In this document: piece after piece, positions 1 through 64,000 of the stretch
How positions within the stretch are numbered: position 1 is the stretch's first letter
Layout of the letters: each line of letters begins with the position of its first letter
Position numbers and translations under genes: made by a program
The notes under the pieces: generated by a model
What the model saw: the letters and a program-made list of their open reading frames with translations, nothing else
Databases searched by the model: none
What the model was told of the DNA's origin: nothing
Source: a bacterium
Lineage (GTDB): Bacteria; Bacillota_I; Bacilli_A; Izemoplasmatales; Izemoplasmataceae
Reading direction: 5' to 3'
NCBI GenBank assembly: GCA_018400875.1
Contig: JAGYLV010000001.1
Coordinates: 1-64,000, forward strand
Length of the DNA: 64,000 bases

Positions 1-1
1 T

Positions 2-808
2 ACATTACTCTTAGCGAAAGTCGCCTTAGACATTGAAAGTAAAAAGGTCCCCGGCGGAATTGCCGAGTGGCGTTATAAAGACGTCCCTGAAAAGCTTTGG
101 CCGATAAGGCCTTTATCTGAGTTTTGGGGGATTGGCGCCCGCATGGAAAAAAGACTCAATCAAATGAATCTATTTAGCATGGGGGATGTGGCGCACGCTT
201 CAAGGGATCATCTCGCCCGCGTCTTTGGCGTCTTGGGCGATGAACTGTATTTTCACGCCCACGGCATCGATGCGAGCGTGATCGCCGATAAAAAACGGGA
301 CATCAGACCGATGAAAAGTGTGGGGGAAGGCCAAACCTTATTTAAAGATACGCCCTTAAAAGAAGTGCTTACGATTCTCTTTGAAATCACCGATACCTTG
401 GCGGCCCGGCTTAGATATACCGGCAAAGAAGCGAAAACCGTCCATCTGGCGATTGGCTATTCGAAAGCCTATGGCGGGGGCTTTGGCCGGCAGGTCACGT
501 TGGATTTTCCCACCCGCGATCCCAAACTCTTGTTCGTGCATGTGATTGATCTATTAAACCGTTACGCCGAAGACCTCCCCGTCCGGCGCGTCAGTTTAAG
601 GCTCACGGGTCTCGTGGATTTTTCCCCCTTTGACCAACTTGACTTTTTCTCTGAACGCGCCGCCAAAGCGAGTGAAGAGCGTTTCTTAAACGCCTTAGAC
701 CAAGTCCATGCCAGATACGGGAAGAAGTATGCCTTAAGACTTTCCAGTTATCTAGACGGCGGCACCTTAAAAGACCGGCTGGCTTTAGTGGGAGGCCATC
801 ATGGATAG
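2..808 (+). CDS. Y-family DNA polymerase (UvrX/DinB-like), 5' truncated by window edge
   Basis: Frame is open from base 2 upstream of the listed ATG at 143 (TLLLAKVALDIESKKVPGGIAEWRYKDVPEKLWPIRPLSEFWGIGARMEKRLNQMNL), matching the HhH/thumb region of Y-family polymerases; followed by YolD. Confidence 0.85.
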   Translation, partial: TLLLAKVALDIESKKVPGGIAEWRYKDVPEKLWPIRPLSEFWGIGARMEKRLNQMNLFSMGDVAHASRDHLARVFGVLGDELYFHAHGIDASVIADKKRDIRPMKSVGEGQTLFKDTPLKEVLTILFEITDTLAARLRYTGKEAKTVHLAIGYSKAYGGGFGRQVTLDFPTRDPKLLFVHVIDLLNRYAEDLPVRRVSLRLTGLVDFSPFDQLDFFSERAAKASEERFLNALDQVHARYGKKYALRLSSYLDGGTLKDRLALVGGHHG

Positions 809-1121
809 AGTCTATCACGACCGGCGGATGCTGAAATGGCTCCCCTTTGATGCGTTACCGGAACAACACGGCTATTTAAAAGCGGTCTATGACGCCTTTG
901 ACTTAATGACCAAACCCGCCTTACTCCCCGATCAGATCGAGTATTTAAACTACCGCATTGAAGAAGCCTTTCACACGCAAGAAAGCATCACCCTCACCGT
1001 CTTTGATTCGGGACATTTAAAAACCGTCCAGGGGACGATCATCGGCGTCAATAAAGACGCGCAACTTTTAATGGTGGGCGCTGAAAAGGTCCCGTTTGAC
1101 GATATCATTGAACTCACTTAA
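801..1121 (+). CDS. YolD-like family protein
   Basis: DRRMLKWLPFDALPEQHGYL motif, 8-nt overlap with the Y-family polymerase gene (typical uvrX-yolD pair). Confidence 0.8.
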   Translation: MDRVYHDRRMLKWLPFDALPEQHGYLKAVYDAFDLMTKPALLPDQIEYLNYRIEEAFHTQESITLTVFDSGHLKTVQGTIIGVNKDAQLLMVGAEKVPFDDIIELT

Positions 1122-1218
1122 AAGGCTTGGCAAAATCATTAACCTATGCTAAAGTTTTCATAGGTCCTTTAACGCATGCCCGTGAGCAAGCGAAGGTTGC
1201 AAGCGTAAACGCTTTTTG

Positions 1219-1242
1219 AAGGTACCTCGGGGTACCTTTTTT
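1219..1242 (+). terminator. Rho-independent terminator
   Basis: AAGGTACC-TCGG-GGTACCTT followed by T-run. Confidence 0.75.
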
Positions 1243-1336
1243 AATACCTAAATAGGGAGGCTAAACCGGTAAAATCGATCAAAAAAACCCCGAGTTCCTC
1301 AACTTAACAAAAAATAAACATTAAGGGCCTAAAGCG

Positions 1337-1365
1337 TTTACAAAACTCGTAACACACCGTATAAT
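1337..1365 (+). promoter_or_regulatory. SigA-type promoter of nucleoside ABC operon
   Basis: TTTACA - 17 nt - TATAAT. Confidence 0.75.
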
Positions 1366-1390
1366 AAAACAAAAAAATAGGAGGCACCAA

Positions 1391-2470
1391 ATGAAAAGAA
1401 TTTTCATGCTTTTAGCTGCCATTACGGTAGTCTTTACGCTCGCCGCATGTGGCGGAGCAGACACCTATGAAATCGCCATGATTACCGATGCCGGTGACAT
1501 TGACGATGAATCCTTTAACCAAGGAACGTGGGAAGGGATCGTGGAATACGCGGAAGCCAATGATTTGACGCACCGCTATTACCGTCCGGCTGAAGTGTCC
1601 AACGAAGCCTACATTGAAACCATTAACTTGGCCATTGAAGGCGGCGCTAAAATCGTCGTTACACCAGGTTTCTTATTTGAACCCGCCATTTATGAATCCC
1701 AACAAAATCATCCGGATGTTAACTTCGTCCTCATTGATGGGGTTCCTCATCCTGGTGACTTCGCGACCTTTAACGTTGCCGATAACACCGTTTCCATTTT
1801 ATTTGATGAACATGAATCAGGCTTCTTAGCTGGGTATGCGGCTGTTAAAGATGGCTATACGGACTTAGGCTTCATGGGCGGTATTGCCGTACCTGCCGTG
1901 GTTCGCTTTGGGGTTGGCTTCATCGCCGGCGTTCATTACGCCGCTGAAGAAAGCGGCGCCAATGTCAGCTTCCCTGATAACCGCTTTACTTACCTCGGAA
2001 ACTTTGATGCCAGTGATGAGCACAAAACCCGCGCGCTGGCTTGGTTTGAAGAAGGCACTGAAATTATCTTTGCCGCAGCCGGTGGAGCTGGCTCATCCGT
2101 CATCAGTGCGGCGGAAGACAGTGGCAACATGATGATCGGGGTCGACGTCGATCAAGGGGGCCTTTCTGATGTCGTCTTAACATCCGCGATGAAAGATTTA
2201 GGCGCCGTGGTTCAACAAGCGTTAGACGCTCACTTTAATGAATCATTCCCGGGCGGTGAAACGCAAGTGAAAGATGCAGCAACTGAAGGGGTCGCATTAC
2301 CATTTGCTACCTCACGCTTTGACTCATTCACTGAAGCCGAATACAATGCCATCTTCGATGAAATTGCAGCCGGTGATGTCGTCGTTCCTGCGACCTATGC
2401 CGAACTCACAAGCTTCTTAGATGATTTAGGCATTGCCACCCCGATTCAAGAAAGCACGGTTACTCCTTAA
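1391..2470 (+). CDS. BMP/PnrA-family nucleoside-binding lipoprotein
   Basis: Signal peptide with lipobox LAAC; TDAGDIDDESFNQGTWEGI motif; upstream of ABC ATPase and two permeases. Confidence 0.9.
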   Translation: MKRIFMLLAAITVVFTLAACGGADTYEIAMITDAGDIDDESFNQGTWEGIVEYAEANDLTHRYYRPAEVSNEAYIETINLAIEGGAKIVVTPGFLFEPAIYESQQNHPDVNFVLIDGVPHPGDFATFNVADNTVSILFDEHESGFLAGYAAVKDGYTDLGFMGGIAVPAVVRFGVGFIAGVHYAAEESGANVSFPDNRFTYLGNFDASDEHKTRALAWFEEGTEIIFAAAGGAGSSVISAAEDSGNMMIGVDVDQGGLSDVVLTSAMKDLGAVVQQALDAHFNESFPGGETQVKDAATEGVALPFATSRFDSFTEAEYNAIFDEIAAGDVVVPATYAELTSFLDDLGIATPIQESTVTP

Positions 2471-2532
2471 TATAATCCAAACTTAAAAAAGGAAAGTTCG
2501 CTTTCCTTTTTTAAACACATAAGAGGTGACGC

Positions 2533-4056
2533 ATGATTCCTGTCATTGAAATGAATGGCATCACGAAAGAATTTCCTGGCATCATCGCCAATGACAATAT
2601 CACCCTCTCGGTCCAAGAAGGCGAGATTCATGCTTTGCTGGGGGAAAATGGGGCTGGAAAGAGCACACTGATGAGTGTGCTCTTTGGCCTTTACCGAGCT
2701 GAAAAAGGCAAGATATTCGTCCGCGGTGAAGAAGTGGATATTAAAAATCCAAACGATGCCAACGAACTTGGGATTGGGATGGTCCATCAACACTTTAAAC
2801 TCGTCGATACGTTTAGTGTGTTGGACAATATTATTTTGGGATATGAGGATGTGGATAGAGGATTTTTGAAAAAAGACGAAGCCCGTGAAAGAATTATCGA
2901 GCTGAGTGCCCAGTACAAACTCAAAATTGATCCGGATGCCCTCATCCGGGATATTTCGGTGGGCCAGCAACAACGGGTGGAAATTTTAAAAATGTTGTAT
3001 CGAGATTCCAATATTCTAATCTTTGATGAACCAACCGCCGTATTAACGCCTCAAGAGATTGAAGAGCTCATGAAAATCATGAAGTCCTTAGTCAAAGAAG
3101 GCCGTTCAATCATCTTGATTACGCACAAGCTCAATGAGATTCAAATGGTGGCCGACCGGGTGACGATCCTCCGTAAAGGGAAAAAAATCGATACCTTGAA
3201 CGTCAAAGATGCGACCAACGAAATGCTCGCCGAGCGCATGGTTGGCCGGAAAGTCTTATTTGACTTAAAAAAAGAAGCGCACACGCCGGGTGAAGAAGTC
3301 TTTGCCTGTGAGAACTTAGTCATGCGCGATGAAAAAACCCAAAAAGCCGTCGTTAATGATATGCATTTTGCCCTCAGAAAAGGGGAAATCTTAACGATTG
3401 CCGGCATTGAAGGCAACGGGCAGACCGAACTGGTGTATGGGCTGACTGGGCTTAAACCATTAGAGGCCGGCACTGTCACGTTAAACGATCAAGACATTAC
3501 GCATGAAAAAATACTGACCCGTAATCTCATGGGGCTCGCGCACATTCCGGAAGACCGCCAAAAATTTGGCTTAGTCCTCGATTATACCTTGCAAGAAAAC
3601 CTCATCTTGCATACGTATTTTGATGCGCGCTTCCAAGAACGTGGGTTCTTGAAAAAAGATGCAATCTTAGAATTTGCCGAAGAGGTCATCGAAAAATACG
3701 ATGTCCGCAGTTCAAACGGCCCGACTTCCATGGCCCGCTCGATGTCGGGGGGGAATCAACAAAAAGCCATCTTAGGCCGGGAGATTGAACGCGGTACCGA
3801 TGTGATCATCGCCGTGCAACCTACCCGGGGACTTGACGTGGGGGCGATTGAATTCATTCATACCGAACTGTTAGCCCTCCGCGATCAAGGCAAAGCAATT
3901 TTACTAATTTCTCTAGAACTCGATGAAGTCATGCGTTTATCCGACCGCATCATCGTCATGTATGAAGGCGAACATGTGGGCGAATTTGATCCGGATCAAA
4001 CCAGTCCCGAAGAACTGGGGCTGTACATGTCAGGCTCGCACCGGAAGGAGGCCTAA
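2533..4056 (+). CDS. Nucleoside ABC transporter ATP-binding protein (double ABC domain, NupO-like)
   Basis: Walker A GENGAGKST, signature SVGQQQR and SMSGGNQQK, 507 aa. Confidence 0.92.
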   Translation: MIPVIEMNGITKEFPGIIANDNITLSVQEGEIHALLGENGAGKSTLMSVLFGLYRAEKGKIFVRGEEVDIKNPNDANELGIGMVHQHFKLVDTFSVLDNIILGYEDVDRGFLKKDEARERIIELSAQYKLKIDPDALIRDISVGQQQRVEILKMLYRDSNILIFDEPTAVLTPQEIEELMKIMKSLVKEGRSIILITHKLNEIQMVADRVTILRKGKKIDTLNVKDATNEMLAERMVGRKVLFDLKKEAHTPGEEVFACENLVMRDEKTQKAVVNDMHFALRKGEILTIAGIEGNGQTELVYGLTGLKPLEAGTVTLNDQDITHEKILTRNLMGLAHIPEDRQKFGLVLDYTLQENLILHTYFDARFQERGFLKKDAILEFAEEVIEKYDVRSSNGPTSMARSMSGGNQQKAILGREIERGTDVIIAVQPTRGLDVGAIEFIHTELLALRDQGKAILLISLELDEVMRLSDRIIVMYEGEHVGEFDPDQTSPEELGLYMSGSHRKEA

Positions 4057-4059
4057 CCG

Positions 4060-5187
4060 ATGCGCGAAAAAACATGGGTCGATGGCCTCTTAGATTATTT
4101 TTTGGATTCGTCCACGGCCGTCAAAATCCTCGCCAGTATCATCGCCATCATCGGCGGGTTACTGGTCGGCCTTGTGATTATGCTTGTCTTAGATCCAAGC
4201 CGCGCCTTTGCGGGCTTTAGTACGATTCTTTTTGGGCTTTTTAGAAACGGCACCCAATCGATTGGCAATATGCTTTATTACGCGGTCCCCATCATCCTCA
4301 CGGGATTATCGGTGGCCTTTGCCTTTCGCACGGGGCTCTTTAACATCGGCGCCACCGGTCAACTGACGTTTGGGGCATTCTTTGCGGTGTATGTAGGGAT
4401 TAACTGGACCTTTTTAGGAAGTTTCCACTGGGTCGTCGCCCTCTTAGCAGGCGGCCTCGCCGGCGCGTTTTGGGGGATGATCCCAGGGATGCTGAAAGCT
4501 TTCCGTAATGTGAATGAAGTGGTGGCTTCCATCATGCTCAATTATGTGGCCATGTATTTTTCCACACTCATGGTCAAAACCTTGATTTATAACCGTTCCG
4601 TCGCCCGCGCGTTTGGGCCGGCGGAAAGTGCCCTGATTCCCAAAGGGTTCTTTGACACCTTAACCAATGGGTCAAGCCTTAATTATGGATTATTTGTCGC
4701 CTTTTTAGTCACCGCCATCTTACATATCATCCTTTCTAAAACCACGTTTGGCTTCCAGCTTAAAAGCGTCGGGTTTAACCGGGATGCCTCGCGTTATGCG
4801 GGGATGAATGAAAAACGCAATATCATCTTAGCGATGACCATTGCCGGATTTGTCAGTGGGCTGGCAGGGGCCATCATGTTTTTAGTCCCGGGCCGCTTTT
4901 TGACCATTGAAAGCAATCTCCTTCAAGAAGGCTTCACCGGCATTGCAGTATCTCTCTTAGGCCTTTCCAGTCCGATTGGTGTTTTAATCGCGGGTATTTT
5001 TTATGGGTCGTTAGAGATCGGTGGGTTTTACTTGCAAGTGACTACCAACTTTGTGCCAGAACTCATAGAAATCATCATTGCGGCGATCATTTATATCAGT
5101 GCGCTTGCGCTCTTTTTCCAAAATGCGATTTATAAAACCTTAAAAAAACGCAAAGACGCCCGCTTAGCGGAGGTGCCCCATGAGTGA
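4060..5187 (+). CDS. Nucleoside ABC transporter permease (NupP-like)
   Basis: BPD_transp_2-like; FRTGLFNIGATGQLTFGAF; operon context. Confidence 0.9.
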   Translation: MREKTWVDGLLDYFLDSSTAVKILASIIAIIGGLLVGLVIMLVLDPSRAFAGFSTILFGLFRNGTQSIGNMLYYAVPIILTGLSVAFAFRTGLFNIGATGQLTFGAFFAVYVGINWTFLGSFHWVVALLAGGLAGAFWGMIPGMLKAFRNVNEVVASIMLNYVAMYFSTLMVKTLIYNRSVARAFGPAESALIPKGFFDTLTNGSSLNYGLFVAFLVTAILHIILSKTTFGFQLKSVGFNRDASRYAGMNEKRNIILAMTIAGFVSGLAGAIMFLVPGRFLTIESNLLQEGFTGIAVSLLGLSSPIGVLIAGIFYGSLEIGGFYLQVTTNFVPELIEIIIAAIIYISALALFFQNAIYKTLKKRKDARLAEVPHE

Positions 5188-6148
5188 ACTCTTTGATACG
5201 TTAAACTTTCTCATTCCCTTAATCATTGCCTCGATGGTGCCTCTCAGTTTAGTCGCTTTAGGCGGACTCTTTTCTGAGCGCTCGGGGGTCATCAACATTG
5301 CCTTAGAAGGAATCATGGTCATGGGAGGCTTTGTCGGGATTGTTTTGATGCGCGTCTTAGTCGATTCAGGCTTGCCCTTGCAAGTCATCAGTTTGATTGG
5401 GCTTTTAACCGGCGCCATCGTCGGGGTGGGCTATGCGGCGCTGCATGCGTTTGCCAGTGTCACGATGAAATCCAACCAAATCATTTCCGCCACCGCCCTT
5501 AACTTATTTGCCCCCGCCTTATCGGTGTTTATCGCCCGCATCTTTTTTGGGACCTCCAACATCAATTTAGGGGGGAATTATACGATCAATGAAGTGCCAC
5601 TTTTATCAAGCATTCCGATCATCGGCCCGTGGTTTTTTGAAAGTGCCTATTTATCGACCTATTTAGGCATCGTCATCTTCATCGTCGCCATTACGTTTCT
5701 TTATAAAACGAAATTGGGCCTCAGGATCCGTGCCTGCGGGGAAAACCCACAAGCGGCCGATTCCTTAGGCGTTAATGTCTATAAAATTCGCTATTTAGGC
5801 GTTTTAATCTCGGGAGCCTTAGCGGGAATGGGCGGGGTCATCTTTGTCTTATCGTTTGCCACGCGCTTCCAAGGGACCGTGGCGGGATTTGGCTTCTTAG
5901 CCCTCGCGGTCATGATCTTCGGCCAATGGAAACCCCGTGGCATCTTGATGGCCGCCCTCTTTTTTGCGACGGTGAGGGTCATTGCCAATGCGTACACGGC
6001 CATCCCAGGTTTGCGAGATTTATCCATCCCTTCAGAAATCTATAGTATGTTGCCGTATATCATCACCCTCGTCGTGCTCGCGTTTGCGTCGAAAAATTCC
6101 CGCGCGCCGAAAGCCGCGGGTGAACCCTACGACGCAGGAAAAAGGTAA
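5180..6148 (+). CDS. Nucleoside ABC transporter permease (NupQ-like)
   Basis: FSERSGVINIALEGIMVMGGF; 8-nt overlap with preceding permease. Confidence 0.9.
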   Translation: MSELFDTLNFLIPLIIASMVPLSLVALGGLFSERSGVINIALEGIMVMGGFVGIVLMRVLVDSGLPLQVISLIGLLTGAIVGVGYAALHAFASVTMKSNQIISATALNLFAPALSVFIARIFFGTSNINLGGNYTINEVPLLSSIPIIGPWFFESAYLSTYLGIVIFIVAITFLYKTKLGLRIRACGENPQAADSLGVNVYKIRYLGVLISGALAGMGGVIFVLSFATRFQGTVAGFGFLALAVMIFGQWKPRGILMAALFFATVRVIANAYTAIPGLRDLSIPSEIYSMLPYIITLVVLAFASKNSRAPKAAGEPYDAGKR

Positions 6149-6151
6149 ATC

Positions 6152-6763
6152 ATGGAAAAAGCGGATGCCAGGTATCTTTCGATAGCCTACCAAATTGCCA
6201 AACGCATCGTCAGCGGCGAACTCAGTGAAGGAAGCCGTCTTTCAGGGCGCACGCTTTTATCCAGTGAATATCAAGTCTCATCCGAAACCATCCGCAAAGC
6301 CATCAAAGTCTTAGAAACCTACGGCGTGGTGGAAAGTAAAGAACGCTCCGGCATTGTCATCCTTTCGCAAAAAGAAGCCGAGAGCTACATGAATCGCTAC
6401 GTCACGCAAAAAGAAGACCGGCGGCTCATCAAAGATACCGAAGAAGCCTTAAAAGAACTCTCCCACGCCGAAAGTAAAGCCCAACACTTAGCGCGTAAAC
6501 TCATCAGTGTCACACGAACCGGATTTTTCCCGTTTGATTTTTTTACCCTCGATGTGCATGAGGCAAACCCCCATGTGGGAAAAACCCTCCAAGAGCTCGA
6601 TTTGAAACGCCAAACCGGAGCATTGGTCATTGGCTATGAAAAAGACGGCCTATTTTACCAAAACCCGGCGGCGACGTTATCGATAGAAGCGGCGATGACG
6701 CTTTATTTACTGGGCGACTTGACCGTTCAAAAGAAAACGGAGGAATACTTGTATGGAGAATAA
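6152..6763 (+). CDS. GntR-family regulator with C-terminal RCK_C/TrkA_C domain (BusR-like)
   Basis: N-terminal GntR wHTH, coiled linker, C-terminal HVGKTLQELDLKRQTGALVIGYEKDGLF...NPAATLSIE (RCK_C-like). Confidence 0.8.
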   Translation: MEKADARYLSIAYQIAKRIVSGELSEGSRLSGRTLLSSEYQVSSETIRKAIKVLETYGVVESKERSGIVILSQKEAESYMNRYVTQKEDRRLIKDTEEALKELSHAESKAQHLARKLISVTRTGFFPFDFFTLDVHEANPHVGKTLQELDLKRQTGALVIGYEKDGLFYQNPAATLSIEAAMTLYLLGDLTVQKKTEEYLYGE

Positions 6764-7034
6764 TCGACTTAAGACGTGGCTCATCACACTCATGGGGATC
6801 GCTTTACTCAGCCTTCCCGCCGCCTATTTCCTTGATGTGGGCATTGCCAGTGCCCTGATTTCGGTAGTTTTACCTTTCGGGGTCATTTCGTATTTACTCG
6901 TCAGGGGACTTAGCCAAGAAGAGCGAAGTGAAGTGGCAGGACTCATTAAGCTCACCCAGTGGTTTTACATCAGTCTACTGGTCACTGGGGCCCTCTTAAT
7001 GGTTCTCATCGGCATCATCTTTTCTGGCGGATAG
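6753..7034 (+). CDS. Small membrane protein of unknown function
   Basis: 93 aa, about three hydrophobic segments; 11-nt overlap with the BusR-like gene. Confidence 0.65.
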   Translation: MENNRLKTWLITLMGIALLSLPAAYFLDVGIASALISVVLPFGVISYLLVRGLSQEERSEVAGLIKLTQWFYISLLVTGALLMVLIGIIFSGG

Positions 7035-7040
7035 AAGCCA

Positions 7041-7072
7041 AAAAAAAACATCGACTCCGGTCGATGTTTTTA
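7041..7072. terminator. Bidirectional terminator
   Basis: A-run ACATCGAC-TCCG-GTCGATGT T-run between convergent genes. Confidence 0.75.
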
Positions 7073-7381
7073 TTTTTTAGGTTTTCTGAGGGTTGAGAAT
7101 AAGGCAATAAAATCGTGTTGTTCTTCCATGGCCAGCTTTTGAAAGGCATCGATGAGATCATTGGTGTGATCGATGAACACGTTGCCTTCTTTTAAGTAGG
7201 TGACATTGACGTTTAAAGCGTGCGCGAATTTTTGCAGTAAGTCTTCACTGGGCATTTTCCGTGAGCGCTCGATGACCACCAAATCTTGATGACTGATGCC
7301 CACGGCATCCGCCACTTCAGTGATGGACTTGTTTTTTTGTTTACGCACCTTTTGAATGCGCTTGCCGGCGGATTCAACCAC
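7070..7381 (-). CDS. XRE-family HTH transcriptional regulator
   Basis: GKRIQKVRKQKNKSITEVADAVGISHQDLVVIERSRKMPSEDLL HTH_3. Confidence 0.8.
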   Translation of the reverse strand: MVESAGKRIQKVRKQKNKSITEVADAVGISHQDLVVIERSRKMPSEDLLQKFAHALNVNVTYLKEGNVFIDHTNDLIDAFQKLAMEEQHDFIALFSTLRKPKK

Positions 7382-7649
7382 CGAATATCACGTCTTCATA
7401 TTCACTGTAACGCTCAAAGGCTTTGACCACATACGAACACTTGGGCCGGATTTTTAAGCCTTCTTGACGGGCAAAATGCGCCAAATGATCGAGGAGCTGT
7501 TTGGCAATGCCTTGGCCTCTTAAAGAAGGATCAACCACCGTGGATGTGGCGATAATGACGCCATCTTCAGCGGGTTTATAAATGATTTTGGCAAATGGAT
7601 CATCTTCGGGGCCATGGTAAAACATGGTGCCAGATTTTTCAAAGGTCAT
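7374..7649 (-). CDS. Small GNAT-family N-acetyltransferase (NATD1/YidJ-like)
   Basis: VDPSLRGQGIAKQLLDHLAHFARQEGLKIRPKCSYV; start reset to ATG 7649 after AAAAGGAGGGCTTC RBS. Confidence 0.8.
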   Translation of the reverse strand: MTFEKSGTMFYHGPEDDPFAKIIYKPAEDGVIIATSTVVDPSLRGQGIAKQLLDHLAHFARQEGLKIRPKCSYVVKAFERYSEYEDVIFGG

Positions 7650-7706
7650 GAAGCCCTCCTTTTGGTGTTTGAATTGATAATTCATTGCGCTCATGATACA
7701 CTAATT

Positions 7707-7721
7707 TTGTAATGATTACAA
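7707..7721. promoter_or_regulatory. Fur/PerR-type 7-1-7 operator
   Basis: Perfect palindrome TTGTAAT-G-ATTACAA upstream of a Fur-family gene. Confidence 0.7.
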
Positions 7722-7751
7722 CTTAAAACCGCGTTCATTTAGGAGTATTCT

Positions 7752-8177
7752 ATGATGCCAAACGATGCCGTATTAAAAGCCCATGGCATAAAACCATCGC
7801 TCACTCGGATGATGATTTTTGAGTACTTAAAAACCGCTCAAAAACACCCCAATGTCGATGAAATCTATCAAGCGTTGCAATCAAGGATTCCCACCCTATC
7901 TAAAACCACCGTATATAACACCTTACATTTATTCACCGAAAAAAGCATTGCCCGCGCGGTCATGCTCAAAGACCAAGAAAACCGCTACGATTTAGCGGCT
8001 CATCCGCATGCGCACTTTCAGTGTTTGCATTGCAACGAAGTCTTTGATGTGGCCATGATGCCCGATTTTGATCTAAATCAACTCATGCCCAATCACGAAA
8101 TTCAAGACGTTTCCGTACTCATCAGTGGCGTATGCGAAACCTGCAAAGCGAAAGAAGCCGCCCAAAAATCTTCATGA
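7752..8177 (+). CDS. Fur-family regulator (PerR-like)
   Basis: HAHFQCLHCNEVFD metal/Cys motif, CETC second CxxC, wHTH TLSKTTVYNTLHLF. Confidence 0.88.
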   Translation: MMPNDAVLKAHGIKPSLTRMMIFEYLKTAQKHPNVDEIYQALQSRIPTLSKTTVYNTLHLFTEKSIARAVMLKDQENRYDLAAHPHAHFQCLHCNEVFDVAMMPDFDLNQLMPNHEIQDVSVLISGVCETCKAKEAAQKSS

Positions 8178-8187
8178 GGATACCTTG

Positions 8188-9684
8188 GTGTTAGAATCGT
8201 ATAAATCATTCATTACCTCGCAAGACTTACTCCATTACGTCGAATGGATCCAAGCCGTCAGAAACGATGATCTCACGGCTTTTTTAAGTGCATATGACCC
8301 CTCTGATAACCCGGTGGGCGAACTCTTTGATCCTTTAGAAGTCGTCATCGCGTATGGGGCCAACACCATTTTTGATTATTTCTTACTGCACGAAAACTAT
8401 TCCCACTATTACACCCCGTTTAATTTATCCATCCTCACCGTCTGCGCCATTTTTAAACAGGATGAATTCTTGCACCGGATGCTGGCGGAGTGGACGTTTA
8501 ATGATGATGATCTCATTGCTTTATATGATTACATCATCCAATACGGCTCGCTGTCGCACTTTAAAGAAATCTATCAACAGTTTCCCATCCAAGAAGAAGC
8601 GCACCTTGATTTACTCCGGTTAAGTTTGGACCATGAAAGTATTTTTTATTTCCTTAAGGCCCATACGAATTACCAGACCCTCATCATGCATCCCGATTTT
8701 ATTTATGATGTGGTTGCGTTCTTCCCTCAATTTTTAAGTGTTATCGAAGGCGCCGAAGACCTTTCCTACTTGAGTGAAACCGATGCGTTCATTCGCATCT
8801 TTGAATTCGAACGCTTCTCCGATTTCAAACGGACCTTAGATTTTTGTCTCAAACGGGGCATCACCGCACAGAGTGCGGATGATTACGGACTTAAACTCAT
8901 TCATTTGGCCTTAAGGCATGCGCATGAAGCCAAATACGTCGAATACTTAGTGGCCAGCGGGGCCGATACAAAAGCATTAACGTCACTCGGCTACCCAGCG
9001 GCGCATCAACTGATTTTAAGAGATGCTCGGTTTACGTTAGAAGTATCGCATCTGATCGATTTTGATCAGACGGATGCGGGGGGTAAAACCTTGAATGACT
9101 ATGACCGACTTGACCACAGTGAAGCCTTTCACGTGGAAGATGTGATTGCGATGATTCGAATGATTTTCAACCTCGATGAAAAAGCCATCTATGAACTTGA
9201 TGTGGAAGAATTTTATGCCCTTTCTAAACTTCACGGACTCAAGCTTTTTACGCCTTATATCACGCTCGCTGAATTTGAAACCATTGCCTTAAAAGATGCG
9301 TTTACTCAGCGCCTTTACGATACGGGGCTCGATGCCTTAGACACCGAAGGGCTTTCGCAAGTCTTTCAGACGAAATTCAACCATGACACGGATAAAACCA
9401 TTCAAATCATGAGCCCAATTGACCTCTTAGATGAGTATCATGCGATGTTTCAATCCTTTGCGGACGCCAACAATGCGACGTTTAAACTGGCCTCTGAAGG
9501 GTATGAAATCAATCAACTGGCGCAAATCGAATACACATTTAAGCCGCTTAAACCCTTAGAAAAAAGGGCGGTGGTGTATTCACACCTCGTTGATGTTTAT
9601 TTCATTCATATGTTTTATGACATTCCCTTTGACCACATTGACTATGCGCCGCTCATCTCCAAAAATAAACGCTTTTTAAGTTAG
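8188..9684 (+). CDS. Ankyrin-repeat-like protein of unknown function
   Basis: Contains DDYGLKLIHLALRHAHEAKYVEYLVASGADTKALTSLGYPAAHQLIL; likely GTG start 8188 with GAGGA RBS rather than 8125. Confidence 0.65.
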   Translation: MLESYKSFITSQDLLHYVEWIQAVRNDDLTAFLSAYDPSDNPVGELFDPLEVVIAYGANTIFDYFLLHENYSHYYTPFNLSILTVCAIFKQDEFLHRMLAEWTFNDDDLIALYDYIIQYGSLSHFKEIYQQFPIQEEAHLDLLRLSLDHESIFYFLKAHTNYQTLIMHPDFIYDVVAFFPQFLSVIEGAEDLSYLSETDAFIRIFEFERFSDFKRTLDFCLKRGITAQSADDYGLKLIHLALRHAHEAKYVEYLVASGADTKALTSLGYPAAHQLILRDARFTLEVSHLIDFDQTDAGGKTLNDYDRLDHSEAFHVEDVIAMIRMIFNLDEKAIYELDVEEFYALSKLHGLKLFTPYITLAEFETIALKDAFTQRLYDTGLDALDTEGLSQVFQTKFNHDTDKTIQIMSPIDLLDEYHAMFQSFADANNATFKLASEGYEINQLAQIEYTFKPLKPLEKRAVVYSHLVDVYFIHMFYDIPFDHIDYAPLISKNKRFLS

Positions 9685-9693
9685 GAGATTCCC

Positions 9694-10413
9694 ATGATTA
9701 TTGATTTTAAAAGCAACCTTGTCTTACTCATTATGAGTCTCATTTTAGCCGCCGTTTTAGGCGTTTACTTAGTCAATAACGCGGAAGGGACGGATGGTTT
9801 TACCTTGGTTGTCCTTGGGCTAATCTATTTGGTCATTACCTGGATGCAATTAAGACGGAATACCCAACGTATGGTTCAACAACTCGAAATGGTCTTAATG
9901 ATTCAACTGAACGTCAAAGATTACCGCACGGTGTATGAAAAGATGGTGTTCCATGGGTCTAAGTATTCCCCGCTTTGGAACGTTACCAAGCGTGAACGCT
10001 TAGCGATTGCCTACCTCATCGAAGGAAAGTACGAAGATGCCCAATCCTTAGTCGATGCCTTGGAAGATCACTACAAAGTATTTCTAGAAAGTGATCCGTA
10101 TTCGGCCTATTTACTGAGCGTCATTAAAACATTGCATGCCTTTTTAACGGGCTCAGAAGCGGCGGCGTTTAAAGCCCTCAAAGAAGAAGTGAAAGCATTT
10201 GAACGGTTACCGGAAAAAATTCAAAGCCAATTGAACGATAACCCCAGTGGATTCCACCGCGTCTTCGGTGAACTCAAAGAACACTTTAAAACCGAAGATG
10301 TCACATGGTTTAACGAGAAGACGCCGTTTATCAAAAGTGTGTTAGAACTGATTTATACCCAACAAAAAAAAGCGGACTTTAAGTCCGCCTTCGTAACTGA
10401 AACGTCTGCTTAA
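9694..10413 (+). CDS. Membrane-anchored hypothetical protein
   Basis: Two N-terminal TM segments followed by a helical cytosolic region; RBS AGGAG. Confidence 0.6.
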   Translation: MIIDFKSNLVLLIMSLILAAVLGVYLVNNAEGTDGFTLVVLGLIYLVITWMQLRRNTQRMVQQLEMVLMIQLNVKDYRTVYEKMVFHGSKYSPLWNVTKRERLAIAYLIEGKYEDAQSLVDALEDHYKVFLESDPYSAYLLSVIKTLHAFLTGSEAAAFKALKEEVKAFERLPEKIQSQLNDNPSGFHRVFGELKEHFKTEDVTWFNEKTPFIKSVLELIYTQQKKADFKSAFVTETSA

Positions 10414-10991
10414 CGCAGGCGTTTTTTTTCAGCCTTCGTCTTGAAGTATAACAAGGTACTGCCCAGCGCTAAGTAAAAAGCAATTATCCCAAGAATATAC
10501 AAAATAACGCCCGTCAAACCGGTCAATGGGATATCTAAGAAGAAGTAAGCATACGTGCCCGTTTGTGTCCCATAAATGAACGCATAAATCAGATACGTCA
10601 CCGGAATCACTAAATAGATGATCAGCGTGCGGAACTTAGGCATCGCATCTTGAACGCCAAAGATGAAATCAATCAATAGCACATAAGGCACCAGATAATG
10701 AAGTACGCCCCATTGCCACGCTGAATCTACAATGTCAGAAAAGATGGCATAATCATCAATCAACAAATTGACATAGACAATGTTGATGACCAGCCCAATC
10801 ATCACGCCTAAAATAATGTGTTTTTCTGGGATATATTTAAATAAAATCCCGAGCATTAATACAAAGATGATCACATTCCCCGTGTTGGTAAAGTAATTAA
10901 AAAACAAAAGCGGCTCTCCGTCATACGCTTGAATCAACGCAAGGCCTAAAATCACGGTTAACCCAATGCGAAATGCTTTTTTTAAAGTCAT
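10410..10991 (-). CDS. Pr6Pr-like integral membrane protein
   Basis: About six TM helices; NYFTNTGNV and HYLVPYVLLIDFIF motifs; ATG at 10991 behind AAAGGAGTG. Confidence 0.7.
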   Translation of the reverse strand: MTLKKAFRIGLTVILGLALIQAYDGEPLLFFNYFTNTGNVIIFVLMLGILFKYIPEKHIILGVMIGLVINIVYVNLLIDDYAIFSDIVDSAWQWGVLHYLVPYVLLIDFIFGVQDAMPKFRTLIIYLVIPVTYLIYAFIYGTQTGTYAYFFLDIPLTGLTGVILYILGIIAFYLALGSTLLYFKTKAEKKRLR

Positions 10992-11043
10992 GGCAGTCAC
11001 TCCTTTATAAATTGTAAACCAAGAGTATTATATTACACAAAAT

Positions 11044-11073
11044 AAAAAAAACATCACCGAAGTGATGTTTTTA
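11044..11073 (-). terminator. groESL terminator
   Basis: ACATCAC-(loop)-GTGATGT flanked by A/T runs. Confidence 0.7.
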
Positions 11074-11079
11074 TGGGGT

Positions 11080-12991
<1,912 letters not shown>

Positions 12992-13018
12992 TGACATTCC
13001 TCCATCATTAAAATGATT

Positions 13019-13045
13019 TTAGCACTCAACAATGGTGTGTGCTAA
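13019..13045. promoter_or_regulatory. CIRCE element (HrcA operator)
   Basis: TTAGCACTC-N9-GTGTGCTAA, one mismatch to consensus, upstream of groES. Confidence 0.92.
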
Positions 13046-13140
13046 TATACTTATACACCACCCCCAAATACTTGTCAAGATGTGATGCTCAAAATTGCAT
13101 AATAAAGGGGAATCTTCTATAATGACATAACGAGGTGAAT

Positions 13141-13677
13141 ATGTTTAATCAATTTGTTATTCCTGCCATTAGTACCCATCAAGCCATGCGCCATTTTTTT
13201 AAAACGGACCTGCAAATTGGCATTCTCATGAACTTTCAACTAGCCCAACTCGATGCCTTGATTGCCGACATGCGTAAGCACCAAAAGAAAGTCTTTGTCC
13301 ATTTAGAGCTGATTAAAGGACTGAGCAATGATGAATACGGCGCCATCTATTTGATTCAAAATTTTCAAGTCGACGGCATTATCACCACAAAACCACGCGT
13401 CATTGAACTTTGCCGGAAGCGCTCCACCTTTTCCATCATGCGGTTTTTCTTAAAAGACTCTCTCTCACTCAATCAAAGTTTAGAAATGATGAAACACTAC
13501 CAGCCCGATGCGGTGGAATTACTCCCCGCCATCCCGCACATGGTTAATTTAGTCAAACCCCATCATGATCTCCCCATCTTTTTAGGAGGTCTGATTAAAA
13601 CCCCGGAAGCAGTCGAAGAAGCCAGACAAAGCGGCGCCGTGGGAATTACAACATCCACGGAAAGCTTATGGAAATAA
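13141..13677 (+). CDS. glpP: GlpP-like glycerol-3-phosphate-responsive antiterminator
   Basis: QFVIPAIST...VDGIITTKPRVIELCRK...VELLPAIPHMV...IFLGGLIKTPEAVEEARQSGAVGITTS. Confidence 0.85.
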   Translation: MFNQFVIPAISTHQAMRHFFKTDLQIGILMNFQLAQLDALIADMRKHQKKVFVHLELIKGLSNDEYGAIYLIQNFQVDGIITTKPRVIELCRKRSTFSIMRFFLKDSLSLNQSLEMMKHYQPDAVELLPAIPHMVNLVKPHHDLPIFLGGLIKTPEAVEEARQSGAVGITTSTESLWK

Positions 13678-13683
13678 AAAACC

Positions 13684-13718
13684 TAAAAAAAACATCCACC
13701 GGAGTGGATGTTTTTTTT
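13684..13718. terminator. Bidirectional terminator
   Basis: AAAAAA ACATCCAC-CGGA-GTGGATGT TTTTTT. Confidence 0.8.
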
Positions 13719-13720
13719 GA

Positions 13721-14239
13721 TTACTGAGCTTTGTCTAAAGCATCTTCAATGGCTGAGATGTAAGAGTCAACGGTAATGGATAAGCCAGCCACAGCATCGC
13801 TGGGGTTTTCAAACGATCCATCCACTAAGCTCCAGTCGCTGGGGACGCCTTGGGCGTCAACGACGGCTTGGCCGAGTGCGTCAACTTGTTCCCACCACAT
13901 CATTTCGCCTTCAACTTGGCAGTCAACTACACCACCGTGCATGTCATAGCCACAGCCGTCATCGAGGGCCCGTTTGGTGGTTGCGATTCCCTCAGTTGGG
14001 CCGGTGCGGCCTTCCCAAGTGATTTCGCCACCTTCTTCAGTTTTGAGATAAACTTCGTCGACTAAGACGCTTTCGATCATCCCATTTTCATCCACGGTGA
14101 CCACTGCGTATGAAGGTTGGTTTCCTACTGTATAGCCATGGTAAACACCAGGGGTATACTCACCTTGTTCAGCGCCGCCGCATGCTGCAAGCGTGCCTAC
14201 AAGAACCAGTAAAAACAGAGCGAGTAAAGATTTCTTCAT
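13721..14239 (-). CDS. Lipoprotein with FMN-binding-domain-like C-terminus
   Basis: Lipobox LAAC; GVYHGYT...YAVVTVDENGMIESV...PSDAVAGLSITVDSYISAIEDAL. Confidence 0.65.
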   Translation of the reverse strand: MKKSLLALFLLVLVGTLAACGGAEQGEYTPGVYHGYTVGNQPSYAVVTVDENGMIESVLVDEVYLKTEEGGEITWEGRTGPTEGIATTKRALDDGCGYDMHGGVVDCQVEGEMMWWEQVDALGQAVVDAQGVPSDWSLVDGSFENPSDAVAGLSITVDSYISAIEDALDKAQ

Positions 14240-14321
14240 GGAGATCCTCCTTTTACTTTTTAGATACCCTTATTATAAACTGTATTACAACTCTCTGACA
14301 ACCGATTGTAAAGGAATTATT

Positions 14322-14366
14322 AAAACACGTTCCAAGCCTTATTCTAGGCGTTGGAACGTGGTTTTT
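14322..14366. terminator. Bidirectional terminator
   Basis: Long inverted repeat CACGTTCCAA...TTGGAACGTG with A/T flanks. Confidence 0.7.
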
Positions 14367-15291
14367 ATTCGTTATTTATAAAGTTTTCAATTAAGAATGT
14401 GGTTTTTTCTGGTTGTTCGAGGTACGGAAGGTGCCCAGCGTCCTCAATGAATGCACTTTCGGCATGGGGATATAACTCTAAATAGACGTCTAATAATTCC
14501 GGCGGGGTCCACGTATCAAATTCTCCATACGTGATGAAAATCGGAATCGTTATTTCAGACACAAAATCCACCGGGAACTCACTGTCCACATCTTCTGAAA
14601 ATTTTTGAAGGATACGTGATGGGATTTGGTGATTTTGAATCAGTGCTGGGCGGAAGATGTCTTTAGGCAGTGGGTCTACCGGGGCAGAATTAAAACCTAG
14701 CCGTTGGAACCAATAGTTTTTAAACAAGACCGTATAAAATGGGCGGGGAATCCGGACTGGGTCCATTTCAGCGTCGGGGGCAACTGGATCTAATAAAAAC
14801 AACTTCTCCACCGCCGCCGATTCATGGGCCATGCGCTGAGCAATCTCACCGCCTAAGGAATGCCCCAGTAAAATATATGAATCAATCTCTAAGGCTTCGA
14901 TGGCTTTTAATAAGGTTTCGGCATGATTTTGATTGGTATAAAGATAATCTTCTGGCTTGTCACTCATCCCAAAGCCTGGGGTATCCAAGGCAATGACACG
15001 CGTATTAAATGTTTCAACGTCCACGCCGTCAAATAAATCGACGTATTCATAGCTACTACCTAAAAAGCCGTGAACAATGATGAGCGTCTGGTCGCCTTCT
15101 GGGATTAATGTCCGGTAGGCAATATCAAGGTCATCCACCGTCACGGTTTGATAGTCGTAAAGATCGGTATCTGAGGCTTGATGCCGCAGCAGTGCAATGG
15201 TGATTTCACTCGCGGTAAAACCGACAAACAAGAAACCAAAGATAGTGATGAGGGTCCATTTAAGAATGCTTCGCAATCGTTTCATAATCAT
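14365..15291 (-). CDS. Alpha/beta-fold hydrolase with N-terminal TM
   Basis: GHSLGGE nucleophile elbow, HGFLGSSYEY oxyanion region, DAGHLPYLEQPE. Confidence 0.88.
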   Translation of the reverse strand: MIMKRLRSILKWTLITIFGFLFVGFTASEITIALLRHQASDTDLYDYQTVTVDDLDIAYRTLIPEGDQTLIIVHGFLGSSYEYVDLFDGVDVETFNTRVIALDTPGFGMSDKPEDYLYTNQNHAETLLKAIEALEIDSYILLGHSLGGEIAQRMAHESAAVEKLFLLDPVAPDAEMDPVRIPRPFYTVLFKNYWFQRLGFNSAPVDPLPKDIFRPALIQNHQIPSRILQKFSEDVDSEFPVDFVSEITIPIFITYGEFDTWTPPELLDVYLELYPHAESAFIEDAGHLPYLEQPEKTTFLIENFINNE

Positions 15292-15329
15292 CTCCCCCTT
15301 GATTATAGCACTAAGAAAACTTGCGAAGG

Positions 15330-15357
15330 TTTACATACGCTTTAGAGGGTTTATAAT
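15330..15357 (+). promoter_or_regulatory. Promoter of lacI-type regulator
   Basis: TTTACA - 16 nt - TATAAT. Confidence 0.65.
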
Positions 15358-15372
15358 GGAGAAGAGGTGCCT

Positions 15373-16353
15373 ATGGCTACAATTAAAGATGTTGCAAAGT
15401 ATGCAGGCGTGGGAATTGCGACGGTCTCTCGGGTCTTGAATAATCACCCATCGGTCCATCCAGCCACTAAAGATAAAGTCCTCCAAGCCATTGCCGCATT
15501 GGATTACATTCCTAATCAAATCGCAAGGAACATGACATCTCAACGCAGTGGCATCATTGCGTTTGTCGTTCCGATTTCCTATCATCTTTTTTTCTCTGAG
15601 ATGATTTTTCATGTCGAACAAGCTCTGGCCCGGCATAACTTACGCTTGATGGTTTGCAATTCGGGGTCCAATGCCCAACAAGAACTGGACCTGTTGGGAA
15701 TGCTTGCCAAAAACCAAGTGGACGGCATCATCTTTTTAACCAGCAATGACATTGAACATTTAATTGACCCTTCCAAACCCCTCATCTCCTTTGACCGGCG
15801 TTTAGAAGGTGTGCCCTATGTGAGTTCTGATAACTATGCTGGGGGGCAATTAGCCGCTAAGACGCTCTTAGCGTCGGGGGCTAAGAAATTGTTATTCATC
15901 GGCGATGATGCCCAAGGAGAGTTGTCCAGTATCACCACGGAAGTCTCTAAACGCCGGCAAGGGTTTAAAGATTACTTAGATCGCGTTGGGTTTCATGATT
16001 ACTCGCTCATCGAATACCCCCAAGGCGATATGTTCATCCCCAAAGCATTCATTCAAACCATGATTGAATCGCATCTCGATGTGGATGGCATTTTCACCAT
16101 TTCCGATGAACTGGCCCATTTCGTGATAAAAGTATTGCATGAAAACGGCAAGGACGTTCCCCAAGACATAAAATTAGTCGGCTATGATGGCACAGAAAAT
16201 CCTTTTGTGGACATTACCCCCATCACATCGATTCGCCAACCGGTTGAAGATATGGCCAATTATATAGTCGATCAAATGGTTCAACGCCTCAATGGGTTAC
16301 CCATTCAAAACCGGGTTTTTCCCATTTCACTGCGCCCCGGAAAAACGTGCTAA
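15373..16353 (+). CDS. LacI-family transcriptional regulator
   Basis: ATIKDVAKYAGVGIATVSRVLNNHPSVHPATKDKV HTH. Confidence 0.95.
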   Translation: MATIKDVAKYAGVGIATVSRVLNNHPSVHPATKDKVLQAIAALDYIPNQIARNMTSQRSGIIAFVVPISYHLFFSEMIFHVEQALARHNLRLMVCNSGSNAQQELDLLGMLAKNQVDGIIFLTSNDIEHLIDPSKPLISFDRRLEGVPYVSSDNYAGGQLAAKTLLASGAKKLLFIGDDAQGELSSITTEVSKRRQGFKDYLDRVGFHDYSLIEYPQGDMFIPKAFIQTMIESHLDVDGIFTISDELAHFVIKVLHENGKDVPQDIKLVGYDGTENPFVDITPITSIRQPVEDMANYIVDQMVQRLNGLPIQNRVFPISLRPGKTC

Positions 16354-16366
16354 AAATTGAATAAAG

Positions 16367-16403
16367 GAAAACGCTTGACATTAATGTAAGCGTTTTTTAT
16401 AAT
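16367..16403 (+). promoter_or_regulatory. Consensus promoter overlapped by palindromic operator (LacI/CcpA type)
   Basis: AAAACGCTT...AAGCGTTTT inverted repeat overlapping TTGACA -17- TATAAT. Confidence 0.8.
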
Positions 16404-16473
16404 AAGGCTATGAAAAGGTTTCCAAAGCCTACATATAGACCTTAAACCGTTATTTTTACTGGAAGAAGAAGCG

Positions 16474-17364
16474 ATGAAATCAATTGACTGTGTTGCCTTG
16501 GGTGAAGTGCTTATAGATCTCATCACCACCGAAGAAGGTGAACGTGAGTTGGTCGGCGGAAGTCCGGCCAATTTGATCATCAACCTCGCCCAACTTGGGC
16601 ATCCCGTCCGGTTGATCAGCGCCACCGGCGATGATGCGGCGGGAATGGTTATCAGAAACCGGCTCAAGCATTTCCATATTCAAACCGATTCCATCACAAA
16701 GGTGGCTTATCCAACCAGTCGGGTGCGGCTCAATCAATCTTTGGCAACGCCCGTTCCAACGTTTGAACGGGGCGCCGATTTCCACATTGAATACCACGAT
16801 GCCTTAGCGACGATGGTTAAAGCCGCCCGCATCTTTCATTTCACCTACTGGCCATTATCGGCAAGCCCGGCCAAAGACACAGTATTTAAACTCATTGACG
16901 TGGCCAAAGCCCACGATACCTTAATTAGTTTTGATCCCAATTACCACCCGGATCTTCACACAGAAAATGGCCTGATTGGGCCTGAACTCATGGCCCTCTT
17001 AACGCAGATCGATGTGATAAAACCCTCGCTGGATGATGCAAAGAGGTTGTTTGAGATGGACGGGACCAAAGAAACGTTCATGGACCGTTTTGAAGCTTTA
17101 AATATCCCTCTAATCATCCTGACATTAGGGGAAGACGGGGTGTATATCAGCGACCATAAAGTGCGCACACACATCCCGGCCAAGGCGACTGAAATTGTTG
17201 ATACGACCGGAGCAGGCGACGCCTTTATGGCGGGCTTTTTATCCAAGTATTTATCCCAAAGTACGCTCACAGAAGCCGTGGCCTTTGCGCAGACCATGAG
17301 TGCACAGGCGTTAAAAACCATTGGGGCGATTGCTCCGGTTGAATCTTTGAAAGGGCATCGATAA
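16474..17364 (+). CDS. PfkB-family carbohydrate kinase (fructokinase-like)
   Basis: PfkB signatures GGSPANLIINLAQLG and DTTGAGDAFMAGFL. Confidence 0.9.
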   Translation: MKSIDCVALGEVLIDLITTEEGERELVGGSPANLIINLAQLGHPVRLISATGDDAAGMVIRNRLKHFHIQTDSITKVAYPTSRVRLNQSLATPVPTFERGADFHIEYHDALATMVKAARIFHFTYWPLSASPAKDTVFKLIDVAKAHDTLISFDPNYHPDLHTENGLIGPELMALLTQIDVIKPSLDDAKRLFEMDGTKETFMDRFEALNIPLIILTLGEDGVYISDHKVRTHIPAKATEIVDTTGAGDAFMAGFLSKYLSQSTLTEAVAFAQTMSAQALKTIGAIAPVESLKGHR

Positions 17365-17365
17365 T

Positions 17366-18838
17366 ATGCGTATTTTATTTCTCAACCCTCAAGGTAATTT
17401 CGATCCTCAAGATAAATATTGGACGGAGCATCCCGATTTTGGCGGACAACTCGTCTATGTGAAAGAAATCGCCTTAGCGATGAGCGAACTGGGGCATCAA
17501 GTCGATATCGTGACCCGGCGTTTTGCCGATGAAACCTACTCAGGCTTTGAATCGTCCGTCGATCATTACCCGGGCTATGAAAACTGTCGCATCGTTAGGA
17601 TTCCTGCGGGACCGGATGCGTTTTTACCCAAAGAAAGTCTCTGGGAAGTGCTTCATGAATGGGTTGAAGGCATCATTGATTTTTACTATCAAGAAGCCAT
17701 TTCCGTAGACTTTATTACCACGCATTATGGCGATGGGGGCGTGGCGGGTGCCATGCTTTCTGAGAAGTGGCAAGTCCCATTTTCGTTTACCGGCCATTCC
17801 TTAGGCGCCCAAAAAATGGATAAACTCGGGGTGAACTTAACCACCATGGAAACCTTGAATTCACGGTATCAATTCGCCAAACGATTGATGGCGGAGCGGA
17901 CCACCATTGAAGGGGCTTCGGTGATCTTTACGTCCACCCTTCAAGAGCGGGATGAACAATACTTTCACCCGGCCTACCGCGCCATCAGTGAGACCAAGCC
18001 GGATGCGTTTGTCGTAGCGCCTCCTGGAGTCAACGAAAAAGTCTTTGGAGCAGATGTTCAAAACCCCATCGAAAAAGAAACGCACCAAGCGCTGGATCAA
18101 GCCGTGGTGCGAGACATCGACAGTGACCGACTGGATTTGCCCTACATTGTCTTAGCGTCCCGGTTGGATCAAAAGAAAAATCACATCGGCGTCTTGGAAG
18201 CTTACGCCAACAGTGTGGCGTTACAAGGCATGGCGAATATCGCCATCAGCATTCGGGGCATTGAAGATGTATTTGCCTCTTATGAATCGCTAAAGCCCGA
18301 TGAAAAAGTCTTGATGGATGCCATGATGGCACTCATTGATGCGCACGATTTACGCGGTAAAATCACGTTTGTAAACATCACGTCCCAATTGGGTTTAGCG
18401 GCGGCCTACCGATACTTTGCGTCCATGAAAAGTGTCTTTGCCCTGACCAGTACGTATGAACCCTTTGGCCTGGCCCCCATTGAAGCCATGTGTGCCGGAT
18501 TACCGGCCGCGGTTACGCAATACGGAGGGCCCGCCGACGTTTTAAAAGATGATGTAGGGACTTACGGCGTGTTACTGGATGTCATGGATACCGATCATGT
18601 CATCAAAGGATTGATGCAAATATTCAAACATTACATGTATTACCAAACGCAAGGGATGCAACGCGTGAAAGATGCTTACACGTGGAAAGCCACGGCAAAG
18701 CGCTACATTGAAGCCATCGAAAAAACGTTAAACGAAGGAATTTACCCCACATTTACCGTTCCCGATTACTTCAAATCGCCCAGTGACTTTCTATCGTTTC
18801 ACACCCAACCCATCACGGATTTTTATCTTAACGAATAG
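17366..18838 (+). CDS. GT4 glycosyltransferase, sucrose-phosphate synthase-like
   Basis: LNPQGNFDPQDKYWTEHPDFGGQLVYVKE and GHSLGAQKMDKLG resemble Halothermothrix-type SPS (recalled); EPFGLAPIEAMCAGLP GT4 motif. Confidence 0.85.
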   Translation: MRILFLNPQGNFDPQDKYWTEHPDFGGQLVYVKEIALAMSELGHQVDIVTRRFADETYSGFESSVDHYPGYENCRIVRIPAGPDAFLPKESLWEVLHEWVEGIIDFYYQEAISVDFITTHYGDGGVAGAMLSEKWQVPFSFTGHSLGAQKMDKLGVNLTTMETLNSRYQFAKRLMAERTTIEGASVIFTSTLQERDEQYFHPAYRAISETKPDAFVVAPPGVNEKVFGADVQNPIEKETHQALDQAVVRDIDSDRLDLPYIVLASRLDQKKNHIGVLEAYANSVALQGMANIAISIRGIEDVFASYESLKPDEKVLMDAMMALIDAHDLRGKITFVNITSQLGLAAAYRYFASMKSVFALTSTYEPFGLAPIEAMCAGLPAAVTQYGGPADVLKDDVGTYGVLLDVMDTDHVIKGLMQIFKHYMYYQTQGMQRVKDAYTWKATAKRYIEAIEKTLNEGIYPTFTVPDYFKSPSDFLSFHTQPITDFYLNE

Positions 18839-18846
18839 GAGCCTTT

Positions 18847-19797
18847 ATGACTGAAACTGCACCGGTCAAAACCCGGAAAAAAATGGGTAAAAAAGCCTCA
18901 GATCGCTTATGGTTTTGGCTCTTTTTAATGCCTGCATTAATTCCCTTTTTACTCATGGTGATCACGCCGTTTGGCATGGGCATTTATTATTCCTTTACCA
19001 ACTGGACGGGCGGACTCAATCCCACCGAATGGGTCGGCATTGAAAATTACCGTGGATTACTCACCGACTACCGGTTTGTGTATTCATTTCTCACGACTGG
19101 GATTTATGCGGCGTTAAATGTCTTATTCATCAATGCCGTGGCGTTTGGCCTTGCTTTACTGGTCACCCGAAAACTCAAACTCACCAATTTATACCGGGCC
19201 TCATTTTTCATTCCCAACTTAATTGGGGGCTTGATCATTGGATATCTATGGCGCTTCATTTACACCTTAGTGTTAACTCGGGGGCTCAACTTATTTGACA
19301 GCTCCCCGTTGATTGGGGACAATGCGCTGATCGCGCTGATTGTCGTGGTCACTTGGCAGTATGCCGGTTATATCATGATGATTTATATCGCGGCCTTACA
19401 AAACGTCCCCGAAGATCTCATTGAAGCCTCTCGGATTGACGGCGCGAATGCCTGGCAACGTTTGAGAAATATCACCTTGCCGTTGATTGCGCAAGCCTTT
19501 ACGGTTTCGCTATTCTTAACGCTTGTCACCGCGTTTAAACAGTTTGACACGGTTTATTCCTTGACGCAAGGAGGGCCTCCTCAACTGTCTCCCCCGTGGT
19601 TGATGAACCTCGTGGGCATGACCAATGCGCGGACCGTGGAATCGACCGAACTGGTGGCCAACGTCATCTACAACCGCGCCTTCTCATTCAACCAATTCGC
19701 CGAAGGCCAAGCGATGGCCGTGACTTTCTTTGTCATTCTCGCCATCTTTTCCATCGGCCAAGTTTACTTCAATAAAAAACGGGAGGTGGAACTCTAA
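18847..19797 (+). CDS. Carbohydrate ABC transporter permease (MalF-type)
   Basis: EAA loop DLIEASRIDGANAWQRLRNITLP. Confidence 0.92.
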   Translation: MTETAPVKTRKKMGKKASDRLWFWLFLMPALIPFLLMVITPFGMGIYYSFTNWTGGLNPTEWVGIENYRGLLTDYRFVYSFLTTGIYAALNVLFINAVAFGLALLVTRKLKLTNLYRASFFIPNLIGGLIIGYLWRFIYTLVLTRGLNLFDSSPLIGDNALIALIVVVTWQYAGYIMMIYIAALQNVPEDLIEASRIDGANAWQRLRNITLPLIAQAFTVSLFLTLVTAFKQFDTVYSLTQGGPPQLSPPWLMNLVGMTNARTVESTELVANVIYNRAFSFNQFAEGQAMAVTFFVILAIFSIGQVYFNKKREVEL

Positions 19798-20663
19798 TGG
19801 CCCAACTTAAATCGTTTTTTAGAAAGTTCAGTTGGCTTGAACTCTTAGCCCTTGGGCTGATGATCGCCTTTTTATATCCGTTCTTAATTGTCGTTTTAAA
19901 CGCCTCAAAAACCAATATCGCGATCACCGATAATCCGATCGCCCTCCCCACGGATTGGCTTCTGTTTTTCCGCAATGTGGGAAATATCGTCAATGACCCT
20001 AACCTCAATTATTTCCAAGCACTCTTTAACTCGGTCATCATTACGACCTTTTCACTCGCCTTAATTGGGATTTCAGCGGCCATGGCCGCATGGGTCCTCG
20101 TGCGCACCAAAACCAGACTTTCCATGACGCTCTTTTTATTCTTTGTTTCCGGTTTAGTCATTCCCTTCCAAATCGTCATGTTGCCGATCGTTGAACTTTC
20201 AAGAATCATTCAACAAACCGTTGGCATCGCCTGGAAAGATACCCATTACGCCGTGATTTTCGCCTACATGGGCTTTGGGGCCCCGCTTTCGGTGTTCTTA
20301 TTCCACGGCTTCATCAAGTCGATTCCTATAGATATCGAAGAAGCCGCCATCATCGATGGGTGCTCGAAACCGGAAGTCTTTTTCCGGGTGGTCTTCCCCA
20401 TTTTAAAACCGATCTTTGTCACACTCCTCGTCCTCAATGGCCTGTGGATTTGGAATGACTTTCTCTTACCCCTCATCATGATTGGGACCGGAGGGGATAC
20501 CAAAACCATTCCCTTGGCCGTCGCCAACTTCGCGGGTGCTTACGTCATTCAGTGGAACTTGCTCTTAACCGCCCTCGTCTTATCGGCGATTCCGGTCATT
20601 ATCTTATTCTTATTCGCCCAAAAATACATCATCAAGGGCATGACGAGTGGAGCGATTAAATAA
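19797..20663 (+). CDS. Carbohydrate ABC transporter permease (MalG-type)
   Basis: EAA loop DIEEAAIIDGCSKPEVFFRVVFPILKP. Confidence 0.92.
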   Translation: MAQLKSFFRKFSWLELLALGLMIAFLYPFLIVVLNASKTNIAITDNPIALPTDWLLFFRNVGNIVNDPNLNYFQALFNSVIITTFSLALIGISAAMAAWVLVRTKTRLSMTLFLFFVSGLVIPFQIVMLPIVELSRIIQQTVGIAWKDTHYAVIFAYMGFGAPLSVFLFHGFIKSIPIDIEEAAIIDGCSKPEVFFRVVFPILKPIFVTLLVLNGLWIWNDFLLPLIMIGTGGDTKTIPLAVANFAGAYVIQWNLLLTALVLSAIPVIILFLFAQKYIIKGMTSGAIK

Positions 20664-21301
20664 TGAACATCCACGCTTTCTTATTTGACTTAGATGGTGT
20701 CATCACGGAATCGTCCACCGCCCATTTTCAGGCGTGGAAAGAAGTTTCCAATGCCCACTACATTGATCTGCCAGATGCCTTTGAAACAGAACTTAAAGGC
20801 ATTTCGCGCGCAGAAAGTACCCACCGAATCTTGGCGTTTGCGAAAAAGCAGTGGACGGACGATGAAGTGCAGGCGTTTATGGATGAAAAAAATACGCGTT
20901 ATCTCGAATTGGTGTCGGCCTACACGCCGGATAAGCGCTTGCCAGGCGTCGAAGCGATCTTTGAGCTCGCGCACCGTCACCATATCAAAACCGCGCTGGT
21001 TTCGGCCAGTCAAAATGCGCCCCTTTTACTGAAGGCCCTGGCGATGGAGGAGTGGTTCGACGTTCGAGTTGATCCCACACTGCATCCTTCCAAACCGGCC
21101 CCAGATTTATTCTTAGCCGCGGCTGAAGCTTTGCATGTGGCCCCAGAAGCTTGCATCGGATTTGAAGATGCAGTTGCCGGACTCACTGCCATTCAAGCCG
21201 CCGGCATGACCGCTGTTGGCATTGGCAATACCGCCTTAGATGCCGATTATGTATTCCCCAGCCTCCAAGAGGCCGCCCACGCACTTACATCCAAATTATA
21301 G
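20663..21301 (+). CDS. pgmB: Beta-phosphoglucomutase (HAD)
   Basis: FLFDLDGVITESSTAHFQAWKE; GISRAES; next to GH65. Confidence 0.9.
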   Translation: MNIHAFLFDLDGVITESSTAHFQAWKEVSNAHYIDLPDAFETELKGISRAESTHRILAFAKKQWTDDEVQAFMDEKNTRYLELVSAYTPDKRLPGVEAIFELAHRHHIKTALVSASQNAPLLLKALAMEEWFDVRVDPTLHPSKPAPDLFLAAAEALHVAPEACIGFEDAVAGLTAIQAAGMTAVGIGNTALDADYVFPSLQEAAHALTSKL

Positions 21302-21313
21302 GAGAACCGCTGA

Positions 21314-23539
21314 ATGGTCTTACACCGTGATCACCGCATTGACATCGCTTCACTGGCCATCGATGAAACCATTTTAGCCACCCAAAACAATTACCTCGGG
21401 GTGCGGGCCAATTTTGAAGAAAATGTTCCCTATCAAACCACCATCCGCGGCACTTACATCAATGGTTTTTATGACACGCATACGATTCCTTATGGCGAAA
21501 GTGCCTACGGATTCCCCGAAAAAGGTCAGACCATTGTCAATGTCCCCGACGCCCAGACCATAACGCTTTGGCTGGGGGAAACCCCCGTCAATCTCAATTA
21601 CGCTAAATTGGTTGAGCTCAAACGCAGCTACCATCTCAAAGAAGGCTTTACCACCCGTTCAGCCCTTTATGAAATGATGGATGGCGTGCAACTGTGGATT
21701 CACACCAAGCGCTTGACCCATCTATCGTTTAAACCGCTTTTCATGATTGATTACACGGTGGAAAGTGTGAATTATGAGGGAGACATCCTCATTGAATCCA
21801 TATTGGACGGAGACGTTGAAAATTTTGTGTCCACCACCGACATGCGTGCTGGGACTCACCAAGCGAAACGCTTAAAAACCGTGGGGGTAAAAACGGAAGC
21901 GAACCGCGGCCAAATCAACGTGGAGACACTCACCACACACTTCCAATGTACCGTCGGCCTGACGCATTCTAAGGCCTTTGCGTATGAGGCTGTGGATGAT
22001 GCCATCATCGCGCAAAAAACCATTGCCATCACCCCCGGGGAGTCGTTCAACTTTCAAAAGTTTGCGCTTTATTACAATGATCTTGACCACTCAGAACGTG
22101 AAAGCTTGATTGAAAGTGGCTATCATTTTGTAAAAACCACACCCCTTAAAGATATCTACGCCATGCAAAAGGCCGCCTTGGAAGCGTTTAATCCATTCGG
22201 CGAAATCACCATTAAAACCCACGATAAAAGCACCCTCAACGAAAGCATCACCTACAACTTATACCAACTCTATACCGCAGGGGCTCATAGCCCGCGGACG
22301 AACATCCCGGCCAAAGGACTCACCGGCGAAGGCTATGAAGGCCATACGTTTTGGGACAGCGAAATATACATGTTGCCGTTTTTCTTGCAAGCCGATCCGA
22401 AACTTGCCCTCAACCTCTTAGAATATCGATACTTTCACTTAGAAGAAGCTAGACAAGAAGCGTATAAACTGGGCAATCCCGAAGGTGTAAAATACGCCTG
22501 GCGGACGATTTCTGGCCAAGAGACGAGTGCCTATTATCCGGCCTCCACGGCCCAATACCATATCAATTCAGACATTGCTTTTGCCGTCATTCAGTACTAC
22601 CGGCTGTATCATGATGAAACGTTCATGGTGCACAAAGGCTTTCCCATTGTCTTAGAAACTGCCCGGTTTTTTAAAGACCTCGTCACCAAACACGATGGGG
22701 CTTATCACTTACATCACGTGACCGGCCCCGATGAATACAATGCGGTGGTGGATGATAATTACTACACCAACGCGATGCTTAAATATCACCTGGAATTTTT
22801 ACTCGACTATACGAAAACGCGGGATGATTGGATCGATGAAGCTGAAAGAGATCTTTTCCAAGACATCGCCAATCATATCGTGCTTCCCTTTAATGAAGCG
22901 CTCAACATCGATGTGCAAGACGCCAGCTTTTTATCGAAGAAGCCCATCGATCTTGCGACCATTCCAAACGATAAAAAACCCTTGCTTTTGCACTATCACC
23001 CGCTCACCATATATCGCTATCAAGTGCTCAAGCAAGCCGACACGATCCTCGCGCACATGCTCTTGTTCAACCGCCCCGAACGTGTGATGAAGGACAGTTT
23101 TGACTTTTATGAAACCCGGACGACGCATGATTCAAGTTTGTCATACTGTGTCCACGCCACCCAAGCCGCGAAGCTTGGGGATATTGAAAAAGCGTACGAT
23201 TATTTCATCAAAACGGTTGATCTTGACTTAACCGATAGTCACAAAAATACCTTTCACGGGCTGCATCTTGCGAATTTAGGCGGAGTCTATATGGCTTTAC
23301 TGTACGGGTTTATGGGTTATACCATCGATACCCCGGTGGCCATCACACCGCGGTTGCCTAAGGCTTGGAAAGAACTCTCGATGAAAATTCGCTTAGACGC
23401 TCACGTGACGGCGCACCTTAAACTGACGCATCAAACACTCACAGTGACATCCGATGCGGATAGCCGTATCCGCATTCATGGAACGATTTACTCACTTGAA
23501 AAGCGCGTTCCTTGGACCATCTCTAATGTGTGGTTTTAA
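21314..23539 (+). CDS. GH65 glycoside phosphorylase (paralog 1)
   Basis: GEGYEGHTFWDSEIYMLPFF and HVTGPDEYNAVVDDNYYTN GH65 motifs. Confidence 0.92.
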   Translation: MVLHRDHRIDIASLAIDETILATQNNYLGVRANFEENVPYQTTIRGTYINGFYDTHTIPYGESAYGFPEKGQTIVNVPDAQTITLWLGETPVNLNYAKLVELKRSYHLKEGFTTRSALYEMMDGVQLWIHTKRLTHLSFKPLFMIDYTVESVNYEGDILIESILDGDVENFVSTTDMRAGTHQAKRLKTVGVKTEANRGQINVETLTTHFQCTVGLTHSKAFAYEAVDDAIIAQKTIAITPGESFNFQKFALYYNDLDHSERESLIESGYHFVKTTPLKDIYAMQKAALEAFNPFGEITIKTHDKSTLNESITYNLYQLYTAGAHSPRTNIPAKGLTGEGYEGHTFWDSEIYMLPFFLQADPKLALNLLEYRYFHLEEARQEAYKLGNPEGVKYAWRTISGQETSAYYPASTAQYHINSDIAFAVIQYYRLYHDETFMVHKGFPIVLETARFFKDLVTKHDGAYHLHHVTGPDEYNAVVDDNYYTNAMLKYHLEFLLDYTKTRDDWIDEAERDLFQDIANHIVLPFNEALNIDVQDASFLSKKPIDLATIPNDKKPLLLHYHPLTIYRYQVLKQADTILAHMLLFNRPERVMKDSFDFYETRTTHDSSLSYCVHATQAAKLGDIEKAYDYFIKTVDLDLTDSHKNTFHGLHLANLGGVYMALLYGFMGYTIDTPVAITPRLPKAWKELSMKIRLDAHVTAHLKLTHQTLTVTSDADSRIRIHGTIYSLEKRVPWTISNVWF

Positions 23540-23594
23540 TCGCTTCACCAAACGGTGAATGCTTAAAACATAAAAATCTTAGGAGGATTTAAGA

Positions 23595-24842
23595 ATGAAA
23601 AAGCTTTTTGCACTGGGCATGATGCTGACGACAGCACTCGTGCTTGTAGCCTGTGGTGGGGGCGAAGATGCACCCCTCATCATTTATCAAAACAAAGTTG
23701 AAATTGACGATGTTTTGAAAGAATATGCAGCCGCTTGGGGCGAAGCCAACGGCTACGAAGTTGAAGTTAGAACGTGTGGGGGGGATACCTGTGGGTATGC
23801 CAACCAAATCATTTCTGAATTCAACGCGGCGCAACAACCCGATATTTTTGTCTTTGAAGGATTGGGTCAATACCTCACCTATCAAAACAAAATCATGGCC
23901 TTAGACGGTGAAGATTGGGTCGATGAAACTGCCGTAGAATTCGTCTATGAAGGCAGTGTTTATGGGTTCCCCATCAACTTAGAAGGCTGGGGCCTTGCCT
24001 ATAACGCGGACCTCTTAGAAGAAGCGGACGTCGATCCCAGTACGTTAACCAGCCTCGCGGGCTATGAAGCCGCCTTTGCGACCCTCGACGATCAAGCCGA
24101 TGCATTGGGCCTTGATGGCGTGGTTTCCATGGCCGCCGGCTCCGGACTTACCTGGGTTACGGGACTTCATAACTTCAATGGTTACTTATCATCCGGCCTG
24201 GAATATTCAGACCGTTCCGTCACGGTAGACTTACTCAACGGGATTTCCGATACCGCCCGTTTAGAAGCCTTAGCCGATTGGGCCGAACTGCTCTTTGATT
24301 ACGCTGATCCTGAAGTTTTATTAGAAGGCTCTTATGACGATCAAGTGAATGCCTTTAAACTTGGCCGTACGGCCTTCATCCATCAAGGAAACTGGATTGA
24401 TCCGAACCTCATCGCCGATGGTGGGTTAGACTTTGAAGTCGGCTATGCGCCGCATGCTTCCGGCCTCGGTGACGTTGATTCCATCTTTGTGGGTGCGCCT
24501 TCTTACTACGGCATTAACCCCGATGGTGGAAACACGGAAGCGGCCAAACAATTCCTCAACGATATGGTCTTTGACGACGCCGGTCATGAATACATGGTCA
24601 ACGAAGCCAACTTCGTACCGGCCTTTAATACCGTATCGTTAGTGCCTAGTTCCCCGCTTTCAGCCGTGGTGTATGAATACGCCCAAGCGGGTAATATTTC
24701 AGCGTGGTGGCAAAACGATATGCCACCTGGGTTTGGGATGGAACAACTCGGTCCCATCTACACCTTATTCGCCAATGGTACCTACACCAAAGCCGAATTT
24801 GTCGAAGCACTTTCCCAAGAAATTGCCACACTCGCAGAATAA
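23595..24842 (+). CDS. Sugar ABC transporter substrate-binding lipoprotein
   Basis: Lipobox LVAC; SBP family 1 features; within the sugar locus. Confidence 0.9.
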   Translation: MKKLFALGMMLTTALVLVACGGGEDAPLIIYQNKVEIDDVLKEYAAAWGEANGYEVEVRTCGGDTCGYANQIISEFNAAQQPDIFVFEGLGQYLTYQNKIMALDGEDWVDETAVEFVYEGSVYGFPINLEGWGLAYNADLLEEADVDPSTLTSLAGYEAAFATLDDQADALGLDGVVSMAAGSGLTWVTGLHNFNGYLSSGLEYSDRSVTVDLLNGISDTARLEALADWAELLFDYADPEVLLEGSYDDQVNAFKLGRTAFIHQGNWIDPNLIADGGLDFEVGYAPHASGLGDVDSIFVGAPSYYGINPDGGNTEAAKQFLNDMVFDDAGHEYMVNEANFVPAFNTVSLVPSSPLSAVVYEYAQAGNISAWWQNDMPPGFGMEQLGPIYTLFANGTYTKAEFVEALSQEIATLAE

Positions 24843-24862
24843 GTTTGATACGATGCTTGATG

Positions 24863-24895
24863 GGGCAAACACGCAAGTGTTTGCCCTTTCTTTTT
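24863..24895 (+). terminator. Strong intrinsic terminator/attenuator between SBP and second GH65
   Basis: GGGCAAACAC-GCAA-GTGTTTGCCC-TTTCTTTTT. Confidence 0.85.
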
Positions 24896-24909
24896 GCTAA
24901 GGAGGTTTT

Positions 24910-27156
24910 ATGCACACACTCGGGAACCATTTAAACTTTGAACAGACAACCCTCATCAAAACCCAATACGACCTTAAACACGCCATCAATGACGGATCGC
25001 TTTTTCTCATGGGAAATGGTTATTTAGGAATGCGTGGCACATTCATGGAAGCCAAAAAAGCCGATTATGCCGGCATTATCGTGACCGATACTTGGGATAA
25101 TGCCGATGGCAAATGGGAAGAGCTTTCGACAGTGATGAACGGGCTTTTTGCCGATCTTAAAATAGACGGCCGATCCATCTTTGAGCGGCCTTGGACTGAC
25201 TTTAAACGTACGCTTGATTTAACCACAGGCATCACCACACGTGATGTGACGATTCAACTGGATGACGTGAACGTTAACATTAAAGAAGAAAAATTTGCGT
25301 CGATGGATGATCATCATGTCATTGGCATGCGGGTGAGCATCACCGCCGATGGCCCCGTTGATTTAGCTCTTATACAAGGCATCGATGCGGATGTGTGGAG
25401 CCTGAATGGAACCCATCTTAAAGAGGTTTCATTTGACTCGAATGACTTGGGGCTTTATAGCCAAGCACGCTTATCAAGCGCACAAGACATCATTGCAGTC
25501 GCCACGCAGTGTAACGTCCATGAGATCGGCAAGCAGCCTTTATCGATCACCAGTAAAACGCACATATCTTTACACCCAGATACCCCATATGCATGGGAAC
25601 AAATCATGGTGGTTACATCCAGTCATGAAACCAAAGACCCTACTTTATGGGTTCAAAAGAAACTCGAAGACCTTGCGCCATATGACTCGTTAAAAACGGC
25701 TTCGATTAAAGCATGGAAAGAAAAATGGGTGCCTTTTGATGTGCGGATCAAAGGGGATGATACCGATGATTTTGCGCTCAAATTCAACACCTATCACGCA
25801 CTCATTGCGACCCCAACGCATAAACCCTTACCCATTGGAGCAAGAGGGCTTTCAGCGCAATCCTATCAAGGGGCGGCCTTTTGGGACCAAGAAATATACA
25901 ATATGCCCATGTATTTATACGCCCAGCCCGACGTGGCGAAAAATCTTTTACTGTACCGGTATCACACCTTGGATGGGGCCCGGGAAAAAGCAAAAAAACA
26001 TGGCTATGAAGGTGCTTTTTACGCATGGATTAGCGGAAAAACCGGCAAAGAACTGTGCCCGGATTTCTTTTTTAAAGATGTGTTGAGTGGCCGGCCCATT
26101 CGGAACCACTTTAATCTGTGGCAAATTCATATCAGTTTTGACGTCGGTTTTGCGGTCTTAAGATATGTGAAACAGCATCAAGATGAGGCCTTTATGCGTG
26201 ATTATGGGCTGGAAATGCTCATTGAAATCAGCCGGTTTTTAGCCTCACGTGTGGCCTTCATCCCGCATCGAGACCGGTATGAAATCATCCGCGTGCAAGG
26301 CCCAGATGAATACCATGAAAACGTCGATAATAATGCGTTTACCAATTATCAAGCGCATTATGTCTTAAAAGAAACCTTACAAGCTTTAGACGAATATACG
26401 CCCAAAAATCCCGCCATCTTACCTCGTGACGACGAATTAGAGCTTTGGCAATCGATTGATGCCAAACTGTATTTACCTAAGGTGAATGAAGCAGGGCTGC
26501 TTGAACAGTTTGATGGTTATTTTGATCTCGAAAGCATTGTGCCGGCCCATAAAGTGACTGAGCGCTTGATTGATCCGGAGGAATATTACGGCTATCCCAA
26601 CGGCATCACCGTATTTACTCAATGTCTCAAGCAAGCGGATACCGTCCAGTTATTCAGTGTGCATCCTGAACTTTTTGATGAAGAAGTTCAACGAACGAAC
26701 TATCACTATTACGAACCACGAACGCTTCATTTTTCCAGTCTATCACCGACCACCCATGCCCTCGTGGCCGCCCGGTTAGGCTTAGTGGATGAAGCTTACA
26801 AGCACATGAAGAAGGCCTTATTCATTGATTTACTCAACACCAATGAAGCCGTCAGTGGCGGCACGTTTATTGGGGGAATGCATACGGCCAATAACGGCGC
26901 AAGTTGGGCCGTGGTCGCGGAAGGGTTCGCAGGCGTCGCATACGATGACGGGCTCGTTATGAATCCGCACTTACCGAACGCCTGGGAAAGCATCACGCTG
27001 CCGTTATATATAAACGGGGCTTTAAGAACATTTGAGATCACCCATAAGACAATAGAACGAACCGATGAAAGCTCTGGGCCAATCGCCATTCGTATCCAAG
27101 GCACCCCTCACACCCTCAATTCCGGGGAAAAGATCACCTATACGCACTCGTCATGA
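24910..27156 (+). CDS. GH65 glycoside phosphorylase (paralog 2)
   Basis: GLSAQSYQGAAFWDQEIYNMPMYL and VQGPDEYHENVDNNAFTN. Confidence 0.92.
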   Translation: MHTLGNHLNFEQTTLIKTQYDLKHAINDGSLFLMGNGYLGMRGTFMEAKKADYAGIIVTDTWDNADGKWEELSTVMNGLFADLKIDGRSIFERPWTDFKRTLDLTTGITTRDVTIQLDDVNVNIKEEKFASMDDHHVIGMRVSITADGPVDLALIQGIDADVWSLNGTHLKEVSFDSNDLGLYSQARLSSAQDIIAVATQCNVHEIGKQPLSITSKTHISLHPDTPYAWEQIMVVTSSHETKDPTLWVQKKLEDLAPYDSLKTASIKAWKEKWVPFDVRIKGDDTDDFALKFNTYHALIATPTHKPLPIGARGLSAQSYQGAAFWDQEIYNMPMYLYAQPDVAKNLLLYRYHTLDGAREKAKKHGYEGAFYAWISGKTGKELCPDFFFKDVLSGRPIRNHFNLWQIHISFDVGFAVLRYVKQHQDEAFMRDYGLEMLIEISRFLASRVAFIPHRDRYEIIRVQGPDEYHENVDNNAFTNYQAHYVLKETLQALDEYTPKNPAILPRDDELELWQSIDAKLYLPKVNEAGLLEQFDGYFDLESIVPAHKVTERLIDPEEYYGYPNGITVFTQCLKQADTVQLFSVHPELFDEEVQRTNYHYYEPRTLHFSSLSPTTHALVAARLGLVDEAYKHMKKALFIDLLNTNEAVSGGTFIGGMHTANNGASWAVVAEGFAGVAYDDGLVMNPHLPNAWESITLPLYINGALRTFEITHKTIERTDESSGPIAIRIQGTPHTLNSGEKITYTHSS

Positions 27157-27170
27157 GTGCGTTTTTTTTG
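27138..27170 (+). terminator. Terminator of sugar locus
   Basis: CGCACTC-GTCAT-GAGTGCG-TTTTTTTT. Confidence 0.75.
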
Positions 27171-27204
27171 GGTTAAATGCTATAATAATCGCAAGGAGAT
27201 GCCT

Positions 27205-27999
27205 ATGACAATCAGTAATTATCACAGTCACCATGAGCTTTGCCGGCACGCCGAAGGCACCGCCGTTGATTACGTTAAAAAAGCCATTGAGCTCGGATTC
27301 AAAGACTTAGGCATCAGTGATCACGTGCCGTCTGATTTACTCCCAGACTCGATGCGCATGCGATTTAGTGAATTAGAAGGCTATGTTGAAGATGTCTTAA
27401 GCGTCCAAAAAGCCTTAAAAGACCAAATCAATGTCTATTTAGGGATGGAATGTGAATACTTAGAAGTCGACGTTAAATACTATGAGGATTTCTTAAAGCA
27501 AGTCGATTACTTGGTTTTAGGACAACATTATGTGAAAGATGATGCTGGGTTTCACAGTGCTTTTTATTTAAAAACCCCCGAGCACGTCATCGCCTACGGT
27601 GACCGCGTCGTCAAAGCGTTAGAAAGCGGATACTTTAGTTTATTCGCGCATCCTGATCTATATATGTGTGGACGCGATACATTTGATGAGGCAGCCATCC
27701 AAGTCGCACACAAAATCGGAAAAGCCGCGGAAGACACAAAGATACCATTAGAATTTAACGCGAATGGCATCCGAAGAGGGATTAAAAAGACATCTCAAGG
27801 AATGAGATATCCATATCCAAGAATTGAATTTTGGGAAATCATCAAAAACTATCATGTGGATGTCATCTTAAGTTCAGATGCACATCACCCCAATCTCTTA
27901 TATGACGATGCGATGAAAAAAGCAGAAGCCCTGATCGAACAGTTAGAGCTCAAACGAATTCACACGCTCTCAATGAAACATCTCAAAAATCGCCTCTAA
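27205..27999 (+). CDS. PHP-domain histidinol-phosphatase-like phosphoesterase
   Basis: NYHSHHELCRHAEG, GMECEYLE, HPDLYM, SSDAHHPNLLY; start moved to 27205 after AAGGAG. Confidence 0.88.
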   Translation: MTISNYHSHHELCRHAEGTAVDYVKKAIELGFKDLGISDHVPSDLLPDSMRMRFSELEGYVEDVLSVQKALKDQINVYLGMECEYLEVDVKYYEDFLKQVDYLVLGQHYVKDDAGFHSAFYLKTPEHVIAYGDRVVKALESGYFSLFAHPDLYMCGRDTFDEAAIQVAHKIGKAAEDTKIPLEFNANGIRRGIKKTSQGMRYPYPRIEFWEIIKNYHVDVILSSDAHHPNLLYDDAMKKAEALIEQLELKRIHTLSMKHLKNRL

Positions 28000-28096
28000 G
28001 GCGTTTTGTAAAATGAGATGATAATAAATGCGTATGAAGAAAAAAACACTCAAATTTTCAAAATTATATACCCAGATATCCAAGAAGTAGTAGAGT

Positions 28097-28231
28097 TCAC
28101 TTAAACATATTCAAACACAAAAAGATGACCCCGTTTAAAATGTGATAGCCTAGATGAAACCCATCTTTAATAGGGTCATTGGATGCAATGCCTATGATTA
28201 AACCCCCAAGAAGTGGGATTTTTAATAACAC
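28097..28231 (-). CDS. Possible small hydrophobic protein or gene remnant
   Basis: GTG-start ORF VLLKIPLLGGLIIGIASNDPIKDGFHLGYHILNGVIFLCLNMFK; AT-rich region, no clear RBS. Confidence 0.3.
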   Translation of the reverse strand: MLLKIPLLGGLIIGIASNDPIKDGFHLGYHILNGVIFLCLNMFK

Positions 28232-28236
28232 GATTT

Positions 28237-28264
28237 ACTTTCTATAATATATATTATGTTAACA
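28237..28264 (+). other. dif: Candidate dif site (XerC/D recombination site)
   Basis: ACTTTCTATAA-TATATA-TTATGTTAACA; 24/28 match to B. subtilis dif as recalled, identical central hexamer; at the strand-bias switch. Confidence 0.75.
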
Positions 28265-28422
28265 TTCGTAAATGTAATTCCAAAGGCGTGCACGTTAATC
28301 AGTGTGTAAATGGTGAATTGTATTTCTGTTTCTTCTATCTCTGGTTGCACCCTAAAAACCTTGAATCTTAAAAATGCGATTTGAACAATGTTACAGCTTC
28401 TATTTTTGAAAGGAATTTGCTG

Positions 28423-29400
28423 ATGAGTAAAGTTGCCATAGTCATGACGGGTGGAACGATCACCATGAAAATCTTCGATCCAGAACAAGGTGCATTTCCC
28501 ATGCAAGATGCTTCTGACATCATTGAAGTTTTGAATGATCGACTTGGATTTCAAAATCTTGTCACTCATAAGTACGCGATGATTCCATCCCCGTCGATGA
28601 CCCTTGAGAGAATGAAAGATTTAAAAGATTTCATTGATCCGATTCTAGCAGATCCTGAAATTTCAGGGATTGTCATCACTCATGGAACCGATGCTTTGGA
28701 AGAAACCGCATTTTATTTGGACCTCGTTCACACCTCTGAAAAACCGGTCATCGTAACCGGCGCCATGAAAAATGCATCTGAAATTGGTTATGATGGATTT
28801 ACTAACTTAGTCAGTGCAATCTATACCGCACAAAATCCGACCTCTCAAAATAAAGGGGTTTTGGTCGTCATGAACTACGAAATTCATGCGGCCTGGGAGG
28901 TGACTAAAACCCATACCCTTAACTTAGATACATTTAAATCACTCTCATTCGGCCCCTTAGGAATAATTGACGGAGAGCATGTTATCTATTATCGGCTGCG
29001 TAATCGTTGGTCTTTTCGGTTTGATAATGCGTTTGAATCCCCTGTGCCTATCATCACGACCTATTCAGGGATCAATCCGAACATGCTTGAACAGTTTGCA
29101 AACAAACCAATTAAGGGTATTGTTATTGAGGCTATGGGCCGGGGGAATGTACCGCCTCAATTGGTAAAGCCGATTGAAACACTCATCGAGAAAGATATTC
29201 CGGTTATCGTGGTATCCCGCGTTCCTAATGGTCGGGTCTTTGATACCTATGGGTATCCAGGTGGGGGAAAAGATCTCATAAAAAAAGGTGCCATATTTGG
29301 CACCGATTTAACGGGCTTAAAAGCCCGTATCTTATTAATGGTAGCTTTGGGTAATCACTATCAAAAATCTGATTTAAAAGAATTATTCACTTATCAGTAA
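28423..29400 (+). CDS. Type I L-asparaginase
   Basis: VMTGGTITM, ITHGTDALEETAFYL; ATG 28423 behind AAAGGA. Confidence 0.92.
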   Translation: MSKVAIVMTGGTITMKIFDPEQGAFPMQDASDIIEVLNDRLGFQNLVTHKYAMIPSPSMTLERMKDLKDFIDPILADPEISGIVITHGTDALEETAFYLDLVHTSEKPVIVTGAMKNASEIGYDGFTNLVSAIYTAQNPTSQNKGVLVVMNYEIHAAWEVTKTHTLNLDTFKSLSFGPLGIIDGEHVIYYRLRNRWSFRFDNAFESPVPIITTYSGINPNMLEQFANKPIKGIVIEAMGRGNVPPQLVKPIETLIEKDIPVIVVSRVPNGRVFDTYGYPGGGKDLIKKGAIFGTDLTGLKARILLMVALGNHYQKSDLKELFTYQ

Positions 29401-29719
29401 TAGCTTTTAACACATTGGCAATACTTGGTAGTTTATCTCTCAAAATTGCATAAATTATATCAATTGAAATGCCTTCATATTCATGTGAAATTATGTTTCT
29501 CAGTCCAATTAATTTTGGCCAATCAATATCGGGATAGGCGACCTTAAAATTCTTAGATAATTTTTTTGCAGTTTCACCAATTTGTTCTAAGTTGAGAATG
29601 ACTGCGTCAATTTTTTCCTCTTCCAACTGAAATTCTTGAAATGTATTAATGTCATTCATGTATCTTTCAATCTTTTCCAAATATTTAATAATTCGTTCAA
29701 CATAGATTTTATCGTTCAT
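29387..29719 (-). CDS. HepT-like (DUF86) ribonuclease toxin
   Basis: RNIISHEY (RX4HXY) motif; starts at MNDKIYVERIIKYLEKIE, overlapping the MNT gene by 11 nt. Confidence 0.88.
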   Translation of the reverse strand: MNDKIYVERIIKYLEKIERYMNDINTFQEFQLEEEKIDAVILNLEQIGETAKKLSKNFKVAYPDIDWPKLIGLRNIISHEYEGISIDIIYAILRDKLPSIANVLKAITDK

Positions 29720-30203
29720 AAACAAGCAATCCAGTTCTTTTGATTTCTTCATCAATTCTGGAGTTTGATTCAATGGTCCGATTACTAAGCAATTGAACCT
29801 TTTTTCTGAGTGTTGATCTTATCTCTTCTACAAACTCAAAATATTCTAATTCGTATAAATCTGAAATCATGAATAAGTCTATATCACTCATCGGATTCGC
29901 TTTACCATTTGCATACGAACCAAATAAATATATCTGTTCAACGTTATAATTTTTTGCCACATTAGCAATCAAATTTTTAATTGTTAAATATGATAAGATT
30001 CCATGAGTTTCATCAATATTTTGGTTAGATTCAATACTCTCTCTTAACAAGCGATCAATTATCAAATCAAGAACCCATTCACTAGGCCTTCGAATAGATT
30101 GCTCCCAATTTCTAATAGTGTTTATTGGAATTCCTGAATAGTGAGAAAATTGTTTTTGCGTTAACTGCAAATTATTTCTAACTGTTTTTATTAATTCATT
30201 CAT
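29709..30203 (-). CDS. HTH-MNT nucleotidyltransferase antitoxin (MntA-like with N-terminal XRE HTH)
   Basis: LTQKQFSHYSGIPINTIRNWE HTH plus GSYANGKANPMSDID (GSX10DXD). Confidence 0.88.
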   Translation of the reverse strand: MNELIKTVRNNLQLTQKQFSHYSGIPINTIRNWEQSIRRPSEWVLDLIIDRLLRESIESNQNIDETHGILSYLTIKNLIANVAKNYNVEQIYLFGSYANGKANPMSDIDLFMISDLYELEYFEFVEEIRSTLRKKVQLLSNRTIESNSRIDEEIKRTGLLVYER

Positions 30204-30220
30204 AATATCACCTCATTTGT

Positions 30221-30249
30221 ATTATATACCCCATTGGGGTATAAATCAA
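30221..30249 (-). promoter_or_regulatory. HTH-MNT/HepT promoter with 19-bp palindrome in the spacer
   Basis: -35 TTGATT, 17-nt spacer, -10 TATAAT; perfect palindrome TATACCCCA-T-TGGGGTATA at 30225-30243. Confidence 0.75.
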
Positions 30250-30270
30250 ATAAGGTAATCTATCAAAAAT

Positions 30271-30294
30271 AAAACCACCTTTCGGTGGTTTTTT
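30271..30294. terminator. Bidirectional terminator
   Basis: AAAACCACC-TTTC-GGTGGTTTTTT just 3' of ruvA. Confidence 0.75.
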
Positions 30295-30298
30295 CAGT

Positions 30299-30856
30299 TT
30301 ATTTTGCTTTTCGCTGTAAAGCTTGACGGACTAATGTGGCCGTATCCAAAGTTGGATCGAGTGAATCGGTTAAAGCCGCAATCTCTTTAGCTTTATAGCC
30401 CAGTGATTTGAGGGCGTCTTCCACCTCTTCAAGTTTAGGGGATGTTTTGAGTGATACCCCACTGCTGGTGACTTTGCCTTTGAGATCTAAGACAATCTGT
30501 TGCGAGGCTTTTGGACCAATGCCTGGGAAACGGTTTAAGTATTTCGCATCACCTGTTTCAATCGCCCGGATAATATCATTGACTTCCGCGCTGGCAAGTA
30601 CGGCGAGTGCACTTTTGGGTCCGATGCCTTTGACACTGATGAGACGCTCAAAGAGGGCTTTTTGCTCGAGTGAATGAAATCCATATAATATGGCCTGATC
30701 TTCACGCACATAATGATAGGTATGGACGAGCGCATCTTGATTCAGGGTAAATGCATACGGATTAGGCGGGACGATGTGATAGCCTATCCCTTGATTGTCT
30801 AAGGTAATGCCTTGTGGGTCGATGCCTTTGATAGTGCCTTGAATATAGTTATACAT
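30299..30856 (-). CDS. ruvA: Holliday junction branch migration protein RuvA
   Basis: GIGPKSALAVLA and PGIGPKASQQIVLDLK HhH motifs; start MYNYIQG. Confidence 0.95.
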   Translation of the reverse strand: MYNYIQGTIKGIDPQGITLDNQGIGYHIVPPNPYAFTLNQDALVHTYHYVREDQAILYGFHSLEQKALFERLISVKGIGPKSALAVLASAEVNDIIRAIETGDAKYLNRFPGIGPKASQQIVLDLKGKVTSSGVSLKTSPKLEEVEDALKSLGYKAKEIAALTDSLDPTLDTATLVRQALQRKAK

Positions 30857-30887
30857 CGTATCCTCCAATAGTTTGTTTTATAAACTA

Positions 30888-32153
30888 TTAATCTTTGAAA
30901 TCAAACTCTGCGCCACAAATGCGGACAGTGTCTCCGTTTTTCACACCGTGATCACGGAGTGCTTGATCGACGCCTAAGCGTTTGAGTTGTCTCGAAAATC
31001 GCCGGACCGCTTGGTCTTGTTCAAAGACGGTCATTTTAAATATGCGTTCCAATTCGCCTCCGTAAACTTCATACACCCCGTCATCGGCGCGTTCGAGTTC
31101 AAAGGGCACATCGAGACTTTCTTCATATTTATAATAATAGTAATCATCGTCTTTGGGAACTTGTTTAGCCAGCTCTAAGTATTTCGACGTTTCAAAGAGC
31201 AACGGCTCTAAGTTTTCTTTTTGATAGGCACTGATGGGAAATATTGCCATATCGGGGTAGGCTTCCTTGAGCGCTTTCAAGTTATCTTCGGCTTCAGGAA
31301 GGTCCATCTTATTGGCCGCAATCAAGCGGGGAAGGTTGATTAAGTCTGGGTTATACGCCTTCAGTTCATCCAGTATGATTTTGACCGCATCCACCGGCGA
31401 AGTCCCGTCCATGGGGGCCATATCCACGACGTGAACTAAGACTCGTGTGCGTTCAATGTGTCTTAAAAATTGATACCCAAGCCCCGAGCCTTCTGAAGCA
31501 CCTTCAATGAGACCGGGCATATCAGCGACCACAAAGTTTTTACCATCCGGCGCTTGGACCATGCCTAAATTGGGGACCAACGTGGTAAACGGATACGCCG
31601 CAATTTTTGGTTTGACCGCACTAATGACACTAATCAGCGTGCTTTTCCCTGCCGAGGGCAAGCCGATTAATCCGACATCGGCCAGTAATTTAAGTTCCAT
31701 GGAGACTGCTAATACACGGCCCGGCTCGCCTTTTTCGGCGATCTTGGGCGCCGTATTATGCGCCGTGACAAATTTCACATTTCCCCGGCCACCGCGGCCA
31801 CCGTATACGACAGGCACTTGTTGGCCCTGATGGATAATATCTGCAATCAAAGCCCCTTCTTCGTTGCGCACTTGCGTGCCGAGGGGGACTTGAATGATGA
31901 GGTCTTCACCATTGCGCCCGTGGCGTTTTTTGTTTTGACCGTTGATGCCGTCTTCGGCTTTAAATTTCTTTTTATAACGAATATCTAGAAGGGTTGAAAG
32001 TCCTTCATGACCTTCGATAATGACGTGGCCTCCGCGGCCCCCATCACCGCCCGATGGGCCCCCTTTGGGGACGTATTTTTCACGGCGAAATGCGACGATT
32101 CCATCGCCGCCTTTTCCGCTTTCTAATTCAACGTTGACTAAATCAACAAACAT
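30888..32153 (-). CDS. obgE: GTPase ObgE/CgtA
   Basis: Obg domain, G1 GLPSAGKSTL, C-terminal OCT domain. Confidence 0.97.
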   Translation of the reverse strand: MFVDLVNVELESGKGGDGIVAFRREKYVPKGGPSGGDGGRGGHVIIEGHEGLSTLLDIRYKKKFKAEDGINGQNKKRHGRNGEDLIIQVPLGTQVRNEEGALIADIIHQGQQVPVVYGGRGGRGNVKFVTAHNTAPKIAEKGEPGRVLAVSMELKLLADVGLIGLPSAGKSTLISVISAVKPKIAAYPFTTLVPNLGMVQAPDGKNFVVADMPGLIEGASEGSGLGYQFLRHIERTRVLVHVVDMAPMDGTSPVDAVKIILDELKAYNPDLINLPRLIAANKMDLPEAEDNLKALKEAYPDMAIFPISAYQKENLEPLLFETSKYLELAKQVPKDDDYYYYKYEESLDVPFELERADDGVYEVYGGELERIFKMTVFEQDQAVRRFSRQLKRLGVDQALRDHGVKNGDTVRICGAEFDFKD

Positions 32154-32161
32154 AGGGGCTC

Positions 32162-33157
32162 CTAAAGGCTATCTAAGAATGTATTTAAAGCGGGCCGATG
32201 AGTAAACCGGAAGGTTTGATGGCTCCGCTGATGCGACTGAAGTAACTTTAATATACTTGGCCGGCGTGTTTCATTGAAATTTAAAACGTAGGTTAAAAAC
32301 TCTTGATCGATTTTTTCGATGCAGCCATCTGCCATATCGGAGCGGGCCCGGCCGTGATAGGTTTTTTCTCTTTGCTTGATTCCGTTCAAAGCCATTTGCG
32401 TGGGATAATCGAGAAAGATTAACGCATCGGCCGCGGCCAACCGGGATTCTATCGTCCCCGAATTCAAATAATTGCCATCCATCACAAAGGTCGGATTTTT
32501 CGCTAAAAATGAATCGACTTTTTCAATGAACTGTTCGCGTGGGGTTGATTGCCAGTTTTCAAGCCAATAGAGACTATCAAGATGCACGTAAGGAATATTG
32601 AGCTTTTCCGATAGCTTTTTAGATAATGTGGTTTTTCCCACCCCTGAATTACCGAAAATGAGTATTTTTTTGGGGGGGGTTATAAGCGTGGGACGTTCAT
32701 AGGCAATCCGGTAAATCGCATCGATGAAGCCGCGTTCTTGGAATTGGAAATAATTAAGGAATGCTCGCATGGCATCATTGGCGGGATGCGTGTCAATCCA
32801 AATCGATTCTAATCCGCGCGCTTTGGCTTCTTGAATGATGGCCATCATCATCGCTTTGGCCGTCCCTGTGCGTTGATTTAAAGGATCGGTAAAAATGCGA
32901 TGAACCGCAACCCCAGACTTACCTTGCCATGCAATATCATCGTAATAAGGGTCGTGAGCAATTAAAGCAAAATAGCCTTTGATGGTCCCGTCATCATAGA
33001 CATAACCAATCCCAGCCTGAACGTCCGATTCAAAATGCGCAGCTCTTGGATAAGACGCTGACCATTGATCGAGGCCCTTCGCATGCATCGCTTTCACGGT
33101 GCGCTCTGCCATAGCATCGAGTGTTAATATGTCATTGAGCGTGGCTTTTCTTACCAT
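32162..33157 (-). CDS. GNAT acetyltransferase fused to P-loop (FlaR/topology-modulation-like) kinase
   Basis: GNAT region RIFTDPLNQRTGTAKAMMMAIIQEA; Walker A IFGNSGVGKTTLSKKL; single continuous ORF. Confidence 0.85.
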   Translation of the reverse strand: MVRKATLNDILTLDAMAERTVKAMHAKGLDQWSASYPRAAHFESDVQAGIGYVYDDGTIKGYFALIAHDPYYDDIAWQGKSGVAVHRIFTDPLNQRTGTAKAMMMAIIQEAKARGLESIWIDTHPANDAMRAFLNYFQFQERGFIDAIYRIAYERPTLITPPKKILIFGNSGVGKTTLSKKLSEKLNIPYVHLDSLYWLENWQSTPREQFIEKVDSFLAKNPTFVMDGNYLNSGTIESRLAAADALIFLDYPTQMALNGIKQREKTYHGRARSDMADGCIEKIDQEFLTYVLNFNETRRPSILKLLQSHQRSHQTFRFTHRPALNTFLDSL

Positions 33158-33238
33158 ACGTTGTCCTTTAAATGGGGTCTTTAAATTATAGCCATTGTCA
33201 AAAAAAATGGCAAACCGTAAGGGCTTGCCATGTGCGTA

Positions 33239-33523
33239 TTAAAGGGGATATACGGATGCTTGTTTTTTCTCTTTACCGATGCGTTCGTATTTTACGACGC
33301 CATCGACTTTAGAAAACAAGGTATCATCACTGCCGCGTCCAACGTTTTGGCCTGGGCGAACTTTGGTTCCGCGTTGACGGAAGATGATCGCGCCTGCTTT
33401 GGCGAATTGACCATCGGAAAGTTTCATCCCGAGACGTTTCGATTCGGAGTCACGACCGTTTTTGGTAGATCCAACCCCTTTTTTTGATGCTTCAAAGGGT
33501 GCTAAATGTAGTTCAAACAACAT
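33239..33523 (-). CDS. rpmA: Ribosomal protein bL27 with N-terminal extension
   Basis: [32 protein letters not shown]...VSVYPL-like C-terminus. Confidence 0.97.
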
Positions 33524-33541
33524 ATCGATTTCTCCTTTCGA

Positions 33542-33850
33542 TTAAACTTGAACATCAATGATTTCTAATTGTGAATACGGTTGACGGTGGCCTTGTTTCC
33601 GCTTGTAGTTCTTTTTCGGCTTATACTTGTAAACGATAATTTTTTTCTGTTTACCATGTTTAAGCACTTTCGCGGTGACTTTGGCGCCCTTTACAAAAGG
33701 GTCTCCCACGCGCATTTTATCGCCCGTGACCATCAATACATCATCAAAACTGACTTCTTGGCCGACTTCAATATCGACTAACTCGGTGTAAATTTTATCG
33801 CCTTTGGCGACGGTAAATTGTTTGCCACCGGTTTCAATGACTGCTTTCAT
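33542..33850 (-). CDS. rplU: Ribosomal protein bL21
   Basis: [20 protein letters not shown]...[21 protein letters not shown]. Confidence 0.97.
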
Positions 33851-34001
33851 CTTGCACCTCCTCATATTTTAAGACTCGCCATGAAGGTCAGCAAATGCTG
33901 TTTAAAACCTTTTCTGTGCGGTGTGCACTGCTTAACAAGAATACCAAAGCGGCCTGTTTTTGTCAATGCTTTTTACTGGGGTTTTATCTAGACGAAGCGG
34001 C

Positions 34002-34688
34002 TCACTCAAAACTTTCTGTGATGTGTGACTTTTTACCGGCTTTAAATGAATAAAATTCATCTTTCCCCATGATGATGTGATCGGTCATGGGGATGTCCAT
34101 CAACTTAGCCGCTTCTTCGATAATACCCGTGGTCTTTCGGTCGGCTCTAGAGGGCATCGCGTCTCCACTGGGATGGTTATGGACCATGATGAAACTGGCC
34201 GCACTCATCGATACGGCATATTTGAATATTTCTCTTTGGTGAACGAGTGAACTATTTAAACTTCCTTTAAAAAGCTCTACCCGTTCAATCAAGTACCCTT
34301 TGGTATCGAGATAAAGCACGATGAAATGTTCTTGGGTTAAGGGTTCAACATCATCTTTCAAATACGCATAGACTTTTTGCGGAGACCCTAAAAACGAACT
34401 TTTGACGAAAGCTTCTTGATTGAGTCGCTTGCCCAGTTCTAACGCCGCCAGTAATTGCATCGCTTTGACTGGACCGACCCCTTTCATCTGCATCAAATCA
34501 TACAAAGAGGCTCTCCGGATGTTGTGAATCTTTTTAAACCGGGATTGGAGATGCTTGGCGAGTTCAAGGGCCTCGTGATCGTCATCATGACGCTGTATGA
34601 GTAGCGCAATCAATTCATGCGTCATCATCGCCGACTTCCCCACCTTAATAAATCGAGTTCGGGGATTTTCATCTTTTAAGGGTTTCAT
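34002..34688 (-). CDS. radC: RadC/JAB-domain DNA repair-like protein
   Basis: HNHPSGDAMPSRAD JAMM motif, HhH region. Confidence 0.93.
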   Translation of the reverse strand: MKPLKDENPRTRFIKVGKSAMMTHELIALLIQRHDDDHEALELAKHLQSRFKKIHNIRRASLYDLMQMKGVGPVKAMQLLAALELGKRLNQEAFVKSSFLGSPQKVYAYLKDDVEPLTQEHFIVLYLDTKGYLIERVELFKGSLNSSLVHQREIFKYAVSMSAASFIMVHNHPSGDAMPSRADRKTTGIIEEAAKLMDIPMTDHIIMGKDEFYSFKAGKKSHITESFE

Positions 34689-34726
34689 ATAAAAACCTCC
34701 TCATGTAAACCATTCACACAAGGAGG

Positions 34727-35755
34727 CTAAATTACTTTTAATTGATCGATTATTTTGAGATGCGCTTTGGCAATCGCATACGGGAAATCAGTTAGTGATA
34801 CGAACGATAATGCGGAATCATCCTTGAGTTCCACACGATGGACCACTAAATGCCAAACCTGATGTGAAAAGATGTGATCGAGTTTGAATGCCTCATCGTG
34901 GGTGTCCACATCAACTTTGAATTCCGACTCAAAAGATTTTAATGCCGTCTTTAAATCACCTTCATATTGCGGAAAGGTATAAAGGTTTGCAAGCAAACCA
35001 TTATCTGGACGTCTTACTAAAAACACTTTTTTCTCATGGGTGGTGACAAACACGTGATACGTTTTTTCTGTCCTTTTCGTATTTTTGATCATCACCGGGA
35101 GCTCACCTTGCGTGTCCGTTTGATAGGCCACACACATCGATTGCATGGGACAAACGTCACACTTCGGACTTTTTTGACAGACTGTGGCGCCTAGTTCCAT
35201 GAGTGCTTGGGTGAAATCACGTGGCGGGGCGTGTTCAATCATTGACTGGGCCACGCCTTCAACCACTCGGGCATTGGCCGGCTTCATCAGATCTTGGTCA
35301 TAGCCTGTTAACCGGGATATGACTCTCAGGACATTTCCATCGACAGCCGCACTCGGCTCATTGAAGGCAATCGAATGAATGGCCCGGGCAATATAACGAC
35401 CGACCCCTTTTAAAGATTCAATGGTTTTGAGGTCACTGGGAAACACTCCGTCCATCTCAAAACAAATCCGCTTGGCACTCTCATGGAGATGCTTGGCTCT
35501 TCGGTAATACCCTAAACCTTCCCAGTATTTTAAGACTTCATCTTCCGACGCATTCGCAAGCGTACATACCGTATCAAACCGCTTGATAAAGCGGTTGAAA
35601 TAAGGGACTGCCGTATCGACTTGCGTTTGCTGAAGCATGATTTCACTGACCCACGTAAAATAAGGATTATCAATGCCCCGAAACGGTAAATCCCGTTTAT
35701 GGACGTGATACCAATCCATCAGTGAATCGGCGGCTTGTTTGGGATTTTTAAGCAT
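34727..35755 (-). CDS. mutY: A/G-specific adenine glycosylase MutY
   Basis: HhH-GPD; CX6CX2CX5C cluster (CQKSPKCDVCPMQSMC); NUDIX-like C-terminus. Confidence 0.95.
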   Translation of the reverse strand: MLKNPKQAADSLMDWYHVHKRDLPFRGIDNPYFTWVSEIMLQQTQVDTAVPYFNRFIKRFDTVCTLANASEDEVLKYWEGLGYYRRAKHLHESAKRICFEMDGVFPSDLKTIESLKGVGRYIARAIHSIAFNEPSAAVDGNVLRVISRLTGYDQDLMKPANARVVEGVAQSMIEHAPPRDFTQALMELGATVCQKSPKCDVCPMQSMCVAYQTDTQGELPVMIKNTKRTEKTYHVFVTTHEKKVFLVRRPDNGLLANLYTFPQYEGDLKTALKSFESEFKVDVDTHDEAFKLDHIFSHQVWHLVVHRVELKDDSALSFVSLTDFPYAIAKAHLKIIDQLKVI

Positions 35756-36986
35756 GCAGTGCCTCCAAAATCAAGCGGCGCATGGCAGAAATGACATATA
35801 AAGAGCCCGCAATGATGGTGGGTTCTTGGAGTTTGGCAATCTCATCTAAGGGCATAATGCTCGCTTTGGGATGGGTGGAACGCTCTAACATGAGCGATGC
35901 ATCCAGAGCCCTCGGGTGATCCACTTGGGTGAAAATGATTCGCTCAGCACGGGCTTCTAATCGTTTTTGCATGGGGCCGGTTTCTTTATCGGCCATCACC
36001 CCAAAGACAATGGTTAATGGGGCATCGTTAAAATACGCATCCAGGGAGGCTAAGAGACTTTCAATCCCGTTAATATTATGTGCCCCATCCAAAATAAACG
36101 GCCCCATTTGTTCAAAACGCCCCGGCCAAAAGGCCTCTTGAATGCCTTTTTGAATGGCATCAGCAGGGACGTTAAATCCTCTTTGGCTAAGTACCTGGGC
36201 CGCTTCAATGGCACACGCTGCATTACTTAATTGATGGGGACCGAGTAAATGGGTTAAATAATCCATTCCTTGATAGGTGAATGTTTGAGGGATGGACGGT
36301 TTAAAATCGAGTGATTCCGTCACAATGAACGACGCGTTATTAGCTTTTGCCTTCGCTTGGAATAGGGGAATGAGTGAAGGCTCTTTGACCCCACTCACTA
36401 ACGGAATGCCTGGTTTTACAATTCCCAGCTTTTCACCCGCAATGGCTTCTAAGGTATTTCCTAAAATCGCCATGTGATCAAACCCGATGGACGTAATCAC
36501 CGAAACTTCAGGAATGATGATATTGGTCGCATCGAGGCGACCCCCAATCCCAACTTCGATGACGGCGATATCAATATTTTCTTTAGCAAAATAGACAAAG
36601 CTTAAGAGCGTTGTCAGTTCAAAAAACGATAAATGCTCACTATATTTTTCCTGGTAGTCTTGATTCAAATCAAACATCTGATTGATCAACTCAAGTAACC
36701 GCTCATCGCTCACGGGCTGGTGATTAATCATGAAGCGTTCGTTAAATGATTCGATGTAAGGGCTGATATACATCCCAGTTTGATACCCAGCCGCCATCAA
36801 AATATGTGCGATAAACGCGACGGTTGAGCCTTTGCCATTGGTTCCAGCCACATGGACCATCGGAATCTTTTTTTCAGGATGACCGAGCATCGCACTCGCG
36901 TTTTCCATACGAACAAGATCGTATTTCGGCCCAAACTTTTGGACCGATTCAATCCAGGCCTGAGCCTCTTTAAGCGTATTAAACAT
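35748..36986 (-). CDS. folC: Folylpolyglutamate/dihydrofolate synthase
   Basis: HVAGTNGKGSTVAFI, Mur ligase fold. Confidence 0.95.
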   Translation of the reverse strand: MFNTLKEAQAWIESVQKFGPKYDLVRMENASAMLGHPEKKIPMVHVAGTNGKGSTVAFIAHILMAAGYQTGMYISPYIESFNERFMINHQPVSDERLLELINQMFDLNQDYQEKYSEHLSFFELTTLLSFVYFAKENIDIAVIEVGIGGRLDATNIIIPEVSVITSIGFDHMAILGNTLEAIAGEKLGIVKPGIPLVSGVKEPSLIPLFQAKAKANNASFIVTESLDFKPSIPQTFTYQGMDYLTHLLGPHQLSNAACAIEAAQVLSQRGFNVPADAIQKGIQEAFWPGRFEQMGPFILDGAHNINGIESLLASLDAYFNDAPLTIVFGVMADKETGPMQKRLEARAERIIFTQVDHPRALDASLMLERSTHPKASIMPLDEIAKLQEPTIIAGSLYVISAMRRLILEALHA

Positions 36987-39567
36987 TGGATTTAAGTTGA
37001 TTCAGAAGTTTTTCAAGGGCTTCTTTTTGGGCTTCAAATGCCGCTTTTTTTGCACGTTCTTCTTCCACTTTATGGGCGGGGGCTTTTTCCATAAAGCGGG
37101 GATTGGCAAGCATCCCTTCGGCGCGTTTAATCTCGCCTTCAATCCGGTCAAGTTCGGCTTCTTGTTTGGCGATTTCTTCGGTGATATCGACCAGAGAACC
37201 TAAGGGAATATAGACCGTAAAGCCCGCACCGACATGCGTGATGTCTTCGGGATTGGGGGTATAGTCATTGTTAAAGGAGAAGAGTTTCGGGTGAATGAAT
37301 TCTTCGATGATTTTGAAATTCTCCGTAAAAACGCGTTCATGTGAGGTTTCAAGATATACATCAATCGGTTTTTTAGGCCCAACGTTATAGTGAGACCGCG
37401 TTTGACGCACAAAAAGGACTAAGTCTTGAATGATGGAAAAATCACGCAAGGCTGATTCGTTATTTAAATGCGGCGCCGCTTCCGGCCAAGCGCTGATCAT
37501 GATGGAGGCATCCGTGACAAACGGTAAATGGAGGTATAAATATTCCGTCACAAACGGCATGAATGGATGCAGCAATTTTAACAGTTTGGTGAGAACCGTC
37601 CACATGGTCGTGAGCGTTTCGTGTTTGATTTCATCGTTTGAATGGCGCATCAATGGCTTACTCATCTCGATGTACCATGAGGCAAACGTGTCCCAACTAA
37701 AGGTGTAGATGGCGCGGGCGGCTTCTGAGAGTTCATACCGGCCGTACGCTTCATTGACATTTTTAAGCATCACTTCAAAGGCAGCTAAAATCATTTGATT
37801 GGGGAGGGCTTTGGGGGCGGACAAATCGACGAGTGCTTCTAAATCTTCCATCTGCATCATCGCATAGCGCGACATATTCCACAGTTTATTGATGTAGTTC
37901 CAACTCGATTCAACCTTCTCAAATTCAAACCGTAAATCCAGGCCGGGTGCTGAATTGGTCGTGAGGAAATACCGCAAGGTATCCATGCCGTATTTTTCTT
38001 TAATGTCTAAAGGATCGATTCCGTTCCCAAGTGATTTTGACATCTTTTGACCACTGGCATCTCTAATGAGACCGTGAATTAAGACATCTTTAAACGGCGT
38101 TTCACCGGTGAATTCGATGGCTTGAAAAATCATGCGTGCGACCCAAAAGAAGATAATATCGTAGCCAGTGACCATCACATCAGTCGGATAGTACCGCTTA
38201 AAATCGTCCGTGTTTTCGGGCCATCCCAACGTTGAAAACGGCCAAAGGGCCGATGAAAACCAGGTGTCTAAGACATCGGTATCTTGAACGTACCCTTCCG
38301 GTGGATTGGGGCCGACATAGACGTCATCGCCTTTATAGTAAGCCGGAATTCGGTGTCCCCACCAAAGTTGTCTGGAGATACACCAGTCTTGAATGGTTTC
38401 CATCCAATGGGTAAATATTTTTTCAAAGCGGGCCGGCACAAACTGCGCGGTAGAATTTTTGAGCGCATTTTCTGCCAATGTCTTCATGTCGACAAACCAC
38501 TGTAAGGAAAGTCTTGGTTCAACCACGACACCCGTGCGTTCTGAGTGACCGACGTTATGCGTAATTTTTTCAATTTTAGTGAGTAAGCCCGCCGCCTCTA
38601 AATCTTTAACCATCGCTTTGCGGCAAGCAAAGCGTTCCATCCCCTCATACTGATGGGCCATCGCGTTCATCGTCCCATCATCGTTCATGCATGATGGCAT
38701 CGCCAGGCCGTGCCGCTCGCCAATTTCAAAGTCATTGGGGTCATGGGCCGGCGTGACTTTTAAAGCACCCGTCCCAAATTCCCGGTCGACATAGTCATCC
38801 GCAAGCACCGGAATGAGCACATCCGTACCGGGAATTTTAACTTTTTGACCGACGAAGTGTTGACGCGCTTCATCTTCGGGATGAATGATGAGGGCGGTAT
38901 CGGCAAACATCGTTTCTGGCCGGGTGGTCGCGATTAAAATTTCATCGGATTCATCGGCAGTGAGGTAGCGTAAATAATAAAGCGCCCCCTCAATGTCTTT
39001 GCGTTCGACTTCGATATTCGAAAGTGCGGTTTTGGCCTCAACGTCCCAGTTGATGATGCGTTCTTTCCGGTAGATCAGTCCCTTTTCATAAAGCTTCACA
39101 AAGACGGTTTCAACCGCCTGACTCAAGCCATCATCTAAGGTAAACCGTTCTTTATCATAATCCACACTGATGCCTAAGGCTTCCCACTGGGCTCTGATCG
39201 TACTGGCGTATTCTTCTTTCCAGGCCCACGCTTCTTTTAAAAAGCCTTCTCTTCCCAGATCATACCGGCTTTTGCCTTCTTCTCTCAGTTTCGCATCAAT
39301 CTTAGCTTGCGTGGCGATGCCCGCATGATCCATGCCTGGTAAATAAAGAGCATCATACCCTTGCATGCGTTTCATCCGGATTAATATGTCTTGAATCGTA
39401 TTATCCCACGCATGGCCGAGGTGCAATTTACCGGTCACATTGGGGGGTGGAATGACAATGGTAAAAGGCGGCTTATTCGTGTCTTTACTTTTGAAATAGC
39501 CTTGGTCTTTCCAAATTTGGTAGCGGCCTTCTTCCACCGCTTTGTGGTCATACTTTGGTGCAATCAT
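36979..39567 (-). CDS. valS: Valyl-tRNA synthetase
   Basis: PPNVTGKLHLGHA (HIGH) and KMSKSLGNG (KMSKS). Confidence 0.98.
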   Translation of the reverse strand: MIAPKYDHKAVEEGRYQIWKDQGYFKSKDTNKPPFTIVIPPPNVTGKLHLGHAWDNTIQDILIRMKRMQGYDALYLPGMDHAGIATQAKIDAKLREEGKSRYDLGREGFLKEAWAWKEEYASTIRAQWEALGISVDYDKERFTLDDGLSQAVETVFVKLYEKGLIYRKERIINWDVEAKTALSNIEVERKDIEGALYYLRYLTADESDEILIATTRPETMFADTALIIHPEDEARQHFVGQKVKIPGTDVLIPVLADDYVDREFGTGALKVTPAHDPNDFEIGERHGLAMPSCMNDDGTMNAMAHQYEGMERFACRKAMVKDLEAAGLLTKIEKITHNVGHSERTGVVVEPRLSLQWFVDMKTLAENALKNSTAQFVPARFEKIFTHWMETIQDWCISRQLWWGHRIPAYYKGDDVYVGPNPPEGYVQDTDVLDTWFSSALWPFSTLGWPENTDDFKRYYPTDVMVTGYDIIFFWVARMIFQAIEFTGETPFKDVLIHGLIRDASGQKMSKSLGNGIDPLDIKEKYGMDTLRYFLTTNSAPGLDLRFEFEKVESSWNYINKLWNMSRYAMMQMEDLEALVDLSAPKALPNQMILAAFEVMLKNVNEAYGRYELSEAARAIYTFSWDTFASWYIEMSKPLMRHSNDEIKHETLTTMWTVLTKLLKLLHPFMPFVTEYLYLHLPFVTDASIMISAWPEAAPHLNNESALRDFSIIQDLVLFVRQTRSHYNVGPKKPIDVYLETSHERVFTENFKIIEEFIHPKLFSFNNDYTPNPEDITHVGAGFTVYIPLGSLVDITEEIAKQEAELDRIEGEIKRAEGMLANPRFMEKAPAHKVEEERAKKAAFEAQKEALEKLLNQLKSNV

Positions 39568-39581
39568 AGATGTCCTCCATA

Positions 39582-39815
39582 AAAAAAATCCTTACCGAAA
39601 AATTCGATAAGGACGAACCTAAAAGTCCGCGGTACCACCTTGTTTTATTGGGTTTCAATACACTCATGAGCGTTTAACCCGGCTTAAGGGAATGCTTCTA
39701 CTAAAGTTCAAAGCACTGTCTCCAAGGGACTTCGGTAAGCGCGTGCATGTGCCTTTTCACCATCGGCACTCTCTTTGGATGACGCAACCTTACGTACTCA
39801 TCTTATCAACGACAC
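39582..39815 (-). ncRNA. T-box riboswitch upstream of valS
   Basis: Minus strand AAGGTGGTACCGCG T-box at about 39627-39641, terminator CCTTATCG...CGGTAAGG-T8 at 39582-39612. Confidence 0.92.
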
Positions 39816-39825
39816 GTTTAGTGTA

Positions 39826-40419
39826 TCAAGAAGCGCTGGGTTTGACAAGTTGAATCATCGTCTCAATGGCCGCGCGTAAGGCGTCGATGCCCCGGCCTTT
39901 GAGACTCGATACCATGTAGATGTTTTCTTTGCCGCAGGTAAATTTTTCAGTCGCTTCCGTGAAGATTTTATGGGCTTCAGATTGATTGAGTTTATCGCGT
40001 TTAGTGATGATGATGGAATAAGGGATATCCAAATAATCTAGGGTTTCGGCCATTTGTAGGTCTAACGGGTTTACCGTCTGACGCCCATCAATCAAGATAA
40101 AGGCATGCGTCATGCGTTCCGCCGCGATATAATCTTCAAACAAACTCGCAAAGCGGTCAGAATTTTTTTGCTTGTGCGCATACCCATAGCCCGGTAAATC
40201 GGCCACGTAAAAATCCCCGTGCATCCAGTAAAAGTTCACCGTTTTGGTTTTCCCAGGCATGGATGAGGTATAGGCGAGTTTTTTACGGTTTAAAAGCGCA
40301 TTTAACAGTGAACTTTTTCCGACATTGGAACGCCCAAAAAACGCGATTTCCGCGTTTAAAATATCAGGGTAATCTTTGGCTTTTTCGGCCATCCACGGCG
40401 TGTTCACTTTGACTTGCAT
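39826..40419 (-). CDS. engB: Ribosome biogenesis GTPase EngB/YsxC
   Basis: FFGRSNVGKSSLLNALL, DLPGYGYA. Confidence 0.96.
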   Translation of the reverse strand: MQVKVNTPWMAEKAKDYPDILNAEIAFFGRSNVGKSSLLNALLNRKKLAYTSSMPGKTKTVNFYWMHGDFYVADLPGYGYAHKQKNSDRFASLFEDYIAAERMTHAFILIDGRQTVNPLDLQMAETLDYLDIPYSIIITKRDKLNQSEAHKIFTEATEKFTCGKENIYMVSSLKGRGIDALRAAIETMIQLVKPSAS

Positions 40420-40464
40420 GTCAGTTTCCTATCTAAGGAGAAAGAGGCAATCAATGATTGCCTC

Positions 40465-42798
40465 TTACGCTTTTAAAGTATTGAATAATATGTCTTCCAT
40501 GGTTTCTACGGAGACGATTTCTAAGGCATCTCTCACTTCTTGGGGAATATCTTCGATGTCACGTTCGTTGAGTTTTGGAATCAAAATCTTTTTGAGTCCG
40601 CTGCGGTGCGCGGCGATGGCTTTTTCTTTGAGGCCCCCAATGGGTAATACGCGGCCTCTTAATGTCACTTCGCCGGTCATGCCAATCGTGTGGTCGATTT
40701 TTTTCTTGGATAGGGCACTGACTAACGCCGTAGTAATCGTCACACCCGCACTGGGCCCATCTTTAGGAACGGCCCCTTCTGGGACGTGGATGTGCACGTT
40801 TTGTTTTTCAAAGATTTTCGGATCGATGTTGTATTTATCCGCGTTGGCGCGAACATATGACATGGCGGCTTGAGCACTTTCTTTCATCACATCGCCCAGT
40901 TGACCGGTGAGTGAAAGGGCGCCATTGCCCTCATAAAAGGCCACTTCAACGGCTAATGTGTCGCCGCCAAATTGCGTATACGCAAGGCCTGTGGCGACCC
41001 CAATTTGATCTTCTTGGTCGGCTTTGTTGTTGGAGAATTTTGATTTTCCTAAGAAAGTGTAAAGATTCGCTACATCCACACTGACGTGTTTTTTCTTTTC
41101 CCCGAGAATGACTTTAATCGCTTTGCGGACGATGGTCCCAAAGAGACGATCGAGCTGACGGACGCCGGCTTCTCTTGTATGTTCACGGATAATGGCCATG
41201 ACCGCATCATCGCTGATGGTTAATTTTTTCGGGTCTAAGCCGTGGGTTTCGATTTGTTTGGGAATCAAGTGTTCTTTCGCAATGTTGAATTTTTCAATTT
41301 CGGTGTAACTGGAAAGTTCAATGATTTCCATCCGGTCTCTTAAAGGTGCAGGGATATTACCTAAATAATTGGCCGTGGCGATGAACAACACTTGCGATAA
41401 ATCATAGGTATCTTCTAAATAATGATCGGAAAAGTGCGTGTTTTGTTCGGGGTCTAAGACTTCTAATAAAGCACTGCTTGGGTCCCCTTTGTAATCCGAC
41501 CCTAATTTATCCACTTCATCCAATAAATAAACAGGATTGATGACTTTGGCTTTTTTCATGCCTTGTAAAATCCGGCCTGGCAAAGCCCCTAAATAGGTTC
41601 TCCGGTGCCCTCTAATTTCAGCTTCGTCTTTCACGCCCCCAAAGGATTGTTTGACAAATTCCCGGTTGAGCGCTTTGGCAATCGATTGAACGAGTGAAGT
41701 TTTCCCGACGCCCGGTGGGCCGACTAAACACAGAATCGTTTGGGGATTTTTACCCGTTAAGAGTTTCACGGCGAGATATTCCATGATCCGTTCTTTGACT
41801 TTTTCTAACCCAAAGTGGGTGGTCTCTAAAGCTTTTTCAGCTTTGATAATGTCTTCTTCATCTTTGGAGAATTCATTCCAAGGCAGTTCGACTAAAAAGT
41901 CAAGATACGTCCGGATGACACCCGACTCACCACTTGATGCGGGCAGGGTTTCATATCTTGAAAGCTCATATAACGCTTTTTCTTCAATGGCTTCAGGCAT
42001 TTTTTTGGCGAGAATTTTTTCTCTGAGTTCTTCAATTTCCGATTCTTTTTTGGCTTTATCACCCAGTTCTTCTTGAATCGCTCTGAGTTTTTCTCTTAAA
42101 TAGTATTCGCGTTGGTTTTCATCGATGTTCTTTTTGACGGTCCGGTTGATCTTATCTTCAATCTCATTCATGTGTTTTTCTTTTTCAATGTCTTGAATGA
42201 GGAAATTGAGGCGATCTTCTAAGTTCGCGGTTTCGATGTATTTGAATTTTTCTTTTTCCGAAATCTTCAAATTACTGGCGACCACATCGGCCAGTTTCTC
42301 CGAAGAAACCCCCGATTGAATCATTTCGATGGTTTGTTTGGAATTATTGAGAATGCCTTGGGCATTGTCCATGACCATCTTCACAATGACCCGGACCAAG
42401 GCAATTTCTTCATCGACATCGTTTTGCACGGTCGGCATGGTTTCAAACTGGGTTTGAATGAACGGTTCCATTTGATCGACCGCGACAATTTTGGCCCGGA
42501 CAATCGGATCAAATTTCACTTTGAAGTTCCCATTGGGAAGTTTGATTTTGATGCCGATTTTTGCGACAACACCTACGGGGAGCATATCTTTTTCACTGGG
42601 ATCTTCAATCACAGGATTTTCTTGAACGAGTAAAAACACATGATTGTCATGGTTGCGTTCAGCTTCTAATAATGCTTGTTTGGAGACACTCCGGCCTACT
42701 TCAGTGCGCACATCGGTGGAAGGAAATGGGGCAATTCCCCGAATGGCGATGGCGGGCAAGGTGCCTTTGGTTTGCGTGGTTTTGGAGTACATAGTCAC
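40465..42798 (-). CDS. lon: Endopeptidase La (Lon)
   Basis: GPPGVGKTSL, PKDGPSAGVTITTALVSALS catalytic region. Confidence 0.98.
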   Translation of the reverse strand: MTMYSKTTQTKGTLPAIAIRGIAPFPSTDVRTEVGRSVSKQALLEAERNHDNHVFLLVQENPVIEDPSEKDMLPVGVVAKIGIKIKLPNGNFKVKFDPIVRAKIVAVDQMEPFIQTQFETMPTVQNDVDEEIALVRVIVKMVMDNAQGILNNSKQTIEMIQSGVSSEKLADVVASNLKISEKEKFKYIETANLEDRLNFLIQDIEKEKHMNEIEDKINRTVKKNIDENQREYYLREKLRAIQEELGDKAKKESEIEELREKILAKKMPEAIEEKALYELSRYETLPASSGESGVIRTYLDFLVELPWNEFSKDEEDIIKAEKALETTHFGLEKVKERIMEYLAVKLLTGKNPQTILCLVGPPGVGKTSLVQSIAKALNREFVKQSFGGVKDEAEIRGHRRTYLGALPGRILQGMKKAKVINPVYLLDEVDKLGSDYKGDPSSALLEVLDPEQNTHFSDHYLEDTYDLSQVLFIATANYLGNIPAPLRDRMEIIELSSYTEIEKFNIAKEHLIPKQIETHGLDPKKLTISDDAVMAIIREHTREAGVRQLDRLFGTIVRKAIKVILGEKKKHVSVDVANLYTFLGKSKFSNNKADQEDQIGVATGLAYTQFGGDTLAVEVAFYEGNGALSLTGQLGDVMKESAQAAMSYVRANADKYNIDPKIFEKQNVHIHVPEGAVPKDGPSAGVTITTALVSALSKKKIDHTIGMTGEVTLRGRVLPIGGLKEKAIAAHRSGLKKILIPKLNERDIEDIPQEVRDALEIVSVETMEDILFNTLKA

Positions 42799-42890
42799 CT
42801 CATGTAAAGGAATAGTTAAAGTATACCGTGTTTAAAACACGTAAGCAATTTATAAGCAACCCAAAAAAAAAGACACTTTCGCGTCTTTTC

Positions 42891-43157
42891 TTACTTGATG
42901 AGTCCCAATTCTTTCATTTCATTTAAGAGTGAAGAAAGAATGCTGTCTGCGTCGTCACCTTCGACTTTGAGGATAATCTCGGCGTCTTTGGGGACTCCTA
43001 GACTCATCAGGCCCATGATGCTTTTCGCATCAATGGAACGTTTCTTGTAAGTAATGGACACATCTTCATCAAAACTTGCGGCTAAATGTGCGACTTTCGA
43101 TGCAGGCCGGGCATGCATACCTGCAGGGTCAATAATGACTACGGATTTTTCTGCCAT
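42891..43157 (-). CDS. ptsH: Phosphocarrier HPr
   Basis: PAGMHARPAS (His) and KSIMGLMSLG (Ser46 region). Confidence 0.93.
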   Translation of the reverse strand: MAEKSVVIIDPAGMHARPASKVAHLAASFDEDVSITYKKRSIDAKSIMGLMSLGVPKDAEIILKVEGDDADSILSSLLNEMKELGLIK

Positions 43158-43168
43158 GTGTTTCTCCT

Positions 43169-43978
43169 TTATTTATCTTCATAGTGCGACACCATATCGA
43201 TGACACCTAGATGATTATTATCGAATCGAGTGACATGCGTCGCAGCGGCTTTGGCGGTTTCAGAGCCATTGATCATGGCATAAGAATGTTGGGATAAAGC
43301 GAGCATTTCAGCGTCATTGTCATTATCTCCAAAAACCACTAAACGGTCAAGCGGAACTCCCCGTTGTTCTAAATAGGTTTTCAGCGTTCCCCCCTTGGTA
43401 ATCCCGTGGGGTAAAATGCTGAGGTAATTTTCCATGCTTTGGGTGACGGTCGCTTGAATGCGGGTTTTGAGTGCGGCTTTATGGGTTTTCAAAGCCTTAT
43501 CGTTATCAAACTGGGCGAGGATTTTATAGACCGTTTTCCCTTGGATATCTTCCAATGAGGCACCTTGATGGTTGATCAGTGGGTATTCTGGAAACATCGT
43601 CATGAAGCGATCATAATAACCGAGTTCGTAATTTTCGGTGGTGTAAAGGGCATTACTGGTGGAGACTGAATAGGCAACATTAACTTCGTTCAAATAGGCA
43701 ATCGTCGCTTGGATATCGGCATCACCGATGCCGGCTTCAAAGAGATTTTCACCAGACGCTAAATCATGAATGACGGCACCGTTATTGAGAATGCAGCGGT
43801 CTTTCACCCCTAAAAAATCGAGATAAGGCTGCGTGATTTCTAACGCCCGGCCGGTGGCCACAAACGTTTCATGGCCTTTATTTTTCAGCCGGTCAAACAT
43901 GGCTTTAACTTCGGGGGCCATTTCTTTGGCATCGTTTAAAAGCGTGCCATCGAGATCAAAAACGAAAAAGTATTTCAT
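43169..43978 (-). CDS. Cof-type HAD phosphatase
   Basis: FVFDLDGTLLND, VVFGDNDNDAEML. Confidence 0.92.
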   Translation of the reverse strand: MKYFFVFDLDGTLLNDAKEMAPEVKAMFDRLKNKGHETFVATGRALEITQPYLDFLGVKDRCILNNGAVIHDLASGENLFEAGIGDADIQATIAYLNEVNVAYSVSTSNALYTTENYELGYYDRFMTMFPEYPLINHQGASLEDIQGKTVYKILAQFDNDKALKTHKAALKTRIQATVTQSMENYLSILPHGITKGGTLKTYLEQRGVPLDRLVVFGDNDNDAEMLALSQHSYAMINGSETAKAAATHVTRFDNNHLGVIDMVSHYEDK

Positions 43979-45264
43979 TACTCTAAAACGAGAGAATCGA
44001 CCAATAAATCAACCGCTTTATTCATTTGGATGTCTTGAATGACCACATCTTTGGAAAGTTGCGCGGAGACTTGTTCGACACTCATTTTATATTGATCCGC
44101 GAGTTCTTTTAAGCGGGCGTTATATTCATCGTCCGTAATTTCAATCTTTTCTTGTTTGGCCACTTCTTCTAAAACAAGGTTGTAGCGGATGGATTTACGC
44201 GCATCTTCCATCAGTTTTTCTTCAAATTTCTCTAAGGTCATGCCGGAGAACTGCAGATACTGTTCAAATTCCAACCCATATTGCTTGGCTTGCTGTTTGG
44301 TGTTATCAAGCATCCGGTTTTTTTCAGCAACGACCATGTCTTCAGGAATTTCAATGGTTGCATTTTCACTGGCGGTTTGCACGGCGAAATCCGTTTTGGC
44401 ATTTTTCGCATTGGTTTCTTTTTCTTTTTTCAAGTCTGCTTGAATGCTTTCTTTAAGTGCATCCACCGTTTCGATGCCTTCTTTACCTAATTCTTTGACA
44501 AAGTCATCATCCAGTTTCGGTAAAACCATTTCTTTGATTTCGTGAAGTTTGACATGAAAGACGACTTCTTGGCCAGCTAAATCTTCGGCCTGGTAATCTT
44601 TGGGGAAGGTGAGCTCTAAATCTTTTTCTTCTCCGACTTTTAGCCCAATCATTTTCTCTTCAAAGCCTGGAATAAAGCTTTTCGAACCAATTTTCAGTTC
44701 GTAGTTTTCCGCCGATCCTCCGTCGAATGCTTTACCGTCTTTGGTGCCTTTAAAATCAAAGATGGCGGTATCACCGTCTTTTAATGGACGCGAATCCACG
44801 AGTTGCATCTCGGCATTTTGCTCTTGCAGTTTCTTAATTTCCGCATCGACTTCGGCTTTGGTGACTTTCTCCGAAGGCTTTTTCATTTTAAGGTTTTTGT
44901 ATTCCCCTAAAGTCACATCGGGTTTGACGGCCACGGTGGCGGTATAAGTAAACGCCTTGCCCCGGCCAATTGCATTGATATCAAAATCGATTTTCGGTTG
45001 GGCGACGACCATCACGTCGTGTTCAACCAACGCTTCGTAATAGGTATCGGAGATGATGTGATTAATCGCTTCATCGTATAACGATTCGACGCCAAATTTC
45101 TTTTCGTACATGGCCATCGGAACTTTGCCTTTACGAAAACCTTTGATTTCGACGTCTTTTTGAATGGTGCCATACGCGTGTTCCAAGCCATGATCAAATT
45201 GATCGGCACTGACCTCAATGGTCAATTTAACCTGGGATTTTTCTAATTTTTCAATCGTTGCCAT
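43978..45264 (-). CDS. tig: Trigger factor
   Basis: Ribosome-binding GFRKGKVP; FKBP domain; start moved to MATIEKLEK after AAGGAGG. Confidence 0.96.
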   Translation of the reverse strand: MATIEKLEKSQVKLTIEVSADQFDHGLEHAYGTIQKDVEIKGFRKGKVPMAMYEKKFGVESLYDEAINHIISDTYYEALVEHDVMVVAQPKIDFDINAIGRGKAFTYTATVAVKPDVTLGEYKNLKMKKPSEKVTKAEVDAEIKKLQEQNAEMQLVDSRPLKDGDTAIFDFKGTKDGKAFDGGSAENYELKIGSKSFIPGFEEKMIGLKVGEEKDLELTFPKDYQAEDLAGQEVVFHVKLHEIKEMVLPKLDDDFVKELGKEGIETVDALKESIQADLKKEKETNAKNAKTDFAVQTASENATIEIPEDMVVAEKNRMLDNTKQQAKQYGLEFEQYLQFSGMTLEKFEEKLMEDARKSIRYNLVLEEVAKQEKIEITDDEYNARLKELADQYKMSVEQVSAQLSKDVVIQDIQMNKAVDLLVDSLVLE

Positions 45265-45297
45265 GTGAGCCTCCTTCAAGCATACTGCGATATTATA

Positions 45298-45798
45298 TCA
45301 CAGGATTTTGGCATGTGACATGTAAGTGAGGGCTTCACTGAGCCCCAAAAATTCACGGTTCATGATATTGGCTGAATATGGGTCATCGCCCACGTGTGTG
45401 GAGAGTAGTTCAAGTGCTTCAAATGGGTCTAAATAATGGAGCGTAATCGCGTACTTTTCTTCGTTTTCGGTGAGATTAAGCGGCCCTTGTGGGCCACGTG
45501 TTTTTGCATAAAAAAAGGTGTGCGACCAAATGGAATCAGCGAAGTGCTCGGTGAGTTCTAAAACAGGGTGGGCATCTTCAACTAAGTAGCCCGTTTCTTC
45601 TTGAATCTCCCGGTGAAAGGCCTCGAGTGTGCTTTCGCCCGGCTCAATGCCACCGCCTGGAAGGACGTAATGATTAAATCCTTGATAGTGCAAAAGAATG
45701 ATTTTTTCATCGTGCACAATAATCCCGCGGGCGCCCGCTCTTTTGAACTTCTTGCCCTTGGCATCGTAATCATCACTGAATAGTTCAAGTTTATGCAT
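45298..45798 (-). CDS. NUDIX hydrolase
   Basis: Nudix box GGIEPGESTLEAFHREIQEETGY. Confidence 0.9.
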   Translation of the reverse strand: MHKLELFSDDYDAKGKKFKRAGARGIIVHDEKIILLHYQGFNHYVLPGGGIEPGESTLEAFHREIQEETGYLVEDAHPVLELTEHFADSIWSHTFFYAKTRGPQGPLNLTENEEKYAITLHYLDPFEALELLSTHVGDDPYSANIMNREFLGLSEALTYMSHAKIL

Positions 45799-47479
45799 AA
45801 TTAGGATCTTCCACCGTCACTAACATCGGCATCACGATCGGGCGGCGCGATGTTTTTTGTGAGATGTATTTTTGCATCGCATCTTTGGCTTGGTCACGCG
45901 TTTCTTTGAAATCAAAATGCGGCGCTTTCAGCGCCTTTTCAACCACCAATTTAAATATCTGTGAGACTTCGTCGAGTAAGGCTTCGTTTTCTTTGACATA
46001 CACAAAGCCGCGCGATGTGAGTTCAGGGTCGGCGAGGAATTTTCGCTTTTTCAAACTGATGGCGCCTGAAATAATTAAGACTCCATCTTGCGATAAAATT
46101 TCCCGGTCTTTTAAGACCACATCATGAATGCCCGATTCTAAGGAGCCATCGACTAAGATTTCTCCGACTTTCACGTGGCTATCACTTTTCACCAGCTTAC
46201 CCGCATCAAAGGTGAGGACTTGACCGTTTTCCAGTTCTAAAATATGATTATCGGGGTAATTGAGTTGTTTGGCAATTTGTTTCATCTCATAGAAATGTCG
46301 CCATTCGCCAATCACAGGAATGAAATATTTGGGTTTTAAAATATTGTTGAGTAGTTTCACATCCGAGCTTGTGGCATGGGCCGGAGGCAACATTGCTTTA
46401 TCAATACTTTGAATGTCGATGTTTGACCGGTACAAGATATCGAGCATCCGGGAGGCGATTTTTTCGGTCCCAGGTACGGCGGGCGTCATTAATAAGACCA
46501 AGTCATTTTTAGTTAAATGCACCAACCGGTCATGTTTTAAAGCCATGCGCTGAATCATATAGAACGGTTCATGGCGGTCACCCGCGACTAAAATCATGAC
46601 GTTGTCATCTTGGGGGGTAGAATCTTCAGGATCAATAAACTTCAAGGTTTTAAATTGATCATCCGGAATTTTAAGTAAATCATTGTTAATCGCAATATCA
46701 ATCATGCGTTGGGCTTTGCGACCGATGATCGCAATTTTCCGTTCATACTTCAGCGCGATGTTAATCACACGTTGAATGCGGTAGATATCGGTGGAAAAGG
46801 CACTAACGATGATGCGTTTACTGCGGTTTCTAAAGACTTGATTGATATGAAATTCAAGCGCCTCATCCACGGATTCGGTGGATTTACGGATGGCGCCTAA
46901 GCTCTCTGAAAATAACCCAATCACGGGCTTATGCGTCAGGGCATGAATTTTATCGAATGACGTTTGATAAATCGGATCGACGTTTTGATCAAACGTATAA
47001 TCCGGACTATAGACAAACGATCCTTCTTTGGTTTCTAGGGCCATCCCTAAAGAGCCAGGGATGGAATGGGTGGTTTGATAAAATCGCACTTTCACCGATT
47101 TAAAATCGAGCACCGTGTTTTTGGTGACGGTTCGAAAGGCGAGTTTGGATTCATCAATCTTGTGGTGCTTGAGTGAATCTTTCAGTAATGCTAGGGTAAA
47201 AAATGACCCGTATACGGGGGCGTTGATCTCAGTGAGGATTTTTGGCATCGCACCAATGTGGTCTTCGTGACCGTGCGACAAAAAAAAGCCTTCAATCTGT
47301 GATTGATGGTCGAGGAGATATTGATAATCGGGAAGAATGGCTTCTACGCCTAATAATTCTTGGTCGGGGTATTTGATCCCCGCATCGAAAATGAATAATC
47401 GTCCATCCACGGAAAAGACATACATGTTTTTTCCGTCTTCACCCAGTCCGCCGAGCGCGAAAAATTGTACTTGGCTCAT
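45791..47479 (-). CDS. rnjA: Ribonuclease J
   Basis: Metallo-beta-lactamase SHGHEDHIGAMP, beta-CASP architecture; start MSQVQFFALGG. Confidence 0.94.
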   Translation of the reverse strand: MSQVQFFALGGLGEDGKNMYVFSVDGRLFIFDAGIKYPDQELLGVEAILPDYQYLLDHQSQIEGFFLSHGHEDHIGAMPKILTEINAPVYGSFFTLALLKDSLKHHKIDESKLAFRTVTKNTVLDFKSVKVRFYQTTHSIPGSLGMALETKEGSFVYSPDYTFDQNVDPIYQTSFDKIHALTHKPVIGLFSESLGAIRKSTESVDEALEFHINQVFRNRSKRIIVSAFSTDIYRIQRVINIALKYERKIAIIGRKAQRMIDIAINNDLLKIPDDQFKTLKFIDPEDSTPQDDNVMILVAGDRHEPFYMIQRMALKHDRLVHLTKNDLVLLMTPAVPGTEKIASRMLDILYRSNIDIQSIDKAMLPPAHATSSDVKLLNNILKPKYFIPVIGEWRHFYEMKQIAKQLNYPDNHILELENGQVLTFDAGKLVKSDSHVKVGEILVDGSLESGIHDVVLKDREILSQDGVLIISGAISLKKRKFLADPELTSRGFVYVKENEALLDEVSQIFKLVVEKALKAPHFDFKETRDQAKDAMQKYISQKTSRRPIVMPMLVTVEDPNYA

Positions 47480-47603
47480 AGTGCCTCCTTCAGACTGTAA
47501 CACGTCTATTATAGCATAAAAGCCGTTGTGTCACGATGAAAGAACGGAAAAACTACGCCTTTTTTCAAGGGGTCTTGAAAATCTTTCATGATACAATGAA
47601 GCT

Positions 47604-48182
47604 ATGAAAAATATTCGGTATCCCAACGGAAAACCAGCCTATCAGCCGGAGAAGATTTCCGTCAAAAATCGCGGCATCCAAACAGAAAAACTCGTCAATG
47701 AAGCGAATGAGTTTTATTTGAATTCCGGTCGGGCTGTGATTCATAAAAAACCCACGCCCGTACAAATCGTCACCGTGGATTACCCTAAACGGAGCGCCGC
47801 TAGAATCAAAGAGGCCTATTTTAAAACACCATCAACCACTGATTATAATGGTGTGTATAACGAGCGATACATCGATTTTGATGTCAAAGAGACTCAGTCC
47901 ACCACTTCATTTCCCTTAAGAAATATTCATCCGCACCAGATAAATCACCTCGCCGCGGTGCATGCGCAAGGTGGTGATGCCTTTATCTTAGTGGCATTTG
48001 CCCGGTTAGAACGCTTTTACTTACTCCCTTATGCGGTTCTATCAAAGTTTGTCTTCCGGTCGAAAACAGGCCGCAAAAGTATGACGCTTGAGGAATTCGA
48101 AACCCATGCCTATGCGATTGCGCTGGGATTTCAACCGACGCTGAATTACTTAGATACCTATGATGCTTGGAAAAAATCCTGA
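47604..48182 (+). CDS. recU: Holliday junction resolvase RecU
   Basis: IHKKPTPVQIVTVDYPKRSAARIKEAYFKTPSTTDYNGVYNERYIDFDVKET. Confidence 0.95.
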   Translation: MKNIRYPNGKPAYQPEKISVKNRGIQTEKLVNEANEFYLNSGRAVIHKKPTPVQIVTVDYPKRSAARIKEAYFKTPSTTDYNGVYNERYIDFDVKETQSTTSFPLRNIHPHQINHLAAVHAQGGDAFILVAFARLERFYLLPYAVLSKFVFRSKTGRKSMTLEEFETHAYAIALGFQPTLNYLDTYDAWKKS

Positions 48183-48224
48183 ATTTTGAAATACTAAAAG
48201 CCAACGATTTATGTATCGTTGGCT

Positions 48225-48485
48225 TTATTCATAATGTGACCACATACGTATGATTTTGATGATTTTATCAGAATTATATATTTGGTAAACTAACCGATGT
48301 TGATAATTAATTCTTCGAGAATATAAACCTTTCAAATCCCCCGACAGTTTTTCAAAGGGTGGAGGGGTTTCCCATGGATTCATTTTAATTATTTGAATCA
48401 AGTTTTGTGCAGTTGAAGATAATTTTGCCTGTTTTAATTTATCTATATCTTTTTTTGCTTTGTGCGTGTATACAATCCGAAACAT
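48225..48485 (-). CDS. YoeB-family toxin
   Basis: LSGDLKGLYSRRINYQHRLVYQI...RMWSHYE, typical Txe/YoeB C-terminus. Confidence 0.92.
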   Translation of the reverse strand: MFRIVYTHKAKKDIDKLKQAKLSSTAQNLIQIIKMNPWETPPPFEKLSGDLKGLYSRRINYQHRLVYQIYNSDKIIKIIRMWSHYE

Positions 48486-48491
48486 GTCCGG

Positions 48492-48746
48492 TTAAGACCA
48501 ATCAATATCGTCTTCGTCTATAGTATCTGAAAGAGGCGTATTTTTACCTTCGATGATTGAATCCTTTAGTGCTTGATTACTGCTTAAATATAATGTCTCG
48601 ATCAATCCGCGATATTCTTGTTCAGAAATCAAAATCAGATTTCCATTCTTAGTTTGAATATTGACTTCTGCTCCTTTATTAAGTGCGAGTTCAGCCAGCT
48701 GATATAAATTTTTACGTGCATTAGTAATTGATATATTTTGTGCCAT
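48492..48746 (-). CDS. Phd/YefM-family antitoxin
   Basis: ITNARKNLYQLAELALNKGAEVNIQTKNGNLILISEQEYRGLIETLYL. Confidence 0.9.
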   Translation of the reverse strand: MAQNISITNARKNLYQLAELALNKGAEVNIQTKNGNLILISEQEYRGLIETLYLSSNQALKDSIIEGKNTPLSDTIDEDDIDWS

Positions 48747-48770
48747 ATTATCACCTCTTATTTTATTTAA

Positions 48771-48790
48771 ACATACGTTATAACGTACGT
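48771..48790. promoter_or_regulatory. Candidate operator of YefM-YoeB module
   Basis: ACATACGTTATAACGTACGT, near-perfect 20-bp palindrome with 14-bp perfect core, upstream of antitoxin. Confidence 0.6.
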
Positions 48791-49827
48791 CAATAAAAAA
48801 TCAATACAGTCACGATACTTAGCATGACAGAGGCGACATACAAAAGCTTAGAATGTCTTAATACCACGGCTCCATCCATGCCGTCGAGTGGGAAAAAGGG
48901 AATGATCTGGACGCCAATGATAAAGGCTAAATAAAAGTTGAGGTCTGATTCAAAAGGCCCGGTCATAAAGATACTTGCGGCAATAAATACAAGGATCATA
49001 CTCATCCAACTCGCAAATCGTGCCCACGCTGCATACGGTAAAAAGTCACGGTCTTTCCAGTAATCTTCACTCGGGACATACATGCCAAAAGTCGGCCACC
49101 AGGTCCCGATAAAAGCAAGCAAAAACGCCAGCGGCGTTCCTCCTTGGGGTGCATCATAACGTACCGGTCCGTACCGCCTTGCGAGCGGGTATCCGGCGAT
49201 CATACGTACGAGGGTTACCGCAGGAACCATGGCGAGGGCCGTCCAAAAAAATTCAACCCCACGCAGGGAAAAGAGCGAAAGGGATGCGCCAATCCAAGCC
49301 GCAAATAGGAGCGTTTTTATGAGGGCGTACTTCCGGGGGTGAGTGGGCACATCATGGAAGCGTTCATCTTTCACCCAGATGGAATAATGATCCGCCATGG
49401 AATACATGAAGCGCTCCGGAAAGCTTTTAATGTGGTAACCAAAGAGGGATTTGATGACACTGACTTGTTTGTAGTCTTCTTTGGCAAACATGTTCCAAGA
49501 GGCGGTGTTATCGTCTCGCACCAGGGCAAACTGACGGGTTAGCCCGCGGTTTTTCATAGCGTTAAAACCCGCCTCGGCGAGTTTTTTCCCGACGCTTAAT
49601 CCGTGTGCTTTAGGATCCACAAAGATCCATTCAAGCACCCCTTCTTTCGGCGCAATTTCTTTGATGTACACGGCCCCGAGTACGGTATCGTCTTGCACGG
49701 CATAAAAGCCCCATAAGTTTTTCTTAGGGATCATCAAGCGGACGAACTTGCCAAATGCTTTTTCAGCCACTTCGGTCGTTTTGGACGTTATGGATGGGTC
49801 AATGGGAAGAATTTGTATCTCAGACAT
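48790..49827 (-). CDS. GNAT domain fused to M50/site-2-protease-like membrane domain (apparently lacking HExxH)
   Basis: GNAT IFVDPKAHGLSVGKKLAEAGFNAM; C-term PLARRYGPVRYDAPQGGTPLAFLLAF and IIPFFPLDGMDG resemble M50 motifs. Confidence 0.65.
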   Translation of the reverse strand: MSEIQILPIDPSITSKTTEVAEKAFGKFVRLMIPKKNLWGFYAVQDDTVLGAVYIKEIAPKEGVLEWIFVDPKAHGLSVGKKLAEAGFNAMKNRGLTRQFALVRDDNTASWNMFAKEDYKQVSVIKSLFGYHIKSFPERFMYSMADHYSIWVKDERFHDVPTHPRKYALIKTLLFAAWIGASLSLFSLRGVEFFWTALAMVPAVTLVRMIAGYPLARRYGPVRYDAPQGGTPLAFLLAFIGTWWPTFGMYVPSEDYWKDRDFLPYAAWARFASWMSMILVFIAASIFMTGPFESDLNFYLAFIIGVQIIPFFPLDGMDGAVVLRHSKLLYVASVMLSIVTVLIFY

Positions 49828-50044
49828 TGAGATCTCCTTCGGTTTTAAACAGATCATCGACGGTCACGTTAAAAAGGTCCGCGATGGCTTTTACGAGTAA
49901 ATACGATGGGTTGTATTTACCTTGTTCCAAATGGGATATGGTCTCTCTTCGGACGCCGATTTTGTCGGCCAGTTCTTTCTGGGACATTTGATGCTTGGCC
50001 CGGTATACACGAATGATATTTTCTAGTCTCGCATCGTGTCTCAT
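49820..50044 (-). CDS. XRE-family HTH regulator (YgzD/HigA-like small)
   Basis: NIIRVYRAKHQMSQKELADKIGVRRETISHLEQGKYNPSYLLVKAIADLFNVTVDDLF. Confidence 0.92.
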   Translation of the reverse strand: MRHDARLENIIRVYRAKHQMSQKELADKIGVRRETISHLEQGKYNPSYLLVKAIADLFNVTVDDLFKTEGDLNV

Positions 50045-50397
50045 GCGCCGCCCCTATCCAGGGATGTATATGTAACAAATACTGCATTAAAGACCACATG
50101 CATGAGGCCATACATAACCCAAAAGCCCATAAAGATGAAATCACTCTCTGCTTGCGTGAGGTAATAAAGACTCACCCAGCCACTGATGAATATAAGACTT
50201 ACCGCGAAGGTAATCGCCGCGGATTTTAAAACGTACTTCCAAAAGAGTTCATCCGGGCGTATGAATACATAACCCAAATACCCGAAGTAGGCAAACGAAA
50301 TAGCCACGGTCGAATCGAAACCCTCCCCCACAAACGCCAAAAATCCAATCAATCCAAAGAATGATGCCAAGCTTAAATAGTTGAATGAACGAGTCAT
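50041..50397 (-). CDS. Small membrane protein (DUF3796/DUF2178-like)
   Basis: Four TM helices, adjacent to XRE regulator; ATG 50397 behind AAAGGAG. Confidence 0.65.
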   Translation of the reverse strand: MTRSFNYLSLASFFGLIGFLAFVGEGFDSTVAISFAYFGYLGYVFIRPDELFWKYVLKSAAITFAVSLIFISGWVSLYYLTQAESDFIFMGFWVMYGLMHVVFNAVFVTYTSLDRGGA

Positions 50398-50495
50398 AAA
50401 CGCTCCTTTATGTGTGCTTAGTTGCACAATATGTGATAATTATATAACATTCACATGAAAAAGAAAAGCCTCCTTTTTTCGGAGGCTTGGGACGA

Positions 50496-51728
50496 TTAAG
50501 GTTTGAGGGTAGACCCAGGCGTGATGGGACCTTGAACCTTGAAACCCGGATACACGCGGATATTGCGGGTGAGCACTGCATCTTTTTCCACGGTAACTCC
50601 TTTACCAAGGACAATGAGTCCACTAAAGAGTAAATCCGGTTTATCGTGATTGGGCGTATAGTCTTCACCCGATCCGACGATGGCATTCTCTTCCACCACC
50701 ACGTCTTTATCTATGATCGCATGATCGATGATGGCGCCCGCTTTAATGACCGTATCATTAAGAATCACGGAATGACTGACTTTTGCCGTCGGATGAATCA
50801 CCACACCGGGTGAAATCACACTTTTTTCAACGTGGCCCGCAATGATGGACCCGTTACTGATGAGGGCTTGCTTGATGGAGGCTTTAGAGCCGACTTTGAC
50901 CGCGGGGAGCTCTTGCGAACGGGTGAATATCTTCCAGTCGCTATCATACATGTCCAAAGGAATCTTATCCACCGTTTCAGTGAGTTCTAAATTGGCTTCT
51001 AAGTAGGCATCATACGTTCCTACATCTTTCCAATAATCGGTAAACGTGTAAGCCGCTAAGCGCTTCTTCTCGTCTAAAAAGCCAGGAATGATGTGCTTAC
51101 CAAAATCCAAATCCGTTTGATTGTAGCGCTCTAAGGCATCCACTAAGACGGACTTATTGAAGACATAAATTCCCATTGATGCCAAGTTAGAATCCGCCAC
51201 TTGGGGTTTTTCTAAAAACTTCGTGATGATGCCATCGTCATCGGTTTCTAAAATGCCAAACCGCGAAATATCAGCTTTAGGAACGGGTTGGACAGCGACG
51301 GTGACTTCCGCGTTTAAATCATAGTGCGCTTGGATCATTTTACGGTAATCCATCTTATAAATATGATCGCCTGAGAGAATCAAAACGGTCTCTTTCGGGG
51401 AGCGCTTTAAAATTTCTAAATTTTGTTTGAGCGCATCGGCGGTGCCTTTGTACCATTCTTTATGGGGTTGCATCAAAGAGAGTCTCGTATCCCTTCGGTC
51501 TAAGTCCCATGGTTTCCCCGATCCGATGTGTTCGTTCAAGGATAAGGGTAAATACTGAGTCAAAATCCCGATGTCATAGATGCCTGAATTCGTGCAGTTA
51601 GACAGCGTAAAATCAATGATTCGGTATTTCCCCGCAAACGGCACTGCGGGTTTAACGCGTTTTTCAGAGAGTAAATCCAGGCGAGAGCCTCGTCCGCCGG
51701 CTAAGATGAAGGCTTGCACATTATCCAC
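50496..51728 (-). CDS. glgC: Glucose-1-phosphate adenylyltransferase
   Basis: AGGRGSRLDLLSEKRVKPAVPFAGKYRIIDF, GTADALKQN. Confidence 0.94.
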   Translation of the reverse strand: MDNVQAFILAGGRGSRLDLLSEKRVKPAVPFAGKYRIIDFTLSNCTNSGIYDIGILTQYLPLSLNEHIGSGKPWDLDRRDTRLSLMQPHKEWYKGTADALKQNLEILKRSPKETVLILSGDHIYKMDYRKMIQAHYDLNAEVTVAVQPVPKADISRFGILETDDDGIITKFLEKPQVADSNLASMGIYVFNKSVLVDALERYNQTDLDFGKHIIPGFLDEKKRLAAYTFTDYWKDVGTYDAYLEANLELTETVDKIPLDMYDSDWKIFTRSQELPAVKVGSKASIKQALISNGSIIAGHVEKSVISPGVVIHPTAKVSHSVILNDTVIKAGAIIDHAIIDKDVVVEENAIVGSGEDYTPNHDKPDLLFSGLIVLGKGVTVEKDAVLTRNIRVYPGFKVQGPITPGSTLKP

Positions 51729-53145
51729 GTTTCATCACCTCTTGATACAGGGTTATGTAATCGTTGGCTGACTGCGTCCAAGAAAAATCTTGTTCCATCG
51801 CTCTTTTTTGCAACATTTTAAAGGTGTCACTTTCCCCGTGCACACTGATGGCCAGTAATAACGCTTGTTTGAGATCATCACTGTCAAAGGTATCAAAGCC
51901 AAAACCGGTGCCTTCTAAGGTGTATTCGTTAAACGGTTCGACCGTATCTTTAAGCCCTCCCGTTTTATGCACCACCGGTAACGTCCCATAGCGCATCGCA
52001 ATCAGTTGGGAAAGCCCACACGGTTCAAAGCGCGAGGGCATTAAGAAAAGATCAGCGCCTGCATAGACTTGTCTCGCAAGCCCATCGCTGTAGCCAAAAT
52101 AGACCCCTAAATGATCGGGGTTTGAATCGTGTAAGTATTGGAACGTATCTTCGTAATACGGATCTCCACTGCCTAAGAGCACAAAGTTTATTAACCCTTT
52201 TTCGACCATCGAGGGTATCACATCCGCCACGAGGCTAAAGCCTTTCGATTCGGTGATTCGTGAGACCATACCCACTAATGGAAGCTGGGGATTTTTTAAG
52301 CCAAATTGATTCATCAAGGCTTTTTTATTGGCTTTTTTCCCAGAGACGAACGTTTGAGTGGTATACGTTTTTTCCAGGGCATCATCACGGGATGGGTCAA
52401 AGGTCTCCGGGTCAATGCCATTGATGATGCCTGAGAAACTGGATTCGCGCATTTTAAGCACGCCTTGCATGCCATAGGCAAAATAGGCGTGCTTTAAGTT
52501 CTCTTTATAGGTGGGGGATACCGTGGTGACTTGATCGGCCGTCATGATGCCGGTCTTTAAAAAATTGATGACATCATCAAATTCTAAGAGATCAGAATAA
52601 TCCGTGTTTAGATGACTCATCAATGCTTTGGAAAAGCGCCCTTGATAGGCAATATTGTGGATGGTGAATAGGGTTTTTAAAGGCGCTAAATTGGCATACT
52701 TGGCGTCATATTTTAAAAGGTAGGCAATGAGACCGGTCTGCCAATCATTCAGATGCAAAATGTCTTGTGGGGGTAAGACGTGCATGAGGGCGTTTAACGT
52801 CGCATGGGCAAAATAGCCATAACGTTCCCCATCATCATAATCCCCGTAAAGATGCGGTCTTAACCCAAAATAATATTCATTGTCGATGAAATACACCTTG
52901 ACCTTTTCGTGGGTAAAGGTTTGGATGCCGATGTATTTATCTTCGTGATGGACGCGTGTGGTGCCAGTGTAAACGGTGGTCAGTTCAGATTCAAAATTGT
53001 CTTTAATCGCTTGGTGCTTGGGCATAATTAACGAAACATCATGACCCATATCGGCCAAGGTTTTAGGTAAACTGCCGAGCACATCGGCGAGTCCGCCGGT
53101 TTTCGCAAAGGGGGTGGCTTCGGAACCAACAAACGTAATTTTCAT
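51721..53145 (-). CDS. glgA: Glycogen/starch synthase
   Basis: FVGSEATPFAKTGGLADVLGSLPKTLA, GT5. Confidence 0.95.
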   Translation of the reverse strand: MKITFVGSEATPFAKTGGLADVLGSLPKTLADMGHDVSLIMPKHQAIKDNFESELTTVYTGTTRVHHEDKYIGIQTFTHEKVKVYFIDNEYYFGLRPHLYGDYDDGERYGYFAHATLNALMHVLPPQDILHLNDWQTGLIAYLLKYDAKYANLAPLKTLFTIHNIAYQGRFSKALMSHLNTDYSDLLEFDDVINFLKTGIMTADQVTTVSPTYKENLKHAYFAYGMQGVLKMRESSFSGIINGIDPETFDPSRDDALEKTYTTQTFVSGKKANKKALMNQFGLKNPQLPLVGMVSRITESKGFSLVADVIPSMVEKGLINFVLLGSGDPYYEDTFQYLHDSNPDHLGVYFGYSDGLARQVYAGADLFLMPSRFEPCGLSQLIAMRYGTLPVVHKTGGLKDTVEPFNEYTLEGTGFGFDTFDSDDLKQALLLAISVHGESDTFKMLQKRAMEQDFSWTQSANDYITLYQEVMKRG

Positions 53146-53258
53146 GGCATCACCTCTGCTTTTAGTATAACGCTTTCATCCCTAAAAAAAAAGAAACCCG
53201 AAGGTTTCTTTTTACCGATAAAGTAAGGATAAATCTTTGCCATAATCTCTTCTGTTAT

Positions 53259-53801
53259 TTAATAATCAAACGATTTAAGTCGGGTGAAAAATAACCCACC
53301 CACCACCATCATTAATAAGGCACTGGGTAACATGTAAGACCCATTATAAATCATTGAATAAAGCGCCGCCGGCGTCCCTTCGGGGGCAAATTCCCCAAAC
53401 AGTAATACGCCACTTAAAAAGTGCATGAAAAACCTAAGAAACGATCCCACAAAAATCCCTGTGATGAAGACCCAGCGATTTTCTGGCGCCATTTTAAAGA
53501 TAAAGCCGGCCGCCCCCGCGAGTCCAAAGGCAAACAAATAATCTAAAAATAGACTTTGCCAGACGCCGTAGAGTTGAAACCCCGAAAGCATCAAGTTAAT
53601 CAGACCGAAGATGACGCCGCCTAAGATACCAACCCACGGACCTTCTTTATAGGCCAAGATGAAGATGGGAATTAAGGACAACGATATCCGGCCGCCTTGC
53701 GGCAGGCTCGGTAAGAACATAAATACCACTTCAATCGCAGCCGCTAAGGCCAGCGATACACCAATAAATGCAATGCGCTTGGTGCTTAAACTTTGCTGCA
53801 T
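53259..53801 (-). CDS. thiT: ThiT-like thiamine ECF transporter S component
   Basis: LPQGGRISLSLIPIFILAYKEGPWVGILGGVIFGL; downstream of TPP riboswitch; start at MQQSLSTKR. Confidence 0.85.
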   Translation of the reverse strand: MQQSLSTKRIAFIGVSLALAAAIEVVFMFLPSLPQGGRISLSLIPIFILAYKEGPWVGILGGVIFGLINLMLSGFQLYGVWQSLFLDYLFAFGLAGAAGFIFKMAPENRWVFITGIFVGSFLRFFMHFLSGVLLFGEFAPEGTPAALYSMIYNGSYMLPSALLMMVVGGLFFTRLKSFDY

Positions 53802-53820
53802 ACAATCACGCTCCTTTAAT

Positions 53821-53844
53821 AAAAAAGTCCTCACACGTGAGGAC
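53821..53844 (-). terminator. Riboswitch-controlled intrinsic terminator
   Basis: GTCCTCAC-GT-GTGAGGAC-TTTTTT between TPP aptamer and thiT. Confidence 0.85.
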
Positions 53845-53860
53845 AAATGTTTATTAAAGA

Positions 53861-53950
53861 TTCATCCTACGCTGGCATTATCCAGATCAGGTATGGTCTG
53901 TTCTAGTATCAAGAACACTCTCAGCCTAGTTCTCTAAGCTCCCTGATTTA
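53861..53950 (-). ncRNA. TPP riboswitch (THI element)
   Basis: Minus strand AGGGAGC...GGCTGAGAG...ACCATACCTGATCTGGATAATGCCAGCGTAGGA. Confidence 0.95.
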
Positions 53951-53979
53951 TCGGTGACTTTATATTAACACAATGTGGT

Positions 53980-55266
53980 TCAAAGCCCAATCTTTTTAAG
54001 AATCAAATCCGGGGTGTGTTGCGGGGTGTTTTCAATGACGATGGATGCCTTGAGTGCATCTAAATCCACAGGGCTTTGGGCATAAACTTCAGCAATCGTT
54101 TCACCCGGTTCAACGGGTTCGCCCACACGTTTTAACACTTTGAGGCCGACGAGTGGATCAATGACATCGTCTTTGGTGGCCCGACCTGCCCCTAAATGCA
54201 TCGCAAAAAGACCTAGATTTAGCGCGTGAATGGATTGAATCGTTCCGGCTTTAGGCGCCTTAATGAGGGTGGGGGTTAATGCTTTCACCGCCTTAAATGC
54301 GGAAAGGTCGCCCCCTTGAGCATGGATGAATTGTTCAAATCTAGCGTAGGCTTCACCGCTTGAAAGGATGGCTTCGGCCGCCGCTTTCGCAGCCTCAAAA
54401 CTTGGATATAACTCGGCTTTATACGTAATGGCACCGGCCAGTTCGACGAGCAAGTGATGAAAATCAGCAGGACCTTTTCCGTTTAACGCGTCCATCGCTT
54501 CTAAGACTTCTAAGCGGTTCCCAATGGCCTCTCCAAGAGGTTCATCCATCCGAGTTAAAAAGGCGGTGACACTTTTGCCATGTTGCGTGCCAATCTCGAC
54601 CATCAGTGAGGCCAGCTTAGTGGCTTCGGCTTCTGATTTCATGAAGGCCCCCTCACCGACTTTCACATCTAAGACGATGACATCGGCCCCAGAGGCCAGT
54701 TTTTTTGCCATTATGGAAGATGCAATTAAGGGAATCGAGGGAACGGTTCCCGTCACGTCTCGTAAGGCATAAAGGATTTTATCCGCTGGGGCCACATCGG
54801 CGGTTTGACCCGCCACCGCGCAGCCAATCGTATTGACTTGAGATTTAAAAGCTTCCGGTGACAGGCTCGTATTAAATCCTGGAATACTTTCGAGTTTATC
54901 GATGGTCCCACCCGTATGGCCGAGTCCTCGGCCCGATAGTTTGGCCATTTTTCCGCCCATGGTTGCCACGAGTGGTGCCAAGGCGAGTGTGGTTTTATCG
55001 CCTACACCTCCGGTGGAATGTTTATCCACTTTGATGCCTTCAATGGCGGAAAGATCGATTTGTTCGCCACTTTCAAGCATCGCTTCGGTGAGGTAAAACG
55101 CTTCTTTTTCGTTCATCGATTGAAAAAAGACGGCCATCAGCCAAGCACTGATTTGGTAATCGGGGATGGAGCCTTCGGTTAATCCTTGGATAATAAATTG
55201 AATCTCTTCTTTTGAATGCGCGTTGCCATCGCGTTTTTTTTCAATTAAATCGATCATGCGCATCAT
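53980..55266 (-). CDS. pdp: Pyrimidine-nucleoside phosphorylase
   Basis: KVDKHSTGGVGDKTTLALAPLVA, LSGRGLGHTGGT. Confidence 0.95.
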   Translation of the reverse strand: MMRMIDLIEKKRDGNAHSKEEIQFIIQGLTEGSIPDYQISAWLMAVFFQSMNEKEAFYLTEAMLESGEQIDLSAIEGIKVDKHSTGGVGDKTTLALAPLVATMGGKMAKLSGRGLGHTGGTIDKLESIPGFNTSLSPEAFKSQVNTIGCAVAGQTADVAPADKILYALRDVTGTVPSIPLIASSIMAKKLASGADVIVLDVKVGEGAFMKSEAEATKLASLMVEIGTQHGKSVTAFLTRMDEPLGEAIGNRLEVLEAMDALNGKGPADFHHLLVELAGAITYKAELYPSFEAAKAAAEAILSSGEAYARFEQFIHAQGGDLSAFKAVKALTPTLIKAPKAGTIQSIHALNLGLFAMHLGAGRATKDDVIDPLVGLKVLKRVGEPVEPGETIAEVYAQSPVDLDALKASIVIENTPQHTPDLILKKIGL

Positions 55267-55268
55267 AC

Positions 55269-56084
55269 TCAAACACCTCGCTCAGTATACTCATCTTGTT
55301 TGGTTTGGATTAACTCTCTTACGTGGTCAGAAAGTTCATTGGAAGTCATGGTTTTTACCGTGTCTGAAGGGATTAAAGGATAATAATGGACGTAGATGTG
55401 CTGTTTTTTAAACGGCCACTTTTTCCATGCATAAATCGTATTATAAATCACCCCAACTAAAACTGGGGCACCAGGTTTAATGGCAAGCTTTAAAGCCCCA
55501 GGTTTAAACGGCAACATACTATTTTTCTTAGAACGAGTCCCTTCCGGGTAGATGCCCACAGAAATGCCGGATTCAAAAACCTTGATGCCTTCTAATAACG
55601 CTTTAACGGCTTCGCGGTCTTTTTCCCTTTGCATCGGTACATGCCCCATGAGCCGGGCAATCGGGCCGATGATGATCCATTTGAAAATGGCCTCTTTGGC
55701 GATAAAAAGTAAGGGGTTGGGCAATAATACTTTGTGCACGATGGTGTCATAATTGGATTGATGATTCCCCACAAACACAAACGGTTGGTCATGGGGAATG
55801 TTTTTTAAGCCACTGGCATGCACCTGAAACCTCAGTAAACGAATGGCTAAGACTAAAAAACCATCCAAAAATTTATGGTGTTGGATGTTTTCGCGTTCAA
55901 TGCCGGGCCGGAATTTCCCGTAAAAATGAAGCCATGCAGCAAAAAGTCCGATGGAAAGACCCAGTCCAATCGGAACGCTCAAAATAAAGGCGATTACCGC
56001 CGCCCACCAGGCGAGCTGATAAGCCAGTAATGTGGCGATGACAATAATCCCCAACCACGTGATAAAAAACAATAAACTAATCAT
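55269..56084 (-). CDS. plsC: 1-acyl-sn-glycerol-3-phosphate acyltransferase
   Basis: NHQSNYD (NHX4D) and YPEGTRSK; start moved to MISLLFFITW. Confidence 0.92.
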   Translation of the reverse strand: MISLLFFITWLGIIVIATLLAYQLAWWAAVIAFILSVPIGLGLSIGLFAAWLHFYGKFRPGIERENIQHHKFLDGFLVLAIRLLRFQVHASGLKNIPHDQPFVFVGNHQSNYDTIVHKVLLPNPLLFIAKEAIFKWIIIGPIARLMGHVPMQREKDREAVKALLEGIKVFESGISVGIYPEGTRSKKNSMLPFKPGALKLAIKPGAPVLVGVIYNTIYAWKKWPFKKQHIYVHYYPLIPSDTVKTMTSNELSDHVRELIQTKQDEYTERGV

Positions 56085-56547
56085 GGGAAATCCTTTCGTA
56101 CACGGCAAACCGCAAAGGCCCAGACTGGGTTTCTTCGACGGTTTTAAACTTTGATTTATCCCATGCAGGGAATACCGTATCACCCTTAAATGAGGCATCA
56201 ATATGGGTGATATAAAGTCGGTCGACCCAGGGAAGGGTTTGCGCATAGATGGATGCGCCACCAATGATATATAAATCTTCGTGCGTGTTTGTAAGGTACT
56301 TCTTTAAGTCATCAACGACGTCCACACGGTCATCTTTTAAGGTTTTAGAAACCACGACATGATGGCGATTCGGCAAGGGTTTACCCAAACTTTTTAAGAT
56401 GGACTCATAAGTAATGCGGCCCATTAAAACCGTATGACCCGACGTCACTTTTTTAAAATATTTTAAATCTTCCGGATAATGCCACGGAAGACTCCCGTTC
56501 GCCCCAATCACTCGGTTTTGATCGTAAGCGACTACTAACGCAATCAT
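56077..56547 (-). CDS. folA: Dihydrofolate reductase
   Basis: VIGANGSLPWHYPEDLKYFKKVT. Confidence 0.96.
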   Translation of the reverse strand: MIALVVAYDQNRVIGANGSLPWHYPEDLKYFKKVTSGHTVLMGRITYESILKSLGKPLPNRHHVVVSKTLKDDRVDVVDDLKKYLTNTHEDLYIIGGASIYAQTLPWVDRLYITHIDASFKGDTVFPAWDKSKFKTVEETQSGPLRFAVYERISHD

Positions 56548-57426
56548 TTAAACACTAACTTTCGCCCGAATGGCAGGATGCGGGTTGTAATTTTCCAAGG
56601 TGAAATCATCGTAGGTAAAATCTAAGATATTTTGGACCTTAGGATTCAGTTTTAATGTTGGCAAGGGGCGCTCTTCTCTTTCCAGCAATGTATGCACGGC
56701 CGCAAAATGATCGTTATAAATATGTCCATCCCCAATCGTATGGATAAATGTTTTGGGGGTGAGGTTGGTCACTTGCGCCACCATCATCAAAAGCGCGCTG
56801 TAAGAGGCGATGTTAAAAGGAACCCCTAAAAAGGCATCGGCACTTCGTTGATACATTTGCAGTGATAATTCACCGTTCGCCACGTAAAACTGAAACATCA
56901 TATGGCAAGGCGGCAGTGCCATCTGATCTATCAACGGGGGATTCCACGCGTTGACAATGAGCCGTCTAGATCCCGGCTTAGTTTTGATGGCTTCAATCAC
57001 TTCGAGCAACTGATCAACGGTTTTTTGACGCCCTTCAAAGGCGCGCCACTGTTTGCCATATACCGGCCCCAGTTCACCGTATTTTTGCGCAAAGGCATCG
57101 TCCGTCTTAATCTTCTCAACAAAATCACTCATCGACTCACCCGCATAATTCGGGCTTTTTTTGAAAGACTCATACGGCCATTCATTCCAGATGCGAACTC
57201 CCTCTTTGACGAGAGGTTGAATATTCGTTTCGCCTTGGATGAACCAAAGCAGTTCAATGATGATGCTTTTAAAGTGCGTCTTTTTCGTGGTTAAAAGGGG
57301 AAACCCATCGGCCAAATCAAAGCGCATTTGATCGCCAAAAATCGACCGTGTCCCCGTGCCGGTGCGGTCGTCTTTGGCGGTGCCATTTTCTAAAATGTTT
57401 TGTAAAAACTGATGATATTGTTTCAT
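56548..57426 (-). CDS. thyA: Thymidylate synthase
   Basis: [24 protein letters not shown] active site. Confidence 0.97.
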
Positions 57427-57466
57427 GGTTCACCTCGAGATTATTATAGCATAATCTCGGGCGGTT

Positions 57467-57820
57467 TTACGCGGGCACTTCTTCCTTTTTTGGCTCATTT
57501 TCGAGTTTGATAAAGCTCATCCGCTCGGCAATGATTTCCGGGTACGAAAAGCTTTTTTCATCTTCGTAATGAAAGGTCTTTTGAGCGACCCGCCCCCGGA
57601 CCCCGATGATGGATCCTTTTTTGCAGTAATTCACCGCATTTTCCGCAATACCTCGCCATAATGTGATCTTTATAAAATCCGAATCATAGGTATGGGTCTC
57701 ACTGTTCTTAAACGGTCTTTTAAGCGCCAACATAAGCGTTGAAACACTCTCCCCTGTATCGAGTTTTCTGAGTTCCGGTTCAAACACCACCCGGCCCACT
57801 AATGTCACATGATTCACCAT
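57467..57820 (-). CDS. ssb: Single-stranded DNA-binding protein
   Basis: OB-fold SSB, VNHVTLVGRVVFEPELR. Confidence 0.9.
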   Translation of the reverse strand: MVNHVTLVGRVVFEPELRKLDTGESVSTLMLALKRPFKNSETHTYDSDFIKITLWRGIAENAVNYCKKGSIIGVRGRVAQKTFHYEDEKSFSYPEIIAERMSFIKLENEPKKEEVPA

Positions 57821-58002
57821 AAAACGCCTCCTTTTTGATTACAGTGTAGGCGCCCTTTTCAAAAGTACCAAATCGTATAAAACGCGCTTTTTTAGCAAGC
57901 CTCATGGTACCTCCGCGAGATTCATCATTTGGGCAACAAAAAACCGCTTGTTTTGAACAAGCGGTTCATAATGCCCATGAAAATCAGGTTTTATATGTTT
58001 TT

Positions 58003-58563
58003 TTAAAAACTGACATCCACATCGGCACGTTTGGCCGATTCGGCTTCGAAGAATTCTTTTTTGCTTAAGGCAATCATCCCAGCCACAATGCTCGTAGGGA
58101 AGCTCACGATGCGCTGGTTGATGGTCGAGACATTACTGTTATATAACCGGCGGGCGGCTTGTAAGTGTTCTTCCACTTCATTGATGGAATTTTGCAAGTT
58201 GATGAATAAGCTGTCGGCTTTTAAATCTGGATAGTTTTCCACGGCCACATTGATGCCGCTTTGGACTTCATTGAGACGGCCTTGGAATTCTTGTTTTTGT
58301 TCCATGGTGAGTTCAGCGGGCAAGCCTTTTCGCCATTTGGTGACTTTTTCAAAGAGTTCCGCTTCGTGCTTGGCGTAACCTTTGGTAGCGCCCACTAGTT
58401 TAGAAAGCGCGTCAAACCGTTTGGTGAGGGCCACATCGATGCCAGAGTCGGCCTCTTCGACTTTCACCTCGAGTTGACGTAAAGCATTCATGGTGACGAT
58501 GTACCACAGTCCAATCACAACGATTAGACCGACAATAATGAGTAATACAACAATTGGATCCAT
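58003..58563 (-). CDS. lemA: LemA family protein
   Basis: NALRQLEVKVEEADSGIDVALTKRFDAL, FPTSIVAGMIALSKKEFFEAE. Confidence 0.92.
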   Translation of the reverse strand: MDPIVVLLIIVGLIVVIGLWYIVTMNALRQLEVKVEEADSGIDVALTKRFDALSKLVGATKGYAKHEAELFEKVTKWRKGLPAELTMEQKQEFQGRLNEVQSGINVAVENYPDLKADSLFINLQNSINEVEEHLQAARRLYNSNVSTINQRIVSFPTSIVAGMIALSKKEFFEAESAKRADVDVSF

Positions 58564-59444
58564 TAGGTTATCTCCTTAAATATATTTTGGTTGAGCTTCA
58601 GCTCATGAATCACATCTTTTATTAGTTGGAAATCATGTTTAAACGCATCAATGCGTTTTTCATCCAGCGGTCTAAACATTTGGATTTCGAGTAAACTGCG
58701 GTTGTTATCGATGGCGAGATACATCTGGTCATCGAGGAACGCAAAGCCAATGTTTCCGGGATGGTCTTGTTCAATTTTCATCATCCGCTCCATCATTTGA
58801 GGTGTGATGAGATAAAACGCGGTATGATCATTGGTCGTATAGGTTTTATACACTTTATTAAACGCCACCGATTCCATTTTTATCTTTTTAAAGGGGCGCT
58901 TACTTTGCGGTCTTTCGGTTTCTAGGACTTGCAGCGATCCATTAAATGTTTTATTAAAATCGACCCGGTAAAATTGACCGGTAAAGAAAGGGACGTAATA
59001 CGTTCTCGTTCCGTTTTTGGTGTGTTCGACGCGGCGTTCTTCGAGTTTGATGTCGCACATTTCAAACTGCACGCCATCGAGTGAGCCCCGGATGTAATCT
59101 TCCGAATGAAACCGGTCGGCGTGGCGCATAAATTCACACCGGTACACATCGTCTAATGCAAGCCCTGCGTTCGGTTCATAGACGCCATTTTCGATCCATT
59201 CGCCAATTTTTCCCTTTAAAAAATTGTGTTTGAAATCACTCACCATCTTATTAAAGGCGACCGAGCCGATGATGATCAAAATAACTCCGGTTAAAAATAA
59301 CAGGCCCGCTAAAACTTGAACGACCAGAGAATTTAATCCTACGAGTAAAAAGAGCGCAACGCTGATGACGGCGAGCGGTCCACCGATCAATATTTTCTTT
59401 TCAGCCGCTTTTTTGGTGGCTTGGTAAGATGCTAATAAATCCAT
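58563..59444 (-). CDS. DUF3137-family membrane protein
   Basis: Two TM then FTGQFYRVDFNKTFNG; adjacent to lemA, a common pair. Confidence 0.8.
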   Translation of the reverse strand: MDLLASYQATKKAAEKKILIGGPLAVISVALFLLVGLNSLVVQVLAGLLFLTGVILIIIGSVAFNKMVSDFKHNFLKGKIGEWIENGVYEPNAGLALDDVYRCEFMRHADRFHSEDYIRGSLDGVQFEMCDIKLEERRVEHTKNGTRTYYVPFFTGQFYRVDFNKTFNGSLQVLETERPQSKRPFKKIKMESVAFNKVYKTYTTNDHTAFYLITPQMMERMMKIEQDHPGNIGFAFLDDQMYLAIDNNRSLLEIQMFRPLDEKRIDAFKHDFQLIKDVIHELKLNQNIFKEIT

Positions 59445-59484
59445 GCTAGCCTCCTAAAGATAGTATAGCGTAAATTCGAGAGTT

Positions 59485-60750
59485 TTAAGTGTCTTTACGG
59501 GGAATTAACACGACATCAAGTGCACGCATCGATGCTTTCATCGCGCTTAAAGCATGCGTCACATCTTCTAAGGTTAATTCCATTTGCATATCGAGTAAAT
59601 CATAATGAGTCAGGCCATCACTCACATAGCGTGAACGGTTACGCACGGTACCCTCTAAGGAATCAAGGCCATAGATAAACGCCCCAATGTTGGCTTTTTT
59701 TTGCGTCTCAAAGCGCTCTGGGTTAAGGAGTGCTCCCGGCGCATTTAACAGCGCATCGAAGGCTTCTTCGGTGGCGTGATCATCGGGGGTTTGGGCCGAT
59801 AAAATCACCAATGCGACTTCCGGATAAAGCGTTAAATCATAGTCAAAGCCATCATTAATGAGTCCTTTTTCTTGCATGGATTCGACCCACGGACTGGTCC
59901 GGTCAAAGAGCATATCAAGCCCCACTTCTAAGGCTAAATAAAAGGCATACCTTGCTTTCGCATCTTCAAAGTCTAAATCCAGGCGAATGCCTCTCAGCCA
60001 GTAATCGGCGTAGACATCCCCTGGGATTCGCAGTTTGGTTTCTTTGAGTGAAGGCGGGAGCGCCCCTTCAATGGGGAGCGGGTTTAACGCTGTTTTTTCA
60101 GGCAACACAAGCGTTTCATTGAGCGTTTTTACTAGCGATTCAATGTCCCCATCGCCACTGATGATCAGCGTCGCCACTTCCGGTTGATAAAAGGCTTCAT
60201 GAATCGCTTTCAGTGTGGGATAATCCATCGCTTGAATGTTTTTTTCATCGCCGATGATATCACTCGCAAAGGGATGGGTTTCATACAATGTTTCAAGTAA
60301 GGTGTGGTATTGCTGGTAAAAGGGATTATCTTGGCTGGACGCCCACTCTTCGGTGATGATGCCTTTTTCTTCTTCCACACCCGTTTCAGTGAATTTTGGG
60401 AAAAAGACTAAATCGAGTAAGGATTGAATGTTCGAAGTCAGCTCATCGGTGGCTTCAAATAAGTAACTCGTTTGAAACTGCGAGGTGAACGCATTGACAT
60501 TCGCGCCTTGCTGGGCAAATACCGCGGTGAGTTCTTCGCCGTCATCTTCAAAACATTTATGCTCTAAAAAATGGGCGGCCCCACTGGGGAAATACACTTT
60601 TTCCCCAGCTTTTTCATAGGCCCGGTGGAGGCCGCCAATGGGAAATGTGATCATCGCGTATTTTTTTAAATAGCCGGGGCGTTGGATATAAATCAACTTG
60701 AGCCGGTTTTGAATCATGACAATCGTTTCATTCAGTTTGAGGGATTTCAT
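59485..60750 (-). CDS. M16 zinc peptidase (YmfH-like), active HXXEH
   Basis: HFLEHKCFEDDGEE (HXXEH). Confidence 0.9.
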   Translation of the reverse strand: MKSLKLNETIVMIQNRLKLIYIQRPGYLKKYAMITFPIGGLHRAYEKAGEKVYFPSGAAHFLEHKCFEDDGEELTAVFAQQGANVNAFTSQFQTSYLFEATDELTSNIQSLLDLVFFPKFTETGVEEEKGIITEEWASSQDNPFYQQYHTLLETLYETHPFASDIIGDEKNIQAMDYPTLKAIHEAFYQPEVATLIISGDGDIESLVKTLNETLVLPEKTALNPLPIEGALPPSLKETKLRIPGDVYADYWLRGIRLDLDFEDAKARYAFYLALEVGLDMLFDRTSPWVESMQEKGLINDGFDYDLTLYPEVALVILSAQTPDDHATEEAFDALLNAPGALLNPERFETQKKANIGAFIYGLDSLEGTVRNRSRYVSDGLTHYDLLDMQMELTLEDVTHALSAMKASMRALDVVLIPRKDT

Positions 60751-61976
60751 AAAGTCGCTCCATACTGAAAGGATGTGACCGGGCTTAACCGTTCGGCGAT
60801 CCGCGTGATGGCGGCTTTATCAATGGCACCCAGCCTTCTAATCAGCTCATCTTTGGTAAAGGGTTCATTCGCATACACATGATAAAACGCGCGGCGGGTC
60901 AGTGCCCCTTTGGCGTCGTGATTGCGTTTGATCGTTTCGATTTGGCTTTTTTTCGCGAGCGCTAAGGCTTCATCGGAATAATCCCCTGTTTTTAACGCGC
61001 TTAAATTGGTTTGAATTTCATTGAGATAAGCGGTCTGATTGGCCGGTGAAATCGCTCCATTGATCAAGAGCAACCCATACTGGGAAAGCAACATCGACCC
61101 GACGGAATACGCCATATTATGGGTTTCACGGATGGTTTTAAACAGCATCGATTCGCTGTCGCCCCCCAGCAGTTGATTAAAGACCATCAGCGCTTCATAC
61201 TCTTCATCGTCACGCATCACATGGGTTTCATACATGTCATACATCAACGTTTGTTTCATCGCATCTTTCACCGGCGCCATGGAAACAGATTTATACGTAT
61301 GCCGGTAAGGCGGCTCAAAGGCGAGCGGTGTCGTTGGTTTTTGCAGCCGCTTTAAAAAATCAGGCCCGGCTGAGGGGTCGGATTGGCCGAGTCTAATGAG
61401 GACTCTAGGCGCGTCCATAAAACGGGCATAGGCATCTTTAATCACCGGGAGTGTGACCGCATCAATCGCGGCGTCATCTTGGACTTGAGGGACGTAATAC
61501 GGATGGTCCAGCAACATTGCTTCGGTCAGATGCCGGATGGCTTGAAAGCCCTTAGACGCCTTTTTAGTGGCCCACTCGTCTTTTAAAAAGCGTTTTTCTT
61601 GCGCCAGTGATTTTTCATCAAAGCGCGGATGCATCACCAATGCGTCTAACGCTTCAAGCGCCTGGTCGAGTAAATCTGGGGATTGCACCATCTCACCCGG
61701 AACATGACGCATTCTTACGGTGAGTTCATAACGGTCTTGAAAGGTCGAAAGACTCGTCCCGATTTGGAGATGGTAAAGACCTTCTAAATGATTATTCCAC
61801 GCCGTTTGCGTGGGATATTTTTGGTTTTTCACACTGAGCATGCCCGCCATTAACCGGTAGGTCACCATTTGCTTAGGATCAAGCGCCACGAAAAAGCGCA
61901 GTGACCACTGCGCTGTTAAAAACTGCTTGGTTTGAATGTGAATATCATCCCCAAAGGGCCCGTTTTGGACCTTCAG
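60747..61976 (-). CDS. M16-family inactive partner (YmfF-like); non-ATG start likely
   Basis: Homologous-looking sequence extends upstream of GTG 61889 as LKVQNGPFGDDIHIQTKQFLTAQWSLRFFVALDPK; no HXXEH; candidate start CTG 61976 or ATC 62000. Confidence 0.75.
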   Translation of the reverse strand: MKVQNGPFGDDIHIQTKQFLTAQWSLRFFVALDPKQMVTYRLMAGMLSVKNQKYPTQTAWNNHLEGLYHLQIGTSLSTFQDRYELTVRMRHVPGEMVQSPDLLDQALEALDALVMHPRFDEKSLAQEKRFLKDEWATKKASKGFQAIRHLTEAMLLDHPYYVPQVQDDAAIDAVTLPVIKDAYARFMDAPRVLIRLGQSDPSAGPDFLKRLQKPTTPLAFEPPYRHTYKSVSMAPVKDAMKQTLMYDMYETHVMRDDEEYEALMVFNQLLGGDSESMLFKTIRETHNMAYSVGSMLLSQYGLLLINGAISPANQTAYLNEIQTNLSALKTGDYSDEALALAKKSQIETIKRNHDAKGALTRRAFYHVYANEPFTKDELIRRLGAIDKAAITRIAERLSPVTSFQYGATL

Positions 61977-61984
61977 ATTGGGAC

Positions 61985-62695
61985 TTAAATGGCTTGCGAT
62001 AAGGCCACCTCCATCATCTGGGTAAAGGCATTTTGACGCTCTTCGGCGGTGGTGGCTTCATGGGTGACTAAGGAATCAGAGACCGTGAGTAAACAGGCGG
62101 CTTTTTTGCCGGTTACTTGAGCGTTATGAAAAAGCGCGAACGATTCCATCTCTACGGCCATGACGTTTTTTTCCGCATAGAGCTTCTTAAAGTGATCGCC
62201 ATCTTGGCGGTAAAAAACATCGGAAGAGTGTATGATCCCTTTTTTTAAAGGAATCTTTAAATCCTTTGCGGCCGTTTCTAAGGCGTCGTTTACTTCTTGA
62301 CTGGGATATAAAATATCGGGTTGCTTGGTGCCACTTTGCACGCTCGCATACGTCGATTCCGAATACGACCCCGTCACTAAGATGACATCGTATAAATCCA
62401 GCGTATCGGTATAGGCGCCGCATGACCCAATACGAATGATGGTGTCCACATCATACATCTTAAAGAGTTCATACGAATAAATCCCAATCGAGGGCATTCC
62501 CATGCCTGAACCCATGACACTGATGGCTTTCCCTTTATAGGTGCCGGTATAGCCAAACATGTTGCGGACGTCATTAAACTGAATGACATTTTCCAGATAC
62601 GTTTCGGCGATCATTTTAGCTCTGAGTGGATCGCCTGGCATTAACACCACTGGAGCAATTTGAGTTTCTGACGCGGAAATATGAGGGGTAGACAT
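61985..62695 (-). CDS. deoD: Purine-nucleoside phosphorylase
   Basis: VVLMPGDPLRAKMIAETYL, GSGMGMPSIGIYSYEL. Confidence 0.95.
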   Translation of the reverse strand: MSTPHISASETQIAPVVLMPGDPLRAKMIAETYLENVIQFNDVRNMFGYTGTYKGKAISVMGSGMGMPSIGIYSYELFKMYDVDTIIRIGSCGAYTDTLDLYDVILVTGSYSESTYASVQSGTKQPDILYPSQEVNDALETAAKDLKIPLKKGIIHSSDVFYRQDGDHFKKLYAEKNVMAVEMESFALFHNAQVTGKKAACLLTVSDSLVTHEATTAEERQNAFTQMMEVALSQAI

Positions 62696-62704
62696 AAAGG
62701 CCTC

Positions 62705-63364
62705 CTAATAAGAATTTTCGGGGGTTGACCCGGTGACGATGGCGACACCATTGCTGGTTCCAATGCGGGTGGCTCCCGCGTCAATCATGGCGTGCGCATC
62801 TTCATATGTGCGCACCCCACCACTGGCTTTGACGCCTTTGCCATGCGCCACACTGGCCATGAGTTTGACGGCGTGAGTGCTCGCGCCGCCAGGGCCAAAT
62901 CCCGTTGAGGTTTTGACAAAGTCAGCCCCCGCTTCAAAAGCGGCTTCGCTGGCTTTAAGAATGGTCGCATCATCGAGCATGGCGGTTTCTAAAATGACTT
63001 TGAGGGTTTTGTTACCCGTTAAGGCTTTGAGGGTTTTGACTTCGTCTTTTAAACGGTCAAAATCATGGGCTTTAAGGGCCCCAATGGGGGCGACCATATC
63101 GATTTCATCGGCCCCATTTGAAAGCGCATCTTCGGTTTCATAGGCTTTGACTTTGAGGGTGTTTGCACCGAGTGGAAAGCCGATCACCGTGCAGACTAAG
63201 ACGTCTGAATCCTTAAGAGACGCCGCCGCATGCGCAACAAACGACGGTTGAATGCAGACACTCTTAAAGTGATGCGTTTTCGCTTCCTTGATCAATTGGT
63301 CGATCTCTTTGCGCGTCCCTTCCGGTTTTAAATACGTATGGTCAATCAGTTGTGCAAGTTCCAT
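62705..63364 (-). CDS. deoC: Deoxyribose-phosphate aldolase
   Basis: LIDHTYLKPEGT, DFVKTSTGFGPGGAS. Confidence 0.96.
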   Translation of the reverse strand: MELAQLIDHTYLKPEGTRKEIDQLIKEAKTHHFKSVCIQPSFVAHAAASLKDSDVLVCTVIGFPLGANTLKVKAYETEDALSNGADEIDMVAPIGALKAHDFDRLKDEVKTLKALTGNKTLKVILETAMLDDATILKASEAAFEAGADFVKTSTGFGPGGASTHAVKLMASVAHGKGVKASGGVRTYEDAHAMIDAGATRIGTSNGVAIVTGSTPENSY

Positions 63365-63372
63365 AATGCCTC

Positions 63373-63999
63373 CTAAAAAGTGAATCGTTCAAAGCGTTTT
63401 AAATAGACTTGAAATAGCGGGCCAATGAAGGCAATAAAGCCTAACGTCCCGATGTTAATGGCGCCCAAATCGCGGAACCAAATCCACGATAAAACCCCCG
63501 ATAACACCATTGGGAATGTTTCGATGAGCATCCGGGCGGGGAAGACTTGTTTGAATTTTAATACGTCGCGCACCAGCAATGTCATCTCTTCAAAAACACC
63601 CGCTGGATAGCGCGTCACCACTAAAATGGCACCGCCTAAAGGCACGAGTGAAAGTCCCGTGAGATAAGGAATCAAGCGGAACCAGCCTTCGGGGGCGAAA
63701 TCTTTAAAAATCACCAAATCAAACAGATCAATAAACACCCCGACAAAAAGAATCGGGACGATCATCAAAATCAGCTTAATGTCCCGTCGCATCCACGTCG
63801 TCCAAACCGTTAATAGGCTCGTGATAATAATCGCACTCACCCCGATGGTTAAGGGCGCAATGCGTCTGGCAAAGACGATAAACACCGTATCCCAAGGGCC
63901 CGTGCCTAAACTGCTTTTGATGACCATGACCACGCCAAAGGCGATGGTGACGGTCCCTAATAGATAAAGAATCAGTTCTTTAAGATTGAACTTTGACAT
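63373..63999 (-). CDS. YczE/YitT-like integral membrane protein
   Basis: VMVIKSSLGTGPWDTVF; about five TM helices. Confidence 0.8.
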   Translation of the reverse strand: MSKFNLKELILYLLGTVTIAFGVVMVIKSSLGTGPWDTVFIVFARRIAPLTIGVSAIIITSLLTVWTTWMRRDIKLILMIVPILFVGVFIDLFDLVIFKDFAPEGWFRLIPYLTGLSLVPLGGAILVVTRYPAGVFEEMTLLVRDVLKFKQVFPARMLIETFPMVLSGVLSWIWFRDLGAINIGTLGFIAFIGPLFQVYLKRFERFTF

Positions 64000-64000
64000 T

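What the first reader, a model, noticed from the sequence alone, without database searches (positions are those of the whole stretch)
28237..28264. Strong candidate dif site at the window's strand-polarity switch (replication terminus)
Seen: ACTTTCTATAA-TATATA-TTATGTTAACA, with two 11-nt arms around a TATATA hexamer in an otherwise gene-poor AT-rich gap. Known: recalled B. subtilis dif is ACTTCCTAGAATATATATTATGTAAACT (24/28 matches, same centre); the E. coli XerD arm TTATGTTAAAT also matches closely. Genes left of about 29.4 kb are mainly +, genes right of it almost all -, so transcription converges here as expected at a terminus. Inference: this is the chromosome terminus and XerC/XerD target.
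Basis: partly seen in the sequence, partly recalled or inferred. Interest (0 to 1): 0.78.

Follow-up and report, generated by a model that had tools for sequence, protein, structure and literature searches.

The report
Chromosome dif site with accessory repeats
The 28-letter sequence is almost certainly the site where this bacterium's XerC and XerD enzymes separate chromosomes that became joined in a ring, and in this group of bacteria it carries a conserved extra DNA module about 100 bases away that I found no published description of and whose binding protein is unknown.

Summary
The 28-mer is present at 28237-28264, occurs once in the 662-kb assembly (81.5% complete), and by all sequence tests is a chromosomal dif. 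Relatives carry it (3 or fewer mismatches) exactly once in 60 of 101 genomes, none with the reversed control. In several relatives GC skew changes sign at it, and in two single-contig relatives it lies 2.7-3.5% of the chromosome from the point opposite dnaA. The window shares gene order around the site with both. Its own GC skew is flat. XerD (55 kb away) and FtsK-gamma are encoded; XerC was not found in this assembly but is present in the genus.

An inverted repeat, TAAACATANTCA-N11/12-TGANTATGTTTA, ends about 99 bp before the XerC arm in 73 of 78 loci (0.28% of background stretches), including 18 of 19 loci with different flanking genes. Its arms do not covary, so a protein site is likelier than RNA. 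ArgR and RTP were not found. The position parallels the Arg-box of plasmid cer. Most likely it is an accessory-protein site acting at the terminus; the mechanism is unproven.

The parts
28237..28247 (+). dif, XerC arm ACTTTCTATAA
28248..28253 (+). dif, central hexamer TATATA
28254..28264 (+). dif, XerD arm TTATGTTAACA; nearly invariant in relatives
28102..28113 (-). Left arm TAAACATATTCA of the conserved inverted repeat
   Evidence: repeat scores 19 of 22, only hit of 17 or more on the 146-kb contig
28126..28137 (+). Right arm TGACCCCGTTTA of the conserved inverted repeat; ends 99 bp before dif
28166..28178 (-). Weaker third half-site TTTAATAGGGTCA (offset about -71)
   Evidence: offset shared by about half of the loci
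28205..28223 (+). Terminator-like hairpin CCCA-AGAAG-TGGG followed by a T run, just left of dif; a comparable hairpin is seen in only part of the family
28303..28313 (+). Right-hand conserved element TGTGTAAATGG (offset +66); TGTGTAAATG invariant in the four genus members
27202..27999 (+). PHP-family (HisJ-like) gene, conserved left neighbour in the family
28423..29400 (+). Asparaginase-like gene, conserved right neighbour
30299..30868 (-). ruvA, conserved further right neighbour

Best explanation
The 28-mer is the chromosomal dif site of an Izemoplasmatales-like bacterium, where XerC and XerD, with FtsK, resolve chromosome dimers at the replication terminus. In this lineage dif is the core of a larger conserved DNA module of roughly 200-350 bp. 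On the XerC side an inverted repeat ending about 99 bp from the XerC arm, and often a third half-site about 60-70 bp from it, most likely bind an unidentified dimeric protein; on the XerD side there is a conserved TGTG element. Shown here by sequence: dif identity as far as copy number, position in relatives and synteny can show it; conservation, spacing and dif-linkage of the inverted repeat. Inferred: that XerCD recombine here, that a protein binds the repeat, and that it acts on the Xer complex or on machines that arrive at the terminus. Among specific mechanisms I favour, weakly, a cer/psi-like accessory complex controlling recombination (about 35%), then an SMC-unloading or other terminus-organising site (about 25%).
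For: Site unique in window and assembly; once per genome in 60 of 101 relatives, no reversed-control match. Skew flips at it in G010, G024, zrk7 and G116; near-opposite dnaA in G010 and G024. Synteny PHP-dif-asparaginase-ruvA-obg-radC with G010 and G024. XerD-type gene on the same contig, FtsK-gamma in the assembly. Module: conservation falls to background outside about -270..+160; repeat at fixed offset in 73 of 81 loci, 73 of 78 lineage loci at 16 or more of 22 versus 0.28% background, and 18 of 19 loci without the usual flanking genes; arms do not covary.
Against: The window's own GC skew is flat. XerC not found in this incomplete assembly, and its XerD-like protein scores just under the curated cut-off (321.7 versus 329.6 bits). 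No binding protein is known. In zrk7 the dif copy of the repeat (17) is not distinct from other hits in the sampled DNA. 41 of 101 relatives have no match within 3 mismatches, which I did not follow up.
Confidence: 0.82

Rival explanations
1. The module works like the accessory sequences of plasmid sites cer and psi: a protein on the repeat shapes the flank so that XerCD resolve dimers rather than form them, in addition to or instead of FtsK control. This is the leading specific form of the best explanation.
For: Same side and distance: the repeat ends 99 bp from the XerC arm, the cer Arg-box is 98 bp upstream of the XerC site (PMC2409434); plasmid accessory sequences of about 200 bp lie next to the XerC site (PMC11724359).
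Against: ArgR absent in 21 of 21 genomes, PepA found in 7 of 21; FtsK-gamma present in all 8 genomes tested, so FtsK control is available.
Confidence: 0.35
2. The repeat is a terminus site where XerD or another protein unloads SMC complexes or organises terminus DNA, without a direct role in recombination.
For: In B. subtilis XerD bound to its sites unloads SMC at the terminus (cited in PMC10945525 and PMC12322038). The half-site shares TATGTT with the XerD arm. A XerD-type gene lies 2.0-4.7 kb from dif in most non-Izemoplasma relatives.
Against: The resemblance to a XerD arm is within background (score 3.5, background 95% at 4.3). Single half-sites are not enriched near the terminus in G010. 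The published motif could not be compared.
Confidence: 0.25
3. A replication fork trap of the RTP/Ter kind.
For: Terminus location and an inverted repeat.
Against: No RTP family member above cut-off in 81 genomes, with B. subtilis as positive control. An unrelated terminator protein is not excluded.
Confidence: 0.06
4. Conserved regulatory signals of the neighbouring genes (terminator, promoter) that merely lie next to dif.
For: The PHP and asparaginase genes flank dif in most family members; a terminator-like hairpin is seen in part of family f1.
Against: The repeat is equally strong in loci with neither gene (mean 18.1 versus 18.3). The right-hand element was not tested this way.
Confidence: 0.06
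5. A structured RNA overlaps dif.
For: Inverted repeats and hairpin; folding energy mildly low.
Against: No covariation between the arms; no Rfam match reaching gathering score.
Confidence: 0.04
6. An attachment site of a mobile element or plasmid rather than the chromosomal dif.
For: 13 viral contigs carry a similar core.
Against: One copy per genome, conserved chromosomal neighbours and skew flip in relatives; dif core plus right-hand element in 0 viral contigs.
Confidence: 0.02

Closest known systems
Chromosomal dif of the two-recombinase Xer system (B. subtilis / E. coli type)
   Same: 28 bp, 11-6-11, single copy, intergenic, at the terminus in relatives, XerD, XerC (in the genus) and FtsK-gamma encoded
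   Different: Carries a conserved inverted repeat and other elements at fixed distances; XerD gene often close to dif
cer and psi Xer sites of ColE1 and pSC101 with accessory sequences
   Same: Protein-site-like element on the XerC side about 98-99 bp from the XerC arm
   Different: Chromosomal; 6-bp centre; no ArgR found; PepA in only 7 of 21 genomes; FtsK-gamma present; repeat unlike an Arg-box in arrangement
difSL-xerS and difH-xerH modules
   Same: Recombinase gene close to the site in many relatives (2.0-4.7 kb)
   Different: Canonical dif and two recombinases
XerD sites for SMC unloading in B. subtilis (XDS)
   Same: Terminus location; half-site slightly resembles a XerD arm
   Different: Motif could not be compared; resemblance not significant

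Membership tests
dif/XerCD chromosome dimer resolution | 28-bp site with two 11-bp arms and a 6-bp centre | tested here: met
   4 differences from the recalled B. subtilis dif
dif/XerCD chromosome dimer resolution | One copy per chromosome | tested here: met
   own assembly 81.5% complete
dif/XerCD chromosome dimer resolution | Located at the terminus / skew shift | tested here: met
   In relatives and by synteny; own skew flat
dif/XerCD chromosome dimer resolution | Genome encodes XerC and XerD | tested here: inconclusive
   XerD-type found; XerC not found in this incomplete assembly; two Xers in each genus mate, XerC- and XerD-type in G003
dif/XerCD chromosome dimer resolution | FtsK with gamma domain | tested here: met
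dif/XerCD chromosome dimer resolution | XerCD bind and recombine the site | not testable with these tools
   needs in vitro or in vivo assay
cer/psi accessory-sequence Xer sites | Conserved element at a defined distance on the XerC side | tested here: met
cer/psi accessory-sequence Xer sites | ArgR present to bind the accessory sequence (cer type) | tested here: not met
   0 of 21
cer/psi accessory-sequence Xer sites | PepA present | tested here: not met
   7 of 21, absent from the own assembly
RTP/Ter fork trap | RTP protein | tested here: not met
XerD SMC-unloading site (XDS) | XerD-binding motif | tested here: inconclusive
   published motif not available
Structured RNA | Covarying base pairs | tested here: not met

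The most novel reading that the evidence does not exclude
The Izemoplasma-Acholeplasma lineage of Bacilli has a composite chromosomal dif: a dedicated, still unknown DNA-binding protein sits on a conserved inverted repeat about 99 bp from the XerC arm and builds a terminus complex that controls XerCD recombination or SMC release, combining features of the plasmid-type (accessory sequences) and chromosome-type (FtsK) modes of Xer control.
Probability: 0.4. Interest if true: 0.78.

Novelty: new variant of a known kind. Interest (0 to 1): 0.5.

Why it matters
The site itself is an expected part of a bacterial chromosome. In E. coli, chromosomal dif is controlled by FtsK and genome polarity, whereas accessory sequences are described for plasmid Xer sites. 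A lineage-wide chromosomal dif with an accessory repeat at a fixed distance would suggest a mixed mode of control, and named Acholeplasma strains carry it, so footprinting and pull-down of the binding protein should be feasible. It also gives a specific marker for placing the terminus in fragmented draft genomes of this group, where skew can be weak.

Tried and rejected
RNA gene: no covariation between arms, no Rfam match reaching gathering score. RTP fork trap: family not found. ArgR/PepA complex as in cer: ArgR not found, PepA in 7 of 21. Half-sites as XerD sites: resemblance within background. Conservation explained by neighbouring genes: rejected for the inverted repeat. DnaA box at +66: strict box in only 30 of 81 loci. 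GAAGAAG as an FtsK-guiding signal: lagging-strand genes carry it away from dif, so much of its skew is coding bias; intergenic 30:8 toward dif in G010 and the AGAAG polarity inside the module leave it possible. B. subtilis-type GAGAAGGG: almost absent. Loss of XerC in rumen relatives with a XerD-like left arm: not supported in G102-G105 (two strong Xer genes each); G101 shows only one. Own GC-skew test: uninformative. The first flank alignment mixed orientations and was redone. The XerD/SMC paper was not held. Single half-sites are not enriched near the terminus in G010. Looking for dnaA in the first 8 kb of three other single contigs gave nothing useful.

Full report
Observation. The 28-mer ACTTTCTATAATATATATTATGTTAACA is at 28237-28264. 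It is unique within 3 mismatches in the window (0.00 expected) and in the whole assembly G000, 662 kb in 35 contigs, 81.5% complete. Genes are mostly + to the left and mostly - to the right; the switch is at about 29.4 kb. The site lies in an intergenic stretch of about 420 bp between a PHP-family gene (27202-27999) and an asparaginase-like gene (28423-29400).

Organism.

It is dif. Relatives carry the site within 3 mismatches in 60 of 101 genomes, always once, with no reversed-control match. In two single-contig relatives it lies 2.7% (G010) and 3.5% (G024) of the chromosome from the point opposite dnaA (positions). GC skew and gene strand flip at it in G010: left 20 kb +0.087 and 78% plus genes, right 20 kb -0.164 and 16%. 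Skew also flips in zrk7 (+0.085/-0.114), G116 (+0.143/-0.173) and G024 (+0.069/-0.078). The window shares the order PHP-dif-asparaginase-ruvA-obg-radC with G010, G024, G001 and G002, and with G003 apart from a weak, fragmented obg match. This ties the site to the terminus of those chromosomes, although the window's own skew is flat (-0.034/-0.011) and its dnaA is on another contig. One Xer gene was found in the assembly, on the same contig 55 kb from dif, between hemW-like and deoB-like genes (gene names by inspection), best matching XerD (321.7 bits, cut-off 329.6). All three genus mates have two Xers; in G003 one is XerD-type and the other XerC-type. FtsK-gamma is present.

A conserved module around dif. 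With all loci turned by dif, conservation extends over roughly -270 to +160 and then drops to background. The clearest element is an inverted repeat TAAACATANTCA-N11/12-TGANTATGTTTA. Among 81 non-redundant dif loci the best match falls at offset -135 to -132 in 73. Allowing the gap to vary from 10 to 13, 73 of 78 lineage loci score 16 of 22 or more, against 0.28% of background stretches; three loci from outside the lineage score 10. In the window it scores 19 (28102-28137), the only hit of 17 or more on the 146-kb contig; in G010 the dif copy is the best hit in 832 kb; in zrk7 the dif copy scores 17 and is not distinct from other hits. The consensus was read off these same loci, so scores lean in its favour; the fixed offset and the loci without shared neighbours are the independent support. 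The repeat is equally strong in loci lacking both the PHP and the asparaginase gene nearby (18 of 19, mean 18.1 versus 18.3), although in some of these the contig ends close by. So it belongs to dif rather than to the neighbouring genes. A weaker third half-site lies near -71. On the right, a TGTG element starts at +66; a pattern of dif core plus this element hit 65 stretches in the collection of 85,462 genomes, 63 of them in Izemoplasma, Acholeplasma, Anaeroplasma, Peloplasma and related or loosely named MAGs, and 2 in Halodesulfovibrio, which lack the repeat. No viral contig matched. Among other Bacilli families, loci of f10, f11 and f19 show no such repeat, whereas some in f5, f7, f12 and f22 appear to (by eye and score).

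What the module might do. The arms vary independently, there is no Rfam match reaching gathering score, and folding energies are only mildly low; a protein-binding DNA element is the better reading. Its place, on the XerC side and ending 99 bp from the XerC arm, parallels plasmid cer, whose Arg-box is 98 bp upstream of the XerC site (PMC2409434), and the rule that accessory sequences of about 200 bp lie next to the XerC site and make recombination FtsK-independent on small plasmids (PMC11724359). But ArgR was not found in 21 genomes and PepA was found in only 7, so a different protein would be needed: it may work like cer, but it is not a cer-type member. Another reading is SMC unloading, which XerD performs at the B. 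subtilis terminus (cited in PMC10945525 and PMC12322038; the original paper was not held); the half-site looks only weakly like a XerD arm. An RTP fork trap is unlikely (0 of 81 genomes above cut-off). AGAAG points toward dif on both sides of the module (82:8 and 2:28); it is contained in GAAGAAG, listed as the L. lactis FtsK-guiding motif in PMC6466248, though much of its genome-wide polarity follows gene strand.

XerD linkage. In 12 of 13 genomes of Acholeplasma, Anaeroplasma, Peloplasma, zrk7 and rumen relatives a strong Xer match is 2.0-4.7 kb from dif (positions); four of these were tested and are XerD above cut-off. In zrk7 the match is partial (155-aa open frame). In Izemoplasmatales with both on one contig the distance is about 37-90 kb. 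This recalls the difSL-xerS and difH-xerH modules (PMC2731167), but with a two-recombinase system.

Novelty. dif itself is expected; Kono et al. predicted dif in 641 organisms and mention Tenericutes (PMC3025954). I found no description of the accessory module in the open literature searched, but most subscription papers are not held, so earlier description cannot be excluded.

Noticed in passing
window 29387-30203: HepT-like HEPN and MntA-like nucleotidyltransferase pair (type VII toxin-antitoxin) between the asparaginase and ruvA genes, 1.1 kb from dif; both matches are below the curated cut-offs. No match at the same place in G001-G003, G010 or G024, so probably a recent insertion.
   Followed up: partly
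L171, L196, L199, L217, L212, L161, L168, L187, L201, L204, L170, L214: A strong Xer match lies 2.0-4.7 kb from dif in 12 of 13 genomes outside Izemoplasmatales; four tested are XerD-type.
   Followed up: partly
L165, L168, L201, L204, L187 (dif regions): In rumen relatives the XerC arm reads AAGTTATCATAA, close to the XerD arm reversed, making dif nearly symmetrical; G102-G105 keep two strong Xer genes, G101 shows only one.
   Followed up: partly
window 28205-28223 and the same place in family f1: Terminator-like hairpin with a variable stem just left of dif in part of family f1; it could shield dif from transcription.
   Followed up: partly
L305-L317: 13 IMG/VR contigs carry the dif core TATAATRTATATTATGTTAAC; possibly dif-integrating phages or host contamination.
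   Followed up: no
L183, L203: Two Halodesulfovibrio loci have a similar dif core with TGTGGATAA at a similar distance on the right but no left inverted repeat.
   Followed up: no
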